Below are positions 1-64,000 of a stretch of DNA of 64,000 nt, piece after piece. This stretch comes from an uncultured Dehalococcoidia bacterium. Its GTDB lineage: Bacteria > Chloroflexota > Dehalococcoidia > Lucifugimonadales > G958296245. Made by a program: the position numbers and the translations under genes. Numbering within the stretch: the first letter of the stretch is position 1; the number at the start of each line of letters is the position of its first letter. The notes beneath the pieces were generated by a model. It searched no databases and was not told where the DNA came from. It worked only from the letters and a program-made list of their open reading frames with translations. The stretch spans positions 372,001 to 436,000 of the forward strand of contig OY282458.1 in NCBI GenBank assembly GCA_958296245.1, written 5' to 3'.

Positions 1-1
1 G

Positions 2-352
2 TTGCGGCCCTACGTCCGGGCGTTGGTGACGCCGCTGGAAGAAGATGCCCGCGCCGCTCTCGATCCCGGCCTGAAGGAAAGGGCGCGGGTCGTCATGACC
101 GAGCATCTGCGCTTGCTGTTGGGCGTCCGGGGCGGTTGGGTGAACGAGCCCAAGCTGCCGGACGACCCCGGCCCGCTGTCATACTTCGTCTGCGCTTCGC
201 TCCAAGCAGCCCCCGGAGAGAAGCAAGCCCTGTTGGAGAACGACTCACCCACAGATCGGCTGCGCCAAGCGTTGGACCTCGTCGAGCGCGACCTGCCCGC
301 CCTCAGGGAGTACGTCGCCCGCGAGGCTGCCAACCGCATCAACTCACAGTAG
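2..352 (+). CDS. Lon N-terminal (substrate-binding) domain protein, 3' fragment
   Basis: The 116 visible residues are the C-terminal part of a LON substrate-binding domain, the domain that binds unfolded protein at the N-terminus of Lon proteases and also occurs alone. What shows this is the helical pattern PLSYFVCASLQ, then EKQALLE, then DRLRQALDLVERDL, the usual end of this domain. No AAA+ or protease domain follows, because a stop comes directly after. It is therefore a stand-alone Lon-N protein and not Lon itself. The gene very probably begins before base 1, since the domain normally has about 90 more residues of beta-rich sequence. Substrates are unknown. Confidence 0.75.
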   Translation: MRPYVRALVTPLEEDARAALDPGLKERARVVMTEHLRLLLGVRGGWVNEPKLPDDPGPLSYFVCASLQAAPGEKQALLENDSPTDRLRQALDLVERDLPALREYVAREAANRINSQ

Positions 353-451
353 CCGCCCCAGACCGTTATCGCCGAGAAACAGGGCTCGTGGCAGCGCCTC
401 ACCCCGCCGCAGAACGCATAGAGGAGGGCGCGGACCACCCACTCCCGATCC

Positions 452-1375
452 TCAGATGAGGCCGTATTCGCGTAGGAAGCCTGCCAGCGCTTCTTCCTGC
501 TCCGGTGTGACCCTGTCCACCAGGGGCAGGCGCACGGGGCCGCCGGCGAGACCGCGCATCTCCATGGCGCGCTTGGTCAGCAGCGTCGAGTAGTTGTCGT
601 ACATGAAGTCCAGGAACTCGCCGACCTCACGCATCGTCTCAAGCACGCCGGCGTAGTCTCCCGCCATGCCGGCGCGGTGCATCCGGAGCGGCAGTTCCGG
701 CCAGAAGTTGGCGATCATCGACACTATGCCCTTGCCGCCGACCATGTAGGTGTACGCGGCCGTGTACTCGCCGCCGCCGCCGATGCAGACAACCTTGCCG
801 CCCAGGCGCCGGAGGTAGCGCTCCGTACGTATCATGTCGAGGCCGGCGTCCTTGAGGCCGACGGCGTTAGCCGCCGATCCCAGGAGGTCGATCAGCTCCC
901 CGGCGGTGACGTCGAGGTGGTGCCAGTCCGGCAGGTAGTAGAAGAGGATACCGACGTCGACCGCGTCGCTGACGGCCGTCAGGTGGGCCTTGGCGCTGGC
1001 AAGGCTCGCCGGGAAGTATGACGGGGGCGGGACCAGGATGCCGTCCACTCCCGCATCGGCGGACCAGCGGGCCATCTCGACGACGCCGCGGGTCGAGTTG
1101 CCCCCGCAGCCCGCGATAACCACCGCCCCCGTCCCCTTCGTCTCCTCGAGCACAGCGGTAATTACGCGCTTCTGCTCCTCGGCGCTCAGGTTGGGAAACT
1201 CGCCCGTCGAGCCCAGCGGCGTCAGGTGCGTAATGCCCGAATCGAGCAGGAAGCGCACGTTGCGGCGCAGGCCGGCCTCGTCGATCTCGAAGTCCGGCGT
1301 GAACGGCGTCACGGGGTAGGCGTGCACGCCGGGGAGCCGCGACCTCAGCTCCTCCGGGGACGGAGGCGCGGCCAT
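452..1375 (-). CDS. DHDPS/NAL-family aldolase (DapA-like lyase)
   Basis: A 307-residue class I aldolase of the dihydrodipicolinate synthase / N-acetylneuraminate lyase superfamily, a cytoplasmic TIM barrel that forms a Schiff base with a keto acid. Visible signatures are GSTGEFP at residues 55-61 (the pyruvate carboxyl-binding loop), the tyrosine segment FYYLP near 145-149 and the Schiff-base lysine in GLKD (K175). The family is functionally broad, and the catabolic neighbours (bicupin, alcohol dehydrogenase) argue for a sugar-acid or keto-acid lyase over lysine synthesis; the substrate cannot be told from sequence. The gene starts 1 base from the end of the bicupin gene upstream, so the two are probably co-transcribed. 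Confidence 0.85.
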   Translation of the reverse strand: MAAPPSPEELRSRLPGVHAYPVTPFTPDFEIDEAGLRRNVRFLLDSGITHLTPLGSTGEFPNLSAEEQKRVITAVLEETKGTGAVVIAGCGGNSTRGVVEMARWSADAGVDGILVPPPSYFPASLASAKAHLTAVSDAVDVGILFYYLPDWHHLDVTAGELIDLLGSAANAVGLKDAGLDMIRTERYLRRLGGKVVCIGGGGEYTAAYTYMVGGKGIVSMIANFWPELPLRMHRAGMAGDYAGVLETMREVGEFLDFMYDNYSTLLTKRAMEMRGLAGGPVRLPLVDRVTPEQEEALAGFLREYGLI

Positions 1376-1376
1376 G

Positions 1377-2216
1377 CTACCGGTAGCGCGGCGCGACGGC
1401 GAAGACTATCGTCGCCGGCTCGGTCGCCTCGTTGACGTAGCGGTGCGGCGTGCCTTCGGGGACGTAAGCCGCGTCCAGGGCATCCAGGTCGAAGATCTGC
1501 CGGCTCTCCGGCAGGAAGACGTGGGCGGCTCCTTTGGCGACGAACGCGACCTCGTCTCCGGGGTGCGTCTCGGGATCGGAGACCATGCCTGGCAGCAGCG
1601 TGAACGTACCCACCGTCAGCCGCTCCGTCGACACGAAGAGAGAGGCCCGCACCGGCGTCTTCACGCCCTGGATGACGTGCAGCCAGTCCCGCGGGGGCAG
1701 CGCCTTGATCACCTCCGTCTCCCTCGCCTCGGCTGCGTTCCAGGGCCAGCCGCCCAGCAGCTCGTAGCGTCCGCCCACGGGCGCGTCGAACGGGGGCGCG
1801 GCCCGGCCCAGGGTCTCCGCGTCGGTCAGGTCGTCGGGCAGGGGCGCGAAGCCGGCGACGATCAGCACCTGCTCGGTCCCGAAGTTGTAGCCGTAGTGCC
1901 AAGTGTGCCGCCGGAAGTGGAGCGCCTCTCCTTGGTTGACGACCTGCACCTCCCCGGTCGCCGGGTTGTGGAACGTCAGGCTGCCTTGGAGAATGTAGTA
2001 GCCCTCGTCGGCGTCGTAGAAGGACTTGTGCGTCTCGGAGTGGATCCATCTCGCGCCGGGCGCCAGCGAGAAGAGCGACAGGATCAGCTTGTCGCTGTTC
2101 CGGTAGTACCAGTCCACCACGTGCCCGGACTCGTCGTCGCCCCAGATGTACCGCTCCACGTCCGCGTGGCGCAGCCGCCGGGGCTCGTAGGTGTACTTAT
2201 GTCGTTCGTCAGTCAT
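1377..2216 (-). CDS. Bicupin protein
   Basis: A 279-residue protein with two cupin beta-barrels. The first (about residues 35-125) has HSETH, then EGYYILQGSLTF and a later HTWHYG. The second (about 180-275) has ETHPGDEVAFVAKG and PEGTPHRYVN. These His/Glu sets are the usual metal ligands of cupins, so a metal-dependent enzyme such as a dioxygenase, isomerase or ureidoglycine-type hydrolase is possible; none can be chosen. It ends next to the DHDPS-like gene, which suggests that the two act in one small catabolic route. The ATG start follows a GAGAGGTCAAGC purine-rich stretch. Confidence 0.8.
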   Translation of the reverse strand: MTDERHKYTYEPRRLRHADVERYIWGDDESGHVVDWYYRNSDKLILSLFSLAPGARWIHSETHKSFYDADEGYYILQGSLTFHNPATGEVQVVNQGEALHFRRHTWHYGYNFGTEQVLIVAGFAPLPDDLTDAETLGRAAPPFDAPVGGRYELLGGWPWNAAEARETEVIKALPPRDWLHVIQGVKTPVRASLFVSTERLTVGTFTLLPGMVSDPETHPGDEVAFVAKGAAHVFLPESRQIFDLDALDAAYVPEGTPHRYVNEATEPATIVFAVAPRYR

Positions 2217-2308
2217 GCTTGACCTCTCTATGGACGCGGGCCCATGCGTCGCTGTGTGCGTGAAGGCAAGGCTGGGTATACGGGGACGCGGGCCGGAGGC
2301 GGCTGGCG

Positions 2309-3403
2309 TCAGTTGGGGTAGACGATGACACCGCGGCCGTCTTCGCCGCTGGCGAGGGCGTCGAAGCCCTCGTTGATCTCGTCCAGCGCGTACTCCCGCG
2401 TGATCAGGCCATCGACGTCGATGCGGCCCTTCAGGTAGAGGTCCACGAGCTTGCCGAAGGTCTCGTGGGGGCTGGCCATGCCGTAGTAGGCGCCCAGCAG
2501 CGACTTCTGGTTTCTGATGAAGTCGACCATGTCCACGGGGGCGGACTCGCCCAGCGGCCCCAGGCCGATCATCACGCCGGCGCCGCCCTTGCGGACCGCC
2601 TTGACCGCGTCAGACATCACCTGGGGGCTGCCGAAGCTGTCGAATGCGAGGTCCACCCCGCCGCCGGTCAGCTCCCGGATCGCCTCCACTGCGTCGACCT
2701 CCCTCGCGTTGATCACGTCCGTGGCGCCGAACCTGTAGCTGAACTCCAGCTTATGGTCGAGTATGTCCACAGCGATGATCTTGCTCGCGTTGAGCAGGCG
2801 GGCGCCCTGGATCACGTTGAGCCCGACGCCGCCGCATCCGAAGACGGCGACCGTCATGCCAACGCGCGCCTCGGGGTTGTTTATGACGGAGCCCACCCCG
2901 GTCGTCACGCAGCACCCGATCAGCGCGGCCACGGGCATCGGCACCTCGCTCGGTATGGGGTAGCATGACTGTTGCGGCATCACGGCGTAGTCGCTGAAGG
3001 CGCCCATCTTGTGCATCTGGTGGATGCCCTGCTCGCCGTCGTGGAGGCGGAGGGTGCCGTCGAACTGGAGCGTCGGCGCAGCCTGGTGGGTCTCGCATAG
3101 CTGGGGCTTGCCGCTGCGGCAGACCCGGCAGTGGCCGCAGTTGGGCACGAACGAGAGGATGCAGCGGTCGCCGGGCCTCACCGTCGTGACGCCCTCGCCG
3201 GTCTCGACCACCGTGCCGCCCGCCTCGTGTCCCAGCACGAGCGGGAGCGGCATCTTCGCGGTGCCGACCATGAAGTGATGGTCGCTGGCGCAGAGGCCGG
3301 CGGCGCCCATCCTGACCAGCACCTCGCCGGCCTTGGGCGGCTCCTGCTCCAGCTCCCGCACCTGGAGCGGTCGGTGAGGCTCATAGAGTACGGCCGCTCT
3401 CAA
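2309..3403 (-). CDS. Zinc-dependent alcohol dehydrogenase (MDR family)
   Basis: A 364-residue medium-chain dehydrogenase that would oxidise an alcohol with NAD or a related cofactor in the cytoplasm. Residues 37-41 (CASDH) and the GHEAGG segment supply catalytic zinc ligands. CGHCRVCRSGKPQLC is the four-cysteine structural zinc lobe. FGCGGVGLNVIQGA is the Rossmann dinucleotide loop, followed by VD, which favours NAD(H). The overall pattern resembles the class III-like / NDMA-dependent group. It lies 92 bp upstream of the bicupin and DHDPS-like genes on the same strand, so it may open that catabolic group. Substrate unknown. Confidence 0.88.
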   Translation of the reverse strand: MRAAVLYEPHRPLQVRELEQEPPKAGEVLVRMGAAGLCASDHHFMVGTAKMPLPLVLGHEAGGTVVETGEGVTTVRPGDRCILSFVPNCGHCRVCRSGKPQLCETHQAAPTLQFDGTLRLHDGEQGIHQMHKMGAFSDYAVMPQQSCYPIPSEVPMPVAALIGCCVTTGVGSVINNPEARVGMTVAVFGCGGVGLNVIQGARLLNASKIIAVDILDHKLEFSYRFGATDVINAREVDAVEAIRELTGGGVDLAFDSFGSPQVMSDAVKAVRKGGAGVMIGLGPLGESAPVDMVDFIRNQKSLLGAYYGMASPHETFGKLVDLYLKGRIDVDGLITREYALDEINEGFDALASGEDGRGVIVYPN

Positions 3404-3474
3404 CTGCCTGTCCCCTTCAATGCAATAGGCCCCCGAGGTGACGGGGTGACGCGCCTTGGCGCGGGGCTATGGCC

Positions 3475-3780
3475 TTACAGCTCCTTGCCGTATGGGCACA
3501 TATCCGCATTGCCCATGTCGTACAGGTCGCTGCCGGCGTCAAAGCCCTTCGAGTGACCGCTGCCTCCGGTGGTAGATACGTCGACCGTGCCCCCCGGGTC
3601 GGTCTCGCTAGATGCGTCGATAGCAATGGCCTCGGAAGCAGGCGCACCCGTCGAAAGTTCGACGCTCGCCGCAGATCCCTCAACCTCATGGGCGGGCGCC
3701 CAAAGGGACCCGAGCACGTACGCGCCCCCAATCGCTGCCAGAACAAACGCCGCCGAGAGGACCAATACCACCCGCTTCAT
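3475..3780 (-). CDS. Small secreted or membrane-anchored protein of unknown function
   Basis: A 101-residue protein that I do not recognise. Residues 1-30 form a signal sequence or anchor (MKR followed by a long Val/Leu/Ala stretch). The rest is low in hydrophobics, rich in Ser, Thr, Gly and Asp, and ends in CPYGKEL. A good AGGAGG ribosome site lies about 6 bases before the ATG, which supports a real gene. The mature part looks like a flexible extracytoplasmic tail. No pathway can be assigned. Confidence 0.6.
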   Translation of the reverse strand: MKRVVLVLSAAFVLAAIGGAYVLGSLWAPAHEVEGSAASVELSTGAPASEAIAIDASSETDPGGTVDVSTTGGSGHSKGFDAGSDLYDMGNADMCPYGKEL

Positions 3781-4064
3781 TTTACAGCCTCCTGGCTATG
3801 CGCCCTCGATCCGTGTCATCCGTGTCATCCGTGTCGAGAATAGCCCCCGGCCCGCCCTTTGTCAAACGGCAGTACGCCCGGTTTCATCATGAGAGACGAC
3901 GATAGATGCGCTACTGTCATCAATCTCCCAGCGTAACGGCGTCAGGAGCATGGAGACCGGCCAATTCGCTCCTGGGGAAGGGGGATATTATATCCCGAGG
4001 GGCATCCTCAGACTCCCGGCGCGGGGCTGTGAGGCTCCGCGCAATCCGTATTTCCTCAGCCTGA
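3781..4064. other. Intergenic region with a 9-bp triple tandem repeat
   Basis: This non-coding stretch between divergent genes holds three exact head-to-tail copies of ATCCGTGTC (3809-3835). I see no further open reading frame with a ribosome site and no RNA gene. The AlaX promoter follows just downstream. Confidence 0.6.
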
Positions 4065-4070
4065 TAGAAT
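4062..4070 (+). promoter_or_regulatory. Extended -10 promoter for the alaX-like gene
   Basis: TG-A-TAGAAT forms an extended -10 element about 55 bases before the ATG of the AlaX gene. No convincing -35 hexamer is seen, as is common with extended -10 promoters. A ribosome site (GGAAGGAG) sits 6-7 bases before the start. Confidence 0.45.
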
Positions 4071-4124
4071 CAGTCTGAACGCAGAGTCGACCCCCGCCCC
4101 GAGGCCTGCCGGAAGGAGTTTCAC

Positions 4125-4832
4125 ATGACGACCTTGCTATGTCACGAAGACGCTTACGTGAGGGATTTCGACGCGGCCGTCTTGGAGAAGATCGGCGGCG
4201 GCGTGGCGCTCGACCGGACGGCCTTCTACCCCGGGGGCGGCGGACAGCCGCCCGACACGGGTACGCTCAGGTCGGGTGAGCGGGAATGGAAGGTGAAGAA
4301 GCTGTCGAGGTCTGGGGGCAAGCTGGTGCATGAACTCGACTCCGAGCCGCCCGCCGCGGGCGAGGCGGTCCACGGCGCCATAGACTGGGAGCGGCGCTAC
4401 GAACTGATGCGCACCCACACCGCGTTGCACATCCTGTGCGGGGTGGTATGGCGCGACTACGGCGCCAAGGTGACGGGCGGGAATATGAAGCCGCTCTCGG
4501 CGCGGATGGACTTCGAGTTGGCGAGCATGTCGGCGGGCTTCGCTAGGGAGGTCGAGGAGCGGATCAACGCCGAGGTAGGCGCGGCCCGGCCCGTGCACAT
4601 ACGCACCCTGCCACGCCGGGAGGCGTTCGAGATCCCCGACCTGATCCGCACTAAGATCAACCTGCTCCCCGAGGCGATCTCGGAGGTGCGGATCGTCGAC
4701 ATAGACGGCCTGGACATACAGGCGGACGGCGGGACCCACGTCGCCAACACGCGGGAGGTAGGAACAATCAGGGTGTTGGGCCACGAGAGCAAAGGACGCA
4801 TCAACAAGCGCCTGCGCATAGCGGTCGAATAA
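4125..4832 (+). CDS. alaX: Alanyl-tRNA editing protein, AlaX family
   Basis: A 235-residue free-standing homologue of the AlaRS editing domain. Such proteins hydrolyse Ser-tRNA(Ala) or Gly-tRNA(Ala) in the cytoplasm. The N-terminal beta barrel includes TAFYPGGGGQPPDTG (residues 32-46). The zinc site begins with HTALH (H98, H102). The second half of the site normally reads CxGTHV, but here it is ADGGTHV, so the cysteine ligand is Asp201 while His205 remains. The length fits the medium AlaX-M class. A strong ribosome site (GGAAGGAG) fixes the ATG. It is convergent with the next gene, and the full alaS of this genome is at 38.9-41.5 kb. Confidence 0.88.
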   Translation: MTTLLCHEDAYVRDFDAAVLEKIGGGVALDRTAFYPGGGGQPPDTGTLRSGEREWKVKKLSRSGGKLVHELDSEPPAAGEAVHGAIDWERRYELMRTHTALHILCGVVWRDYGAKVTGGNMKPLSARMDFELASMSAGFAREVEERINAEVGAARPVHIRTLPRREAFEIPDLIRTKINLLPEAISEVRIVDIDGLDIQADGGTHVANTREVGTIRVLGHESKGRINKRLRIAVE

Positions 4833-4956
4833 GCGTGCTCGTCGGGGACCGGTGCGGCGGGTTCGTCGGAGGCGCCGCGAAGCCGTTCCGACAAGCCCTC
4901 CGGAGAGCTGCGTGATTTCCCGCCTGGGTTGTGACTGCGGGCCGGTTTGGGGCGCT

Positions 4957-5793
4957 TCAGCCGCCGAGCCCGACAAGTTGGCGGGGGTTGGTCTTGACGA
5001 GGGTTTCAACTTCCGCCGGCGTCAGGCCGGCGTCTAGGAGCCCGGCGATGGCCATGCGCATGCCCTCCGCCGGCGGGGGGTTGACGAGCTGGCCGAAGTC
5101 CGTCGTTACGACGCAGCGCCGCGACCCAAGGGCCCTGACCGTCTCGACGACGGCGCCCAGCGTCATCAGCCTGAACGATGGCATGCACGCCAGCATCGTC
5201 AGTTCGACGAGGGCGCCCGCGGCGGTCATCCGGGCCATCTCGTCCCGGCCGGCGGTCAACGCTGGGTGCGTGGCCAACATGCGCTCCACCCCGGCCTCGG
5301 CAGCCGCGATGAAGAGGGAGACCGTCTCGCCGGGCGCGAGGTGGCCTGACGCCAACACCATGCCGTTGCACCTGACGACCTCGATTACGTCGTGGACTTC
5401 CGGCTTCAGCCGGCCTGTCTCGTTCAGGACGCGGATCCCAGGGCCGAGGCCCTGCCGCCTCATGAAGAAGTCCGCGTCGTAGGTGGGCATCCACACGACC
5501 CCGGCGCCCATTGCGGCGGAGGCCTCCACTGCTTCGGGGTTGATCCCCCCGACCTGCCGGTTCAGCGCGACGGCGCCCATGACGTTCAGGCCCGGGTAGA
5601 CGCGGCTCAGGGAGTGGGCCAGCGGAGCGGTGGGGTAGTGGTGAGACTTGAGCACGAAGCCCGCCATCTCGGCCTCGTGGGCGTGGCGGCCCGCGTCCAA
5701 GGCGTCGACGCGCCTCTCCTGGCCTGGATCGGGCCCGGCGTGGACGTGGAGGTCGAACGAGCCTCGGAGTATCTCGGCTATCCGGTCGTTCAT
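4957..5793 (-). CDS. Metal-dependent TIM-barrel hydrolase (DUF6282-like)
   Basis: A 278-residue protein starting MNDRIAEILRGSFDLHVHAG. The HVHAGPD motif (residues 15-21) is a metal-binding HxH loop at the end of the first strand of an amidohydrolase-like barrel. Later candidate ligands are KSHHYP, SGHLAPGE, THPALT and TTDFGQ. It resembles the group labelled DUF6282; that name is from memory. The ATG overlaps the stop of the aldo/keto reductase as ATGA, so translation is coupled. A longer in-frame extension upstream lies inside the reductase gene and is rejected. A lactone or amide substrate is plausible but unproven. Confidence 0.72.
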   Translation of the reverse strand: MNDRIAEILRGSFDLHVHAGPDPGQERRVDALDAGRHAHEAEMAGFVLKSHHYPTAPLAHSLSRVYPGLNVMGAVALNRQVGGINPEAVEASAAMGAGVVWMPTYDADFFMRRQGLGPGIRVLNETGRLKPEVHDVIEVVRCNGMVLASGHLAPGETVSLFIAAAEAGVERMLATHPALTAGRDEMARMTAAGALVELTMLACMPSFRLMTLGAVVETVRALGSRRCVVTTDFGQLVNPPPAEGMRMAIAGLLDAGLTPAEVETLVKTNPRQLVGLGG

Positions 5794-6704
5794 GGACGCA
5801 GAGAAGCGCCCAGTCTGAGGCCGCCCTGGATGGCCTCGACTTCGCACAACTCTTCTTCGGTGAGCCTCCAGTCGCCTGCTAGGGCGTTGTCCGGCACCTG
5901 CTCCGGCTTCCTGCAGCCGACGATCGCCGTGGTGACGGCCGGGTTTGCCAGCACCCAGGCGATGGCGAGCTGGGGCAACGTCCTGCCGTGGTCGGCGGCC
6001 CACTCCGACAGATTCCGGATGACGTCGTAGACCTGCTGGTCCTGGAAATGGCTCCAGCCGGCCCGCTCGTCGTCCTTTGCGAACTGGTGCCCCGGCTTGT
6101 ACCTGCCTCCCAGCATCCCCTTGGCCATGACCGAGTAGGCCATCACGCCGACGCCATTTTGAAGGCAGTAGGGCAGGATGGATTCCTCCGATTCTCTGAA
6201 GAGCATACTGTAACGGGGCTGGGAGCTATGGACCGGGCCGCACTGCTGGGCCTCGCGCATCTGGTCCGCGTCGAAGTTGGAGACCCCGACGTACTTGAGC
6301 TTGCCGGCGTCCCGCTGGCGCAGCATCTCCGCCATAGTGTCTTCGATGGGCCATTCGGATGAGGGCGCGTGGACCTGGTAGAGGTCCACGCGGTCCGTGC
6401 GCAGGCTCCTCAGGCTGTTGTCGATCGCCTCGCGGATGTGCTCGGGGGAGTTGTTCCCGCCCGATACCTTCGTGGCCAGAAAGACCTCGTCTCGGCGCCC
6501 CTCTATAGCCTTGCCCACGCGGGACTCGCTGACGCCGTACCCCTCCGCGGTGTCGAGGAAGGTGATCCCCTGGTCGATGCAGGCGCGCACCGTGGCGACG
6601 GCCTGCTCCTCCGGCACGGCGCTGAAAGCGCCTCCCAGCGGCCACGTACCGAGGCAGATGGCCGCCACCTGTGGCCCGTCCTTACCCAAACTTCGAGTCT
6701 CCAT
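5790..6704 (-). CDS. Aldo/keto reductase
   Basis: A 304-residue NAD(P)H-dependent carbonyl reductase with the (beta/alpha)8 aldo/keto reductase fold. The catalytic tetrad is visible: D51 and Y56 in DTAEGYG, K79 in ATKVSGG and H112 in QVHAPS. LGTWPLGG near residues 18-25 is the usual first strand. The length matches the Tas/YajO-like class. The gene is the middle of a three-gene operon: its ATG directly follows the TAA of the CoA-binding gene (TAAATG), and its TGA overlaps the ATG of the metal-hydrolase gene. Substrate unknown. Confidence 0.92.
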   Translation of the reverse strand: METRSLGKDGPQVAAICLGTWPLGGAFSAVPEEQAVATVRACIDQGITFLDTAEGYGVSESRVGKAIEGRRDEVFLATKVSGGNNSPEHIREAIDNSLRSLRTDRVDLYQVHAPSSEWPIEDTMAEMLRQRDAGKLKYVGVSNFDADQMREAQQCGPVHSSQPRYSMLFRESEESILPYCLQNGVGVMAYSVMAKGMLGGRYKPGHQFAKDDERAGWSHFQDQQVYDVIRNLSEWAADHGRTLPQLAIAWVLANPAVTTAIVGCRKPEQVPDNALAGDWRLTEEELCEVEAIQGGLRLGASLRP

Positions 6705-7115
6705 TTAGATATGCCCTCCTCCGGCGCGCCTCGCGCGGTGCTGGCGCATTAGGCAATCGTCTACTACGACGAGAAGGCCGGCCTCGCGCGCCCTGACGGC
6801 TGATTCCTCGTCACTAACCCCGTCCTGCATCCAAATGTACTTCGCGCCCACTTCCACGGCGTCGTTCACGATCGGGCCAACGAGTTCCGAGCGCCTGAAT
6901 ATCTGCACCAAGTCCACCCTTTCAGGTACGTCCTCCAAGGCGGGATAGCTCTTCTCTCCGAGCGCTTCGTGGATATTCGGGTTCACCGGGATTATGCGGT
7001 AGCCGCTCTGTTGCAGGTATCCGGACACGAAGTGGCTGGGGCGCGCCGGGTCCGGAGAGAGCCCCACGACCGCGATCGTGCGCGTCTCGGCCAGTATCTC
7101 GTCGATCTCGTCCAA
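6705..7115 (-). CDS. CoA-binding domain protein (YccU family)
   Basis: A 136-residue stand-alone CoA-binding Rossmann domain, related to the N-terminal part of succinyl-CoA synthetase alpha. TIAVVGLSPDPARPSH near residues 12-27 and YRIIPVNPN near 38-46 are typical, as is the final VVVDDCLMRQH. The most likely start is TTG at 7115, because it lines up with the family N-terminus; the frame stays open upstream but no better start is visible. It is the first gene of the operon with the aldo/keto reductase. Physiological role unknown. Confidence 0.85.
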   Translation of the reverse strand: MDEIDEILAETRTIAVVGLSPDPARPSHFVSGYLQQSGYRIIPVNPNIHEALGEKSYPALEDVPERVDLVQIFRRSELVGPIVNDAVEVGAKYIWMQDGVSDEESAVRAREAGLLVVVDDCLMRQHRARRAGGGHI

Positions 7116-7300
7116 ACCCCGATTCCCGTCCGGTCGAGCACGGGGGGCAGGCCTTGCGCGGGGACGACGAGGGGGATGTTGCCCCGCTCCGTCACGACCA
7201 TGCTTGCGACGGCCAACTCCGCACCCGTTACGGTGGCGTATTATACCAGCATGGCCCCATGACCGTATCCGCGCGGCGCCGGCGGTCCGGCGCCGTGGGC

Positions 7301-7318
7301 TAGAATAGCCCCGGCATG
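7301..7318 (+). promoter_or_regulatory. Leaderless-type promoter of the DUF2298 gene
   Basis: TAGAAT at 7301-7306 is followed after 9 bases by the ATG at 7316. Transcription would begin at or a base or two before the start codon, giving a leaderless mRNA. No Shine-Dalgarno sequence is present upstream of this ATG. Confidence 0.5.
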
Positions 7319-10300
7319 ATGAAGGTCAAACGTCCGGCGTGGCTGACAGGCTTGGCCGCCCGCGACCCTCTCGCGGCGTTGGCGCTGGCCGCCGTCATAG
7401 GGTTGGCGCTGGCCCTCCGGCTCTATGGGCTCGATTGGGACCGGGGGTACTCGTTCACCCCTCATCCCGATGAGCGCGCCATCCTGATGACGGTGGGCGA
7501 GATGGGCGCGCCGTCCATCTCCACGTTTTTCGACGCGGACGCCAGCCCATGGAATCCGCGTCGGTTCGACTACGGCAGCGTCCCGTTCTACCTGCTCAAG
7601 GCGGTGCAACTGCTGCACTCGGCGTTGCCGCTTGACGCCCTTCACGACCTGAGAGTCACCGGGCGGGCCATATCGGGCCTTGCCGACACGTGCACGGTGG
7701 CGCTCGTGTACCTTCTGGGGAGCCGGATATATGGCCGAAGGGAGGGGCTGCTGGCCGCGGCCCTGGTCGCCACGGCGGTAATTCACGTCCAGCTCAGCCA
7801 CTTCTATGCTACGGACATACTTCTTGCGCTGTTCTCCGTAGCGACGCTCTGCGCGTTGCTGGGGGTGGCCAGGACGGGCAGCGTGCGCCTATCGGCGCTT
7901 GCGGGCGTGTTCGTCGGTCTGGGTATGTCCACCAAGATCAGCCAGGCGCCGATATACCTGGCGTTCGCAACCGCTCACCTGATGTACCTGTTTGCCGCAA
8001 CCCACGCCGGGCCGGGCAGCCGCTCGGGTGAGCCGGATCAGAGCGGGACCAGGGAGCGGTTGCGGACAGCCGTCACCGGCCTGATAACGGGCCTTGCGGT
8101 ATCGGTAGCTACGTTCGCAATCGCCGAACCCTACGCGTTCTTGGACTGGCAGCGCTTCATGGCTAACGTCGTGGAGCAGTCGGAGATGGTGCAACGGATC
8201 CGGGACTACGTATACACCCTCCAGTACGTCGATACCCCGGCCTACTGGTATCAGGTCCAGCAACTTGCAACGTGGGGTCTGGGTTGGCCGTTGGGGATCG
8301 CCGCGTGGGGGGGGCTGCTCTACGCGGCGCTGAGGGGGATGCGGCTCGGCGCCGGCCTGGTCTACTTGGCCGCGGGGTGGGGGGCGCCGGCTGCCATTCT
8401 GCTGTATTCCTCCGGCATGGGAGCCATCATTCTGGCGTCTCTGATCGCACTTGCGGCCCTGCTAGCCACTCTACCCCTGCGGTCCCCGCAGTCCAGGGCG
8501 TGCGTGCTGCTGCTTTCCTGGGTTGTCCCCTATCTCCTGATCGTCGGCGCATTCGAGGTCAAGTTCCTGCGCTACATGATCCCGGTTGTCCCGTTCCTGG
8601 TACTGTTCGGCGCCAGGATGGCATTCGCGCTGTGGGACAGGCTGACCCCGGGTCGGCCCGCGCTCAGCCTGTTGCTGGCACTGGGGCTCGCCGCACTGGT
8701 CGGCGCGACGGGGTTCTATGGCGCAGCTTACGCGTCCACGTACCGACAGCCGCATACCGCCGTACGCGCGGCCCAGTGGATCAACAGCCACGCGCCCGAG
8801 GGGGCGGTGCTCCTCAAGGAGCACTGGGAAGAGAGCCTCCCCAACCTTGGCCGGTACGAGGTCAGGGAGTTGCCGATGTACGAGCGTGACGACCGGGGAA
8901 AGATCGAGCGTCTCGCCGAGGAGCTGGCGGGAGCGGACTACGTCGTCTTCTACAGCAACCGCCTCTACGGCACCATCCCCCGCCTTCCCGAACGTTACCC
9001 GCTGAGCGGCGAATACTACAGGCTCCTCTTCTCCGGCGGGCTTGGGTACGAGTTGGCGCGCGTGGAGACCGGCTACCCTCAGTTGGCCGGGGTCGCCTTC
9101 GTGCATGACACCCTGGGCAGACCGGGCCTCCCGTATACCGAGCTACCGGCTGGGGCCGCGCTGCCCATACGACTGGGCTTTGCCGACGAGAGCTTCTCCG
9201 TGTACGACCACCCGGTGGTGCTGGTGCTGGAGAATACCGCCCGATACGGCGCGGACTCCATCAGGCGCCGCATCGAGGGTTCGTACGCGGTCGGCGTGGA
9301 GGCGTCCGGCGGGCCGCCCGGGCCGATGCTGACCGCGGGCGAGGTCGAGGCGCAGCGCGCCGGGGGGACGTGGACGGCCATCGTCCGGCCCGGGATCTTG
9401 GCCGATAGGTGGCCGGTTGCGGCCTGGCTCTTACTGATCCAGGGCGTGGGAATACTGACGCTGCCGATTGCGTTCGCGGTGCTCAGCCCGCTGGCGGACA
9501 GGGGCTATCTGCTCGCCAAGCCTCTTGGGCTCCTGTTGGTTGGCCTGGCGGTCTGGCTTCTCGCCAGCCTGCGGTGGGTCTCGTTCTCCGCCGACAGCGT
9601 GGCGCTGTGCCTGGCCGTGCTGTTCGCCGTCTCAACGGCCTTGATGGTAATGCGGCGCAGGGAGATCGTCGGGATGGTCGCCAGGCATTGGAAAGCGCTG
9701 CTCTTGGCCGAGGCCGTCTTCCTGGTGGCGTTCCTGTCGCTGGTTGCGCTGCGCATGGCGAACCCCGACCTGTGGCACCCCTTCCGAGGCGGGGAGAAGC
9801 CCATGGACTTCGCCTACCTCAACGCAGTGGTCCGCTCATCATACATGCCACCCTACGACCCGTGGTTCAGCGGCGGCTTCATCAACTACTACTACTGGGG
9901 CCAGTTTCTCGTCGCAACTCTGGTCAGGGCCACGGGCATAGATACGGCCGTAGCGTACAATCTGGCTGTTCCGACATTCTTCGCCATGACCGTAGGCGGC
10001 GCCTATTCGGTCGTCTACAACCTGGCTGAGGCTACCCGCAGGGGCGGGACCCCGGCGTCTCGATGGCCTTCGGCGCTCGCTGGGATAACCGGGGCCATCT
10101 TCGTCGCCGTGCTGGGCAACCTCGACGGGGCGGCGCAGGTTGCCCAGGGGGTCTGGAGGGCCTTGCTTAGGAACATGCCCTTCGGAGAGTTCGACTTCTG
10201 GCGGAGCAGCCGGATGATGGGGCCGGACCCGCCGGGCCACGAGATCACCGAATTCCCGTTCTTCACTTTCCTGTTGGCCGATCTGCACGCGCACCTGACG

Positions 10301-11782
10301 TCGATGCCGTTCACCCTATTGGCGGTTGGCATCGCTCTGGCAGTGGTGCTCGGCGCCTTCCGGAGCGGCTCCCGAACGCGATGGGACGCGGGCCACGCCG
10401 CGAGGCTGTTGTTCCTCGGCCTCACGGTGGGGGCCCTCAGGGTCCTGAACACGTGGGACTTCCCGACCTACGCGGCGCTCTCGGTGGGAGCCGTACTGCT
10501 TGCCGAGTACTTCGCGCACGGCGGGTGGGGGCTCGCCGTACTGGGGCGGGCGGCAATGGGGGCCGGGTTAGCCATGATCGTAGGGTTCGCCGCGTTCGCG
10601 CCATACCACGTCAGGTACGAGGCGTTCTTCTCCAGCATCGAGGAGACCACCAACACGACCGTCTTATGGCAGTTCCTCGGAATTCACGGCCTGTTCATCT
10701 TCATCATAGGGTCATTTCTGGCATACCAGCTCCGGGGCTGGTGGCTCCCCGCGCTTGCGTGGGTGTGGAGGCGGGTTGGCGGTCGCCCGTCGCAGGCCGC
10801 CGCAAGACGCGCATGGGCGGCGGGAATCGGCGCCCTCCTCGCCGCCGCCGCCGCCTTGGTGGTGGCGGCAGGATGGACCGGCAGCACGATACCCTTCCTG
10901 GCCGCGCTGGCCGTGCCCATCGCCGTGGTCGGCGCGGACGCCATGCGCCGAGGGTCGCCGGACGGGGCCGCGCTGGCCTTTGCGGCTATGGCAATGCTGA
11001 TCGCCGTCCTCTTGGCGGTGGGCCTGGACGTCTTCCGCGTGGAGGGAGACGTGGACCGCATGAACAGCGTGTTCAAGTTCTACCTACACGTCTGGGTCCT
11101 CCTGGCGCTGGCGGCGGCATATCTGCTCTGGCGTATGCGGTACGGCTGGGGGATCCGGTTGCCGCGCGGCTGGCCCAGGGGCGTATGGACGGGCAGCCTC
11201 CTCGTTCTGCTGGCCGCCGCCGCCGTGTACCCCGTGCTCGGGACGCGGGACCGCCTGCGCGACCGGTTCGACGGCGCCGCAACCCCCCTGACGCTGAACG
11301 GCGCCGCATTCATGGAGGACGCCGTGTACTGGGACCAGGGCGGGTTGATCGCGCTTTCCGACGACCTGCAGGCGATAGAGTGGCTCAAGGGCGCCGCCGG
11401 CGGGCGGGCGAACGTAGAGGGGTCCCCCGTCGTGCTCGAAGCGCAGACGCCTTCTTACAGATGGGGCGGGCGGGTCTCAGTGTACACGGGGCTGCCTGGG
11501 ATACTCGGCTGGAGCTGGCACCAGACGCAGCAGAGATGGGACTACCGCTCTGAGGTGGCGCGGCGGATCGAGGACGTGGACAGGGTGTACGAGACCGCGA
11601 GCCGCGATGAGGCCCTGGAGATACTGAGGCGCTACGGCGTCGAGTACGTCTACGTTGGGGAGGTGGAGCGGCTCTACTACCCCGAAAGCGGCCTCGCCAA
11701 GTTCGAAGACGGCCTCGGCGGCGCACTGGACCGCGTGTACGACAACGCCGGGGTGACGATCTACCGCCTCAGGCCCGGCTAG
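7316..11782 (+). CDS. Giant membrane protein: GT39/PMT-like half fused to a DUF2298 (YYY) half
   Basis: A 1488-residue polytopic membrane protein. The N-terminal half (about 20-640) resembles the GT39/ArnT-type lipid-dependent glycosyltransferases: a hydrophobic helix, then an acidic loop ending PHPDERAIL, and many membrane segments. The second half (about 700-1480) is the Chloroflexi/archaeal DUF2298 domain, with the diagnostic INYYYWGQ (three tyrosines, 858-860), DLHAHL and NTWDFPTYA. It probably transfers a sugar to a lipid or protein across the membrane, by analogy with the fold. The promoter puts the -10 element nine bases before the ATG. Fusion of the two halves is stronger than a frameshift artefact because the frame is continuous. 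Confidence 0.8.
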   Translation: MMKVKRPAWLTGLAARDPLAALALAAVIGLALALRLYGLDWDRGYSFTPHPDERAILMTVGEMGAPSISTFFDADASPWNPRRFDYGSVPFYLLKAVQLLHSALPLDALHDLRVTGRAISGLADTCTVALVYLLGSRIYGRREGLLAAALVATAVIHVQLSHFYATDILLALFSVATLCALLGVARTGSVRLSALAGVFVGLGMSTKISQAPIYLAFATAHLMYLFAATHAGPGSRSGEPDQSGTRERLRTAVTGLITGLAVSVATFAIAEPYAFLDWQRFMANVVEQSEMVQRIRDYVYTLQYVDTPAYWYQVQQLATWGLGWPLGIAAWGGLLYAALRGMRLGAGLVYLAAGWGAPAAILLYSSGMGAIILASLIALAALLATLPLRSPQSRACVLLLSWVVPYLLIVGAFEVKFLRYMIPVVPFLVLFGARMAFALWDRLTPGRPALSLLLALGLAALVGATGFYGAAYASTYRQPHTAVRAAQWINSHAPEGAVLLKEHWEESLPNLGRYEVRELPMYERDDRGKIERLAEELAGADYVVFYSNRLYGTIPRLPERYPLSGEYYRLLFSGGLGYELARVETGYPQLAGVAFVHDTLGRPGLPYTELPAGAALPIRLGFADESFSVYDHPVVLVLENTARYGADSIRRRIEGSYAVGVEASGGPPGPMLTAGEVEAQRAGGTWTAIVRPGILADRWPVAAWLLLIQGVGILTLPIAFAVLSPLADRGYLLAKPLGLLLVGLAVWLLASLRWVSFSADSVALCLAVLFAVSTALMVMRRREIVGMVARHWKALLLAEAVFLVAFLSLVALRMANPDLWHPFRGGEKPMDFAYLNAVVRSSYMPPYDPWFSGGFINYYYWGQFLVATLVRATGIDTAVAYNLAVPTFFAMTVGGAYSVVYNLAEATRRGGTPASRWPSALAGITGAIFVAVLGNLDGAAQVAQGVWRALLRNMPFGEFDFWRSSRMMGPDPPGHEITEFPFFTFLLADLHAHLTSMPFTLLAVGIALAVVLGAFRSGSRTRWDAGHAARLLFLGLTVGALRVLNTWDFPTYAALSVGAVLLAEYFAHGGWGLAVLGRAAMGAGLAMIVGFAAFAPYHVRYEAFFSSIEETTNTTVLWQFLGIHGLFIFIIGSFLAYQLRGWWLPALAWVWRRVGGRPSQAAARRAWAAGIGALLAAAAALVVAAGWTGSTIPFLAALAVPIAVVGADAMRRGSPDGAALAFAAMAMLIAVLLAVGLDVFRVEGDVDRMNSVFKFYLHVWVLLALAAAYLLWRMRYGWGIRLPRGWPRGVWTGSLLVLLAAAAVYPVLGTRDRLRDRFDGAATPLTLNGAAFMEDAVYWDQGGLIALSDDLQAIEWLKGAAGGRANVEGSPVVLEAQTPSYRWGGRVSVYTGLPGILGWSWHQTQQRWDYRSEVARRIEDVDRVYETASRDEALEILRRYGVEYVYVGEVERLYYPESGLAKFEDGLGGALDRVYDNAGVTIYRLRPG

Positions 11783-11864
11783 CAGGCTGCGGGAAACGCT
11801 TCCGACCTCCCCGCTCGCCGCAGCCGGCGCAACGCAAGCAGACCGGCGTGTTATATTTGAAGTT

Positions 11865-11965
11865 GACTTCCAGAGACTGTTCAGACTCTGTGAAACCCGA
11901 GGGGGTCTAGGAGATTCTCCTTCTGGCAGGGGGTCTGGGGGCTGTGCACCCAGTTACGACTTCCA
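11865..11965. mobile_element. Short MITE-like element with 8-bp target duplication
   Basis: The element spans about 11873-11957 (85 bp). Its left end reads GAGACTGTTCAG and its right end CACCCAGTTAC. Exact copies of GACTTCCA lie on both sides (11865-11872 and 11958-11965), as expected for a target-site duplication. The interior (GGGGTCTAGGAG, CTGGCAGGGGGTCTGGGGGCTGTG) matches the copies at 44.3 and 61.3 kb, so this looks like an internally deleted member of the same family. It codes for nothing. Confidence 0.7.
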
Positions 11966-11988
11966 ACTGACGCGGTAGATGGCGTCCG

Positions 11989-13719
11989 ATGCTGACTAAG
12001 CTCACAATCCGCAATTTCAAGCGCTTCGGCTCGGTCGAGGTCGAGCTCGGGAACCCCGTAGCGTTTATCGGTCCCAACAACTCGGGGAAGACCTCGGCCA
12101 TGCAGGCGTTGGCGCTTTGGGACGTCGGCCTCAAGCGCTGGAACGAGAAGCACTCCGGCAGGAGCGCACCCGGGAAGCGCCCCGGCGTCACCGTCAACCG
12201 CCGCGACCTGGTCGCAATCCCCGTCCCCAACGCAAGGCTCCTGTGGCATGGCCTCCGCGTGCGGGACATTCTCAGGTCGAATGGGAAGCAGCAGACCCGG
12301 AACATGCGGATCGACGTCGTAGTAGAAGGCGTTTCCAAAGGCAAGCGGTGGACCTGCGGGCTGGAGTTCGACTACGCGAACGAGGAGTCGTTCTACTGCC
12401 GCCCGCTGCGTCTGGATGAAGGCAGAATGCCGATTCCACCGGAGGCCGGGGACGTGCAGGTCGCATTCCTCCCCCCCATGTCCGGCTTGGCGGCCACCGA
12501 GACACGCCTCGACCAAGGCGCGGTGAGCGTGCGGGTGGGCGAAGGGCGCACGGCCGAGGTGCTGCGCAACCTCTGCTTCCGTATTCACGAGGAACAGCCG
12601 GAGAATTGGGAAAAGCTGGCGTCGCACGTCCAAGACCTGTTCGGGGCTAACCTCGACCCGCCCCGCTACGTGGAGGAACGGGGCGAGATTGCGATGAGCT
12701 ACCGGGAGCGCGGCGTTACGCTCGACCTCTCCTCCGGCGGGCGCGGACTACAGCAGACGATGCTGGTCTTGGCGTACATGTACGCCAATCCGGGGGCGGT
12801 GCTCCTGCTGGACGAGCCGGACGCGCACTTGGAGATACTCCGGCAGCGCCAGACATACCGGTTGATCGCGGAGGCGGCCTCCGAGAGCGGAAGCCAGATC
12901 ATCGCGGCTAGCCATTCCGAGGTGATATTGAACGAGGCCGCGGACAGGGACATGGTGGTCGCATTCGTGGGGCGCCCGCACCGCATCGACGGCCGGGGAA
13001 GCCAGGTGCTGAAGGCGCTCAGGGAGATCGGCTTCGAGCACTACTACCAGGCGGAGCAGACGGGCTGGGTCCTCTATCTGGAGGGCTCGACTGACTTGGC
13101 CGTATTGCAGGCGTTTGCCCGCCGTATCGGCCACTGCGAGGCGGCCCGCGCGCTGGAGCGGCCCTTCGTGCATTACGTCGGGAATACCGCGGCGGCAGCG
13201 TTGAGCCACTACCACGGCCTCAGGGAAGCGCTCCCGGACCTGAAGGGGGCGGCGCTCTTCGACCGCAGCGACGCCGGAACGCCGGCAACCAGCCAGGTTG
13301 TGTGTCTAGTCTGGAGGCGCCGTGAGATCGAGAACTACCTATGTTCCCAGGCGACGTTGGAGGCTTACGCGCGGGCATCTGCGGTAGCAGACGTTCCCGA
13401 ACCTCTGTTTGCGGTAGCCGAAGCCGGCCGGCGGTTGGACGCGATGCGAGAGGCTGTTGCCGAGGTGCGGGACGCTATGAGAACCCTGGACAAGGGATCC
13501 CCATGGGACGCTGACGCCAAGGTGAGCGACGACTTCCTGGCGCCTCTCTTCCGCGCCTACTTCGAGAAGCTGGACCTGCCGAACCTGATGAACAAGAAGA
13601 ACTTCTACGAACTGGCTGAGCACGTACCCGAGGATGAAATCGACCCCGAGGTTGGCGAGAAACTGGACGCGATCGCGCGTGTTGCGAGGAGCGCGAGTCC
13701 CGGCGTGAGCGAGTATTGA
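11989..13719 (+). CDS. OLD-family ATP-dependent endonuclease (ABC ATPase + TOPRIM)
   Basis: A 576-residue protein of the overcoming-lysogenization-defect family. The N-terminal SMC/ABC-type ATPase has Walker A GPNNSGKT (28-35), the signature-like LSSGGRGLQQ and Walker B LLLDEPDAHLE, then the His-loop region AASHSEVI. The C-terminal TOPRIM nuclease starts with LYLEGSTD and continues AALFDRSD and RRREIENYL, the metal-binding pattern of OLD nucleases. Members act on DNA, often in phage defence. There is no UvrD-like helicase next to it, so it is not a Gabija pair but resembles a class 1 OLD. It sits between two small transposon-like repeats. Composition is like the host genes. Confidence 0.82.
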   Translation: MLTKLTIRNFKRFGSVEVELGNPVAFIGPNNSGKTSAMQALALWDVGLKRWNEKHSGRSAPGKRPGVTVNRRDLVAIPVPNARLLWHGLRVRDILRSNGKQQTRNMRIDVVVEGVSKGKRWTCGLEFDYANEESFYCRPLRLDEGRMPIPPEAGDVQVAFLPPMSGLAATETRLDQGAVSVRVGEGRTAEVLRNLCFRIHEEQPENWEKLASHVQDLFGANLDPPRYVEERGEIAMSYRERGVTLDLSSGGRGLQQTMLVLAYMYANPGAVLLLDEPDAHLEILRQRQTYRLIAEAASESGSQIIAASHSEVILNEAADRDMVVAFVGRPHRIDGRGSQVLKALREIGFEHYYQAEQTGWVLYLEGSTDLAVLQAFARRIGHCEAARALERPFVHYVGNTAAAALSHYHGLREALPDLKGAALFDRSDAGTPATSQVVCLVWRRREIENYLCSQATLEAYARASAVADVPEPLFAVAEAGRRLDAMREAVAEVRDAMRTLDKGSPWDADAKVSDDFLAPLFRAYFEKLDLPNLMNKKNFYELAEHVPEDEIDPEVGEKLDAIARVARSASPGVSEY

Positions 13720-13747
13720 GCCTCTCGCAGGCCGTGGGTCAAGCCTT

Positions 13748-13917
13748 CCTCCGCGCTAACCGTTCAGCCTCTATGAATTGAACCGGGCCGCTCCACTCCT
13801 CGACGGCCCGGCGCATATGCAAGGACTTAGGATTCTTCGTCGCTGAGCTCCTCAGAATGACAAACGGAGGAGCGCGCCCCTGCACCCCTCACCAAGTCTG
13901 AACAGTTACCCTCTGGG
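13748..13917. mobile_element. Older, degraded MITE-like element
   Basis: The left end CTAACCGTTCAGCCTCTATGAA (13756 on) and right end CTCACCAAGTCTGAACAGTTAC (to 13909) match the terminal inverted repeats of the family at 44.3 and 61.3 kb. Flanking octamers CCTCCGCG and CCTCTGGG agree at 6 of 8 positions, as a decayed target duplication would. Inside is a half copy of the TGTCATTCC-type repeat (about 13826-13862). Confidence 0.5.
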
Positions 13918-13949
13918 CTGCCGTCTGCCCCGAAACGCGTCCGGGGGGC

Positions 13950-13970
13950 TGATATAATCGGCCCCGCATG
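13950..13970 (+). promoter_or_regulatory. Extended -10, leaderless-type promoter of the MFS gene
   Basis: TG-A-TATAAT (consensus TATAAT at 13953-13958) lies nine bases before the ATG at 13968. The start of transcription would fall at the start codon. No -35 hexamer or ribosome site is evident. Confidence 0.6.
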
Positions 13971-15233
13971 TACCCCGGCCATCAAAACCGTCAGCCCCGC
14001 CGCCAAAGTACCCCCTTCCACGGCTGGCGATTCGCAGCGATAGGCGCGACCATGAACGGCCTCATCGCCGGCCTCTACGGCAGGGGTTTCAGCGTCTACT
14101 TCCTCGCCCTGGCCAACGACCTCAGGCTCAGCCACGCCTCAACGTCCTTGGTCTTCGGTCTGTCGGCGCTGGAGAGCGGCCTGCAGAGTCCTATCACCGG
14201 GTACTTCACGGACAAGTGGGGCCCCAGGATCATGATGGTGATCGGGGCTGTGCTGGCCGGCGTCGGCTTCCTTCTGCTCCCGCTCGCCAACAGCTACGCC
14301 ATGTTCCTTCTAATCTTCATAGGCGTCCTCTCGCTGGGAGTCAACGCGGGGTTCCACAACGGCTCGGCGGCCATAGTCACCCGGTGGTTCATCCGCAACC
14401 GCGGGACGGCCTTCGGCGTCATCTCGATAGGCATTGCCGTCGGCGGCAGCGTTCTGACGCCGGTCGTTGCCTACATCGTCATCAACTACGATTGGCGGGC
14501 AGCGTCGGTCGCGTCGGGCATTATGATATTGCTGGTAGGCGTCCCCCTGTCGGCTCTGGTACGGAACTCCCCGGAAGACCTCGGCCAGACGCCCGACGGC
14601 GACGGCGGCCCCGGCTCGCGCCGCCGCAGGCAGACCCCATCCGAATACGGGGTGCGGGAAGCGATTCGGACGTGGTCGTACTGGCTGCTGGCGGTCGGCA
14701 TGACCCTGAGAATAGCGGCGGGCAGCGGCATCATAGTGCATATAGTGCCGTTGATGGTCTGGAAGGGTCTGGGCGAGGGTTCGGGCGGGGTGGTGATTGC
14801 GTCCAGCTCGCTGGCGGCAATCGTGACGCGCTTCTTCATGGGCTGGCTGGGAGACCGTTGGTCGAAACGCAAGCTGGTAGTCGCCGCCATGCTGGTCGGC
14901 GCGGGCAGCCTGATCTTCCTGCTATACGCGCCGGGCAAGCTGCCTCTGATGATCGCGTTCGGCGTCATGCTCTCGATAACGGACGGGGGCGCAGGGCTGA
15001 CCTGGGCCATGATAGGCGACTATTTCGGGCGCTCGTTCTACGCGACTCTCAGAGGAGGCATCAATACGATGGTGAGCCTCGGAGCGCTGGCAGCCCCTGT
15101 CGCCGCGGGCAGGGCTTTCGACGTTACGGGGAGCTACTTCTGGGTCCTCGTCTCCTTTGCCGTAATATACGCCCTGGCAGCTGCCGTCTTCCTGGTCCTC
15201 CGAGGCCCGCAGCGCTTGGGAGACGGGGGTTGA
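13968..15233 (+). CDS. MFS transporter (monocarboxylate / OFA-like)
   Basis: A 421-residue major facilitator with about 12 membrane helices in the inner membrane. The loop between helices 2 and 3 reads YFTDKWGPRIMM, and the matching loop in the second half reads GWLGDRWSKRKL; these are the MFS signature loops. The pattern and length fit the oxalate/formate and monocarboxylate carriers, so an organic acid is the likely substrate. Its 3' end is duplicated as a 62-bp direct repeat 4.6 kb further on, marking the left edge of the accessory island. A second carrier of the same type is at 41.7 kb. Confidence 0.85.
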   Translation: MYPGHQNRQPRRQSTPFHGWRFAAIGATMNGLIAGLYGRGFSVYFLALANDLRLSHASTSLVFGLSALESGLQSPITGYFTDKWGPRIMMVIGAVLAGVGFLLLPLANSYAMFLLIFIGVLSLGVNAGFHNGSAAIVTRWFIRNRGTAFGVISIGIAVGGSVLTPVVAYIVINYDWRAASVASGIMILLVGVPLSALVRNSPEDLGQTPDGDGGPGSRRRRQTPSEYGVREAIRTWSYWLLAVGMTLRIAAGSGIIVHIVPLMVWKGLGEGSGGVVIASSSLAAIVTRFFMGWLGDRWSKRKLVVAAMLVGAGSLIFLLYAPGKLPLMIAFGVMLSITDGGAGLTWAMIGDYFGRSFYATLRGGINTMVSLGALAAPVAAGRAFDVTGSYFWVLVSFAVIYALAAAVFLVLRGPQRLGDGG

Positions 15234-15244
15234 AGGCGGGCTAA
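15183..15244 (+). repeat. Direct repeat A, copy 1 (3' end of MFS gene)
   Basis: These 62 bases cover the last codons of the MFS gene and its stop. They recur at 19845-19906 with only two mismatches. The two copies bracket the four-gene GHKL/PP-loop operon. Confidence 0.9.
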
Positions 15245-15286
15245 AGCCCCACCGGGGGATAGGACAGCGCACTGTTGAACCCCCCA

Positions 15287-15295
15287 TGTTATACT
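15287..15295 (+). promoter_or_regulatory. Extended -10 promoter of the GHKL operon
   Basis: TG-T-TATACT is the only good -10 element upstream of the operon. It lies about 70 bases before the first start codon, just inside the left direct repeat. A GGAGGTG ribosome site (15355-15361) precedes the start. Confidence 0.5.
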
Positions 15296-15368
15296 TGTCC
15301 CGGCTGACGCCCAAACGAATTGAGCCCTTCCACTTGTCGGGGCATCTCAAAATTGGAGGTGTGAATTG

Positions 15369-17262
15369 GTGAATAGGCCTAAATGGCAATTTCCCCGGAA
15401 TGAAGCCAATGAAAACGAAGGCCCTCATGATGTGGGTGTTACGCACTTTATGGCCAATAGAGAAGAGAGCATAATCAGGGAAACCATTCAGAACTCGCTG
15501 GACGCACAGTCCGATCCTAATCGACCCGTAGAGGTGGAATTCAAGATCGATAGTATTCCCACCTCTACCTTTGACGCCTCAGAGCTTGCCGACGCACTCC
15601 GCGCAGCAGCAGATTCACCACACAACAACGACAAGGAATACGAGGAGCAATTCAACAGGGCGCACCGGTTACTCAGACGTAATGAGGAAGGGTCCTTAGA
15701 CATCCTGAAGATAACTGACAGTAACACAACGGGAGCTGATGATGAACCTCGACCAAATGGAGCACCTAGCAAGTGGGAAGCGCTAACCAAAGGTACTGGC
15801 TCAAATGAGAAGGATCAGCGTGATGCAGCCGGTTCTTACGGCCTGGGAAAGTTTGCCGCCTTTGCTGTGACGGATCTTAGAACAGTCCTATATTCAGTGG
15901 CATATAAGTCTAACTCGCAGTTGCACCGTAGGTTCCAAGGTAAGGCTATCCTGGTGTCTCATGAGAGAGGAGGTAGACGTTTCCGAAGAATTGGTTATCT
16001 TGGCGCGGCAGACTTTTGGCCTCTAAAAGATTCGGAAGTGCCTCGTCCTTTCAGGCTACAAGCCCCTGGCACTGCGCTATATATTCTTGGCTACGAGGCA
16101 AAGAGTGGCTGGAAACAAACCGGAGTAAATGCAGCGATAAAGCACTTCTTCCACGCCGTCGTTCATGGCAAATTAAAGGTAGCCTTCGACATGGACGATG
16201 TTAAGGAGGTGGCTGCTGACAACGTATTAGACCTTGCTACTTCAAACAAGGTTGACGAAAAGACGTCCAGATTTGTCAAAGTTTCTGGCTTAGAGCCAGT
16301 TGGACATACTGCGATCAATGGAATAGGTAAGGTATCCTTACGCATTCAGATATATGAAGACTCACCGGGTAGAAGGGAGATTGCCCTCATAAGAGACGCC
16401 GGTATGATGATCACCGACAATGCCAAGGATATGAATATACGCGGGCTTGGGCGTTTCCCACAGCATTGGAAAGGATTCACAGCCATAATAGAATGCCTCT
16501 CTTTTGGGAAACCATCTCTGTTACGGGACTCCGAGTCGCCCCAGCACAACAAAATCTCGCTGGACTACATAGTAGACCCAACCCGAAAGACTGAAGCAAA
16601 ACAGCGCCTTGCTGAATTGGGCCAATGGTGCTACGGGCGTATCGCTGAACTAGCTGAACCTGTACTGTCCGAGACAGAAAATGCCCAAGAAGTGGCGCAA
16701 TACTTGCATGTGGAAGACGAGGGAGAGCAGGGAAAGCGAGGCAATGCCAGAGGTGAACATGACCGCGAAGGCGTAACAGTAACGTCGCCCTACCAGTCCA
16801 ATCAGGCGCCGCCGCACATTCGACTACGGGGAAGCAGGTCTCGCGCGCGTGTAGTCACGCCTGGATCTGGAACGGCCAGCGGAGGCTCCGACGGCCCTGT
16901 TAACCCCGAGCCACCTAGTCGCTCTGGACCTAGGCGGCCGCGTACCGTTACACCCGTACCAACAAGCATTTGCCCATCAACGTTTTCGTACCGGAGGCCG
17001 GAGCCCCACGCATTCCGTTATCGTTGCGTTCGATGACCCTGGCGAATCGCTCCAAGATGTTCGGCTAATCGCGGTGGGGGAGGATGGACAAGATGTGCCA
17101 GTGGGTATCCGCGAGGCCTACGCAGGAGATGTCAAACTTGATGTGAATGGGGACAAGATTGCACTGTTGGATATCAAAGACGCCACTCGCTGGACTGTAG
17201 AGTTCTCTACCCGCGAGCCGGTTGCAGGTAGGACATACTATCTCAGGGGAACGGCCAAATAA
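15369..17262 (+). CDS. GHKL-type ATPase, first gene of a candidate defence operon; two apparent frameshifts
   Basis: The ATPase domain is GHKL (Hsp90/MutL/MORC type): N box ETIQNSLDAQ (about 39-48), metal-binding turn KITDSN (about 116-120) and ATP-lid GSYGLGKFAAF (about 155-165). A long middle region and a Pro/Gly/Arg-rich linker follow. The uninterrupted frame ends at 17036, but the natural C-terminus, a small beta-rich domain (SVIVAFDDPGESLQDVRL ... RTYYLRGTAK), lies in another frame up to 17262. Adding one C at 16973-16975 and one C at 17004-17007 joins all parts into about 631 residues. Either the gene is recently broken or the sequence has homopolymer errors. The start is GTG 15369 (or TTG 15366), after GGAGGTG. 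The next gene begins 2 bases after the restored stop. I cannot assign a named system. Confidence 0.72.
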
Positions 17263-17264
17263 AA

Positions 17265-18137
17265 ATGAAGTATGAAGCCAAGCGCAATTACCTTTACCCT
17301 GTGCTTCGTCCGAACTCGGACGACTACAATGATGCAAAGTTGTCAACATTTGTTCAGACAAGTGTTGACGGACAAGATATACGTGTTACCGTCTCCTTTA
17401 AAATAGGTGAGCCATCCATACGACAGCAGATCACTACTGGGGACGCACGTTGCATCGCCATGTTGTACTGTCGAGAGACCCTGCATAGGGAAACGCTGAT
17501 CGCTCCCCCAGGAGAGCTTGAGTTGGAAGAGGTGATTCCATCTCAACTACTTGTCAACGACGTGGAAGTGAACCCGGCTATTGTTGCCTTCAATAGCGTC
17601 GACCATCCTACCCGCACAGCCCACAGAGAATACGGCGGCGAAGCGATATACATCGGTAGATGGCAACCATTGGCGACCGATCAGACATGGCGGTTTAAGG
17701 CCAATGCAGTCCGGCGGCCAACGAAGAGTATCTTCAATCTTTCCCCAGACAACGATCTACCGCTTGACTTGTTCGATGTCGATGTGGACCCAAGTCAACG
17801 ATACCTTACTATAAGAGCCAACGAACAGACGTTAGAGCAATTCAAGGGTATACGTTCAAAGGAATACTTGACTATACCGTCGGTGTACATGAACGCGTTG
17901 TGTGAGGCTTTGTCACAGCTAAAGCAGACTGGTATAGACAACGCAGAATCCATTAGCGGAGGATGGGTGGATTGTATTATAACTAACCTAAGAGAACACG
18001 GTATTAGGCTAGGCGATCCTGAACAACAAAATGGCAGCCACACCGTCTTTCATGCAGCCCAACTGCTGTTAGAGAAACCCTTAGGCAAACTGATCCAACG
18101 GGATGGCTGGGACAATGATATGGAGCAAGGGCTATGA
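17265..18137 (+). CDS. Unknown protein, second gene of the GHKL operon
   Basis: A 290-residue soluble protein that I do not recognise. It begins MKYEAKRNYLYPVLRPNSDD and looks beta-rich in its first 200 residues (alternating segments such as IRVTVSFKIGEPSI and RCIAMLYC), with a more helical end (ALCEALSQLKQ). There is no signal peptide, membrane segment or clear catalytic motif. It starts 2 bases after the restored stop of the GHKL gene and its TGA overlaps the next ATG (ATGA), so it is translated as part of a tight operon and is probably a partner of the ATPase. Codon use is less GC-biased than that of host genes. Confidence 0.7.
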   Translation: MKYEAKRNYLYPVLRPNSDDYNDAKLSTFVQTSVDGQDIRVTVSFKIGEPSIRQQITTGDARCIAMLYCRETLHRETLIAPPGELELEEVIPSQLLVNDVEVNPAIVAFNSVDHPTRTAHREYGGEAIYIGRWQPLATDQTWRFKANAVRRPTKSIFNLSPDNDLPLDLFDVDVDPSQRYLTIRANEQTLEQFKGIRSKEYLTIPSVYMNALCEALSQLKQTGIDNAESISGGWVDCIITNLREHGIRLGDPEQQNGSHTVFHAAQLLLEKPLGKLIQRDGWDNDMEQGL

Positions 18138-18883
18138 TCGAGATAGTCAACGAAAGTGGATACAAGGCGTTACGGACTCTCGCCCACCGATGTCCAGATC
18201 TTTTCATTTCTCCAGACCCGAATAGATTGCGTGATGAGGTGATTGGTGAGGCCGGCACGGAGGAGGTTTGGCGAGAACCGCTAAAAGTGGAAACCTCGCT
18301 GGAGCCGCTAAACGACGTGTCTGAGCAAGGCCCAGACACCGATGCCCGTTACTCCAAGATCGTACGTGAAGCGCTAGCTGGCATTTCCCTTATCCAAGTC
18401 GTTGATGAGCTGCTATGGGCGTCTATCAACTGCTTTGCCATTGCGCGCTACGTGCCAAAGCGATGGGCAACAAGCAGTATAATCCAACGCGACCCCAGGG
18501 CTTTTGTAGATAGACATTGGCTAAAAGGAGGCCCAGACGGTCGTCAATCCAATGCTGCGGCTAGGTTGTGGTGGCTAGGCGAAATCTCCAAACGTGTCGC
18601 CCGACATTCTAAGTACACCCCTGACCGATTGCTCGACGCCATGGCAAACAATGTAAATCTGTACCATCAGACCCTCGACCGCCGATACCTCATCGCAAAC
18701 CCTAAGCTGGTTGCCGCTATATACGAATGTGCACTCGACGGCAACGATCACTTATTTCAGACGCAGTACGCTAACCAATTGTTCAAGTCTCTCAACGTTC
18801 GAGCAGGGGCACAGGCATTCGACTTGATGGACATTGACGAGCTACGGTCGGTCGTTGAGGATGCCATACCCCCAAAAGAGTGA
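18134..18883 (+). CDS. DUF6339-like protein, third gene of the GHKL operon
   Basis: A 249-residue protein of unknown function. The most conserved-looking part is in the second half: SNAAARLWWLGEISKRVA (about 137-154), then a helical stretch through NLYHQTLDRRYL and a C-terminal acidic helix. Size and the ARLWW motif recall the family called DUF6339; this label is from memory and should be tested. No membrane segment is seen. Start and stop overlap both neighbours (ATGA before, GTGA after), so its product is made in step with theirs. Confidence 0.6.
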   Translation: MIEIVNESGYKALRTLAHRCPDLFISPDPNRLRDEVIGEAGTEEVWREPLKVETSLEPLNDVSEQGPDTDARYSKIVREALAGISLIQVVDELLWASINCFAIARYVPKRWATSSIIQRDPRAFVDRHWLKGGPDGRQSNAAARLWWLGEISKRVARHSKYTPDRLLDAMANNVNLYHQTLDRRYLIANPKLVAAIYECALDGNDHLFQTQYANQLFKSLNVRAGAQAFDLMDIDELRSVVEDAIPPKE

Positions 18884-19743
18884 GCCACCGCTCGAGGCCG
18901 AACACCCCACCCGCGATGCGGGTGATCAGCCTCGGCGGTGGCGTACAGAGCACAGTAATGTGCTTGCTTGCTGAACAAAACGCTTTCGGGATCAAGCCTG
19001 ATTACGCCGTATTTGCCGATACGAAGTGGGAGCCACAGTCAGTGTATGACAACATCAAGTGGCTCCAGTCCCAAGTATCCTTCCCAATCATCACAACCAG
19101 CAACGGGAGGAGTCTGCGTCAGGATGTGGTCGACGGCGTGAACGCTCAGGGTGCCCCCTGGATGACTCTACCGGTGTACCTGTCCGACACCAACGGGGGA
19201 TCTGACGGCATAAACTGGCGCCAGTGCACTAAGAATTACAAACTGGATCCGATCCGTAGAACCATTCAGGAACTTCTAGGAGTACGTCCACGACAGAACC
19301 TTTCCTCCGAAACACACGTTGAAATGTGGCTGGGGATCACCGAAGACGAAGCTCTGCGAGTCAAACCCAGTCGCAACTGGTGGATTAGCAACCGCTATCC
19401 GCTAATAGACGACCTCCCATTGACACGGGAGCAGTGCCAAGAGTGGTTTGCAGAACATTATCCTGGGCGAAATCTCACTAGGAGTGCTTGCGTAGGTTGC
19501 CCGTTTCGCAGCTCCCCGAGTTGGCTTGACGTCAAGAGAAGTGAACCCGCTCTCTACTCGGAAGTCGTGGAGATAGATGCACTACTCCGATCGGAGGAGC
19601 ACAATTCGAGACGAATGTTTAGGAAGCGCGCCTACCTGCACCACCGGCGCATACCGCTTGAAGATGCTCTACGGCTTGACGAAATTGAACTGCAAGAGAA
19701 CAATCCGTTCATCAATGAGTGTGAGGGGCATTGTGGATTGTGA
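18880..19743 (+). CDS. PAPS-reductase-like PP-loop ATPase, fourth gene of the GHKL operon
   Basis: A 287-residue member of the adenine-nucleotide alpha-hydrolase (PP-loop) superfamily, related to phosphoadenosine phosphosulfate reductase and to DndC-type enzymes. ISLGGGVQST (15-24) is the PP-loop, ADTKWEP the second strand motif, and WRQCTKNYKLDPIRR and ACVGCPFRS carry three cysteines typical of this phage/defence-associated group. It probably adenylates a substrate, perhaps for sulfur transfer, but the DNA-sulfur role of DndC cannot be assumed. The GTG start overlaps the previous stop (GTGA); an internal ATG at 18916 lies just before the PP-loop and is an alternative. Confidence 0.75.
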   Translation: MSHRSRPNTPPAMRVISLGGGVQSTVMCLLAEQNAFGIKPDYAVFADTKWEPQSVYDNIKWLQSQVSFPIITTSNGRSLRQDVVDGVNAQGAPWMTLPVYLSDTNGGSDGINWRQCTKNYKLDPIRRTIQELLGVRPRQNLSSETHVEMWLGITEDEALRVKPSRNWWISNRYPLIDDLPLTREQCQEWFAEHYPGRNLTRSACVGCPFRSSPSWLDVKRSEPALYSEVVEIDALLRSEEHNSRRMFRKRAYLHHRRIPLEDALRLDEIELQENNPFINECEGHCGL

Positions 19744-19751
19744 TCACCCTG

Positions 19752-19835
19752 TGAGGAGGTGAGCCGATGCCCATGCACAATCCGCCCCATCCCGGCGAGA
19801 TAGTGAGGCAGGAGTGCCTTGAGCCGCTGGGCCTG
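19752..19835 (+). repeat. Direct repeat B, copy 1 (5' end of higA)
   Basis: These 84 bases are identical to 22374-22457, which hold the ribosome site and first 23 codons of higA. The copy ends abruptly and is joined to a piece of the MFS gene. Confidence 0.92.
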
Positions 19836-19895
19836 CAATTAGCCGCCGTCTTCCTGGTCCTCCGAGGCCCGCAGCGCTTGGGAGACGGGGGCTGA
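19767..19895 (+). pseudogene. Chimeric remnant: higA 5' end fused in frame to MFS 3' end
   Basis: A 42-codon open frame starts with the first 23 residues of HigA (MPMHNPPHPGEIVRQ...) and continues, after QL, with the last residues of the MFS carrier (AAVFLVLRGPQRLGDGG). A good GAGGAGGTGAG ribosome site precedes it. It marks a recombination joint and is not expected to have HigA function because the helix-turn-helix is missing. Whether the fusion peptide is made is unknown. Confidence 0.75.
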
Positions 19896-19906
19896 AGGCA
19901 GGCTAA
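19845..19906 (+). repeat. Direct repeat A, copy 2 (MFS 3' end)
   Basis: Second copy of the 62-bp MFS end, 60 of 62 bases identical to 15183-15244. It is directly joined to repeat B copy 1. From here to the end of the ABC exporter gene (20017) there is about 110 bp without a recognised feature. Confidence 0.9.
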
Positions 19907-20016
19907 GCGCACCTGGGGCCGCCTGCTTCCGCGCACAATCGACTGGCCCTTGAGAGCGACCCTCAACGACGTCTGCTCGTATGAGAATCGTTCTACAGGA
20001 GTGGTCTCTCCGCAGC

Positions 20017-21831
20017 CTACACGTCCGACCGGTCTTTGCTCTGAGCCGCGAACTGCTCCTGGAATAGCCGCCGGTACAGATCACACCTGTCAAGCAACTC
20101 GTCATGGCGGCCCGCATCCACAAGTCGGCCTTCGTCTAAGACCAATACCACGTCCGCCGAAAGGATGGTCGAAAGTCTGTGAGCAATCACGACCGTCGTG
20201 GACTCCCTCAAGAGGGGCATCAGAGCCTCTCGTATCGCACGCTCCGTAACAGAGTCCAACGAAGATGTAGGTTCATCCATTATCAGGACACTGGGTCGTT
20301 TCAGAGCCACCCTCGCAATGGCAAGCCTCTGTCTTTCTCCACCAGACAGTCTGTACCCGAATTCACCCAACATGCTGTCGTAGCCGTGTGGTAGTTTCTC
20401 CACAAGTTCGTGCAGTTGGGCGGCTTTGCAGGAAGCTATCAACTCTTCGTCGTCGGCATCGGGCTTTGCGACAAGCATGTTTTCTTTAACGGTCGCATTG
20501 AAGACTATATTCTCCTGCGGCACGACGCCGACATGTTGGCGAAGGGATGCCAGACGAACGTTGCGCAGGTCGTGTCTGTCGATTTCAATGCAACCCGAGG
20601 TGGGATCGTAGAATCGGAGCATCAAGTAGGTGACAGTAGTCTTTCCCGAGCCGCTAGGACCGACCAACGCTATGAGTTGTCCGGCTGGGATCTGGAAAGA
20701 CAAGTCCTTGAGTATGGGCGTTCCGGTCTCATACTCAAAAGAGACATCCTTAAAGGAGACGTGCCCCTGGATACTAGACAGGTCTACGGCATCCTCGGAG
20801 TCTTCTATTTCCGGCGTGAGGTCCAGCCATGCGAATACCCTTCGGAATGGAGCCAGCGACCCCATGAAGTTGGCGTTCAGGTTAGCCAGAGAAGATACGT
20901 GCGATGCCAGCATCGCGGACAACCCTATGTAGGCGGTCAACTTGCCTAAGCTAAAGTCTCCGTCGATAACCTTCGATCCTCCGTAAATATAGATGATGGC
21001 GGCGATGAGAATCGGGAAGACCACTAGCGTAATATGGACGCTCTGCATGGTCATGCTCTGCGCGACAGACAACTTCAACAATTCTGACGCTCCGTCGGCA
21101 AATCGCTTCGAGTTGAGTCTTTTGTCGTAGCCAAGTCCATTGATCAGCATGAAGCCATTTATATTGAGTCTCTCGAAAGTAAAGGCGACCAGACGATCGA
21201 GGTGGGAGAGCAGCCTGCCCTCGATCTTCTGGTTCCGTTGACCTAGGAAGATGCTGGCGCCAAGAATCAATGGCAACACCGATACGCACAGTAGAGCGAG
21301 CGTCCAGCTCCATATGAACATGAACACTAGAGCGCTGATCAGTAGCACGACAGCGCCGAAGACGTCGTAGAAAGCAACGCCTACAGTAGCTTGAATGCTC
21401 GATGTGTCATTCCACATCCTGGACGATATCGCTCCTGAGCTGGTCCGCACGAAGAAACCATGGGACTGACGCTGCAGCGACTCGAATAGCATCACACGTA
21501 CAGAACGGACCACACGTTCACCCGCGAGCGCAAGACAATAGCTTCTCAGGGCCTCTAGCAGCAGGATGCACAGCGCGAGGCCCAACATGCTCCCGGCGAG
21601 GATGATTAAGAGACGTCTGTCCCCGCCTATGATCGCCCGGTCGATTATCAGGCTCACCAGTACGGGCTGTGCCAGCCACAAGAGCGCCACTGCCAGGCCC
21701 ATGATAGAACCGACCAGCAGAACCCGCCAATGGCAAGCCACTATTCTCAGGACGCGGGATACGGTTGGCCAACTTGGGTGTCCGTCACGGCTCCCTAGCC
21801 TACCGTGCAGGCCGTCATCGGACGATGTCAT
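20017..21831 (-). CDS. ABC exporter, fused membrane and ATPase domains
   Basis: A 604-residue half-transporter that would act as a dimer in the inner membrane. Residues 30-330 hold about six membrane helices. The nucleotide-binding domain has Walker A GPSGSGKTT (391-399), Q-loop VVPQEN, signature LSGGERQRLAIARVAL, Walker B VLIMDEPTSSLDS and H-loop IAHRLST. ATG at 21831 is preferred to the in-frame ATG at 21852, because its ATGA overlaps the stop of an upstream ATP-grasp remnant. The family exports lipids, drugs or peptides; the remnant next to it points to peptide export. GC is lower than in the flanking host genes. Confidence 0.88.
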   Translation of the reverse strand: MTSSDDGLHGRLGSRDGHPSWPTVSRVLRIVACHWRVLLVGSIMGLAVALLWLAQPVLVSLIIDRAIIGGDRRLLIILAGSMLGLALCILLLEALRSYCLALAGERVVRSVRVMLFESLQRQSHGFFVRTSSGAISSRMWNDTSSIQATVGVAFYDVFGAVVLLISALVFMFIWSWTLALLCVSVLPLILGASIFLGQRNQKIEGRLLSHLDRLVAFTFERLNINGFMLINGLGYDKRLNSKRFADGASELLKLSVAQSMTMQSVHITLVVFPILIAAIIYIYGGSKVIDGDFSLGKLTAYIGLSAMLASHVSSLANLNANFMGSLAPFRRVFAWLDLTPEIEDSEDAVDLSSIQGHVSFKDVSFEYETGTPILKDLSFQIPAGQLIALVGPSGSGKTTVTYLMLRFYDPTSGCIEIDRHDLRNVRLASLRQHVGVVPQENIVFNATVKENMLVAKPDADDEELIASCKAAQLHELVEKLPHGYDSMLGEFGYRLSGGERQRLAIARVALKRPSVLIMDEPTSSLDSVTERAIREALMPLLRESTTVVIAHRLSTILSADVVLVLDEGRLVDAGRHDELLDRCDLYRRLFQEQFAAQSKDRSDV

Positions 21832-22010
21832 TTTATTACCGCACGCATGCACGAGATTGAAGGAAGTCCATCACGTATCTGGACGACAATCGGCGTGTCC
21901 TGATAGAGAGGAGTGACAATCATGTCAATCGCACCATAAACTAAGCCCAACACGGATGTGAGCCTCAGAATCAACTCTTCAACATCCGAGGGGAGGTCCA
22001 TACGCCTCCA
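21828..22010 (-). pseudogene. Truncated ATP-grasp (graspetide-type ligase) remnant
   Basis: A 57-codon frame from the ATG at 22001 reads MDLPSDVEELILRLTSVLGL followed by VYGAIDMIVTP. This closely resembles the C-terminal part of RiPP-type ATP-grasp ligases (LGL.fGAiDlivtPdG.yvFLEvNP), and the bases just before the ATG add EWRR, as in those enzymes. After IVTP the match is lost, and a stop lies just upstream of EWRR, so only a piece remains. Its TGA overlaps the ATG of the ABC exporter. The family recall is from memory; the stretch is short. Confidence 0.5.
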
Positions 22011-22062
22011 TTCTCAGCTTATCATAATGGCTGCCGGCAGCCGCTAAGGGATACCTTGTCTA

Positions 22063-22100
22063 TTGACAAGCGACAGCCGACACGGTAGTATGCCGACGTG
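22063..22100 (+). promoter_or_regulatory. Promoter of higBA
   Basis: TTGACA (22063-22068), a 17-base spacer and TAGTAT (22086-22091) form a good sigma-70-type promoter. The GTG start of higB follows six bases after the -10, so the message would be leaderless. HigA normally represses its own promoter here. Confidence 0.65.
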
Positions 22101-22376
22101 ATCTTATCGTTCAAGCATCATGGGCTGCGGGCACTCTACGAAGGGCGCGGGCCGCGTCGAGTCGCCCCTGAACACGTTGGAAAGCTGACTCGTATTCTTG
22201 CCGTACTCGACCAAAGCCATGCTCCCAAGGATATGGATTTGCCCGGGTTACGGCTGCATATGCTCGTTGGAGAATTGAGGGGCCGCTACGCCGTCTCCGT
22301 ATCGGGGAATTGGCGGGTGACTTTCAGGTTCGAGGGCAGTCATGCCGTCGACGTCGATTACGTAGACCACCACTGA
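22098..22376 (+). CDS. higB: HigB-family toxin (RelE superfamily)
   Basis: A 92-residue toxin of a type II toxin-antitoxin pair, predicted to cleave mRNA on the ribosome. HHGLRALYEGRGPRRV near the N-terminus, LPGLRLHMLVGELRGRYAVS in the middle and NWRVTFRF with the final VDYVDHH are characteristic of the HigB/plasmid-killer family. It starts with GTG immediately after its promoter. The antitoxin gene follows 12 bp downstream, the usual toxin-first order of higBA. Confidence 0.9.
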   Translation: MILSFKHHGLRALYEGRGPRRVAPEHVGKLTRILAVLDQSHAPKDMDLPGLRLHMLVGELRGRYAVSVSGNWRVTFRFEGSHAVDVDYVDHH

Positions 22377-22457
22377 GGAGGTGAGCCGATGCCCATGCAC
22401 AATCCGCCCCATCCCGGCGAGATAGTGAGGCAGGAGTGCCTTGAGCCGCTGGGCCTG
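22374..22457 (+). repeat. Direct repeat B, copy 2 (start of higA)
   Basis: The 84 bases around the start of intact higA, identical to 19752-19835. Together the two copies bracket the ABC exporter, the ATP-grasp remnant and higB. Confidence 0.92.
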
Positions 22458-22685
22458 ACAGTCACGCGTGCGGCCCGAGGGCTGGGGGTAACCCGGCAGG
22501 CGCTGTCCGACCTCGTGAACGGGCAGTCCGGCGTATCGGTCGAGATGGCTCTTCGGCTGTCCAAGGCGTTCGGCTCTACGCCGAGGACCTGGCTCGGAAT
22601 GCAGATGGCCTACGACCTATGGCGCGCCAGTGAACGAGCCGAGCATATCGAGGTGGAGAGCTTCACGGCGTCCAACCCGGCGTAG
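22389..22685 (+). CDS. higA: HigA-family antitoxin (XRE helix-turn-helix)
   Basis: A 98-residue antitoxin and autorepressor. It begins with the family's HPGEIVRQECLEPLGLTVT, followed by a helix-turn-helix (AARGLGVTRQALSDLVNG) and the usual ALRLSKAFGSTPRTWLGMQ. It neutralises HigB by binding it and represses the operon. A GAGGAGGTGAG ribosome site lies just upstream and spans the higB stop. The 5' part is duplicated at 19.75 kb. Confidence 0.93.
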   Translation: MPMHNPPHPGEIVRQECLEPLGLTVTRAARGLGVTRQALSDLVNGQSGVSVEMALRLSKAFGSTPRTWLGMQMAYDLWRASERAEHIEVESFTASNPA

Positions 22686-22909
22686 AGGCACGGTCGGCAT
22701 TGAGACGGCACTGCGGGGCCTCTTACATTACTCAACTATCGGCGCCGACTGTGCTATGCCACTCAGCAACGGGACAGACCCACAAATACGTCTGGATACT
22801 GAGAAGACCATTGGCTGGGCGGACATGCCCATGGAGTCTCCTATGGTAGAGGTGTTGTACGATGAGGCAGTATTACGAGCGTGCGATGACCCACTTGGGC
22901 TTGAGGCCC

Positions 22910-23521
22910 ATGGCAAAGTTCTTGTACGATGAGGACGTATTACCTTCGGTAATTAAGTTGGCTAAAAGTGCAAGATCGCAGCTTGTCCTAGTTTCTCCCT
23001 ACAACGACTTCTCCGTGAACTTGCATGACGTTGTTGTGCAGATGGCCAAGCGCGTCTGTGTCACCGCCGTGTGTCGCAGCGATCGGAAACAGAAAGAAAA
23101 GGAGCATCTCGATTGGTTGATCGGCCTCGGAGTCCGGGTATATCTGGTAAAACGGCTCCACTCCAAGATATACCTGAATGAGTCACAAGCCATCGTCACG
23201 TCAATGAACTTGCTCAAAGAATCCGCAGTAGACTCAAAGGAGGTCGCGCTGCGCGTCCAGGGCACCGAAGAGATCAAAGAGATCAACAATTACATCAGCC
23301 GCTTGCTAGCTAACGCAGAGCCCTACTCAGGGTATTGCATCAGGTGTGGGAACGGCATCTCCTTCGAACCAGAGCGGCCACTATGTGGCGATTGTTATAA
23401 AAAGTGGGCCCACTACAGAAACCCCGACTATCCGGAACGACACTGCCATCGCTGTGGCCTCAAGTCGCGAACCTCCCTTGCCAAACCACAGTGCCTCGAA
23501 TGCTTCAAGGAGACACGTTAA
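22910..23521 (+). CDS. PLD-like protein with C-terminal zinc ribbons
   Basis: A 203-residue protein. Residues 1-135 resemble one phospholipase-D-like nuclease module: LVLVSPYNDF, then RLHSKIYLNE (the HxK core), SMNLLKESAVDSKEVAL. The C-terminal third has four CxxC pairs (CIRCG, CGDCY, CHRCG, CLECF), so two zinc ribbons. Such fusions often act on nucleic acid, but only one HxK is present, so activity would need a dimer. ATG 22910 is chosen because MAKFLYDEDVL opens the domain; a longer frame starts at 22862. Codon use is AT-richer than that of host genes. Confidence 0.65.
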   Translation: MAKFLYDEDVLPSVIKLAKSARSQLVLVSPYNDFSVNLHDVVVQMAKRVCVTAVCRSDRKQKEKEHLDWLIGLGVRVYLVKRLHSKIYLNESQAIVTSMNLLKESAVDSKEVALRVQGTEEIKEINNYISRLLANAEPYSGYCIRCGNGISFEPERPLCGDCYKKWAHYRNPDYPERHCHRCGLKSRTSLAKPQCLECFKETR

Positions 23522-23554
23522 GAGCGTGTCTCCGAGGGTGTTGCCCCGCCAACC

Positions 23555-23664
23555 TGTCATTCCGAGCGCAGGGAGGAATCTAGGGACCTTGCCCTACAGA
23601 CGACGTTGTCTTGCGAGCAGCGGCTTTAGATTCCTCACTCTGCTGCGCTCCGTTCGGAATGACA
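23555..23664. repeat. Palindromic intergenic repeat (TGTCATTCC family)
   Basis: Two inward-facing arms begin TGTCATTCCGAGCGCAGG and, on the other strand, TGTCATTCCGAACGGAGCG; each continues into GAGGAATCTA. The RNA could fold into a long hairpin. Single arms occur at 13826-13862 and 44148-44184. It lies between convergent genes and may also terminate transcription. Confidence 0.65.
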
Positions 23665-23757
23665 GTGCGCCTAGCGCTCTCCGTTCACAAGACCAAGGCC
23701 GCGCCCTCAACAGCCGAATAGTGCAACGAACTTCAGAGTCACGATACTAGCAGGACC

Positions 23758-26700
23758 CTATGCGCTGCCGGACAGGTACGTCCCCATGGGCTCTACGCTG
23801 TAGTCGGCGGAGCCGTTGGAGAGGCTCTCGACCGCTGCGCGGGCGGTGTCTAGGGACGTGAAGCAGGGGATGCGGCGCTCGGTGGCGGCCCGCCTTATCT
23901 TGAAGCCGTCTTGGAGCGCCTCGCGGTCGAACGTGACCGTGTTGATGACGGCGTCCACGGTGCCGTCCGTGATGACGTCCACCACGTTGGGGTGCCCTTC
24001 GGAGAGCCGTTTGGGGACGGAGACGACCTCCATTCCCAGGGCGCGTATCATCTCCGCGGTGCCTCCCGTGGCGTATAGGCCATAGCCTGCCGCGTCGAGG
24101 GCGCGGGCTATCTCTATAGACTCGGCCTTGTTCCGATCGGCGATGCTGAGGAGGATCGACCCTCTGGGGGGCAGCACGAGCCCGGCGGCCGCCAGCGCCT
24201 TGGCCGCGGCGGGCCTGAATTCGTAGTCGATGCCCATCACCTCGCCGGTGGACTTCATCTCAGGCCCCAGGTAGGTGTCCACGCCGGCCAGCTTCGACAT
24301 GGAGAAGACGGGCGCCTTGACGCCCACGACCTTCTGCTTCTCCCACAGGCCGCCGGAGTAGCCCTGCTCGGCGAGGCTCCGGCCCAGCATGGCGTTCACC
24401 GCAAGGCGGACCATCGGGACGCCGGTCACCTTGGATATGAAGGGTATCGTGCGGCTGGAGCGCGGGTTCACCTCCAGCACGTAGACCTCGGTCTTGACCG
24501 CGCCGCCCGCGTTCAGGGGGGTCCGGTAGGCCGGCCCTCCCAGCACGACGTATTGGATGTTCATGAGGCCGCGCACCTGGAGTGCGAGCCCGATGCGGGT
24601 CGTATAGTCGACGACGGTGTTGACCTCCTCCTTCGTCATGGTGAGGCCGGGATAGATGGCCATCGAGTCGCCGCTGTGTACGCCGGCCCGTTCCACGTGC
24701 TCCATCATCCCCGGTATCAGCACCGATTCCCCGTCGCAGACGGCGTCCACCTCGACCTCCCTGCCCTCGAAGTACTTGTCGATCAGGACACGGCGCCCCT
24801 CTCCCGCCGCGAACGCGTTGGAGATGAACCTGATCAACTCGGTGGGGTTGCGGACGATCTCCATTGCCCTGCCGCCCAGCACGTAGCTGGGCCTGACGAG
24901 CACCGGGTATCCCACGTCGTCCGCCACGGACAGGGCCTGCTCTATGCTCGCGACGGCTGCGCCCGGGGGGTTCGGGATGCCGACGCGGGCCAGGAAGTCC
25001 TCGAATAGCTGCCGGTCGGACGCGGTGTCGATGGACTGGGCGGTGGACCCCAGGATGGGGAGGCCTGCCCTGTCCATGGACTGGGACAGGTTTATCGCGG
25101 TCTGCCCGCCGAACTGGACCATCGTGGGAGGGTATCCCTCCCCCTCTCCACGGTCCGGGAGCGCCTCGTTCTCGATGACGTCGCGCACGCTCTCGTCGTC
25201 GAGCGGCTCGAAGTAGAGGCGGTCGCTGGTGTCGAAGTCGGTGGAGACCGTCTCCGGGTTGGAGTTGATCATGACGCTCTTGATGCCCGCGTCCCGGAGC
25301 GCCCATGCGGCATGCACCGAGCAGTAGTCGAACTCGATACCCTGTCCGATGCGGATGGGGCCGCTGCCCACCACGACGGCCTTGGGTTCCGTCAGCGGCT
25401 CTGCCTCGTTCTCCTGCTCGTAGGTGCTATAGAAGTAGGGGGTCACGGCTTCGAACTCGGCGGCGCACGTGTCGACCATCTTGTAGACGGGCCTCATGCC
25501 CAGGTCTTGGCGCAGCGACCGCACCTCCTCGGACGTCCTGTCCGTGAGCTTGCCTATCTTTTCGTCCGGAAAGCCAAGCCGCTTGGCCCTGCGCAGCAGC
25601 GCGGGCGTGAGGTTCCGGGAGAGCAGCGCTGCTTCCATGGAGGCGATTGTGCCGAACGCTCGCGTGAACCACGGGTCGATGCCGGTCAACCGGGAGATGC
25701 GCTCCGGCGCCGCGCCGCGCCTGAGGGCCATCAGCAGCGCCCACAGCCTCTCGTCGTTGGGATGAAGCGGCGCCCTGGACCAGGCTGGCGCGTCCTCTCC
25801 TTCCTCGCCGCCGGCCGCGAGCCAGTCCGGGTCTTCCCAGAGCAGGGAGCGGTTGGTGATCTCCAGGGAGCGCACCGCCTTTTGGAAGGCCGCCTCGAAC
25901 GAGCGGTCGATGGCCATCACCTCGCCGGTGGCCTTCATCTGCGTGCCGATCAGCCGGTCTCCGCCGGGGAACTTGTCGAAGGGCCAGCGCGGTATCTTCA
26001 CCACGCAGTAGTCGAGCGCCGGCTCGAAGGCCGCCAGCGTCTGCTGCGTGACCGCGTTGGGTATCTCGTCCAGCCGCTTCCCGACGGCGATCTTCGCCGC
26101 CACGCGGGCGATGGGGTAGCCGGTCGCCTTGGACGCCAGGGCGGAACTGCGGCTGACGCGGGGGTTGACCTCGATCACGTAGTAGGGGCTTTCGGCGCGG
26201 CCCCGCCCGGGGAGGGACTCGGCTACCACGTCCCCCGGCTCCAGCGCCAGTTGGACGTTGCAGCCGCCCTCGATGCCCAGGGCGCGGATGATCCGCAGGC
26301 TCGCCGACCGGAGCATCTGGTACTCCTTGTCGGACAGCGTCTGGCTGGGCGCGACGACGATGCTGTCCCCGGTGTGGACCCCCATCGGGTCGATGTTCTC
26401 CATGTTGCACACGGTGATGCAGGTGTCGGCGGCGTCGCGCATCACCTCGTACTCGACCTCCTTCCAGCCCACCAACGACCTCTCGATGAGCACCTGGCCG
26501 ATGGGACTGGCGGCGAGTCCGCCCGCAACGATCGTTTCGAACTCCTCCCGGGTGTCGGCGATGCCGCCGCCGGTGCCGCCGAGGGTATAGGCGGGCCTGA
26601 CGACGAGGGGCAGCCCCAGCTCCTCGGCGGCCTCAGCCGCCTTGTCCATGGAGCTCACCGTTGCGCTGGGAGGCGCGGGTTCGCCGATGTTCATCAATAG

Positions 26701-27102
26701 CTGGCGGAAACGGTCCCTGTCCTCCGCGTTTCGTATCGCCTCCAGCGGCGTGCCGAGCAGGCGCACGTCGTACCGGTCGAGAACCCCGGCATCCGCAAGA
26801 TCGACGGCCAGGTTGAGCCCGGTCTGGCCGCCCAGCGTCGGCAGCACCCCGTCCGGCCGCTCGGACTCGATGATCCGGGTCAGCACCTCCACGGTCAGGG
26901 GCTCGATGTACACTACGTCCGCTATGCCCTCGTCCGTCATGATGGTTGCCGGATTCGAGTTGACCAACACCGTGGTGACGCCCTCCTCGCGCAGCGCCTT
27001 GCACGCCTGCGTCCCGGCGTAGTCGAACTCCGCCGCTTGCCCGATGACGATTGGCCCGGAGCCGATTACGAGGACCTTGGAGGGTTTGGGGAAGGCTCTC
27101 AA
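23758..27102 (-). CDS. carB: Carbamoyl-phosphate synthase large subunit
   Basis: A 1114-residue synthetase that makes carbamoyl phosphate from bicarbonate, ATP and glutamine-derived ammonia for pyrimidine and arginine synthesis. The two homologous halves are clear: [19 protein letters not shown] near the start and [19 protein letters not shown] near residue 590, each followed by an ATP-grasp domain, with the allosteric MGS-like domain at the end ([16 protein letters not shown]). It is slightly longer than the usual 1070 residues. The start is TTG at 27102, in line with family N-termini. The small subunit carA is not adjacent; the gene upstream is a nuclease-like protein 2 bp away. Confidence 0.95.
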
Positions 27103-27104
27103 TG

Positions 27105-28025
27105 CTAGGCGCCCACGACGTACTTGTAGGATGCCTCGAACAGCTCGTCAAGCCGGTCCGAGTCGAAGCTGGTATCCGTGATCTTCACGTAGTAATGATT
27201 GTCGTGCCAAGAGCCCTGCAGATCCTGAGGAACATCGATACTGAGTTCCTCGGGTGGTCCAGGCAGCCTGAACCACAGATGGAAGCCGTCGCCGGTCCCT
27301 AATGACGACAACCCAACTACATTCCACCTCCCAGACTTGAACGGGATGTAGCTATTCCTGAATAAAGGCTTCAGAGGCCAACCCTTGGACTGGATCTTCC
27401 CTCGTACGTTGTTGAACAGTGCCTTCCCCAGCTCCACTTGCTGGCTGCTCCAGCCTAAGCGCTCTCGATAATTGTCCCACGTCCATCCTTCTGGTGGACT
27501 TGCGCCGGGCGGTGCCCCCGGCGTAGGGAGTTGGTTGACGACGACGAAACTGTCCCCTTTATCCTTGAATCTGCGGATTTCGACGAAGTTGAATTCAAAA
27601 GCGTCCACTACGTACTGAGAAAGCTCCACCAGGTTACCGAGAATCTCCGGAGCGACGACAATTATCCGAATGGAGTCAAACTTCACGTCGGCCTCAGCGA
27701 CGTCATGCCGCTGCAAGAAGAGCCGAACGCTGTCCTGATTGACCTTTGCCCAACTCGCATATCTGAGCGCCTGAAGGAGTACGTCGACGCCGGCCGGCAC
27801 GTTCTTCAGTTCAACGATGACGAGGCGGCCCTGGGACCTGTCAACGGCCATGATGTCGAGGCGGCCGTCATCGGTATACACTTGTCGTGCGACGCTTTCG
27901 ATGCCTTCGCCCAATAGCTGTGGGTTGTCGAAGACGAAACTCTCAAGGTCATTAACCTCGTCTGCAAACGGTTCTTCTTGCACAGGGACTCCCCCGTCGG
28001 TCGTAAGTCGAAACAAGTCTGGCAT
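27105..28025 (-). CDS. PD-(D/E)XK nuclease-like protein (DUF91/NucS-like)
   Basis: A 306-residue protein. The core [20 protein letters not shown] followed by KN (about residues 54-75) has the D-x(n)-ExK arrangement of restriction-endonuclease-fold proteins of the DUF91/NucS type, and [12 protein letters not shown] is the helix that usually follows. The C-terminal 150 residues look like a separate domain ([15 protein letters not shown], then a beta-rich end). It may cut or bind DNA; no partner enzyme is present. It stops 2 bp before carB and could be co-transcribed with it by chance. GC is lower than in carB, which hints at recent gain. Confidence 0.65.
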
Positions 28026-28225
28026 CGGTCCTTATCCCTCCATCACCCCAACTGCTGTTTCAAATAGGCGGTCAAAGCATGGTATCACGGCGAGGAGGCG
28101 CGCTAGACCTGATACTGTCCGACTTCGCGGAGCAGCCGGGCTTCGTGTGCGAGGCCATCTGATGCTGCCCCGCGGCAAGGGCAACTCGAGCCGGCGGTGT
28201 CGTTTCAGTAGGAACGGAGATAGCC

Positions 28226-28435
28226 ATGTGCAGAAGCATAAAGACGCTGCGTAGAAAGGACGGCCCGGCGGACTCCGGCGAGGTACGCGCCGCGGCTTTG
28301 CAGTACGTGCGGAAGGTCAGCGGATACCGTGAGCCTTCGCGCGTCAACGCGCCAGCGTTCTACGCCGCCGTGGACGACGTAACTGAGGCCTCCGAGCGCC
28401 TGCTTGCCTCGCTGCGGCCCGGGGCGCGGGCGTAG
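28226..28435 (+). CDS. DUF2277 family protein
   Basis: A 69-residue protein of the DUF2277 family, recognised by MCRSIKTLRR at the start and ALQYVRKVSGYREPSRVNAP in the middle, which are the conserved parts of these short proteins. The length is typical. Function is unknown. ATG follows GAACGGAGATAGCC, a usable ribosome site. About 200 bp before it hold no recognisable gene. Confidence 0.85.
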   Translation: MCRSIKTLRRKDGPADSGEVRAAALQYVRKVSGYREPSRVNAPAFYAAVDDVTEASERLLASLRPGARA

Positions 28436-28559
28436 CCCGCCCGGAGCCGTAGGCGCTCGGAGCATCTCGGACCCACTGGGACCGGTGGAGCTCCCCTGTT
28501 CAGGGACTGAGGGGCTTGTATCTGAGGGACACCCCTTCGGCAGGCTCCCAGACTCCGGG

Positions 28560-28584
28560 CAGAAGGGGGTTGCCCTTCTGCACA
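28560..28584. terminator. Hairpin, possible terminator or repeat fragment
   Basis: GCAGAAGGG and CCCTTCTGC form a perfect stem around a short loop, after the DUF2277 gene. No U-run follows, so it may be a repeat fragment; a related CAGACTCCGGGCAGAAGGGG wording recalls the elements elsewhere in the window. Confidence 0.35.
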
Positions 28585-28665
28585 CCCCTAACGGCGCGCC
28601 GCCGGGTGTATCATTGCGGGAGGCTTGGCGGGGCCAGCCGCAATCTGCTGAACGGGGAGAGGGCA

Positions 28666-30429
28666 TTGACTACAAACTCTGCCGACATGTTCGCCGATAC
28701 GTGGTTGACTGCCGAGCCGGTGTACCTGACCGACATGGGACGGTGCGAGCCGGCGGAGGCGGCGTCCGACTGGGCGGTCAGGGGAAGATGGCGGAAGCTG
28801 GACTACGAGGCTGAAGGCCTCTCCGGCGTCATGCTGCTGGCCGGACCGGAGCAGACGGCGCCAGAGATACGCTACGACCTGGGCGCCTCCGGGTGGCATT
28901 CGATCTCCGTAGGCGTCTACACTCGGATGGAGCCTCCCGTCGACCTGCTCGTCCGCATGGACGACGAGGAGACCTTCTCCCGTCTTAGCTACCCGGCGGG
29001 AGACCGGCCCCGCGAAGAGGGGATCGGGGAGCTGTTCTGGAAGGTCGCCGACATGACGGACCGGAAGTTGGTGGTGCGCCAGATCGCGGTGAGGGTGGGA
29101 GAGGGAGAGGGGCCGGGCGCGCACCGGTGCATGAACGCCAGCATCGCCTACGTCAAGCTGACGGCGCTGTCCGATGGCGAGGTCCATGCCCTGCTGGAGG
29201 ATCGGCAACGCACGGACACCCGGCGGCTGTTCGCTCACAACGACGCTCATGGCTTCCACTTCAGTTTGAGGGTTACGACTGCTGAGCAGATCAGACGTGA
29301 GATCGAGCCGTTCCGGGACTCCGACTTCTCCCGTCTGTACTGGGAGTCGGGCGGCGGCGACAACGTCTACTACTTCAGCAAGATCGCTTCCATCCCGACC
29401 AACGACAGCGTGACCGCGTTCCCCAGGCACGGCGACCGGATGCACGCGGAGAGCTGGAGGGCGCTCCGCGACCAGGGCATCGACCCGTTCCGGGTCGCGT
29501 TGGACTACGCGCACGAGATCGGCCTGGAGTTTCACGCAAGCTGGCGCGTCGCCGGCTTTCACGCTCCGCCCATGGACTTGGAGAACTCCAAGTCTCCGCT
29601 GTACCGGTTCCGCCCCGATCTTCGAGGAGCGGACCGCCGCGGTAACCCCACCCCCCGTATATCGTTCACCTACCCGGAGACACGCCGGTTTGTAATATCG
29701 CTGCTGCGCGAGATGGCTGAGTACGGCGTGGACGGGGTATGCCTGCTGTACAACCGCAGGCCTCCGGTCGTGGAGTACGAGCCGCCGCTGGTGGATGGCT
29801 TCCGGAAGGAGTACGGTTTGGACCCCAGGGGGCTAGACGAGGATGACGCAAGGTGGCTGTCCTACCGGGCCCGCGTCCTTACGCAGTTCCACCGGGAGAT
29901 CCGCAAGTCGATGGACGAGGCGGCGGAGGCGATGGGTCGAGGCGAGCGCATAGAGGTCTCCGCGGTGGTGATGTCCAGCGAGAAGGAGAATCTCCAGAAC
30001 GGGTTGGACCTGCGGGAGTGGGTAGGAGAGGGGCTAGTGGATACGATAATCCCCCACAGCTCCGCGCCCAACCTCGACAGCATGGTGGAGACCTGGGTGG
30101 AGACGCGGGACGCGGAGTGGTTTCTGTCGCTGACCCGGGGCACGCCGTGCAAGCTGGCCCTGAACCTGATGCCGAGGGACTCGAGCGCCGAGTCGTACCG
30201 CAGGCGCGCCGCCGCCCTCTACGGCGCGGGGGTGGAGCATTTCTTCTTCTGGGACTGCGTACACGGCAGCCGCATCACTAACGCCCCCAACTGGAGCGCT
30301 CTCAAGCGGCTGGGCCACGCCGGGGAGGTGCGCTCGTGGGCGGAGTCCGGAGGGCGCGGCTTGGGGTCTGCGCCGACGGCGCTTAAACGGCTTGGCGACT
30401 GGGACCTGTCCTACGTGACGCCGGGATAG
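28666..30429 (+). CDS. GH10-like glycoside-hydrolase family protein
   Basis: A 587-residue protein. Residues 1-190 look like a beta-rich accessory domain; from about 200 on there is a TIM-barrel pattern resembling the bacterial glycosyl-hydrolase-like family that includes YddW (FHASWRVAGFHAPP, GVDGVCLLYNRRPP, DTIIPHSSA, FFFWDC). Family members act on polysaccharide or peptidoglycan, but no signal peptide is visible. The TTG at 28666 is preferred because GGGGAGAG lies 6-8 bases before it and the longer frame upstream runs through a repeat. Catalytic residues cannot be assigned with confidence. Confidence 0.6.
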   Translation: MTTNSADMFADTWLTAEPVYLTDMGRCEPAEAASDWAVRGRWRKLDYEAEGLSGVMLLAGPEQTAPEIRYDLGASGWHSISVGVYTRMEPPVDLLVRMDDEETFSRLSYPAGDRPREEGIGELFWKVADMTDRKLVVRQIAVRVGEGEGPGAHRCMNASIAYVKLTALSDGEVHALLEDRQRTDTRRLFAHNDAHGFHFSLRVTTAEQIRREIEPFRDSDFSRLYWESGGGDNVYYFSKIASIPTNDSVTAFPRHGDRMHAESWRALRDQGIDPFRVALDYAHEIGLEFHASWRVAGFHAPPMDLENSKSPLYRFRPDLRGADRRGNPTPRISFTYPETRRFVISLLREMAEYGVDGVCLLYNRRPPVVEYEPPLVDGFRKEYGLDPRGLDEDDARWLSYRARVLTQFHREIRKSMDEAAEAMGRGERIEVSAVVMSSEKENLQNGLDLREWVGEGLVDTIIPHSSAPNLDSMVETWVETRDAEWFLSLTRGTPCKLALNLMPRDSSAESYRRRAAALYGAGVEHFFFWDCVHGSRITNAPNWSALKRLGHAGEVRSWAESGGRGLGSAPTALKRLGDWDLSYVTPG

Positions 30430-30452
30430 GGGTTCCTAGCTCGGCGGCCCGC

Positions 30453-30719
30453 TCATCTCAGGGCGGCGAGCGCCTGACCCTCAGATAGGCCGACGACCAC
30501 GACCGTCTTATCCCTTGCTCTTCCGCCCGCCACGATTTGTATCCGGGTCTTGCTCACGCCCAAGCGCTTGGCCAGCAGCTTGACCATCGCCGCGTTGGCC
30601 TTGCCGTCTTCGGGCGGCGCCGTTACGTGTACTCTAACCGCGCCGTCCGGGGTGAGCGCGGCGGCGTTGCGCCCCGCCCGTGGGAGTACCCTGACCTTTA
30701 GTAGGCTGCGTAAGATGGT
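30453..30719 (-). CDS. DUF167 (YggU) family protein, no normal start codon
   Basis: Not in an ATG/GTG/TTG-started frame of family length, but the translation is unmistakable: KVRVLPRAGRNAAALTPDG, then TAPPEDGKANAAMVKLLAKR and the end GLSEGQALAALR, the whole DUF167 domain of about 80 residues. Upstream of KVRV the frame runs ILRSLL, GRKT... to a TAG without any usual start. Either an unusual start codon is used or the 5' end was replaced by the two 17-base repeats at 30699-30790. It follows the zinc-ribbon membrane protein on the same strand. Function unknown. Confidence 0.65.
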   Translation of the reverse strand, partial: TILRSLLKVRVLPRAGRNAAALTPDGAVRVHVTAPPEDGKANAAMVKLLAKRLGVSKTRIQIVAGGRARDKTVVVVGLSEGQALAALR

Positions 30720-30802
30720 CTTCCTTCCTATCGAGAATCCTATCGCCCGGTGTGGGAGTGTCTTGGCCTTATCAGGCTACGGAAGAACCCTTCAGTAATC
30801 TG

Positions 30803-32143
30803 TCAGCTAGGCGTCGGCCATTGCACGCTCGCAGGTTGGGCCGCCGCAGCCGGGTCTTCCGTTGGGGCGGGATCCCGGTAGTAGGACGTCAGGTTGTACA
30901 GGACGACGAGGAGGAAGACTGCTACTAAGAAAGCGGCCTGGAAGGGGCGGGCCACGCGGGCTTCCATCCAGCCCAACAGCCAGTGGAGCGCGAATCCCGC
31001 GTACGCGAAGACGGCAGGGGCAGCGGCGAACAGGCGACTATCCCAGCCCTGCGAGACGGTCAGGCCGCCCGCGGCGACGGCGCTGGCGAAGAGCGCCCAG
31101 AGCATCAGGCGCCGCCGGTCGCCCAGTCCCCTAAGCCCGACGAGCAGCCCGGTGGCCGCCAGTAAGCCCGTTGCCGGGTCCAGCCGCCGCGAACCCTCCA
31201 CGGACCAGAGCAGGCCGCGCGCAGCGCTCACTATGCTTCCGAGGGCGTGGCGGCTCTGCTCCGTGAAGCCGTTGGCCTCCTGGTACTGCGGTGACCTCGA
31301 TATCCAGACCTCCCCGGCATGGCTCCAGACGTCCCCGGCGTTGAGCGTCAGCGCCGCCAGATACGGCGCCAGGACCAGGGCCGCGACTATGAGAAACGTG
31401 CGTGCGCCGCGCGCCGTCTCGGCGGGCGGGTCGTCCGCGAAGAGGAGCTCGCGGGCCCAAAACAGGGCGACTGCCGCTGAGAAGATGAAGAAGGCATTGT
31501 GAAGATACGCGCTTGCTCCGAAGGCGACCGCAGCGAGCGCTAATAACCAGAGCCTTGCCTTGGGCCGTCCGCCTTCGGCCATGCCTGCAAGCAGCGCGAC
31601 GGTCCCCAGGAGCTCCAGGAGGAGGAATCCCACCATGGGCAGGGCGCGGCTGCTATATTCGAGGTGCCAGGCGCTGAAGGCGAGCATTATAGTGGCAAAC
31701 AGCGCCGACCTGCGGTCGAAGACCAGCAGACACATTACGTAGAACGCCGCCAGCGCCGCCACTCCCAGCGCCGCCGATAACATGCGGGCGGCTGCCGGGG
31801 AGCTTCCTGACAGCTTCATCCATCCGCTCAGGATATACGGGTAGCCGGCGGGCTGTCCCGTCGATTCCGCCCACAGCCCCGCGGGGAAGCCGCGCACGGC
31901 TTCCGCGGCCGCGTCTAGGAAGGCGGTTTCCGCCGGCTGAAGCTCTATGGAGTCGATACTGAAGACCCGGATGAGGGCGGCCGCCGCCAGCGCCACTGCC
32001 GCCGCTGCCACCCAGCCGTCCCACGCGGGGCGGCTGAGGGTGGGCGCTGCGGAGGGGATTGAGGCCAGTGAGTGGCCGCAGTGGCCGCAGAAGGAGGCCG
32101 TTTGCCGGTTGTCGGCGCCGCAGCGGGGGCAAGCCGGTGGCAG
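30803..32143 (-). CDS. Zinc-ribbon membrane protein, GT39-like
   Basis: An integral membrane protein with about nine helices, resembling ArnT/PMT-type glycosyltransferases (a luminal acidic/Arg segment after helix 1, then MLSAALGVAALAAFYVM). The GTG at 32011 gives 402 residues, but the frame is open to 32143 and the extra 44 codons encode CPRCGADNRQTASFCGHCG, a perfect zinc ribbon, so translation must begin further up. The only start that fits is CTG at 32141-32143, which has AGGGAGGA four bases before it. This gives 446 residues. The ribosome site overlaps the stop of the SDR gene. Confidence 0.7.
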   Translation of the reverse strand: MPPACPRCGADNRQTASFCGHCGHSLASIPSAAPTLSRPAWDGWVAAAAVALAAAALIRVFSIDSIELQPAETAFLDAAAEAVRGFPAGLWAESTGQPAGYPYILSGWMKLSGSSPAAARMLSAALGVAALAAFYVMCLLVFDRRSALFATIMLAFSAWHLEYSSRALPMVGFLLLELLGTVALLAGMAEGGRPKARLWLLALAAVAFGASAYLHNAFFIFSAAVALFWARELLFADDPPAETARGARTFLIVAALVLAPYLAALTLNAGDVWSHAGEVWISRSPQYQEANGFTEQSRHALGSIVSAARGLLWSVEGSRRLDPATGLLAATGLLVGLRGLGDRRRLMLWALFASAVAAGGLTVSQGWDSRLFAAAPAVFAYAGFALHWLLGWMEARVARPFQAAFLVAVFLLVVLYNLTSYYRDPAPTEDPAAAAQPASVQWPTPS

Positions 32144-32153
32144 AGTGTCCTCC

Positions 32154-32912
32154 CTAGGCGTGGGCCATGGCGCCGCCGTCCACGTACACCATTTGCCCGG
32201 TGACGAAATCCGACGCGTCGGAGGACAGGTATACCAGAAGGCCGCAGAGGTCCGAGGGGCGCCCTCTCCGCTTCGAGGGGATGAATCGCACGAGAAGCTC
32301 CCGCCCGGCCTCCTCCGCGGGCGTCTCGGCGCTCAGCCACCCGGCCCCGATGCCGTTGACGCGCACGTTGTCCCTGGCCCACTCGAGACCCAGAGCGGCG
32401 GTTAGCTGCTTGACGGCCCCTTGGGCGGCGCAGGCTGCGGCCGAGTTGACAAGGCCGCGCTCGGCCAGACCCGACGCGATGTTGATGACGCGGCCGCCCC
32501 CCTGCGCGAGCATATGCCTCCCCACGGCCCTGCAGAGCAAGAAGGTTGACCTTACGTTGAGACGCATAACGGCGTCCCACTCCGCATCGGTCGTCTCCAC
32601 CAACGGCTTCCCGAAATCGACGCGGGCGTTGTTTACCAGGATGTCTATTCTGTCGAACCTAGCCGTCACCTCGGCGACTACTCGATCTACGTCCTCGGAG
32701 CCTGTCAGGACGGATTCGATGACCAAGGCCTCTCGCCCCGCCGCGCGGACCGAGCGCGCCGCGTCGTGTACGTCGGAGCCTGCATGGCCGGCGAGCGCCA
32801 CGTCCGCCCCGGCTTCGGCCAGCGCCGCCGCGAAGTGGGGGGTCCATCCCCTGCGGTCGCCTGTTACCAGGGCAATTCTGCCCGTCAGGTCCCACCCGCT
32901 ACGCGCCGCCAT
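32154..32912 (-). CDS. Degenerate short-chain dehydrogenase (likely pseudoenzyme)
   Basis: A 252-residue SDR fold protein: ALVTGDRRGW near residue 15, ILVNNAR near 90, RVINIASG near 138 and the C-terminal GQMVYVDGG. Catalytic features are missing: the TGxxxGxG loop is TGDRRGWT, NNAG is NNAR, and the YxxxK pair is replaced by AxxxQ in AACAAQGAV. It therefore may bind a nucleotide poorly and is unlikely to catalyse the usual reaction. Its start overlaps the end of a normal SDR gene by 14 bases, so it may serve as a partner subunit of that enzyme. Confidence 0.8.
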   Translation of the reverse strand: MAARSGWDLTGRIALVTGDRRGWTPHFAAALAEAGADVALAGHAGSDVHDAARSVRAAGREALVIESVLTGSEDVDRVVAEVTARFDRIDILVNNARVDFGKPLVETTDAEWDAVMRLNVRSTFLLCRAVGRHMLAQGGGRVINIASGLAERGLVNSAAACAAQGAVKQLTAALGLEWARDNVRVNGIGAGWLSAETPAEEAGRELLVRFIPSKRRGRPSDLCGLLVYLSSDASDFVTGQMVYVDGGAMAHA

Positions 32913-33720
32913 CGTGCTCCATGTCCAGCGGGACGAGAGGCGCGTGGCCCGTGGGAGCGTATCCGCCGGCCAGTGCTCCTCCGTCTATGGCGAACGTAGC
33001 GCCGTTCATGTAGTCGGACGCCGAGGAAGCGAGCAGCACGATTGCCGGGCCTATCTCCTGCGGCCGTCCCGTCCTCCCTATCGGGATGAGGTCTCCCGAC
33101 GGCAGCGTCTCCCTCGACGCATTCACGCCCTCGGTAGGAAACAGGCCGGGAACAAGGCAATTGCTGGTAACGCCGTACCGGCCGAGGCTGGTAGCCAGTG
33201 TGCGGGTAAGTTGGACCAGAGCGCCCTTGGCGCAGGCGTACATGTAGTTGTCTCGGCCTCCGCGCAGCCCGAAGCCGGACGAGATGTTTATGATCTTACC
33301 CTCACCACGGCCCGACATGTGCTTGGCAACCGCTCGGGAGCAATAGAACGCCCCCGTCAGGTTGGCGTCCAGCACCCGGTGCCACTCCTGGTCGTCGATG
33401 TCCCAGATGGGCGCCCCCCCTTGGTCCCGGACCATGCCCGCATTGTTCACCAGCACGTCCACCTTGCCCAGTTCGTCTATCGTTCGCGCCATTAGGCGGT
33501 CTACCCGGTGGGAGTCGGTGACGTCCGTCGGTATTGCCAGAGCGCGCGCACCCGATGCGGCGGCAAGCCTCGCAACGTCGGTTATGGGCCCTTCCCGGCG
33601 TCCGGCGGCGACCACGGCGGCGCCGGCCCCGGCCAGCGCGAGGACCATCTCACGTCCCAGACCCGTGCCGCCTCCGGTGACGATGGCGACGCGGTCATCC
33701 AGGTCGAGGTGATCGAGCAT
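32899..33720 (-). CDS. Short-chain dehydrogenase/reductase
   Basis: A 273-residue NAD(P)-dependent oxidoreductase. Motifs are intact: TGGGTGLGR (coenzyme loop), NNAG, IINISSG with the catalytic Ser, and the YMYACAKG segment with Tyr and Lys. The ATG at 33720 matches the family N-terminus (LDDRVAIVTGGG about 8 residues in); a longer frame to 33798 lies partly in the tgt gene and is rejected. It follows tgt by 8 bp and overlaps the degenerate SDR. Substrate unknown. Confidence 0.88.
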   Translation of the reverse strand: MLDHLDLDDRVAIVTGGGTGLGREMVLALAGAGAAVVAAGRREGPITDVARLAAASGARALAIPTDVTDSHRVDRLMARTIDELGKVDVLVNNAGMVRDQGGAPIWDIDDQEWHRVLDANLTGAFYCSRAVAKHMSGRGEGKIINISSGFGLRGGRDNYMYACAKGALVQLTRTLATSLGRYGVTSNCLVPGLFPTEGVNASRETLPSGDLIPIGRTGRPQEIGPAIVLLASSASDYMNGATFAIDGGALAGGYAPTGHAPLVPLDMEHDGGA

Positions 33721-33728
33721 CCCTGGCC

Positions 33729-34931
33729 TCACCCCCTGTTCGTGTTGGTCCGGCCTTGCCGGATATGCGACCTGGAGCGCCGGCGTGAATCGAGCCATTT
33801 CCGCTTCTGGCAGCGGCGGGTCTTCTCGTCGGGGGGCGCGAACCTGCGATGGAATGATGTCCGGAGCGCCTCGAACTCACCGTTGACGATTGCCTGTCTC
33901 ATGTCGGACATTAGCCTTAGCACGAATTGCAGGTTGTGTATCGTAGCCAGCCGGTACGCCAGTATCTCCTTCGCCCGGAACAGGTGGTGCAGGTAAGCGG
34001 CCGAGAAGTTGGAGCAAGTGTAGCAGGTGCAGCAGGGGTCGACCGGCTGCTCTTGGGTCCTGAACGGGCTCGTGTCCACGTTCACCCTGCCGCTGCTGAC
34101 GAACAGGGCGCCGTTGCGGGCGATGCGCGTCGGCAGCACGCAGTCGAACATGTCGACGCCCCGCGCGACGCATTCGACCAGGTCTTCCGGCGACCCGACC
34201 CCCATCAAGTATCTGGGTGAGTCCTCGGGGAGCAGGCCGGCCGTGAGCCCGGCAACGTGATGCATTTCGGACTTGGGCTCGCCCACGCTCAGGCCGCCGA
34301 TGGCGTAGCCGGGGAATCCGATGGCCGCGATTTCCCCAACTGACCGCTCGCGTAGGTCCGGGTCGAGGCCGCCTTGGACTATCCCGAACAGCATCTGCCC
34401 GGCCCTTGTATGCGCCGCCTTCGAGCGCTCGGCCCACCGCGTGGTCTGTCGGGCGGCAGCATCCACGGACTGGCGTCCGTCCGTCGCGGGCGGGCAGACG
34501 TCGAGGGGCATGATTATGTCAGCGCCCAATCCCTGTTGGTGCTCCACCGCCGCTTCAGGCGTGAACGTGTGCGTGCTGCCGTCGACGTGGGACTTGAAGA
34601 CGATGGCGTCCTCCGTGATCTTTCTGAGGTGCTTCAAGCTGAAGCCCTGGAAGCCGCCGCTGTCCGTCAATATGGGGGCGTCCCAACCCATGAAGCCGTG
34701 CAGCCCGCCTAGCCGTTCTATCACGTTGACCCCGGGGCGCAGGTAGAGGTGGTAGGTGTTGCCCAGCACGATGCCGGCGCCCATGTCCCGGAGGTCGCGG
34801 GTGTCTACCGCCTTGACGGAACCTTGTGTGGCGACCGGCATGAAGGCCGGGGTCTGAAGGGGGCCGTGGGTGGTGTGCAGTATCCCCGCCCGTGCGCGGC
34901 CATCCGTCGCCGCAATGCCAAACACACTCAT
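33729..34931 (-). CDS. tgt: Queuine tRNA-ribosyltransferase
   Basis: A 400-residue tRNA-guanine transglycosylase, which swaps G34 of certain tRNAs for preQ1 on the way to queuosine. Characteristic segments are LTDSGGFQ (substrate base and catalytic Asp), GIVQGG, GGLSVGEPK, FDCVLPTR with the nucleophile Asp, and the zinc site CCTCYTCSNFSAAYLHHLF. The last 25 residues are Arg/Lys-rich and unusual. It lies 8 bp after the tauE-like gene, inside the long minus-strand run; no queuosine-synthesis genes are near. Confidence 0.95.
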   Translation of the reverse strand: MSVFGIAATDGRARAGILHTTHGPLQTPAFMPVATQGSVKAVDTRDLRDMGAGIVLGNTYHLYLRPGVNVIERLGGLHGFMGWDAPILTDSGGFQGFSLKHLRKITEDAIVFKSHVDGSTHTFTPEAAVEHQQGLGADIIMPLDVCPPATDGRQSVDAAARQTTRWAERSKAAHTRAGQMLFGIVQGGLDPDLRERSVGEIAAIGFPGYAIGGLSVGEPKSEMHHVAGLTAGLLPEDSPRYLMGVGSPEDLVECVARGVDMFDCVLPTRIARNGALFVSSGRVNVDTSPFRTQEQPVDPCCTCYTCSNFSAAYLHHLFRAKEILAYRLATIHNLQFVLRLMSDMRQAIVNGEFEALRTSFHRRFAPPDEKTRRCQKRKWLDSRRRSRSHIRQGRTNTNRG

Positions 34932-34939
34932 AGCGTCCG

Positions 34940-35764
34940 CTACGATTGGAATAGGGCTTGGATCAGCAGCCGCAGGCCTATGACTACAAGCACCAGCGCC
35001 AGCAACTTGATGATCCAGCTTGCCCGGACGGTGGCCGCCAACTTTGCGCCTATCTGCCCGCCGACCACCATTCCGACGCCCACCCAGAAGACCATAGGAT
35101 ACCAGTTCACGTTGTGAAGGGATGCATGCACCGCAGCGCCTGCCGTGGCGTAGAAGGCCATTGCGAACATTGACGTGGCGACGGCCACGCGGGCCGGGAA
35201 CCCGAAGGCCGCCACGAGCACCGGGGTCCGAATGTATCCGCCTCCGGTGCCGAAGAGCGCCGACACGAACCCGAGCGCCGCGTTGAATGCGGCGGCCAGC
35301 GGCTCGCTGTACTCGTATTCGAAGACTTGGCCCTTCTCCGCTTCGATGCGGCGCTTGACCACTCCAAGACGTACCATACTTCTAGGCGCGGCGCGCTCCG
35401 GCTCACCGTACCCGGCAGTGAGTAGCCGCACGGCAAGGCCGAGGATCAGCAGGCCAAGCAGGACCCGGTATACGCCGCCTGCCAGCGACTCGACCACGAA
35501 GGGGGCGAGAGTCGAGCCGGGTATGGCAGCCAAGCCGAGTAGTAAGCCCCCTCGCCGGTCGACGAGTCCCTTTAGGAGGTAGGAGGGCGAGCTCGTGATG
35601 GCGTTGAGAGCTACCAGGGTCAACGACGTCCCGGCTACGATGGGCGGCTCCGTGTCGGTGAGGATTAAGAGTAGGGGCACCAGAACGACGCCCCCGCCGG
35701 CGCCGACGGCTGCGCCAAAGGCCCCCGTGCTCAGTCCAAGAAGCGTTAGCCACGGCCAGCTCAC
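34940..35764 (-). CDS. TauE/SafE-family membrane exporter
   Basis: A 274-residue membrane protein with about eight helices in two similar halves: GAFGAAVGAGGGVVLVPLL near residue 15 and ALFGTGGGYIRTPVLVAAF near 165. These Gly-rich repeats define the sulfite/sulfonate exporter family (TauE/SafE, formerly DUF81). The substrate is probably a sulfur-containing or organic anion. The GTG start overlaps the aroKB stop as GTGA, so translation is coupled although no functional link to the shikimate genes is apparent. Confidence 0.88.
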   Translation of the reverse strand: MSWPWLTLLGLSTGAFGAAVGAGGGVVLVPLLLILTDTEPPIVAGTSLTLVALNAITSSPSYLLKGLVDRRGGLLLGLAAIPGSTLAPFVVESLAGGVYRVLLGLLILGLAVRLLTAGYGEPERAAPRSMVRLGVVKRRIEAEKGQVFEYEYSEPLAAAFNAALGFVSALFGTGGGYIRTPVLVAAFGFPARVAVATSMFAMAFYATAGAAVHASLHNVNWYPMVFWVGVGMVVGGQIGAKLAATVRASWIIKLLALVLVVIGLRLLIQALFQS

Positions 35765-37437
35765 GCTTCACGGTTCCCGCTCAGGACGACGTCGAGGGCT
35801 TCATCGACGAGATCCGGGGGGACGTCCGCGCGGGTAACGGCCCTGCCGATACCGTCCAGCAGCACCCACCGCACCGAGCCCGCCGTGGTCTTCTTGTCCA
35901 TGGACATGGCGTTGCGTATCGCCTCCCGGTCCAACCCGCCGGCGGATACGGGTAGGCCGTATGAGGTCAGGACGGTCCGCTGGCGCTCCACCTCTGCGCC
36001 TGTCAGCGTGCCCATGCCCATGCTGAGGTGCGCGGCAGCCGTCATGCCGAGGCTTACGGCCTCGCCGTGCAGGAACCGCGAGTAGCCGGTGGCCGCCTCG
36101 ATGGCGTGTCCGACGGTATGCCCGTAGTTCAGCAGAACACGCACGCCCAAGGTCTCCCTCTCGTCCGATGATACGGCGTCGGCCTTGATCGCCGCGCTCC
36201 GCCGGATCAAGTCCGTCGCCACCGTCGGATCCAACGCCATGACCGCTTCCCTCTCCTCCTCGAACCGGCGGAACAAGCCTTCGTCCATGATCAGCCCGTG
36301 CTTGATGGCCTCCGCCCACCCCGACCTGAGCTCGCGGTCAGGCAGCGACGCCAGGGTCTCGACGTCGGAGAGCACGAGTTTGGGTTGGTAGAAAGCCCCG
36401 ACGAGGTTCTTACCCTGCGGCAGGTCCACAGCCGTCTTGCCGCCGATGGAGGCGTCCATCATAGCCAGCATCGTGGTGGGGACCTGTGCGAAGGCGATGC
36501 CTCTCAAGTAGGTGGCGGCGACGAACCCGGCGAGGTCCCCAACTATCCCGCCCCCCACGGCCAGCACCATGTGCCCCCTCTCGGCCCTGAGCCCGGCCAG
36601 CCAGCCGTAGAGGGTGTTCGCCATCTCTAGCGTCTTGCTCCTCTCGCCGGGGGGGAGCGTGAAGATGTGCGCCGGAATGCCGCCGGCCTCCAGCGCGATT
36701 TGGGCGTTCCGGCCATGCCGATAGGCGCCGCGGTCGGTGATGACGTAGGCGGCGCCTGGCGAGGCTGCCTCCTTGACCCGCTCCGGCAGCTCGCCGAGTG
36801 TCCCCCAGCCGACCCAGATCGGGTAGTCTCCCGAGGAGGTGCGCACGGTTGCGGCAAGGTCGCCGCGCACGTGGGTGGAAGCCGCGCTCCGCCGTGACGT
36901 CATCCCCCACGCCTCGACGACCTGATCCGCAGCCTCCCGCGGGGTCAACGCGTCGGTATGCACGGTCCAGTGGGCAAGGGCGTAGCAGCCCTGCCGCTGT
37001 GACTTCAGGGAACGGATGCGGTCCAGTACGCCGCCGCCCAGCAATGGCCGGACCTCCGGCTCCTCAGCGACGCGATCCTGGGCATTGAGCCGGCTCCGTA
37101 TCGTTTCGGGCCTCGCCTCGAGACAGACGACGAGCCCCGCCGCTTCCATGAGCCGGCGGTTGGACTCGTCCATGACGACGCCTCCGCCGGTCGAGACGAC
37201 CTGCATTTCGCGCCGGCACGCCTCGGCGAGGCTCCGGCGCTCCAGTTCGCGGAACCGCGCCTCCGAATCATCCCGGAAGATGGCGTCGATACTCTTTCCA
37301 GCCGCGCGGACGATTTCCGCGTCCGTGTCGACGTAGCGCCAGCCCAGCCGGCGGGCAACTTCACGGCCCACGGTGGACTTGCCGGTACCCGAGAAACCCG
37401 TAAGGAAGATGTTGTGCAGTTGCTGTTTGGAAACCAT
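35761..37437 (-). CDS. aroKB: Fused shikimate kinase / 3-dehydroquinate synthase
   Basis: A 558-residue bifunctional enzyme of aromatic amino-acid synthesis. Residues 1-170 are shikimate kinase: GFSGTGKSTVGR (P-loop), VDTDAEI, RELERRSL and the GGGVV motif. Residues about 190-550 are dehydroquinate synthase: VGGGIVGDLAGFVAATYLRG (NAD and metal region), KTAVDLPQGKN, KHGLIMD and NYGHTVGHAIE with zinc-binding His. Fusion of steps 5 and 2 of the pathway is known in some bacteria. aroE lies 123 bp upstream, so these genes form a shikimate unit. Confidence 0.95.
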   Translation of the reverse strand: MVSKQQLHNIFLTGFSGTGKSTVGREVARRLGWRYVDTDAEIVRAAGKSIDAIFRDDSEARFRELERRSLAEACRREMQVVSTGGGVVMDESNRRLMEAAGLVVCLEARPETIRSRLNAQDRVAEEPEVRPLLGGGVLDRIRSLKSQRQGCYALAHWTVHTDALTPREAADQVVEAWGMTSRRSAASTHVRGDLAATVRTSSGDYPIWVGWGTLGELPERVKEAASPGAAYVITDRGAYRHGRNAQIALEAGGIPAHIFTLPPGERSKTLEMANTLYGWLAGLRAERGHMVLAVGGGIVGDLAGFVAATYLRGIAFAQVPTTMLAMMDASIGGKTAVDLPQGKNLVGAFYQPKLVLSDVETLASLPDRELRSGWAEAIKHGLIMDEGLFRRFEEEREAVMALDPTVATDLIRRSAAIKADAVSSDERETLGVRVLLNYGHTVGHAIEAATGYSRFLHGEAVSLGMTAAAHLSMGMGTLTGAEVERQRTVLTSYGLPVSAGGLDREAIRNAMSMDKKTTAGSVRWVLLDGIGRAVTRADVPPDLVDEALDVVLSGNREA

Positions 37438-37560
37438 CTCAAGAGCCTGGCGGCCCTACGTACTTTGAGGCGAGGATTAGCCGAGGCTGACGTGATTGCA
37501 CGACGATACCGGTAGTGCTTGGGAAGTGGTGTTCACGCATCACGGAAAAGGGGCCTCATC

Positions 37561-38478
37561 CTACTTCCGGGCTTCCTGGGACGCCAGGGCCTCTTGGGAG
37601 GCGCGGTACATTACGCCCACCGGTGGGGATTTCCGCGTCCATAGCTCGAAGGCGGCTGCCCCCTGCAGGACCAGCATCCACAGGCCGCCCAGCGCCTGCG
37701 CGCCCGCCCTCTTCGCCGCCGCCAGAAGGGGGGTCTCTGCCGGGGTGTACACCATATCGTAGACTAGGGAGCCGGGCTTTATCAGTTGCACGTCGAAGGG
37801 CGCGGCGCCCTCGTCGGGTCCGTGCCTCATGCCGATGGAGGTCGCGTTGACGATCAGATCGGCGTTGCGGACGGTCGCAGCCAGGGCCGGGTCCTGCATT
37901 GCCATTGCGCTCACGGAGCCGCCGCCTGGCGAAACCGCGCCCGCAAGGGACTGGGCTCGGGCTAGGGTCCGGTTGGCGATGGTCAGCGGCGTCACGCCCT
38001 CCCGCGCGAGTCCGAAGGCCGCTGCCCTCGCTGCTCCGCCGGCGCCCAGCAGGAGCGCAGAACTGCCCCTGGGTTCGAATCCGGCCTTCTCCTTCAGACT
38101 GGTCATGAACCCGTAGGCGTCGGTATTGTATCCCATCAGCGTGGAGCCGTCCTTGACTACGGTATTGACTGCGCCTATGGACGCTGCCCACGGGTCGACT
38201 CCGTCCAGGTGGAGCAGGGCGGTTTCCTTGTACGGGATGGTGACGTTGGCGCCGAGGAACTCGCCGCCGCGCAATCCGTTCAGCGCCTCCGGCAGCCGCC
38301 GGGGCGGGACGGGCATGGTCGTGTATTCCGCCGGCAGCGCGAGGTGGTCGAGAGCGGCCTGCTGGAAAGCCGGGGAGATGGAGTGCCCCAGGGGATACCC
38401 TATGAGCACCAGCCGCTGTTTACGACGAGACACAGGGACGCGCCAAGGGTTCAGCGGCTCATGACCGGCGAGAGTCAA
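37561..38478 (-). CDS. aroE: Shikimate dehydrogenase
   Basis: A 305-residue NADPH-dependent enzyme reducing 3-dehydroshikimate to shikimate. GYPLGHSISPAF binds shikimate, NVTIPYKE contains the catalytic Lys, GAVNT and GYNTDAYG complete the site, GAGGAARA is the NADPH loop, and LQGAAAFELWT is the typical end. From the ATG at 38478 it overlaps the end of ruvX by 20 bp; a GTG at 38433, just before the first conserved strand, is an alternative start. Confidence 0.93.
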   Translation of the reverse strand: MTLAGHEPLNPWRVPVSRRKQRLVLIGYPLGHSISPAFQQAALDHLALPAEYTTMPVPPRRLPEALNGLRGGEFLGANVTIPYKETALLHLDGVDPWAASIGAVNTVVKDGSTLMGYNTDAYGFMTSLKEKAGFEPRGSSALLLGAGGAARAAAFGLAREGVTPLTIANRTLARAQSLAGAVSPGGGSVSAMAMQDPALAATVRNADLIVNATSIGMRHGPDEGAAPFDVQLIKPGSLVYDMVYTPAETPLLAAAKRAGAQALGGLWMLVLQGAAAFELWTRKSPPVGVMYRASQEALASQEARK

Positions 38479-38872
38479 TGTAGGACTGTAGGATCACTGC
38501 CGCCGCCGCTGCGTCGAGGCGCCCTCGCTCCTTGGGCCGTTTGCCGCCTGCCTCGGCGATGAGGCGCCCAGCCTCCAAGGTAGAGTAGCGTTCGTCGACC
38601 GCTTCCACGGGTATATCGGTCTCTGCGGCCAGCTTTGCAGCGAAGCGCGCGACCTTTTGGGCCTGCGGGCCCATTGCTCCCGATAGAGAAATTGGCATAC
38701 CTACGACGATCTGCTCTACCTGCTGCTCTGAAGCCGCCGCCAGAATCGTCTCGATGTCGCGGGCGTGGCTGGTGTGTCCGATCGTCGTCAATGGGGTCGC
38801 CAGCGACTCCCCGGAGTCGCACGTAGCGAGACCTATGCGCCTGTCGCCCACGTCCAACGCCAACATTCTCAA
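38459..38872 (-). CDS. ruvX: Putative pre-16S rRNA nuclease / Holliday junction resolvase-like (YqgF)
   Basis: A 137-residue RNase H-fold nuclease of the YqgF/RuvX family. LALDVGDRRIGLA near the start, the central VVGMPISLSG and the end DERYSTLEA ... DAAAAAVILQSYID carry the acidic active-site residues. Members mature 16S rRNA in E. coli. The TTG start overlaps the alaS stop (TTGA); the in-frame ATG two codons on is an alternative. The alaS-yqgF order is widespread and supports the call. Confidence 0.93.
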   Translation of the reverse strand: MRMLALDVGDRRIGLATCDSGESLATPLTTIGHTSHARDIETILAAASEQQVEQIVVGMPISLSGAMGPQAQKVARFAAKLAAETDIPVEAVDERYSTLEAGRLIAEAGGKRPKERGRLDAAAAAVILQSYIDSRRS

Positions 38873-41520
38873 CGGCCTTCCGCCCTCTCACGCACCAAAT
38901 GATGCACCATGCCGAGGGCCTCGTCCAGCGCGTCCGCGCGGCGTCCGCCGGCTTGGGCCATGTCCGGCCGCCCGCCGCCGCCGCCGCCGATGGCCTTGGC
39001 CGCTCGCTTGACGATGTCCGACGCGTTGTGGCCCCTGGCGACTAGGTCCGGGGTTACCATAGCTACCAGGGCGGGCCGCTCGTCAACCACGGCGCCCAGC
39101 ACCACCACGCCGCTGACGAGCTTGTCCCTCAGCCAGTCTCCCATGTCGCGCAGAGCGTCCACGTTGGACGCCTCTACGCTGCGCGCGATTACGGCGACGC
39201 CGTCGACGTCCTGCTTTAGGTCCAACAGGCCGTGCGCCGATTGGGCCGACACGCGCCGCTCCAACATTTCGTTCGCTCTGCGGGCCGCGTCTAGATCGTC
39301 CAGCAGGCCCTTCACCCGGTCTTCGACGCCTTCGACGCCGGTGTTCAGCAGGGCCGCGACGGTCGATTGGGCCGAGAACCGGTCCCTGACCACTCGTTCG
39401 GCGCCCCGGCCGCTGACGGCCTCTATTCGTCTGAGCCCGGACCCGATGCTGGACTCGCCGAGGACGTATACGGCGCCCAGTTCGCCGGTCCGCCTGACGT
39501 GAGTACCGCCGCAGACCTCGAAACTAAAGGTTGCGCCATTGGCGATCTCCACCAGTCGGACGGTGTCGTCATACTTATCGCCAAAGAAGGCCAGCGCGCC
39601 GCGCTCCATAGCGCGGGCGTAGGTGTCCTCGCTCTTGTGTATGGTGACGTTCTCCCTGATCTTCTCGTTCACGAGGTACTGCGCCTGTTCCAACTCCTCG
39701 CCGGTTACGGCCTCTCCGTGGCTGAAGTCGAACCTCAGCCGGTCGGGAGCGACAAGGGACCCCGCCTGCCTCACGTGCGGGCCGAGCACCTGGCGCAGGG
39801 CCGCGTGCAGCATGTGGGTGGCCGTATGGTTCCGGGCGGTGTCCTGCCTGCGAACGGGGTCTGCGTGCGCGTCCACCGTATCCCCAACTGCAACCGCGCC
39901 CTGCGAGACTTTGCCGAAATGGGCTATGAGCCCGGGCATCACGGTCTGCGTGTCGTGGACGTCTATCCTGCCGCCTGGCCCTGCCAGCACGCCGGCGTCT
40001 CCGACCTGTCCGCCGCCTTCGGGATAGAACGGGGTTTCCAACAGGACCACGTCGACGCTTGCGCCATCAGTGACGTGGTCGACTATCCGGTCCTCTGAAA
40101 TCAGGCCGACCACGACGGAACCGGCGGCGACGGCATCATGGCCCAAGAAGGCCGTCGAGCCGACGCCCAATCCCTCGTACAGCCTGATTCTGGCACGGTC
40201 TCCGCCGAAGCGGGCAGCAGCCCTGCCGCGCTGGCGTTGAGCCTCCATCTCGCGCTCGAACCCTTCGACGTCGACCTCCAAGCCCCGCTCGCGGGCGATC
40301 TCCTGCGTGATCTCCACCGGGAAGCCGTGTGTGTCCCACAGGCGGAAGACGAGATCTCCGGGGACCTCTCCGCCTTCATCGAGCGCGTCGCTCAACACCG
40401 CGTAGCCGCTCTTGAATGCCTGCTGGAATCTCTTCTCCTCCAGGTCTAGCACAGTGAGCACGAACTCCCGGTGGTCTCGCAGCTCACGGTACGCCGAGCC
40501 CATCCTATTGATGACGACGCGGGCTATTTCGCCCAAAAACGGATCATCGAGGCCCAGCCGTCTGCCGAACCGGATGGCCCTCCTTACGACGCGGCGCAGC
40601 ACGTATCCGCGCCCCTCGTTGGCTGGCACGACGCCGTCGGCAATCAGAAAAGCCGCGCTGCGCGCGTGCTCGGCAACAACCCGCATCGCGTAGTCGTCGT
40701 TGTGGTCGGCGCCGTACTCTTTATCCGCGACGTCCTCGACCCGCTCTATCAGCGGCTTGAACAGGTCGGTGTCGTAGATGTCGCGGGCGTCCTGCAGCAC
40801 GACCGCCAGCCGCTCCAGACCCATCCCGGTGTCGATGCCGGTAGAAGGCAGCAGCGTCCGCGCCCCGTCCAAGTGGTGGTAGAACTGCATGAACACAAGG
40901 TTCCAGAGCTCGACGAAACGGTCGCACGCGTCTTCGGAGCCGGGCAACGTATTGGCGCAGTTGGGCCCGCAATCCGGCTTCAGACATCCCCGCCCGGGGC
41001 CGAAGTCGTAGTGGAGCTCGGCACAGGGCCCGGTAGGCCCCTCGAGTCCGGCGGGACCCCACCAGTTATCTTCGTCTCCGAACCGGGATATCCGCTCGGC
41101 GGGGATGCCCGCCTGCTGCCATAGCTCGAAGGTCTCGTCGTCCGAATGGTGCACCGTGGCGGAGAACCGCTCCCGGGGCAGGCCCATCACCTCTGTGAGG
41201 CATTCCAGCGCATAATGGACGGCGCCTTCCTTGAAGTAGTCGCCTATGCTGAAGTTCCCGAGCATCTCGAACATCGTTAGGTGAGTCGCGTCGCCGACCT
41301 CGTCGATGTCCACCGCGCGGAATGACTTCTGCGAACTGCTCAGCCTTCGGTTAGGGGGCGTCGACTCGCCGGCGAAATAGGGTTTGAACTGCACCATGCC
41401 GGCGGTGGTAAGCAGCAAGGTCGGGTCGCCGACCGGGATTAGGGATGAACTGGCTGTGCGAAGGTGGCCCTTGGACTCGAAATAGCTCAGGAAAGACTCT
41501 CGGATCTCGTCGCTGTTCAT
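38869..41520 (-). CDS. alaS: Alanine-tRNA ligase
   Basis: An 883-residue AlaRS, cytoplasmic. The N-terminal catalytic domain begins SDEIRESFLSYFESKGH and contains TAGMVQFKPYF; the middle editing domain has HTATHMLHAALR and VCGGTHVRRTGEL with an intact zinc site, unlike the stand-alone AlaX at 4.1 kb; the C-Ala domain ends with the Gly-rich GGGGGGRPDMAQAGG. ATG at 41520 is preferred to 41559, because GGTGAGAG lies before it and it matches family N-termini. It heads the long minus-strand run and overlaps ruvX. Confidence 0.96.
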   Translation of the reverse strand: MNSDEIRESFLSYFESKGHLRTASSSLIPVGDPTLLLTTAGMVQFKPYFAGESTPPNRRLSSSQKSFRAVDIDEVGDATHLTMFEMLGNFSIGDYFKEGAVHYALECLTEVMGLPRERFSATVHHSDDETFELWQQAGIPAERISRFGDEDNWWGPAGLEGPTGPCAELHYDFGPGRGCLKPDCGPNCANTLPGSEDACDRFVELWNLVFMQFYHHLDGARTLLPSTGIDTGMGLERLAVVLQDARDIYDTDLFKPLIERVEDVADKEYGADHNDDYAMRVVAEHARSAAFLIADGVVPANEGRGYVLRRVVRRAIRFGRRLGLDDPFLGEIARVVINRMGSAYRELRDHREFVLTVLDLEEKRFQQAFKSGYAVLSDALDEGGEVPGDLVFRLWDTHGFPVEITQEIARERGLEVDVEGFEREMEAQRQRGRAAARFGGDRARIRLYEGLGVGSTAFLGHDAVAAGSVVVGLISEDRIVDHVTDGASVDVVLLETPFYPEGGGQVGDAGVLAGPGGRIDVHDTQTVMPGLIAHFGKVSQGAVAVGDTVDAHADPVRRQDTARNHTATHMLHAALRQVLGPHVRQAGSLVAPDRLRFDFSHGEAVTGEELEQAQYLVNEKIRENVTIHKSEDTYARAMERGALAFFGDKYDDTVRLVEIANGATFSFEVCGGTHVRRTGELGAVYVLGESSIGSGLRRIEAVSGRGAERVVRDRFSAQSTVAALLNTGVEGVEDRVKGLLDDLDAARRANEMLERRVSAQSAHGLLDLKQDVDGVAVIARSVEASNVDALRDMGDWLRDKLVSGVVVLGAVVDERPALVAMVTPDLVARGHNASDIVKRAAKAIGGGGGGRPDMAQAGGRRADALDEALGMVHHLVRERAEGR

Positions 41521-41558
41521 ATCTCTCACCGAAATTGGCGGGTCAGGATGATGCAGCA

Positions 41559-41567
41559 ATCATAGCA
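41559..41567 (-). promoter_or_regulatory. Extended -10 promoter of alaS
   Basis: On the minus strand TG-C-TATGAT lies about 40 bases before the alaS start. No clear -35. Just beyond it (41596-41648) is a degraded right end of the MITE family (CTCGCCAAGTCCGGCAGTTGC). Confidence 0.4.
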
Positions 41568-41656
41568 TCTCATCGGGAACAGCATCGCGGCGGCAATGAT
41601 GAACAGGGGAGGGCGGGCCCCTGCGTCTCTCGCCAAGTCCGGCAGTTGCTCACGGT

Positions 41657-41674
41657 GATACCATAGCCTTCATG
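41657..41674 (+). promoter_or_regulatory. Leaderless-type extended -10 of the second MFS gene
   Basis: TG-A-TACCAT (-10 at 41659-41664) is followed after seven bases by the ATG at 41672, the same geometry as at 13.95 kb. No ribosome site precedes the ATG. Confidence 0.45.
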
Positions 41675-42901
41675 CGCTCCCGGCTGCTTGCCTTCCGCCG
41701 TCTGCACTACGGCTGGGTCATAGTGGCTATCCTCTTCTTAGGCGCAGGGCTGAACATAGGCGCAGGCACCTATGCGTTCGGCCTTTTCGTCGAGCCCCTA
41801 GAGAACACCTTCGGCTGGTCTCGCTCAGCCGTGAGCGCCTCACTGTCCTTCGCGGCCATAGGCTCTCTGACCTCTCCTCTGCTGGGCCGGTTCATGGACA
41901 GGCACGGGGCGAGGCCGGTCTTCATCGCGTCGCTCCTAGTGATGGGGACCAGCTTCCTGCTACGTCCGCTGATGGGGGAGCTGTGGCACTGGTACGCGCT
42001 GAGCTTCCTCCAGTTCGTATTCTCGCCCGGGGCCAGCCCGCTGCCCATCGGTAGGCTGGTGGCCATATGGTTCCCCCGAAGCCGCGGCAGGGTGATGGGC
42101 ATGACCATAATGGGGAACAACTTCGGCGGGGCCACGGTGCCGATAGTCACGTGGCTGGTGATCGTGAACGCCTCGTGGGAGGCGGCCTACGTCGTCTACG
42201 CGGCCATAGCGGGCTCAATCGCACTGCTTGGGCTATCCCTGGTGCACGAGGGCCGCCCCGGCGGCGTCGACGCGGCGGCGCCGCCGGGCCGCGCAGCGCC
42301 CCCGGGCGCCGCCCTTACGGGCTGGACGGTCGGCGAGGCGCTGCGCACGCCGACCTTCTACGCGATAACGGTCGCCACAACGCTGGCGATGTTCACCTAC
42401 AGTGGGGTCTTGCCCTGGGTCAGCGCCCATCTGGCTAACGAGGGGATGTCGGCGGAGCTTGCGGCGCGCGCCATGACGGTGGTCGCGCTGGCGGGCATGA
42501 CGGGGAAGGCGGTCTTCGGGTCCCTGGCGGATCGGATAACGGCGCGCCGTGCGATGATGCTGTCCTTGACCGGCCAGGTGGTCTTCATACTGCTGATGGT
42601 CGCCTATCCGACGCCCCCGCTGATATGGCTGGCCGTGCCGCTGTTCGGCCTGTCGATGGGCGCATTCGGGGTACTGGTAACTCTGATCGCCCAAGAGGCG
42701 TTCGGGGTGAAGTTCTTCGGCAGCATCTCCGGTCTCATCAACATGCCGTCGGTAACGTCGCTGGTAGCGGGGCCGCTGATCGCCGGGGTCTCTTTCGATC
42801 TGTCGAACAGCTACGGCCCCGGCTTTCTAGCCGTAGCCGCCATGTTCGTGGTCGCGATTATCGCCCTTACGCAGGCTAAGCCGGCTGCGCGGCCGTCGTA
42901 G
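41672..42901 (+). CDS. MFS transporter (monocarboxylate / OFA-like)
   Basis: A 409-residue inner-membrane carrier with about 12 helices. Signature loops are GRFMDRHGARPVF after helix 2 and GSLADRITARRAM in the second half; WFPRSRGRVMGMTIMGNNFG is typical of the MCT/OFA branch. An organic acid is the likely substrate. It is a paralogue of the carrier at 14 kb. The 185 bp to the next gene contain no further gene; GATACAAT at about 43002-43009 may be a -10 element for that gene. Confidence 0.85.
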   Translation: MRSRLLAFRRLHYGWVIVAILFLGAGLNIGAGTYAFGLFVEPLENTFGWSRSAVSASLSFAAIGSLTSPLLGRFMDRHGARPVFIASLLVMGTSFLLRPLMGELWHWYALSFLQFVFSPGASPLPIGRLVAIWFPRSRGRVMGMTIMGNNFGGATVPIVTWLVIVNASWEAAYVVYAAIAGSIALLGLSLVHEGRPGGVDAAAPPGRAAPPGAALTGWTVGEALRTPTFYAITVATTLAMFTYSGVLPWVSAHLANEGMSAELAARAMTVVALAGMTGKAVFGSLADRITARRAMMLSLTGQVVFILLMVAYPTPPLIWLAVPLFGLSMGAFGVLVTLIAQEAFGVKFFGSISGLINMPSVTSLVAGPLIAGVSFDLSNSYGPGFLAVAAMFVVAIIALTQAKPAARPS

Positions 42902-43086
42902 GGGCTGATACACGCCAATGACGGGAAGCGAGGTCTTGGGTGCGACGATAGCATGGCCCTGGTTTTCCCAGTGTAGGCTGGTCGAACCGGATTGAGCCTT
43001 CCTGATACAATTCATGGCGCCGGGGGCGTCCGTGCAGGCGGTGCGGTTTCGGAGTTGCCGGGGGCCGGAGCGTAAGGAGAGAGCCG

Positions 43087-44109
43087 ATGAGAATCGCAGT
43101 TCTGGGAGTCGGAGCCATAGGCGGCGTGATTGGCGCCTACCTGACCAGGGCAGGCCGCGACGTCACGCTTATCGACACGTGGCCGGCCAACGTCGAGCGA
43201 ATCAGGTCTGAGGGTCTCAGCGTCGCCGCAGTAGAAGAGGAATTCACCGTCAAGCCCGAGGCCCTGCATTTGGGCGAGGTGTCGGCGGCCCGACGGTCGT
43301 TCGACGCCATCGTGCTGGCGGTCAAGTCCTACGACACGAAGTGGGCCGCCACGTTCGCGGAGCCCTACCTGGCGCCCGGCGGATTCATCGTGTCGGCCCA
43401 GAATAGCATCAACGAAGAGACCATCGCCGGAGCCGTTGGATGGTCTCGCGTCGTGGGTTGCGTCGTGACTCTTGGCGCCGGGATGTACGAGCCGGGCCGC
43501 GTGAACCGGACCAGCGACATGAACAGGCATTCGTTCACCCTGGGTGAGCCCAGCGGGCGGACGACGGAGCGGCTGGAGCGGATTGCCGAGGTCATGGCGG
43601 CAGGGGGGCCTACTAAGACCACGACCAACCTATGGGGCGAACGGTGGGCCAAGCTGGCCACCAACTCCATGAGTAACGCGCTGGCCGGCCTCACCGGCCT
43701 AAAGTCGGCAGACCTGCGGCGCAACTCGAGGACGCGCGAGGTGGCTATCCACGTCGCAGCGGAGCTCGTGGCCGTGGCGGGGGCGCTCGGCGTCAGCGTC
43801 GAGCCGATTCAGGGCATCCCCGCGCATCTCTACGCCGAGGCGCTGACGGACGGCGAGGTGCGAGAGAATATCGAGGGGAAGATGACCGAGTACGGCGCGA
43901 CCCTGCGCGAGGGGCGCCCGTCGTTGGCGCAGGACATCATGAAGGGCCGCAAGACCGAGGTGGACTACCTCAATGGTTACGTGGCCGCGCAGGGCAAGGA
44001 CGCCGGGGCGCCCACCCCCATGAACCAGGCGATTCTCGACCTCACCAAACGCGTGGAATCCGGCGAGATCCCTCCGTCCCTGGATAATCTCAGGCTTTTA
44101 AGCACGTGA
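43087..44109 (+). CDS. Ketopantoate reductase family protein (ApbA/PanE-like)
   Basis: A 340-residue NADPH-dependent dehydrogenase. IAVLGVGAIGGVIGAYLTRA (residues 3-22) is the Rossmann loop; LAVKSYDT and AQNSINE follow as in PanE, and the helical C-terminal domain contains KLATNSMSNALAGLTGL and MTEYGATLREGRPSL. Many paralogues act on other 2-oxo acids, and with MFS and GH42-like genes nearby a catabolic role is as likely as pantothenate synthesis. GGAGAGAGCCG before the ATG is a good ribosome site. Confidence 0.85.
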   Translation: MRIAVLGVGAIGGVIGAYLTRAGRDVTLIDTWPANVERIRSEGLSVAAVEEEFTVKPEALHLGEVSAARRSFDAIVLAVKSYDTKWAATFAEPYLAPGGFIVSAQNSINEETIAGAVGWSRVVGCVVTLGAGMYEPGRVNRTSDMNRHSFTLGEPSGRTTERLERIAEVMAAGGPTKTTTNLWGERWAKLATNSMSNALAGLTGLKSADLRRNSRTREVAIHVAAELVAVAGALGVSVEPIQGIPAHLYAEALTDGEVRENIEGKMTEYGATLREGRPSLAQDIMKGRKTEVDYLNGYVAAQGKDAGAPTPMNQAILDLTKRVESGEIPPSLDNLRLLST

Positions 44110-44137
44110 GCCTCCGCTCTGCACACCCGTATTCTCG

Positions 44138-44249
44138 CAGCCTGTTTAGACTCCTCACTCCGCTGGCGCTGCGTTCGGAATGACAATTTGGTGCTGCGGC
44201 GAATTTGGGGAGGGCCTCACGATTCGACTCATGGAGACCGAACAGTTTA
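44138..44249. mobile_element. Degraded MITE-like element with a half palindromic repeat inside
   Basis: The left part GCAGCCTGTTTAGACTCCTCAC resembles the family's left end, and the right end CTCATGGAGACCGAACAGTTT resembles its right end. Inside is a single arm of the TGTCATTCC repeat (44148-44184). It directly adjoins the better copy that follows. Confidence 0.4.
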
Positions 44250-44251
44250 GA

Positions 44252-44566
44252 GGGTAGCGGAAACTGTTCAGTCTCTGTGAGACCCGAAGGGGAAGTCCAG
44301 AGAGGTTCTCCCCTCCGGCAGGGGGTCTGGGGGACGGCGAACGCCGCGACCAGGGCGGCGAACGGGTTCCCCCCTCTGGCAGGGGTCTGGGCGACGCGTC
44401 CCATCTGTATGGTTCCCCACGGCGGGTTCTCTCCTCTGGCAGGGGTCTGGGGGCTGTGCCCCCAGTTACAAAGGGGCGGGCGGGTTGGGGATCAAAAGAC
44501 GTCTGATTTATTGGGGCTACGCCAGTCGAAAAGAACCTCACGAACTCTGAACAGTTACGGGTAGCG
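44252..44566. mobile_element. MITE-like element, 299 bp, with perfect 8-bp target duplication
   Basis: The element runs from 44260 to 44558. Its ends are inverted: GAAACTGTTCAG on the left and CTGAACAGTTAC on the right. GGGTAGCG occurs exactly on both sides (44252-44259 and 44559-44566). The interior holds three near-copies of CTCTGGCAGGGGTCTGGG and no open frame of note, so it would need a transposase in trans. It matches the copies at 11.9 and 61.3 kb. Confidence 0.8.
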
Positions 44567-44633
44567 TCATTGACTGGCAGGATGGGGTTGATGTAGGTTG
44601 CGCTCAGCAAAAGTCTGTAGTGAGGCGCATACA

Positions 44634-46733
44634 GTGACTAGACCCGGCCTCATAGTCCATCCGGACACCCCTTTCCCCATCGGCGTCGAGTACTACCGCG
44701 CACCCGCCCCCAAACAAGAGTACTGGGACGGGGACTTCGCAAGGCTCAGCGCCGCCGGCTTCCGGATAGTCCGAAGCGCCTCCTACTGGAACTGGATGGA
44801 GCCGCGCCCCGGACAGTACGAACTGGAAGACGTCGATCTGCTGTTCGACCTCGCGGAGAAGCACAACCTCTACGTCTGGCTCGACGTCATGCTGGGAACG
44901 CACGGCGCGGGGCCGGAGTGGCTGACACGCGAGCATCCTGACATAGTCGTGGTCAACCGGGAGGGCCAGCGCATCGTGCATGACGCGCATCCCGCATACC
45001 CGCAGGGCGCATGCATACACTGCTACGACCATCCGGCATGGCGCGAGTACGGCGGCGCGCTCCTCCGTCACGTCGTGAACCGGTACAAGGACCGGCCCAA
45101 CCTGCTCGTCTGGGGCCTGTGGGACGGGGTGAACCTCTCGTCGGCCTGGAGCTCGATGGGGCTCGGCTACCCGTGCTATTGCGACAACACCTTGGCCAAG
45201 TACAAGTCGTGGCTGCGGGACAGGTTCACCTTGGACGACCTCAACGACCGCCTGTCACGGCGCTACAGGCGCTGGGAGGACGTCGAGGCGCCCCGCTCCA
45301 ACAACGCGGTGGTCGAGATGCTATTGTACAGGCGCTTCCACTACGAGAACCTTGCGGAACAGCTAGGGTGGATGGTCCAGGAGACAGCCGCCTTAGACCC
45401 GGGCCGCGAGGTGCGCTCGCACGGCGGGTGGTCGCCCAGGCCGTGGGACGAGATATGCGCTCCCCAGGTGGATAGCTGGGGCATGTCGATGCCGTCCGCC
45501 AACTTGATGAACCCGCCGGACCGCAACAAGGCGGCGGACCGGGCCTTTGCGTTCGAGTGGTCGCGCGCCATTGGCCGCGGCGGCCGATGGTGGAACGAGG
45601 AGATATACGCCGGAATGAGCCCCGGCGGCGTGACCTGGAAGAAGCAATCGGACCCGCGCGCCCTCACCATGTTGCTTTGGATGACCCTCGCGCACGGAGC
45701 GGCGGGTTCCATGTTCTGGCAGTACCGCCCAGAGTACATGAGCTTCGAGTCCCCGGGTTACAACCTCGTCGCCCCCGACGGAGAGCCCACCGCCCGGTTC
45801 GAGGCGGTGGCCGAAGCCATCGGCCAGATCGACGGCCTGTCGGAGCACCTGCCTTTCTCCTACCCGCCCGCCGAGGTCGCCGTGGCAAATCACCAGGCCT
45901 CCCAGGAGCTGTTCGGCTACAACGGCGAGGACGAACGGTTCGTCGCCGATCTGAGGGGCGTCTTCAGGACCCTGTGGACCGGGGGGGTCCCCACCGACCT
46001 TACGACCCCCGCGATGGACTGGTCCAAGTACCGGCTCGTCTTCCTGCCCAACGTGACGCTGATGGAGGACGCGGTCAGGGAACGCATCGAACGCACACTC
46101 TCGGATAGCCCGGGCACGCGGCTCGTGGCCGAGGGCAGTTTCGGCATGTACTCCCCGGACGGTCAGACGAGCTACCGGCCTCCCGAAGGGCTGGCCGACC
46201 TGCTCGGGGTGCGCGTGGCCGACGTCGACGCCCTGACCGGCGAAGACGTCGCGGCAGGGCGCAACCTGCTGGAGACGGACTACGGCACGGTGAGGCTCAC
46301 CTCGCCGTGCGGATACGTCAAGCTCCGGCCCTCGAACGGGTCATCTCGTCGGGCCGCCGCCCTGAACGGGAGCACGGTTGCGGTATCCGCCGCGGACGGG
46401 CGGTTCACGTGGTTCGGCCTGACCCTATCGGCCGGCTTCGAGGACACTGGCTGCCCGGCGGTTGTCGACGGCTTGCTCGCCCGCGCCGGCGTGCGTAGGC
46501 CCGTCGAGGTCGACTGCGGCGACGTGGTGCCGCTGGTCCGAATGTCACGCGCCGGCGGGCGGCTGGTCTTCCTCTTCAACCTCGGGCTCACCGCTGCCGA
46601 CGTCCGCGTGTCGACGACCTGGCAGACCGGGAAAGCTACCGACTTGCTGAGCGGAGCGGCGCTGCAAACGTCGGAGGGAGCCGTGAGGACGCGCGTCGAG
46701 GCGTGGCGGGTCTCGGTGCTGCACTTCGCGTGA
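44634..46733 (+). CDS. GH42-like beta-galactosidase family protein
   Basis: A 699-residue glycoside hydrolase. The TIM barrel begins GVEYYRAPAPKQEYWDGDF and has the GH42 features SYWNWMEPRPGQYE, VWLDVMLGTHG, YPCYCDN (metal-site-like cysteines), SWGMSMP and WWNEEIYAG with the likely nucleophile Glu; an acid/base Glu is less clear because the usual NE dyad region reads WDGVNLS. A Rossmann-like trimerisation domain (about 440-590) and a small beta domain follow. No signal peptide, so cytoplasmic. The GTG at 44634 is preferred; an upstream TTG lies at 44598. Confidence 0.75.
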   Translation: MTRPGLIVHPDTPFPIGVEYYRAPAPKQEYWDGDFARLSAAGFRIVRSASYWNWMEPRPGQYELEDVDLLFDLAEKHNLYVWLDVMLGTHGAGPEWLTREHPDIVVVNREGQRIVHDAHPAYPQGACIHCYDHPAWREYGGALLRHVVNRYKDRPNLLVWGLWDGVNLSSAWSSMGLGYPCYCDNTLAKYKSWLRDRFTLDDLNDRLSRRYRRWEDVEAPRSNNAVVEMLLYRRFHYENLAEQLGWMVQETAALDPGREVRSHGGWSPRPWDEICAPQVDSWGMSMPSANLMNPPDRNKAADRAFAFEWSRAIGRGGRWWNEEIYAGMSPGGVTWKKQSDPRALTMLLWMTLAHGAAGSMFWQYRPEYMSFESPGYNLVAPDGEPTARFEAVAEAIGQIDGLSEHLPFSYPPAEVAVANHQASQELFGYNGEDERFVADLRGVFRTLWTGGVPTDLTTPAMDWSKYRLVFLPNVTLMEDAVRERIERTLSDSPGTRLVAEGSFGMYSPDGQTSYRPPEGLADLLGVRVADVDALTGEDVAAGRNLLETDYGTVRLTSPCGYVKLRPSNGSSRRAAALNGSTVAVSAADGRFTWFGLTLSAGFEDTGCPAVVDGLLARAGVRRPVEVDCGDVVPLVRMSRAGGRLVFLFNLGLTAADVRVSTTWQTGKATDLLSGAALQTSEGAVRTRVEAWRVSVLHFA

Positions 46734-46742
46734 GCGTGTCCC

Positions 46743-47579
46743 ATGCCGGAGGCGCCTGAACTCGAAGTCGCCAGGGAGTTCCTCGCCGAACGCATCACCG
46801 GCCAAAGCATCGCGCACGCCGAGGTGATCAAACCCAGCGTACTGCGCCCCCTGGCGGCAGCCCTCGTCCCAGACGTCGTCGGACGCACCGTCGCCGGCTT
46901 GGAGCGCCGGGGGAAGTTCCTGCTCTTACGACTGTCCGATGACAGGGCGCTGGTGGTGAACCCCATGCTGACGGGCGGGTTCCAGTACTGCCCTCCGTCG
47001 GAGCGCCTGTTCAAGAAGACCTGCTTGCTGTTCGGGCTATCCAACGGGCGGCAGCTCCGCTACCTGGACGACAGGCAGATGGGACGGGTCTACTACGTCA
47101 GGGGGAGCCGGATCGATGAGGTGCCTCAGATCGCGGCGCAGGGGCCGGACGTCCTGACTCCAATGGCCCTGGAGGAGTTCCGGCAACGGCTGCGCGGGTT
47201 CCGCGGCGAGATAAAAGGCGTGCTGACCCGAGGCAGGGTGGTTTCCGGCATAGGCAACGCGTACGCGGACGAGATCCTATTCGAGGCTAGGATATACCCC
47301 TACAGGAAGTGCGGCCAACTCACGGAGGACGAGACCCGCCGGCTGCACGCCGCGGCCCGGAGTGTGGCCGCGGAGGCGGTCAAAGCCGTGCGGGAGCGGA
47401 CGGGAGACCGTATCCACGTCAAGAACCGGGACTTTCTGAAGGTACACAACAGGGGCGGCGAGCCGTGCCCCCGCTGCGACGGCAGGATCAGTGAGGTCAC
47501 TGCCAATAGGCGCATCACCAGCTATTGCCGCCGGTGCCAGCCGGGGTTGCTGGTGATGCCCACCCTCACGGGGAGATGA
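46743..47579 (+). CDS. mutM: Fpg/Nei-family DNA glycosylase
   Basis: A 278-residue base-excision repair glycosylase/AP lyase. It begins MPEAPELEVA, with the catalytic Pro2 and Glu3. The helix-two-turn-helix reads GRVVSGIGNAYADEIL, and the C-terminal zinc finger CPRCDGRISEVTANRR ... YCRRC has four cysteines. The fold and start are typical of Fpg; distinction from Nei cannot be made safely. It follows the GH42-like gene by 9 bp and is convergent with the next. Confidence 0.88.
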   Translation: MPEAPELEVAREFLAERITGQSIAHAEVIKPSVLRPLAAALVPDVVGRTVAGLERRGKFLLLRLSDDRALVVNPMLTGGFQYCPPSERLFKKTCLLFGLSNGRQLRYLDDRQMGRVYYVRGSRIDEVPQIAAQGPDVLTPMALEEFRQRLRGFRGEIKGVLTRGRVVSGIGNAYADEILFEARIYPYRKCGQLTEDETRRLHAAARSVAAEAVKAVRERTGDRIHVKNRDFLKVHNRGGEPCPRCDGRISEVTANRRITSYCRRCQPGLLVMPTLTGR

Positions 47580-47583
47580 CTTG

Positions 47584-47985
47584 TCAGGCGGGCCTATCCG
47601 ACGGCCTGTGAATCAGCTCGAAGCGTACCTTGCCCATTTCGACGAGCTCGCGGACCCGCGCCTCCCTGCGCGTGAGCCTTGCGGTCTTGCCCGCCTTGAC
47701 TTCCATAATGACGATCTCGGTGGGGTCATCCTGCGATAGGCCGGGGAATACGATAAGGTCGATCGGGCTCCCTATGAAGCGCGCCTCCGTCGGGTCGTAG
47801 TTGAACTCCGGGAGATAGGGCGTCATCTGCTCCGTGAAGCGGCCGCCCAACACCGCCCTGCTCTGGTCGATAGCCTGCCGGCGGGACTCCGCTATGCGGC
47901 GGGACGCGCCGGCCATGCTTCTCACGAGAAGGTACGCCAGAAGAACCACCGCTGCCGACAGTGCGACGATGATGGCGATCTCCAT
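47584..47985 (-). CDS. Membrane-anchored Holliday-junction-endonuclease-related protein
   Basis: A 133-residue protein with an N-terminal membrane helix (residues 3-25) and a short nuclease-like domain. ARFIGSPIDLIVF and EIVIMEVKAGKTARLTRRE show the D...ExK pattern of proteins related to archaeal Holliday-junction resolvases (the Endonuc_Holl family). It probably faces the cytoplasm. A GGAGGTGGAAGCC ribosome site precedes the ATG. Whether it still cuts DNA is not known. Confidence 0.72.
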   Translation of the reverse strand: MEIAIIVALSAAVVLLAYLLVRSMAGASRRIAESRRQAIDQSRAVLGGRFTEQMTPYLPEFNYDPTEARFIGSPIDLIVFPGLSQDDPTEIVIMEVKAGKTARLTRREARVRELVEMGKVRFELIHRPSDRPA

Positions 47986-48038
47986 AGGCTTCCACCTCCT
48001 TCACCCCGCTTGCCGGATGACCCCGAAGCGGTCGCGGA

Positions 48039-48197
48039 TCAGCTTTTATCGTACCGGAACCGCCCGCGGGCCAGGAAGAGGAGCACCGTTAGCACGATGG
48101 CGGCGAGGCCAAGGGGGGCGTTGCCGGTTATGGCCGCGGCGACGAACATGATCACCGCCGCTAGAAACAGCGCCAAGAAGACCCAATAGAGCTTCAC
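48039..48197 (-). CDS. Small two-helix membrane protein
   Basis: A 52-residue protein with two membrane helices (about 3-23 and 27-44) and a short basic end, GRFRYDKS. I do not recognise it. The GTG at 48197 is preferred because GGGAGGG lies 4-5 bases before it; the longer frame to 48284 runs into the tRNA region. Confidence 0.6.
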   Translation of the reverse strand: MKLYWVFLALFLAAVIMFVAAAITGNAPLGLAAIVLTVLLFLARGRFRYDKS

Positions 48198-48254
48198 GTA
48201 ACCCTCCCTGCCGGAGACGGACGCGCCCCTTCCAACCCTTGCTGTCAGGCCACG

Positions 48255-48341
48255 TGGTGCCCAGGGAGGGAATCGAACCCCCACTCCCTCATCGGGAAGC
48301 GGATTTTAAGTCCGCCGCGTCTACCGTTTCGCCACCTGGGC
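48255..48341 (-). tRNA. tRNA-Leu (anticodon UAA)
   Basis: On the minus strand the acceptor GCCCAGG pairs with CCTGGGC, followed by an encoded ACCA. The anticodon arm is GCGGA-CTTAAAA-TCCGC, giving UAA at 48306-48308. The long variable arm (about TTCCCGATGAGGGAG) is typical of class II tRNA-Leu, and GGTTCGATTCC is the T loop. All elements are in place. Confidence 0.96.
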
Positions 48342-48523
48342 CCCAATGCTTCCCGGTCAGTCTACCAAGCTTTGCAAACCTCCATGCCGAGGCTGTGGCC
48401 GTGATGGGCGAGCGCCGTTGGGTTTCCGCCTACTGCGCCAGCAATGACGGCGACAGGCAGCTTAGCTTTGCCTCCACGCTTCCCTGGCGTTCGTCTCACC
48501 AACCCTGAGCGGTTACGGTCAGC

Positions 48524-48553
48524 TTGACACTCTAGGCTGGCGCCAATTAACAT
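48524..48553 (+). promoter_or_regulatory. Promoter of rny
   Basis: TTGACA, an 18-base spacer and TAACAT lie about 45 bases before the rny start. A strong AAGGAGGTGA ribosome site then decides the GTG at 48597. Confidence 0.55.
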
Positions 48554-48596
48554 GATGCTTAGGGAGCCTAAGCTTAACAGACAAGGAGGTGAGAGC

Positions 48597-50165
48597 GTGG
48601 ACATCGCAATCGCCGTCCTTACCGGCCTCGGTGGTTTCCTAATAGGGGTACTGGGTGGTTATTTCGGTCGGAAGATAGTCCTGAACAGGCGGTATGGAGC
48701 TGCCAGAGACGTTGCGGCTGAGGTCTTGGAGGAAGCTGAAGGGCAGCGGAGAAGCCTGCTGCTGGAGGCAAAGGAAGAGGCGCTAAAGGTCCGGTCAGCC
48801 GCGCAGACTGACCTCTTAGCCGCGCAGACTGACCTCAAGGAGCAACGCGCCGAGTTCAAGCGCCAAGAGCGTCGGCTCGCAAACCGAGAGGAGGTCGTCG
48901 ACCGTCGCGAGGACAATCTTGACCGCCGCGCGAACAACTTGGACCGCCGCGAGCAAGGTCTCGGGGAGAGGCAGAAGAGTATCGACAACCTTCATGCGGA
49001 GCTTGAGCAAGAGCAAAGCAGGGTTGAAGAAAACCTCGAACGCATAGCGGGCCTCTCCATGAGCGAAGCCAAAGCTGAGCTCGTGGTCAGCGCCGAGCAG
49101 GAGATCGAGCACGAGCTCGCGGTTCGCTACCGCGACGCGGAGGAGCGGATCAAGGGGGAGGCCAACGACAGGGCGATCAACGTCATTGCACAGGCCGCCC
49201 AGCGTCTCGCCTCCGACGTCGTGTCCGACGTCACGTTAACCACCGTGCCCCTGCCGAGTGACGACATGAAGGGTCGTCTCATAGGCCGGGAAGGGCGAAA
49301 CATAAGAGCAATCGAGAAGGCTACCGGGGTCGATCTGATTATCGACGACACCCCCGAGGCAGTTACGCTTTCTTGCTTCGACCCCATTCGCCGCGAGGTG
49401 GCTCGCTTGGCGCTTGGGAAGCTCATCAAGGACGGCAGGATACAGCCGTCCAGAGTCGAGGAGACGGTCGCCAAGACGCAACGCGAATTGGAGGATGAGA
49501 TCCGGAAGGTCGGGGAGCATACGGTTCTCGACGTTGGCGTCCGGGGCGTGAATACCGAGCTCGCCAAGCTGCTGGGTCGTCTCAAGTACCGGTTCAGCTA
49601 CGGCGAAAACGTACTGATGCACAGTATTGAGGTAGCCCACATAGCCGCGGGGATAGCCGCCGAGATCGGCGCCGACGTCAAGGTCGCCAAGTTGGGCGGT
49701 CTGCTGCACGACGTCGGCAAGGCCCTTACCCACGAGGTAGAGGGCCCGCACGCCGAGATCGGCGCCGACGTGGCCGCCAAGAACAACGTCAGGCCGCGTG
49801 TCTGTGCGGCGATCAGGGAACACCACGACGACGACCACAGCAGCCCGGAGTCTTTCATCGTAGCGGCGGCCGATGCGATCAGCGCGGCCAGACCCGGGGC
49901 CAGAAGGGATACCGTAGAGCACTACATGAAGCGGCTCGAGGCGCTGGAAGAGGTCGCGAACTCGTTCGATGGAGTTGAGAAGTGCTTTGCGTTGCAGGCC
50001 GGCCGCGAGGTTAGGATCATGGTCAAGCCCCAGGACGTAGACGACGTCGCGGCCAATCAGATGGCCAGGGACATCGTCAGGAAGATCGAGGATACGCTGG
50101 CCTATCCGGGCCAGATACAGGTGACGGTAATCAGGGAGAGCCGGGCCGTAGAGTATGCCCGGTGA
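48597..50165 (+). CDS. rny: Ribonuclease Y
   Basis: A 522-residue endoribonuclease that starts mRNA decay at the membrane. Order of parts: N-terminal membrane helix (AVLTGLGGFLIGVLGGYF), a long coiled coil (about 40-190) with a DRRDDNLDRR-type repeat, the KH domain (GRLIGREGRNIRAIEKATG) and the HD domain with HSIEVAHIA, LLHDVGKAL and EHHDDDH. The GTG is preferred over the earlier ATG at 48552 because of the strong ribosome site. ymdB lies downstream, the common rny-ymdB order. Confidence 0.95.
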   Translation: MDIAIAVLTGLGGFLIGVLGGYFGRKIVLNRRYGAARDVAAEVLEEAEGQRRSLLLEAKEEALKVRSAAQTDLLAAQTDLKEQRAEFKRQERRLANREEVVDRREDNLDRRANNLDRREQGLGERQKSIDNLHAELEQEQSRVEENLERIAGLSMSEAKAELVVSAEQEIEHELAVRYRDAEERIKGEANDRAINVIAQAAQRLASDVVSDVTLTTVPLPSDDMKGRLIGREGRNIRAIEKATGVDLIIDDTPEAVTLSCFDPIRREVARLALGKLIKDGRIQPSRVEETVAKTQRELEDEIRKVGEHTVLDVGVRGVNTELAKLLGRLKYRFSYGENVLMHSIEVAHIAAGIAAEIGADVKVAKLGGLLHDVGKALTHEVEGPHAEIGADVAAKNNVRPRVCAAIREHHDDDHSSPESFIVAAADAISAARPGARRDTVEHYMKRLEALEEVANSFDGVEKCFALQAGREVRIMVKPQDVDDVAANQMARDIVRKIEDTLAYPGQIQVTVIRESRAVEYAR

Positions 50166-50297
50166 TCCCCTCCGGGGGGGCTTGCGCCCGCGCCAGACCC
50201 CCCGGAGCTCCTCCTCCACAGTAACCTTGGTCAGCGCTCCGGGCCCCTCCCGCTTACTTGTAAGCCGCCTAGACGTCTCTTTCGGAGCGCCGTAGCG

Positions 50298-51068
50298 GTG
50301 CGCGTATTGGCCATCGGCGACGTATTCGGGAGGCCCGGCCGAGACGCCGTCCGCGCGCTGGTGCCGGATCTCCGCCGCGACCTGGGCATCGACTTCGTGA
50401 TTGCCAATGGCGAGAACGCCGCCGGAGGACGGGGCATCACCTCGGCGATTGCCAATGAACTGTTGGACGTCGGGGTGGACGTCATCACCTCCGGGAACCA
50501 CATCTGGGACCAACAAGAGATCATCCCGCACCTGAGCGGCGATCTACCCCTGCTGAGGCCATTGAACTATCCGCCCTCGACGCCGGGCCGAGGTTATCTG
50601 ATAGCAGACCGTCTCATGGTGGTGAATCTGATAGGCAGGGTCTTCGTGGGGACCTTCGACTGCCCGTTCCGGGCGATGGACGACCTGCTCGAGTCGATAG
50701 GCAAGCCGCCGCCCGTCGTCGTAGTAGACCTCCACGCCGAGGCGACCTCCGAGAAGGTAGCTATGGCATGGTACCTCGATGGCCGCGTGTCTGCGGTCTT
50801 CGGCACCCATACCCACGTGCCGACGGCCGACGCCCGCCTGCTTCCAAAGGGCACCGCGTACGTGAGCGACCTTGGGATGGTCGGCCCCTTGAATTCGGTA
50901 ATCGGAGCGAACCCCGAGGATGCGTTGACGCGGTTCTTGGACCAGACGCCGCACCGCCTGACCGTCGCCAAAGGGGGGCCGGTGCGCTTCAACAGTGTCA
51001 TGATCAACATCGATGACGTCTCCGGCAGGGCCATAGACATCGCCCGAGTCGACAGGGAGACGCCCTGA
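50298..51068 (+). CDS. ymdB: YmdB-family metallophosphoesterase (TIGR00282)
   Basis: A 256-residue metal-dependent phosphoesterase that in Bacillus hydrolyses 2',3'-cyclic nucleotides and affects biofilm decisions. Metal motifs: GDVFGRPGRDAV, ANGENAAGGRGI, TSGNHIWDQ, VDLHAEATSEK and FGTHTHVPTAD. The end is slightly short of some homologues. GTG start. The 132-bp gap after rny holds only GC-rich sequence with no gene; the PHP gene follows 2 bp downstream, so the two are co-transcribed. Confidence 0.92.
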   Translation: MRVLAIGDVFGRPGRDAVRALVPDLRRDLGIDFVIANGENAAGGRGITSAIANELLDVGVDVITSGNHIWDQQEIIPHLSGDLPLLRPLNYPPSTPGRGYLIADRLMVVNLIGRVFVGTFDCPFRAMDDLLESIGKPPPVVVVDLHAEATSEKVAMAWYLDGRVSAVFGTHTHVPTADARLLPKGTAYVSDLGMVGPLNSVIGANPEDALTRFLDQTPHRLTVAKGGPVRFNSVMINIDDVSGRAIDIARVDRETP

Positions 51069-51070
51069 GA

Positions 51071-51967
51071 ATGGCGCGGGTCGACCTCCACCTCCACACG
51101 ACGTTCTCCGACGGTAAGCTGACCCCCGCCGAACTGGTGAATCTCTGCTACCGGCGGGGTCTGAGGGTAATTTCGGTAAGCGACCACGACTCCACGGAGG
51201 GGCTGCCGGAGGCACTCGAAGCCGCTGAGGAACTTGGCGAAATGAGAATCATCCCGGGGGTGGAGCTCAGCACGGACATACCCGGGGCCGAGGTGCATCT
51301 GTTGGGATACTTCCTGGACTGGTCCTCCCCTGGGCTGCGGGATACGCTCAGGCGGTTCCGTGAAGGGCGCGAGGACCGGGCGGAGAGGATGGTGGAGCGC
51401 CTAGACGCCCTTGGGGTCCACCTGGACTTCGAGCGTGTCAAGGAGGTCTCCGGCGGCGGCGCGATAGGTAGGCCGCACATAGCGCAGGTGATGGTCGAGA
51501 AGGGTTACGTCCGGTACCCGCGTGACGCGTTCGACAAGTACCTTGGCCGTGGGGGGGAGGCATACGTCGAGCGCTCCAAGATGACGCCGCGCCAGGCGAT
51601 AGGACTGATCCTGACCTACGGAGGCGTCCCTGTGATGGCGCACCCGACCTACTCCTCGGCAAAGTCCGGACGTGAGGGTTTGAAGGACGTTGAGGGCATC
51701 CTACTAGACCTGAAGCGGGTCGGCCTCGCGGGCGTGGAAGTGTACTACGGCGACTATACTCCAGAGCAGGTTGCCGGCCTGAGGGAAACAGCCGACGGCC
51801 TGGGACTGATCCCCTGCGGCGGCAGCGACTACCACGCCTCCGGCGACCCCGGCGAGCCTGAGCCCGGGTCCGTGGGACCTCCGGCGTGGGTCGTAGAGAA
51901 GCTCGAAGAGGTGAGGCCGCAGGGAGCAGACCCGCCGGCGCCGTCTCCCGGTAGGTCTTGCCCATGA
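51071..51967 (+). CDS. PHP-domain phosphoesterase (RNase AM / TrpH-like)
   Basis: A 298-residue metal-dependent phosphoesterase of the PHP class. DLHLHTTFSDGKLTPAEL opens the domain, followed by SDHDSTEGL, IPGVELST, IGRPHIAQVM, PVMAHPTYS and CGGSDYHA, the full trinuclear metal set. Homologues remove nucleotides from RNA 5' ends or hydrolyse oligonucleotides. It starts 2 bp after ymdB, suggesting a joint role in nucleotide or RNA turnover with rny. Confidence 0.9.
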   Translation: MARVDLHLHTTFSDGKLTPAELVNLCYRRGLRVISVSDHDSTEGLPEALEAAEELGEMRIIPGVELSTDIPGAEVHLLGYFLDWSSPGLRDTLRRFREGREDRAERMVERLDALGVHLDFERVKEVSGGGAIGRPHIAQVMVEKGYVRYPRDAFDKYLGRGGEAYVERSKMTPRQAIGLILTYGGVPVMAHPTYSSAKSGREGLKDVEGILLDLKRVGLAGVEVYYGDYTPEQVAGLRETADGLGLIPCGGSDYHASGDPGEPEPGSVGPPAWVVEKLEEVRPQGADPPAPSPGRSCP

Positions 51968-52045
51968 CTGGGGCCGTCCTCAGCTCCGGGGTACTGCCGC
52001 GCACCGGGTGCGGAGCGGGCTTGCAACGGAAGCGGCGGACGGGCG

Positions 52046-52756
52046 ATGGACGGCGCCGCCGTGCTTGAAGCAGCAGCCCTCATAGTTGGCGCTTACCTGT
52101 GGGGCGCGATCCCGTCTACCTACCTGTTCGCCCGGTATCGCAGGGGTGTAGACCTCCGCGACTTCGGCTCGGGTAACGTAGGGGCGTCGAACCTGGCTGT
52201 TCTGGCCGGATACCCGACCGCCTTGGCTTTGGGCGCTTTCGACGCGCTCGGCAAGGGGACTCTGCCCGTGCTGTTGACCAGGGAGCCGCTCGATCAGAGC
52301 TTGTACGTCCAAGGAGCGGTGGGAGTCGCCGCCGTAATAGGTCACAACTGGTCGCCGTACATCCGGTTCACGGGGGGCAGGGGTATCTCTACCGCCCTCG
52401 GAGTCGCGGCCGGGCTCTGGATGTGGAGAGAGCTTCTCATCGAGATCTTCCTAATAGGGTTCGTCGGGCGCGTGATCTTCAAGGACGCGGGGCTATGGAC
52501 CCTGATCGCGGTGCTGGTCACGCCTATATTGGCCTACGTCTGGCAGCCGCCCGAGCTGGTGTACGCGGTTTCGTGCTTGGCCGTAATTCTGGTGCTCAAG
52601 CGCCTGACTGCGAACTGGACCTTGCCCGAGCAAGGTCCAGTTCGCAGGGTTATGATGACGAGGCTGCTGTGGGACAGGGACGTCGGGCGCAAAGAGGAGT
52701 GGACTACCAGACGCCCGCCGGACGGGAAGACCGAAGTGGAAAGAGTAGGTACTTGA
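52046..52756 (+). CDS. plsY: Glycerol-3-phosphate acyltransferase
   Basis: A 236-residue inner-membrane enzyme that acylates glycerol 3-phosphate from acyl-phosphate, the first step of phospholipid synthesis. Motifs: GAIPSTYLFARYR, DFGSGNVGASN (motif 1), FTGGRGISTALG and the GHNWSPY that follows the third motif. About five membrane helices. A perfect 17-bp inverted repeat lies inside the reading frame near the 3' end (52608-52647), after the last conserved membrane segment, encoding NWTLPEQGPVR. The last 40 residues are a polar extension. Confidence 0.93.
   Translation: MDGAAVLEAAALIVGAYLWGAIPSTYLFARYRRGVDLRDFGSGNVGASNLAVLAGYPTALALGAFDALGKGTLPVLLTREPLDQSLYVQGAVGVAAVIGHNWSPYIRFTGGRGISTALGVAAGLWMWRELLIEIFLIGFVGRVIFKDAGLWTLIAVLVTPILAYVWQPPELVYAVSCLAVILVLKRLTANWTLPEQGPVRRVMMTRLLWDRDVGRKEEWTTRRPPDGKTEVERVGT
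52608..52647. repeat. Perfect 17-bp inverted repeat within plsY
   Basis: CTGCGAACTGGACCTTG (52608-52624), six-base loop CCCGAG and CAAGGTCCAGTTCGCAG (52631-52647) are exactly complementary. No U-run follows. As RNA it would be a very stable hairpin inside the plsY message. Confidence 0.9.
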
Positions 52757-52768
52757 CCGGGGGCTCGC

Positions 52769-53260
52769 GTGGCGAATCAGGCATACTGTGTCAAACATTC
52801 GGATACCGTTACGAACCTGAGGTGCGGCAGGTGCGAGAACCCCATGTGTACGCAATGCATGGTTTCGACCCCGGTGGGGTTCCGATGCCGGGATTGCGCG
52901 CAGATGCGGCGCTCGCCCGTCTACGACGTATCGGCGGCGCTCCTCGCTAGAGCCCTGGGCGCCAGTCTGGGCATCGGGGCCGCCGCGGGCGTCCTTCTGG
53001 CCTTGCTGGGGTTCGCCGTGACCAGTTACCTGGCCGGCATCTTACTGGCCGGGCTGGGGCTGGCGCTTGGGGAAAGCGTCAGCTGGGCAGCCAACCGCAA
53101 GAGGGGGCGCACTCTCCAGTACGTGGCCGCTGCAGGGGTGGCGGCGGCCTTGGCGGCGATGGTAGTCGCAAACGGGTTTAGGTTCGGCGTATACCTGGAC
53201 GTTTTCCACATCCTCGGCGCGGGCGCCGGCATATACTTGGCTGCCTCTCGACTACGATAA
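52769..53260 (+). CDS. B-box-like zinc finger membrane protein
   Basis: A 163-residue protein. The N-terminal ~45 residues form a zinc-binding B-box-like module (YCVKHSDTVTNLRCGRC, MCTQCMVSTPVGFRCRDC), as found before rhomboid-type proteases in many bacteria. Here only four or so membrane helices follow and no rhomboid Ser/His motif is visible, so it is not a protease. Function unknown. It follows plsY by 12 bp. Confidence 0.7.
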   Translation: MANQAYCVKHSDTVTNLRCGRCENPMCTQCMVSTPVGFRCRDCAQMRRSPVYDVSAALLARALGASLGIGAAAGVLLALLGFAVTSYLAGILLAGLGLALGESVSWAANRKRGRTLQYVAAAGVAAALAAMVVANGFRFGVYLDVFHILGAGAGIYLAASRLR

Positions 53261-53309
53261 GACGACCGCGTGAAGTGACGCAGCGACTCGTTACTATGTG
53301 GGCCAGTGT

Positions 53310-53329
53310 GCTATAGTATCCGTAGGATG
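53310..53329 (+). promoter_or_regulatory. Leaderless-type extended -10 promoter
   Basis: TG-C-TATAGT (-10 at 53312-53317) precedes ATG 53327 by nine bases, as for the genes at 7.3 and 14 kb. Confidence 0.45.
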
Positions 53330-53554
53330 AGCGGGAGGCTTCGCATGACTACCGAGAGTGATGCCCGCGTTAGAATCTCGATAGACGCGCCCCTTGTGCC
53401 CTTCGGTCAGTTTCAGATCCGCGTCACGGAACCGGGTAAGCAAGCTGAGCCTACTGACGCTGTACGAAGGCGCCTCAAGGCCGCACCGTACAGCCTTCCG
53501 TCCAGTACCGGGGACGTACACCGGCGGGTGTTCACCCAAGGCGCTTCTGCCTGA
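53327..53554 (+). CDS. Small hypothetical protein
   Basis: A 75-residue protein that I do not recognise; no membrane segment or clear domain (MSGRLRMTTESDARVRISID..., a likely beta strand pattern at the start and a polar tail). Support is the -10 element placed nine bases before the ATG and a GGGAGG site before a second ATG at 53345. It overlaps nothing and is convergent with the protease gene, 7 bp away. Confidence 0.4.
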   Translation: MSGRLRMTTESDARVRISIDAPLVPFGQFQIRVTEPGKQAEPTDAVRRRLKAAPYSLPSSTGDVHRRVFTQGASA

Positions 53555-53561
53555 CGAACCG

Positions 53562-54734
53562 TTACCGTACCTGCCTCCAGACTCCTCCAATCCAACGAGC
53601 GTGCGATCCTTGGGCGGGAGCTTGCCGCGCAATTTCTGATTCCACCATACGCTGTAGCTCTGGCAGGGCCTGCTCCAACATCCGCTGAATGACCTGCTGA
53701 AGCTCTGCCGGTATGTCTTGGGGCTGGATTGAAGCGGGCAGATTCAGAGGCATGCTGATATTCAGATTCAGAGGATTGGGAGCCTGTCGAATGCGCTGGA
53801 GTTGTATCTTCCCGCAGAACTGGTGGCTAGCGTCTCTCGATTCCATGAATACGCCCACGGCGTCCGACTCTTCATAGAAATTTGTGGCATTGTCTGGAAA
53901 GTAGCCCTCCGGGTCAGCAGTTGTACCCAGCTTCAGCGCGGCTTCATAATCAAGGTACAGTTGCCACACTAGAGACTCCAATGAAGGTTCCATCCGCTCA
54001 GCCCTCAGACCTAGTTCGGCAGCCTCGTTTACTCCAATCCCATGACCGTGCGCGTACATCTTCTCAGTCAACGCCTCCGAGATGGCATCTATAGATGCTT
54101 CAGGGTACGGAGGATTGACTAGGGAGAGTAGCTTTCGAGCGACCAGACGAATGTGTGAGTAGGTGCGCTCTAGTCTACCGAGTAGAGTCGGCGTCAGATG
54201 CTCCGCCAAGACCTTGACAGTTTCTGCCAACGGTGCCTGGTCGGAGATTCCGGCACGCCTAGTGAGGAAAGTCACGTAAGCAGCCACGTCTTCTACCCCT
54301 GGGTCTGGGATTAGAAATGGATTGCCAAGAGCGCCCGGCTGTATCTGCAGTGATGGGTCAATGGGGCCCAACTCACTCATCGGCGACATCAGTATCTTGT
54401 CCGCGCCCAAAGCGATCATCGTTCCGGCGCTGTATGCCCTAAAGGGTATGGTCACAGCGAGTTCGCTGCTGAATTGCCTGATCTTGGTGACTATCTTCCA
54501 TGGGGTCTCCACGGCCCCACCACGCGTGTACAGGATGAGATCAATTTTCTGAGGCTTACCGTTTGATGACGAATCCTCTGCAATGCTCAGCAGGTGATCG
54601 TACAAGGGGCGCAACGCGTCATCCGCTATACTCGTCCCTGCTATCTGACGGTCCCCATAGAACAGGGTGATGACTCGGGCCCCTCGGGCCTTCTCGATTC
54701 CCCTGATCAATTCTACTCGTTCCATCTCTGGCAT
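53562..54734 (-). CDS. SDH-type serine protease-like protein (ClpP/crotonase fold)
   Basis: A 390-residue protein. DLILYTRGGAVE, then IPFRAYSAGTMIALGADKIL (nucleophile Ser in AYSAGTM) and MSELGPIDPSL are the marks of the serine dehydrogenase proteinase / SppA-like group with the ClpP fold. Residues 1-240 hold the core; the C-terminal tail (PNPLNLNISMPLNLPASIQP...) is unusual and long. No signal peptide or membrane helix, so it would be cytoplasmic. GC is lower than in the neighbours and the gene stands alone, which hints at a later arrival. Confidence 0.75.
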   Translation of the reverse strand: MPEMERVELIRGIEKARGARVITLFYGDRQIAGTSIADDALRPLYDHLLSIAEDSSSNGKPQKIDLILYTRGGAVETPWKIVTKIRQFSSELAVTIPFRAYSAGTMIALGADKILMSPMSELGPIDPSLQIQPGALGNPFLIPDPGVEDVAAYVTFLTRRAGISDQAPLAETVKVLAEHLTPTLLGRLERTYSHIRLVARKLLSLVNPPYPEASIDAISEALTEKMYAHGHGIGVNEAAELGLRAERMEPSLESLVWQLYLDYEAALKLGTTADPEGYFPDNATNFYEESDAVGVFMESRDASHQFCGKIQLQRIRQAPNPLNLNISMPLNLPASIQPQDIPAELQQVIQRMLEQALPELQRMVESEIARQAPAQGSHARWIGGVWRQVR

Positions 54735-55082
54735 CAGACAATCCTCATACAGCTGTCTAGGTTCAGAACAGAGCAGTTACGCAGTTAAGCCCGCCAAGAT
54801 CTGGCGGGACTCAATCCCCGTGTAATCCAGTGTATCATCCTCTGGTTCGATTGAGGCCCGCGTCCTGGTCATCGGTTTGTCGCGCCGGTGATGAACACGG
54901 GAGATCCCCTCTTTGAAATGATCTTTGACCTCTCCATTTCTAGAGGCGACTTTCCCCTTTCACGAATCTCCAGCAATTCCTATGCTCTTTGCAACAGTCC
55001 TCTGTCAACCAACGAAGCCCGCGTTGACAGAATTCGTAGCGTTGGGTAGCATTTAATGCGGTAACCCCTGACAGGCTGGGTA
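54735..55082. promoter_or_regulatory. Divergent intergenic region with Lrp-gene promoter and inverted-repeat operator
   Basis: At its right end TTGACA (55024-55029), 17 bases and TAGCAT (55047-55052) form the promoter of the regulator gene. TCTGTCAAC (55001-55009) and GTTGACAGA (55023-55031) are a 9-bp inverted repeat 13 bases apart, and the second arm contains the -35, so a bound protein would block it; autorepression by the Lrp product is the natural guess. GATCTGGCGGG-like sequence near 54805 forms a short hairpin (CCCGCCAAGATCTGGCGGG). No gene is seen in the rest. Confidence 0.5.
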
Positions 55083-55523
55083 ATGGACCTGCTTGACGGC
55101 AAGATAGTCGAAGTGCTCAGAAGGGACGGGCGGGCCTCCAACGCGGGGATCGCCAGGGAAGTGGGCGTCAGCGAGGGGACGGTTCGGCGCAGGCTGAAAC
55201 GCCTTGTGGATGACGAGCTCATTCAGGTGATAGCCCTGCCGGATCCAAGCAAGATGGGCTACGAGTCCCAGGCCCTGATCGGCGTCCACGTGGACCCGGA
55301 CAAGATAGACTTGGTGGCCAACGGTCTGGAGGAACTGGAGGAGGTCAGTTGGGTGGCGGTAACTACCGGCTCCTTCGATGTATTCGTCTGGGTAACGCTG
55401 CCCTCTTCCGAGGCCCTTGGCGTGTTCCTGAGGACCAAGCTGGGCGTCGTGCCGGGCGTCAGGCGCACCGAGACCTTCGTCAACCTTGCCCTTAGGAAGC
55501 GCAGCCATACCGTCCTCGCTTAG
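55083..55523 (+). CDS. Lrp/AsnC-family transcriptional regulator
   Basis: A 146-residue DNA-binding regulator. The N-terminal winged helix (IVEVLRRDGRASNAGIAREV, then GVSEGTVRRRLKRLVDD) is followed by the ligand-sensing RAM domain (GVHVDPDKIDLVANGL, VSWVAVTTGSFDVFVWV). Such proteins sense amino acids and often regulate the gene beside them; the antiporter downstream and its own promoter are the first candidates. The promoter has an inverted repeat over the -35. Confidence 0.92.
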   Translation: MDLLDGKIVEVLRRDGRASNAGIAREVGVSEGTVRRRLKRLVDDELIQVIALPDPSKMGYESQALIGVHVDPDKIDLVANGLEELEEVSWVAVTTGSFDVFVWVTLPSSEALGVFLRTKLGVVPGVRRTETFVNLALRKRSHTVLA

Positions 55524-55609
55524 CGCCGCTTCAAGATGAACTCCGATGGGTCCGGGCCGCCGGCGGCCGCTCGCCGTTCCCGCCGCGACGGCCTAGAGGG
55601 ACGCTCACC

Positions 55610-56866
55610 TTGACTACGGAATCCGTATCTGCACGCGGATGGGCCTGGGTGGGGGCGTCCATGGCCGTGGGGGCGGCAGCCGTCGTCCTCGCTGTCTCCG
55701 GGACTCACCTAAACCCCGTCGTCATGGCGGTACTCCTCGGCGCGGGCATAGTGGGCGGCGCCTTCCTGCTGTCGTGGGCGGCGGAGGCGGCCCAGATCGA
55801 CGTCTCGGCCTCGCTGGCCATCGCCGTCCTGGCCCTAGTGGCAATACTCCCGGAGTACTCCATAGAGGCTGTGCTCGCCTGGAAGGCAGGCGCGTCCTTC
55901 GACCCGTCCACCAACGTGGTCACTCCCGAGATGAACAGGGTGGCCGCAAACGTCACCGGCGCCAACCGGCTGCTCATCGGCATAGGGTGGTCGCTGGTGT
56001 TCCTGATCTACTATCTGCGGCGCCGACGGCCTCTGGACATGCGGGGCTCCATGTCCTTAGAGATCAGGACACTGACCGTCGCAACGCTTCTCTCGTTCTT
56101 GGTGTTTGCAATGAGCCAGGTTCACGTGATATTGGCTGCCGTCATGATAGCCGTATACCTGTTCTATCTATGGCTAAGCTCCACGCAGGAGTCGGAGGAG
56201 CCGCACCTCATCGGGGTCTCCTTGCTCATAGGAAGACTCCCGGATGCACAGCGGCGGATGGTGTTGGCCGTGCTCTTCGTCTACGCCGCCGGCGTGATAC
56301 TGATGGTGGCCGAGCCCTTCGTAGAGGCACTCATCGACGCCGGTCGGGAAGTAGGCATCGACGAGTTCACGCTAATCCAGTGGGTAGCGCCTTTGGCGTC
56401 GGAGGCGCCGGAGATCGTCTTAGCCATCCTGTTCAGTCTGAGGGCCAACCCGATGGCGGGCATGGCCACCTTGATTTCGGCGGAGGTCAACCAACTCACG
56501 CTGCTGATCGGGAGCATGGTCGTCGTCTTCAGCGTGTCGGCAGGCGAGATTCTAAACTTCGAACTGGAAGGTAGACAGGCGGCGGAATTCCTGCTCACGT
56601 CGGCCATGTCCCTCTTTGCCGTTCTACTGGTTGCCCCCAGGGTGATCGGCTGGAAGGGAGGGATGACCCTACTGGCGCTGTTCGTCGTGCACCTGTTCTT
56701 CACGGATGAGTCCAGCCGCATGTTCTTCTCCTACATCTTCTTGGGGCTGTCGGTTGGATTGGTGGCGGCGGACCAGTTCGCCGTGGGCCCCGGCTTCAAC
56801 ATCCGCCTTGCGGATTCCCGGCGCCGTACAGAGCGCCTGCGCAGCCTCTTCACGACGCCCAGCTAG
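55610..56866 (+). CDS. Sodium/calcium exchanger-family antiporter
   Basis: A 418-residue inner-membrane protein with about 11 helices. It shows the two alpha repeats of the CaCA superfamily: [14 protein letters not shown] with [16 protein letters not shown] in the first half, and [18 protein letters not shown] with [22 protein letters not shown] in the second. The acidic residues in PEY and APE bind the cation. Ca2+/Na+ or H+ exchange is expected; the ion is not proven. TTG start. It follows the regulator by 86 bp. Confidence 0.85.
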
Positions 56867-56900
56867 CCCGCCTGCCCCACCCGGGCCGGGCGGCGCGCTG

Positions 56901-56906
56901 TATAAT
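56901..56906 (+). promoter_or_regulatory. -10 element for gapA
   Basis: A perfect TATAAT lies about 45 bases before the gapA start and downstream of the antiporter stop. No clear -35 is seen. An AAGGAG ribosome site follows. Confidence 0.5.
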
Positions 56907-56951
56907 GAGTGCCTACGGCATACACACTCTGCGCCTCCAAGGAGCGATTTG

Positions 56952-57965
56952 ATGGCCATTCGAATCGGAATCAACGGATTCGGCCGTATAGGCAGGCTGG
57001 TAATCAGGGCTATGGTCGAGCGCCACCCTGACAAGCTGAGCGTGGCGGCCATCAACGACCTGACCGACGCCGAGACGAACGCGCACCTCTTCAAGTACGA
57101 CTCCACCTACGGCGCTTACCCCGGCTCCGTCGAGGCGGCGGGGGACGCCATCGTGATCGACGGCTCGCCGGTCAGGGTGCTGTCGGAGAGGGACCCGTCC
57201 AAGCTGCCCTGGGGCGATCTGGGCGTAGACGTCGTCGTGGAGTCCACCGGCTTCTTCACCGACGCTTCCAAAGCCGCCGGCCACCGCGCCGGCGGCGCCA
57301 AGAAGGTCATCATCTCCGCGCCGGCCACCAACGAGGACGCAACCCTGGTGCTCGGCGTCAATGAGGGCGTCTACGACCCGGAGCGGCACAACGTCGTTTC
57401 CAACGCGTCCTGCACCACCAACTGCATCGCAACCATGACCAAGGTGCTGCACGACAGATTCGGCGTTCAGGGCGGGCTCATGACTACGATCCACTCCTAC
57501 ACCAACGATCAGAAGACCCTAGACCAGGTCGACGACGACCTGCGCCGCGCCAGGGCGGCCGCGCTGAACATCATCCCGACGACCACGGGCGCTGCCAAGG
57601 CCGTGGGGCTCGTGCTCCCGGAGCTGAACGGGAAGATTCACGGGATGGCCTTCCGGGTGCCCACGCCAACCGGCTCCGTGACCGACTTCGTCGCCACTCT
57701 GGACGAAGACGCTTCGGTGGACGACATCAACGCGGCGTACCAGGAGGCCGCCGGCGGCGTGATGGCGGGCATCCTGGCGTACTCCGACGAGCCGCTCGTG
57801 AGCAGAGACTACATCCGCGACCCGCACAGCGCGATCATCGACGGCCTCTCCACGATGTCAATGGGCGGCAACCTCGTCAAGGTGGTCGGCTGGTACGATA
57901 ACGAGTGGGGCTATAGCTGCCGCACCGCGGACCTGGCGGCCTTCCTGGCCGACAAGGGACTGTAG
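56952..57965 (+). CDS. gapA: Glyceraldehyde-3-phosphate dehydrogenase, type I
   Basis: A 337-residue glycolytic enzyme. [11 protein letters not shown] binds NAD, with D37 in [14 protein letters not shown] contains the catalytic Cys154; ATIHSYT-like [11 protein letters not shown] supplies the catalytic His; [25 protein letters not shown] is the typical end. Length is normal. ATG at 56952 is fixed by AAGGAG nine bases before; the long frame upstream lies in the antiporter gene. No pgk or tpi follows. Confidence 0.95.
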
Positions 57966-58096
57966 GGCGTGGGCCTAACGCTCGTTTGGACTCACGGAAT
58001 CAATTCACTGACCGACTGGATTCTCAAGGCCAGGTGACGCCTTCCGCGGCCTGGGAGTGGGAGAGCCATTATGTTTAGAGGACGCATAATCTAGCT

Positions 58097-59026
58097 ATGG
58101 AGATACTTGGCGACATATGGAACGCCGTCATCATGGGGCCGATGATCAACGGCCTCGTTCTGCTGTACGCCATTTTCTTCAACAACTTCGGGCTGGCCGT
58201 CATCGCCTTCACCATCCTCGTCCGCGTGGCCATGCTGCCTCTCACCCTCAAGCAGAGCAAGCAGATGAAGGCCATGGGTCAGCTCCAGCCCAAGGTCAAG
58301 CAGATGCAGGAGAGGCACAAGAACGACCGGGCAAAGGCGTCGCAGGAGACGATGCGCCTCTACCGCGAGCACGGAGTCAACCCCCTCGGCTGCTTGGGCC
58401 CCATGGTGATCCAGATGCCGATCTTCTTCGGGCTATTCTGGGCGCTGAGGGCCACGTTGCCATCGACCCCGGAGAGGCTGGCCGACCTGGCCCGATACCT
58501 GTACCCCTGGCTCTCGCCGGTCCATGAGGTGATCCCACTAAACGGCGTTGCCTTCGGGCTCGATCTTGCCGCGGTATCGGCTGCGAACCCGTTGCCCTTT
58601 CTCCTACCGATCCTAGTTGGCGGGTCGATGTGGCTGACGCAGAAGATGACGACCATGCCCGCGGCCACCGAGCAGCAGGCGTCCACCAACCGGATGATGC
58701 TGTGGATGATGCCGCTGATGTTCGGGTTCTTCACGCTCCAGTTCGAGGCGGGCTTGGCCGTCTACTGGATCGTGTCGAACGTAGTCGGGATAGTGATACA
58801 AGGATTCGTGACAGGCTGGGAGCCCATCGTGTCTCTGGCGGCGTGGCGCCCCGGCCGGCTCTTGCCGGCCCCGGCCAAGCCGTCGGAGCCCTCCCCTCCC
58901 CCGGCCGAGGAGGCAGTAGCCGTTGAGGACGATAGAGACGACAGGCAAGAGCCCGGAGGAGGCAATAGAGCTCGCTCTAAAGGAGCTCGACGCCGAACGC
59001 GGTCAGGTCGAAATAGACGTCGTTAG
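58097..59026 (+). CDS. yidC: YidC/Oxa1-family membrane insertase
   Basis: A 309-residue inner-membrane insertase of the Gram-positive-like short form without the large periplasmic domain. Helices carry FGLAVIAFTILVRVAMLPLT, then the cytoplasmic coil KQSKQMKAMGQLQPKVKQMQ, NPLGCLGPMVIQMPIFFGLF and the last membrane segments. The basic C-terminal tail (KGARRRTRSGRNRRR) suits ribosome contact. CATAAT 58083-58088 before the ATG may be a promoter. Its 3' end overlaps khpB by 104 bp. Confidence 0.9.
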   Translation: MEILGDIWNAVIMGPMINGLVLLYAIFFNNFGLAVIAFTILVRVAMLPLTLKQSKQMKAMGQLQPKVKQMQERHKNDRAKASQETMRLYREHGVNPLGCLGPMVIQMPIFFGLFWALRATLPSTPERLADLARYLYPWLSPVHEVIPLNGVAFGLDLAAVSAANPLPFLLPILVGGSMWLTQKMTTMPAATEQQASTNRMMLWMMPLMFGFFTLQFEAGLAVYWIVSNVVGIVIQGFVTGWEPIVSLAAWRPGRLLPAPAKPSEPSPPPAEEAVAVEDDRDDRQEPGGGNRARSKGARRRTRSGRNRRR

Positions 59027-59573
59027 CGAGGGCAGGACCGGCCTGCTCGGTATAGGCGGCGAGCCCGCCCGGGTGCGGGTTACCGTCTTGGAGCAGGCGC
59101 CCGACGTGGTCAGGGTGACTTCGGACATCATCGAACAGCTGGTCGCCCTCATGGATGTCGACGTCGTGGTGAACCTGCGGAGCGCTGAGCGGGAGGACGT
59201 TGGAGGCCCCGTCTTCGACATCAACGGCGATGACTCGGGCCTGCTGATCGGCAGGCGCGGCGAGACCCTGAGGTCACTCCAGTTCATGGTAGGCTTCCTT
59301 GCGGCCCGGAAGATGGAGCAGCGCGTCAATCTGTTACTCGACGTCTCCGGATACCAGGAGAGGCGGTACAAGTCCTTGAACAACCTCGCCCGCCGTGTGG
59401 CGGATCGGGTGGCCTCGTCCGGGCGGCCCGTTACCCTGGAGCCGATGCCGCCCGACGAACGCAGGGTCATCCACTTGGCGTTGGCCGAGAACTACGAAGT
59501 GACCACGACCAGTTCCGGCGAGGGAGACGGCCGCCGGATCACGGTTACGCCGGCTGACGACGACTACCAGTAG
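58923..59573 (+). CDS. khpB: KhpB/Jag family RNA-binding protein
   Basis: A 216-residue protein with three parts: the N-terminal Jag domain (TIETTGKSPEEAIELAL ... GRTGLLGIGGEPARV), a KH domain with GLLIGRRGETLRSLQ and an R3H domain ending PPDERRVIHLALAE. Such proteins bind RNA and pair with KhpA. Reading starts at TTG 58923 inside the last 104 bases of yidC, so translation is coupled; no later start fits the domain. Confidence 0.9.
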   Translation: MRTIETTGKSPEEAIELALKELDAERGQVEIDVVSEGRTGLLGIGGEPARVRVTVLEQAPDVVRVTSDIIEQLVALMDVDVVVNLRSAEREDVGGPVFDINGDDSGLLIGRRGETLRSLQFMVGFLAARKMEQRVNLLLDVSGYQERRYKSLNNLARRVADRVASSGRPVTLEPMPPDERRVIHLALAENYEVTTTSSGEGDGRRITVTPADDDYQ

Positions 59574-59629
59574 GCGAGGGGCTCAGGGCCCGTCCCCGCT
59601 CCTCTCCGACGGCGCCGAGAGCGCGAGGA

Positions 59630-60199
59630 TCAAAAAGGTATCCCCCAGAGAGCGTACCAACGCTCCAGGCTTCGCTCCACCGGCACCTTCTCCCCTTCCA
59701 TCAGCGTCCCCAGACGCATCTCCGCCGCGTTGTCCCTCTGCTTTTCGCCTGTCAGCACAAGCGGGTAGAAGTTGCCGCGCTTGATGTTGTATATCCAATA
59801 GGCGTCGTTGCCCTCGTAGTCGAACGAGAACACCGCCGCCAGCAGACGCTCATCGAAGCCGTGCTCGGTTATCGTCTCCCCGACTGCGTAGATAGTGGTG
59901 ACCAGGCCCCCGAAGTCGCGGTCGTCCAGCACCACCCAGTGGGTCCCAAACGAATCTTGGTGCAGCTTGTGTCTCGTCCCGGTATTCCTGCCGCTTACCT
60001 TCAACAGGTCCCGAATCTCCGAGTCCAAGTTCTCGAAGAACTTCGACTCGATCGGGTTGTAGACCAGCCCAGCCTGATCCTTCAACCGCAGGCCGTCCCG
60101 TCCGGCGAGGGATTCTGCCGCTGCGGTTATCGCGAAGTACCCTTCGCGCTTGGCCCTGCGCTGCCTTGATCGCCCAAACAGTACGCTTAGGAGACCCAT
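59630..60199 (-). CDS. pspAB: PspA-associated protein PspAB
   Basis: A 189-residue cytoplasmic protein of the PspAB family. LVTTIYAVGETITEHGFDERLL, WIYNIKRGNFYPLV, then EKQRDNAAEMRL and the end RWYALWGIPF match the conserved blocks of this family. It is coupled with htpX, whose stop lies 3 bp upstream, as is usual for pspAB. A role in the membrane-stress response is inferred from this partner; no biochemical function is established by sequence. Confidence 0.82.
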   Translation of the reverse strand: MGLLSVLFGRSRQRRAKREGYFAITAAAESLAGRDGLRLKDQAGLVYNPIESKFFENLDSEIRDLLKVSGRNTGTRHKLHQDSFGTHWVVLDDRDFGGLVTTIYAVGETITEHGFDERLLAAVFSFDYEGNDAYWIYNIKRGNFYPLVLTGEKQRDNAAEMRLGTLMEGEKVPVERSLERWYALWGIPF

Positions 60200-60202
60200 G
60201 CG

Positions 60203-61144
60203 CTAGTAGCCCTCGAACTTCCTCGGACGCTCCATCTCCATCTGCATCCGGCGCAGGCGCTCGATACGCTCTTCCACCGGCGGGTGGCTCGCCAGCAGAG
60301 ACGCTACTTTGTTGCCCTTCAGCGCGTTCACGATGAAGAAGGCATTTGCGTGCTCCACCTGCCTGAGGTCCTTCTCCGGGATGCGGTATATGTCGCTGCT
60401 AATCTTCGCGAGCGCCGAGGCGAGCTGCATCGGGGACCCCGTCAACATGGCCCCTCCCCGGTCGGCGGCGAACTCCCGGTACCGCGACAGGGCCAGGATC
60501 AGCAACTGGCTTAGGAAGTATACGAGGATCGTGCCCAGGTATACGGCCATCATGATGAGGAATGCGTTTCCGCCTCCATCCCGGTCCCTGCCGCCCCCTC
60601 CGAAGCCGCCGAACAGACTCATCCAGAACAGCATCTGGAGCAGATAGCCCGCCATGATGACTATCAGGCCGGCCCACGTCATCACCATGACGTCACGGTT
60701 CTTGATGTGGCTGAGCTCGTGGCCGAGCACAGCTTCGATCTCCCGTTTCGAGAGCCGGGACATCAGGCCCCTGGTCACCGCTACGACCGCGTTCTTCGGG
60801 TTGCGCCCGGTGGCAAAGGCGTTGGGGACGTGGGTGTCCATGACCGCGACCTTCTTCGGCTTCGGCATGTCGGCCATAGCGGCCAGCCGCTCCACCATGC
60901 CGTGCAACTCCGGCTCCTCCTGCGCGGTGACTACCCTGGCTCCCGTCGTCATCAACACGAGCCGGTCGGAGCCGTAGTATTGGAAGAGCACGCCAATCAG
61001 GGCGAATCCCAGCACCAGAAACCACGGGATGCCTGCCCAGAAGAGCAAGCCCATGAAGAATACCCATACCAGGGCGAGCAGGACCATCATCAGTCCCATC
61101 CGTATCGTGAGCCCGGTGTCACCCGAATAGCTGCGCTGTTTCAT
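60203..61144 (-). CDS. htpX: HtpX-like M48 zinc metalloprotease
   Basis: A 313-residue inner-membrane protease that degrades misfolded membrane proteins. Two N-terminal helices (12-58) come first, then the HELSH zinc motif (H142-E143-H146) in VLGHELSHIKNRD, two more helices and the third-ligand region YREFAADRGGAMLTG; ASHPPVEERIERLR is the usual end. ATG at 61144 is preferred to 61234. It precedes pspAB on the same strand. AGTATA at 61215-61220 (TATACT on the minus strand) could be its -10 element. Confidence 0.92.
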   Translation of the reverse strand: MKQRSYSGDTGLTIRMGLMMVLLALVWVFFMGLLFWAGIPWFLVLGFALIGVLFQYYGSDRLVLMTTGARVVTAQEEPELHGMVERLAAMADMPKPKKVAVMDTHVPNAFATGRNPKNAVVAVTRGLMSRLSKREIEAVLGHELSHIKNRDVMVMTWAGLIVIMAGYLLQMLFWMSLFGGFGGGGRDRDGGGNAFLIMMAVYLGTILVYFLSQLLILALSRYREFAADRGGAMLTGSPMQLASALAKISSDIYRIPEKDLRQVEHANAFFIVNALKGNKVASLLASHPPVEERIERLRRMQMEMERPRKFEGY

Positions 61145-61260
61145 CTGGTCCCTCCCGCTGCAAGGCCCTAGCTGTCCCTCGAAGCCTTGACACAGCCGCG
61201 TTAGTGGTACATAAAGTATACCCAATCCGAGCACCCCGCACTGTCCCGCCTCCCTACATA

Positions 61261-61451
61261 TGTGAGGGGAAGCTGTTCAGACTCTGTGAGACCCGAAGGG
61301 GGGAGTCCGGAGAGGCTTCCCTCTCCGGCGGGGGTCTGGGGGCTGTGCCCTCAGTTACCAAGGGGCGAGCGGGGATCTGAAGACGTCTGCTCTATCGGGG
61401 CTGCGCCAGTCGAAAAGGACCTCACGAAGTCCGAACAGTTACCGTGAGGGG
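61261..61451. mobile_element. MITE-like element, about 174 bp, with target duplication
   Basis: The ends GAAGCTGTTCAG (61269 on) and CCGAACAGTTAC (to 61442) are inverted repeats of the family. GTGAGGGG occurs on both sides (61262-61269 and 61444-61451). Interior wording (GACCCGAAGGGGGGAGTCCGG, GGCGGGGGTCTGGGGGCTGTGCCC, AGACGTCTGC) matches 44.3 kb. The right duplication lies directly in the leader of the next gene. Confidence 0.75.
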
Positions 61452-61464
61452 AAGAGGAGTGGCT

Positions 61465-62529
61465 ATGAAGCGTTACCGGGTGGCAATAATCGGCTTGGGC
61501 CGGATGGGCAGCACGTTGGACATATCCGTTGCCGAGGCGAGCAACGCCAGCGACCGGCTCGAGGTGGTCGCCGGCGCGGACATCCTGGAGCACAGGCGCG
61601 AGGCCTTCAAACAGACGTGGGGCGTCGAGGCCGTCTACGACGACTACCTGCGGATGATCGAGGAGCAAGAGCCGGACGTCGTGGCGATATGCACCACCGC
61701 CACGGGGGTACAGAAGCCCGGCTCCCGCGCGCCCTCCACCGATTTCCGGGGCGACCTTCACGCCGAGATGACGGTCAGGGCCGCGGATGCGGGAGTCCCC
61801 ATGATCTTCTGCGAGAAGGCCATGGCCTGCTCGCCCAGGGCGGCTGACGAAATCCTGGAGGCGTGCCACCGCACCGGCGCTCTGCTCAATACGGGAGTCC
61901 TGATGCGGTTCAACGACCGGTTCGCCGCCGTCCGCGACATCATCGCCAGGGGCGACGTCGGCAAGCCGCTGTACGCCGTCGCCTATACCGAGTCCAACAC
62001 CCTCATGCACATGCACATCCACTCGCTGGACATGGTCTCGTACCTCATCGGCGACCCTGGCGTAGCTTCCGTTAGAGGCGAGCTGATGCCCAGGAGCACG
62101 AGGGTGGAGGGGAACAGGCTTGAGAAAGACCCGCGCGCGACGTACCACGCCAGGTTCGCCAACGGCGTCGAGGCCTGGGCCCTGCCCGCAGGCCCCAGGG
62201 ATTTCGAGGTGATCGGCGACGAGGGCATGGTGCGGGCGATGAAGTCCGCCGAAACCCTCTCCCGGTGGGAGATTCGCCCCGGCACGGCGTCGAGCGCCGA
62301 ATGGTTCCAGATCGACGCCCCCAAGGCGGTCGACGAGAACCTCACGACGCAGACCTGCCTCGAGGACCTGGTCGAGGCATACGAGACCGGCCGCCCCACG
62401 CGCGGCAACGTCGACGTCACCCACAACATCACCGAGGCGTGCCTGGCGGTCGCCGAGAGCCACCGCAGAGGCGGCGAATGGGTCGACCTGCCCATGAGCA
62501 ACCGCGGCCTCTACGTCTTCCACGTATAG
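61465..62529 (+). CDS. Gfo/Idh/MocA-family oxidoreductase
   Basis: A 354-residue NAD(P)-dependent sugar or polyol dehydrogenase. VAIIGLGRMGSTLD is the coenzyme loop; EKAMACSPRAADEIL contains the EKP-like lysine (here EKAM), and NTGVLMRFNDRF and HMHIHSLDMVSYLIGD supply the catalytic region. ATG 61465 has AGGAG seven bases upstream. A transposon-like repeat ends 14-20 bases before the start, so its leader may have been altered. Substrate unknown. Confidence 0.88.
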   Translation: MKRYRVAIIGLGRMGSTLDISVAEASNASDRLEVVAGADILEHRREAFKQTWGVEAVYDDYLRMIEEQEPDVVAICTTATGVQKPGSRAPSTDFRGDLHAEMTVRAADAGVPMIFCEKAMACSPRAADEILEACHRTGALLNTGVLMRFNDRFAAVRDIIARGDVGKPLYAVAYTESNTLMHMHIHSLDMVSYLIGDPGVASVRGELMPRSTRVEGNRLEKDPRATYHARFANGVEAWALPAGPRDFEVIGDEGMVRAMKSAETLSRWEIRPGTASSAEWFQIDAPKAVDENLTTQTCLEDLVEAYETGRPTRGNVDVTHNITEACLAVAESHRRGGEWVDLPMSNRGLYVFHV

Positions 62530-62546
62530 CGGCTGATGCGGAAGAC

Positions 62547-64000
62547 ATGATCCCCATCAGGCTAACCCTCAGGAACTTCATCTGCTACGGGGAAGATGCC
62601 CCCACCCTGGACCTCGAGTCCGTACACGTCGCGTGCCTGTCGGGGCAGAACGGCCACGGCAAGTCCGCGCTCCTGGACGCCATAACGTGGGCCGTCTGGG
62701 GCAGGGCGCGCGCGCGCACCCAGGAGCTGGTCCACCAGGGCAAGGGCGCGATGAGCGTGGAACTGGAGTTTGACGCCCGAGGCCAACGCTATCGCATCGT
62801 ACGGCGCCACTCCAGGCCCGCCGCCGGGCGGCAGGGCCCGGGCACGACGCTGCTCGACCTTCAGGCCTCCTCCGGCAATGGCTTCCGAGCCATAACCGGA
62901 GGCACCGTACGCGAGACCGAGGCCCTCATTCGAGGCGTCGTCCACATGGACTACGACACCTTCGTCAACACCGCCTTCCTCCTTCAGGGGCGCGCCGATA
63001 TGTTCACCAGGAGCAAACCCTCAGAGCGGAAGGAGTGCCTGGCGGAGGTGCTCGACCTTTCGTACTACGAGGACCTGGAGGAACGCGCCAAGGCCCAAGG
63101 CAATCTGATACAGGACTCGCTCAAGGATGCCGACGCGGAGATTGCTCAGCTGAGGCGCGGCTTGGAAGCTAGGAGCGAGCATGAAGCCGCGCTGGAGGAC
63201 GCCAGGGCGTCCATAGAGCGCCTTGCCCCGGCTGTCGAGGCCGCCCGGATCCGTCGCGACGCGCAGAGAAGCAAGGTAGATCTCCTGCGGAAAATGGGCC
63301 AGGAGCGCGACGGCCTGCAGGCAAGGATAGCCGCGGGCCGGTCCGAGATGGACGTGTTGGACCGTCAGAAGCGGAACCACGAGAGGCGCGCCGCCGATTA
63401 CCAGGCCCTGATGGAGCGCCGCGCGGAGATCAGGGAGGGCTTCGACGGCCTGGAGCAGGCCCGGAAGAAGTCGGACCGGCTCGCCGACGCTTACGGGCGC
63501 CTGATGAACCTACAGAATCAGATGGCGCCGCTCGACCGGGAGGTCGCCGTGCAGCGTGAGCGGCTGTCCAGTCTCCTGTCCCAACTCGACGGCAATATCG
63601 AGGGCCTGGAGTCTAAGGCTGCGTTGATGGCCCAGATAGATCAGCAGCGCGTCGTCCTTGCGGAGGAAGAAGAGACCCTCGAAGCCGCAAGGAAGGCCCT
63701 TGCTAAGAAGACAGGCGACGCCCTTGATCTGCTGGCTCGGCTCGGTTCTCTCGAGGACGCTAATACCGCCCTGAAGCAGAAGATGGAGGAGACCCGCCAG
63801 AAGTTCGACATCCTCCAGCAGGAGGACGCCGAGTGCCCCGTATGCCGGCAACCCCTGGGGCCCGGGGACAGGGGCCACGTACGCGCTGAGTACGAGAGGC
63901 AGGGGAAGGAGGCCGGACGGCGCTACAGGGACAACGCCTCCGAGCAAGACCGCCTGAGGGAGACCCACTCCAGGCTGGCGGCTGAGGTTTCCAGGCTGGA
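62547..64000 (+). CDS. sbcC: Nuclease SbcCD subunit C (Rad50-like), 5' part
   Basis: The frame runs open off the end of the window after 484 codons. It begins MIPIRLTLRNFICYGEDAPT, and SGQNGHGKS (32-40) is Walker A of the ABC/SMC type. The signature FLLQGRADMFTRSKPSERKE follows. Long coiled coils (about 165-600) carry the zinc hook CPVC at 430-433. SbcC with SbcD opens hairpins and processes DNA ends. It starts 17 bp after the oxidoreductase stop. No sbcD is visible in the window. Confidence 0.9.
   Translation, partial: MIPIRLTLRNFICYGEDAPTLDLESVHVACLSGQNGHGKSALLDAITWAVWGRARARTQELVHQGKGAMSVELEFDARGQRYRIVRRHSRPAAGRQGPGTTLLDLQASSGNGFRAITGGTVRETEALIRGVVHMDYDTFVNTAFLLQGRADMFTRSKPSERKECLAEVLDLSYYEDLEERAKAQGNLIQDSLKDADAEIAQLRRGLEARSEHEAALEDARASIERLAPAVEAARIRRDAQRSKVDLLRKMGQERDGLQARIAAGRSEMDVLDRQKRNHERRAADYQALMERRAEIREGFDGLEQARKKSDRLADAYGRLMNLQNQMAPLDREVAVQRERLSSLLSQLDGNIEGLESKAALMAQIDQQRVVLAEEEETLEAARKALAKKTGDALDLLARLGSLEDANTALKQKMEETRQKFDILQQEDAECPVCRQPLGPGDRGHVRAEYERQGKEAGRRYRDNASEQDRLRETHSRLAAEVSRL

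Follow-up and report, generated by a model that had tools for sequence, protein, structure and literature searches.

We identified, in the genome of an uncultured Dehalococcoidia bacterium, an operon whose sequence is on balance best explained as a mobile, restriction-modification-like PDC-M33 (paraMORC2) unit in which a PP-loop enzyme takes the place of the C5-cytosine methyltransferase. The genome is a single 2.69-Mb contig (98% complete), and the 64,000-bp stretch analyzed here, called the window, covers its bases 372001-436000. The genes of the operon and the duplicated sequences around them are as follows, in window coordinates.

15179..15244, + strand: 66-bp direct repeat, left copy, which is the 3' end of the MFS gene
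15369..17262, + strand: gene 1, M33A, a paraMORC2-like GHKL ATPase, frameshifted (PADLOC PDC-M33A, 1.2e-71; ExxxH motif; frame break mapped against L083)
17265..18137, + strand: gene 2, M33B, a predicted beta-sandwich and helical protein (PADLOC PDC-M33B, 6.1e-29; AlphaFold2 model, pLDDT 88)
18134..18883, + strand: gene 3, M33C, a DUF6339 protein predicted to be all-helical (Pfam DUF6339, 9e-21; PADLOC PDC-M33C, 3.4e-20; model pLDDT 92.6; PP-loop fusions in ten relatives)
18880..19743, + strand: gene 4, a PP-loop protein (PAPS-reductase-like, SspD-related), the proposed DNA-modification subunit (Pfam PAPS_reduct, 2.4e-6; phrog_424, 4e-40; invariant cysteines; hhalign to SspD)
19752..19835, + strand: 84-bp duplicate of the start of higA, identical to 22374-22457, near the right end of the cassette
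19841..19906, + strand: 66-bp direct repeat, right copy, 95% identical to the left copy

An initial annotation, made from the sequence alone, had described a four-gene operon with ATGA and GTGA overlaps. Genes 2 to 4, at 17265-18137, 18134-18883 and 18880-19743, are all intact and overlap in this way. Each of the four genes is real, although gene 1 does not run in a single frame: its ORF (15369-17036) closes at a stop, and the C-terminal part, which is conserved among relatives, lies in another frame at about 16930-17262, ending 2 bp ahead of gene 2. Using as alignment reference the intact M33A of a related locus (L083; 631 amino acids, 54% identity), gene 1 followed one frame to about 16898 and the other from about 16930, which places an indel in a Gly/Ser/Pro linker. 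The indel may be either a real mutation that leaves a pseudogene or an assembly error. Because M33A is also in two pieces in two loci from other assemblies (L084 and L117) and forms a single intact frame in two more (L082 and L083), assembly indels or decay are as likely as a programmed frameshift. With M33A frameshifted, the window copy may be inactive.

The GHKL motifs reported for gene 1 are present (N-box RETIQN and ATP-lid GSYGLGK), and the N-box and the GxxGxGK lid are kept across M33A relatives; a generic Pfam GHKL profile matched gene 1 only weakly, at an E value of 0.03. The suggestion that the operon fits no named defense system proved half right. Genes 1-3 match the PADLOC candidate system PDC-M33, with the PDC-M33A, B and C profiles matching adjacent genes in the same order (15369-18883), and gene 1 corresponds to paraMORC2 as described by Iyer, Abhiman and Aravind (2008, PMC2292703). 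These authors describe paraMORC2 as a GHKL family with an ExxxH motif and place it in operons of the restriction-modification kind that also encode DNA methylases and Vsr. Both residues of this motif, E389 and H393, were found in 54 of 54 aligned M33A sequences, 52 of which have the form ExPxH. The window operon thus has the same subunits A, B and C, in the same order, as the PADLOC-DB 2.0 phage defense candidate, but adds a fourth, the PP-loop protein, which has no M33 profile match. Neither PDC-M33 nor DUF6339 was named in the open-license papers searched, and the open-license literature held no description of M33 combined with a PP-loop enzyme, although one may exist elsewhere.

Structure prediction with AlphaFold2 suggested an Ig/FN3-like sandwich plus helices for M33B. 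Its structural matches were to common beta-sandwich folds alone (Z about 8), and such matches to a model show no function. M33C was predicted to have an all-helical fold, which we do not claim as new; its model had no significant match in the PDB. Neither model matched a known nuclease fold, no nuclease was recognized in M33A-C, and M33A and gene 4 had no solved relative by sequence.

Gene 4 carries the SLGGGVQST and cysteine motifs attributed to it, and cysteines 116, 204, 207 and 285 are invariant in 31 sequences of its family. Compared with SspD, it gave an hhalign probability of 97 (E = 6e-11), and SspD was its sole PADLOC match (1e-10), with no M33 profile matched. True SspD proteins score far above this (6e-91 to 2e-134). 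Gene 4 is, as judged from these alignments, a homologue of SspD, but a distant one.

We scanned the M33A alignment against 84,980 species and obtained 32 loci from Chloroflexota (Dehalococcoidia) and other phyla. Most of these relatives have the order C5-methyltransferase, M33A, M33B, M33C and, in some, Vsr, with the methylase just upstream and Vsr often downstream. This methylase type occurs in Chloroflexota, Actinomycetota, Acidobacteriota, Pseudomonadota, Gemmatimonadota and Poribacteria. Plasmid copies of M33 likewise adjoin methylase and Vsr genes, and additional genes of known systems lie near some copies: a type II restriction enzyme beside two plasmid copies (Planococcus and Arthrobacter), a Shedu gene beside one plasmid copy and AbiG genes near one Lactococcus copy. 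A search of plasmids with M33C gave no match. No DNA methylase lies in or beside the window operon, and the two C5-methylase genes of its genome are about 0.9 and 2.3 Mb away.

M33 with a PP-loop was found at 16 loci in two phyla, six with a separate PP-loop gene and ten with an M33C.PP fusion; many of these loci were found via PP-loop queries, and the counts are therefore not frequencies. Four of them (L068, L069, L116 and L117) were reached by M33 queries alone. The window operon is of the separate type, with the PP-loop gene directly after M33C and neither methylase nor Vsr. No methylase or Vsr occurred at any of the 16 PP loci and no PP-loop at any of 38 other M33 loci, counts that are not independent since the exchange may have been a single event on the tree. 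A search of the window's order with gene 4 returned 20 near-full-length PP-loop genes, 12 of which lie in M33 operons (five separate after M33C, the window included, and seven fused behind M33C); the others precede a helicase-GHKL-PLD module (n = 6), stand apart (n = 1) or are disrupted (n = 1). Elsewhere in the phylum, we found two further M33C.PP fusions (L068 and L069), and one actinobacterial genome (Acidimicrobiales) holds a methylase-type locus (L021), a separate PP locus (L117) and a fused PP locus (L116). The gene set therefore recurs as a unit, beyond chance: the order A-B-C-PP is present in five other genomes, and together with the ten fusions this upholds the earlier proposal that gene 1 has specific partners in genes 2 and 3 and that the PP-loop protein belongs to the unit. 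Chance placement of a PP-loop gene beside M33 is ruled out by the fusions and the recurrence.

A tree of M33A resolved the separate PP loci and the fused PP loci as one fully supported clade each; the two clades were joined with moderate support (83) next to a methylase clade, a grouping for which one exchange between methylase and PP-loop suffices. Each M33-linked type was also a single clade in the PP-loop tree, where phage and Ti-plasmid enzymes were separate from the M33-linked and helicase-GHKL-PLD-linked ones. Because the separate type was closer in that tree to the helicase-GHKL-PLD type than to the fused one, the data do not prove that PP-loop and M33 were joined just once. M33A and the PP-loop co-diverge, with strongly correlated distances (Mantel r = 0.92; 0.95 among fusions).

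The operon lies in a region of distinct composition, with a GC content of 0.50-0.58 over 15.0-24.0 kb of the window compared to about 0.66 outside and a third-position GC within the operon of 0.50-0.61 compared to 0.83-0.91 for the MFS and carB genes. This agrees with the AT-richer island described previously, but the OLD-like and MFS genes are host-like in composition and fall outside it. HigBA and a PLD-like gene lie near the operon, as had been noted; the latter (22862-23521) is low in GC and encodes a PLD-like protein of 219 residues whose tail may be a zinc ribbon, and an imperfect 37-bp repeat (22840 and 22907) is found near it. Close to the island is an OLD/GajA-like AAA ATPase gene (11989-13719; AAA_15, 3e-17), probably an older resident because of its host-like composition. 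No Rfam match was found within 11700-24000; terminator-like sites were no more numerous than in shuffled sequences, and promoter-like sites were only slightly above shuffles. The 66-bp repeat brackets the operon and has exactly two copies genome-wide, with no third. Other cassettes of the separate type have unrelated surroundings in each genome and, where compared, a GC content below that of their surroundings. Given unrelated genomic sites, low GC and the repeat pair around the window copy, the unit looks mobile, as first proposed.

Several M33-PP loci are linked to modules of phosphorothioate systems or to other restriction-type genes. Downstream of two fused operons (L093 and L097) come PbeA (2e-170 and 3e-167) and PbeC (1e-56 and 1e-52), an arrangement that a third (L094) has as judged from ORF order alone and not from a profile scan. 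In L068, a GmrSD protein that has both domains is encoded after the fused operon, and a GmrSD_N (DUF262) gene lies alongside in L087. Four-gene sets of PP-loop, SF2 helicase, GHKL ATPase and PLD occur in Chloroflexota at six loci (L086:7372-12173, L088, L089, L091, L098 and L099). On plasmids (L124, L125 and L127), the helicase-GHKL-PLD module has true Ssp genes as neighbors: SspC and SspD in Mesorhizobium and Pleomorphomonas, SspD and SspE in Hymenobacter. The module may be a restriction partner, as yet without a name, of phosphorothioate systems. We rejected its identification as SspFGH because SspH is FtsK-like (PMC8092258). One locus (L096:4129-12620) has M33A, M33B, an M33C.PP fusion, helicase, GHKL and PLD in one operon, uniting both systems around one PP-loop domain.

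As to sulfur supply, cysteine desulfurases are encoded in ten of ten M33-PP genomes tested; such an enzyme is expected in most bacteria, so its presence simply permits the idea of a sulfur mark. The separate-type operons contain no cysteine desulfurase, SspB/C or DndD/E gene, and SspB and SspC are absent from the window operon and its immediate neighbors. DndE had no match in 16 genomes, in a search where no control genome gave a signal either.

Compared with Ssp (SspABCD with SspE or SspFGH; PMC8092258), the window operon has a PP-loop protein distantly homologous to SspD, and the partner modules of related operons overlap, but the window operon lacks SspA, SspB and SspC and has a GHKL core. 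The Dnd and CxC ABC ATPase systems (PbeABCD; PMC6459918 and PMC10853773) resemble M33 in that their core alternates between phosphorothioate enzymes and cytosine methylases, and M33-PP is followed by PbeA and PbeC at two loci (L093 and L097); however, their core ATPase is of the ABC type, whereas that of M33 is GHKL. We rejected filing the operon directly as Ssp or Dnd because SspB/C and DndD are absent from it. In paraMORC2 operons, the element common to the window branch is the GHKL ATPase with ExxxH, the relatives being tied to a DNA cytosine methylase and Vsr; the window branch has a PP-loop enzyme without methylase or Vsr, and the available text of PMC2292703 does not mention a PP-loop.

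A different division of labor is possible, though less likely: M33A-B-C could be a core that scans by means of ATP and delivers the methylase or PP-loop enzyme to its sites, as proposed for DndD-DndE, with restriction left to modules outside the core (PbeA/C, helicase-GHKL-PLD, GmrSD, Vsr or type II enzymes). The fusion of M33C to the modification enzyme, the M33B and M33C models with no nuclease fold match and the separate restriction-type modules after fused operons at four loci (L068, L093, L096 and L097) all fit such a core, for which there is a published parallel in the DndDE/CxC cores found with either phosphorothioate enzymes or cytosine methylases (Rakesh, Aravind and Krishnan, PMC10853773). 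Related GHKL families, however, have been argued to belong to the restriction side (PMC2292703). Moreover, the separate-type cassettes (the window, L082, L083, L085 and L117) have no recognized restriction module alongside, so that M33A-C with a scanning role would there be an orphan modification system.

Relatives of gene 4 are also found on their own in phages, and next to ArdC or ParB on Ti plasmids, and the PP-loop family is therefore not bound to one role. The viral contigs searched contained one M33A fragment and no PP-loop relative. On Ti and rhizobial plasmids, gene 4 relatives lie directly after ArdC (anti-restriction) or beside ParB-like genes (L051:5033-6822, L053:5036-6900, L052 and L131), and these may possibly be a means for mobile DNA to mark itself. 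On a Streptomyces plasmid (L132:3486-5677), the gene right behind a PP-loop relative encodes a DNA cytosine methyltransferase. The substrates of PP-loop enzymes are diverse, and this diversity, like the stand-alone relatives in phages and plasmids, would suit an enzyme that produces or detects a nucleotide signal, or that controls the M33 complex in the course of infection, with no DNA marking. We consider this improbable, as the PP-loop protein fills the operon role vacated by a DNA methylase and adjoins, or has modules in common with, phosphorothioate systems.

Least probable is that the window copy is a functionless, decaying remnant of a mobile element with gene 4 as a passenger: the frameshift in gene 1 and the partial duplicates on the unit's flanks agree with decay, but genes 2-4 are intact, the four-gene set is intact and co-diverging in diverged genomes and the lone indel may be a long-read assembly error.

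We thus favor a mobile restriction-modification-like unit with a PP-loop enzyme in the methylase position. The locus had been proposed to be an anti-phage or DNA-modification module; a restriction-like role is the best reading of it, and the literature searched held no demonstration of anti-phage activity for any member. Mechanistically, the PP-loop enzyme would activate a position in host DNA with ATP, and a sulfur-type mark would then probably be made with sulfur supplied by a cysteine desulfurase of the host itself, its chemistry most likely that of a backbone sulfur as for SspD and DndC. M33C would dock the PP-loop enzyme, as their frequent fusion suggests. M33A, as a GHKL ATP-driven clamp, would survey or loop DNA together with M33B and M33C, and the direction of discrimination would be against DNA without the mark, with M33A-C acting alone or with an added nuclease module. 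An anti-phage function is likewise an inference.

More generally, and more tentatively, M33ABC may be a GHKL core with an exchangeable modification slot that holds either a C5-methylase or a PP-loop enzyme. The PP type could then be a DNA-marking immune class without SspB/C or DndD/E, having a phosphorothioate or other mark and restriction modules in common with phosphorothioate systems. If right, this would join MORC-like ATPases in restriction-modification operons with sulfur-based DNA marking, so far separate fields, and would describe a compact system of three or four genes whose core was retained while its modification enzyme was swapped. It would also give a concrete chemistry to seek in existing long-read data, and would amount to a natural experiment in the reading of DNA marks by GHKL ATPases, with relevance to the eukaryotic MORC proteins.
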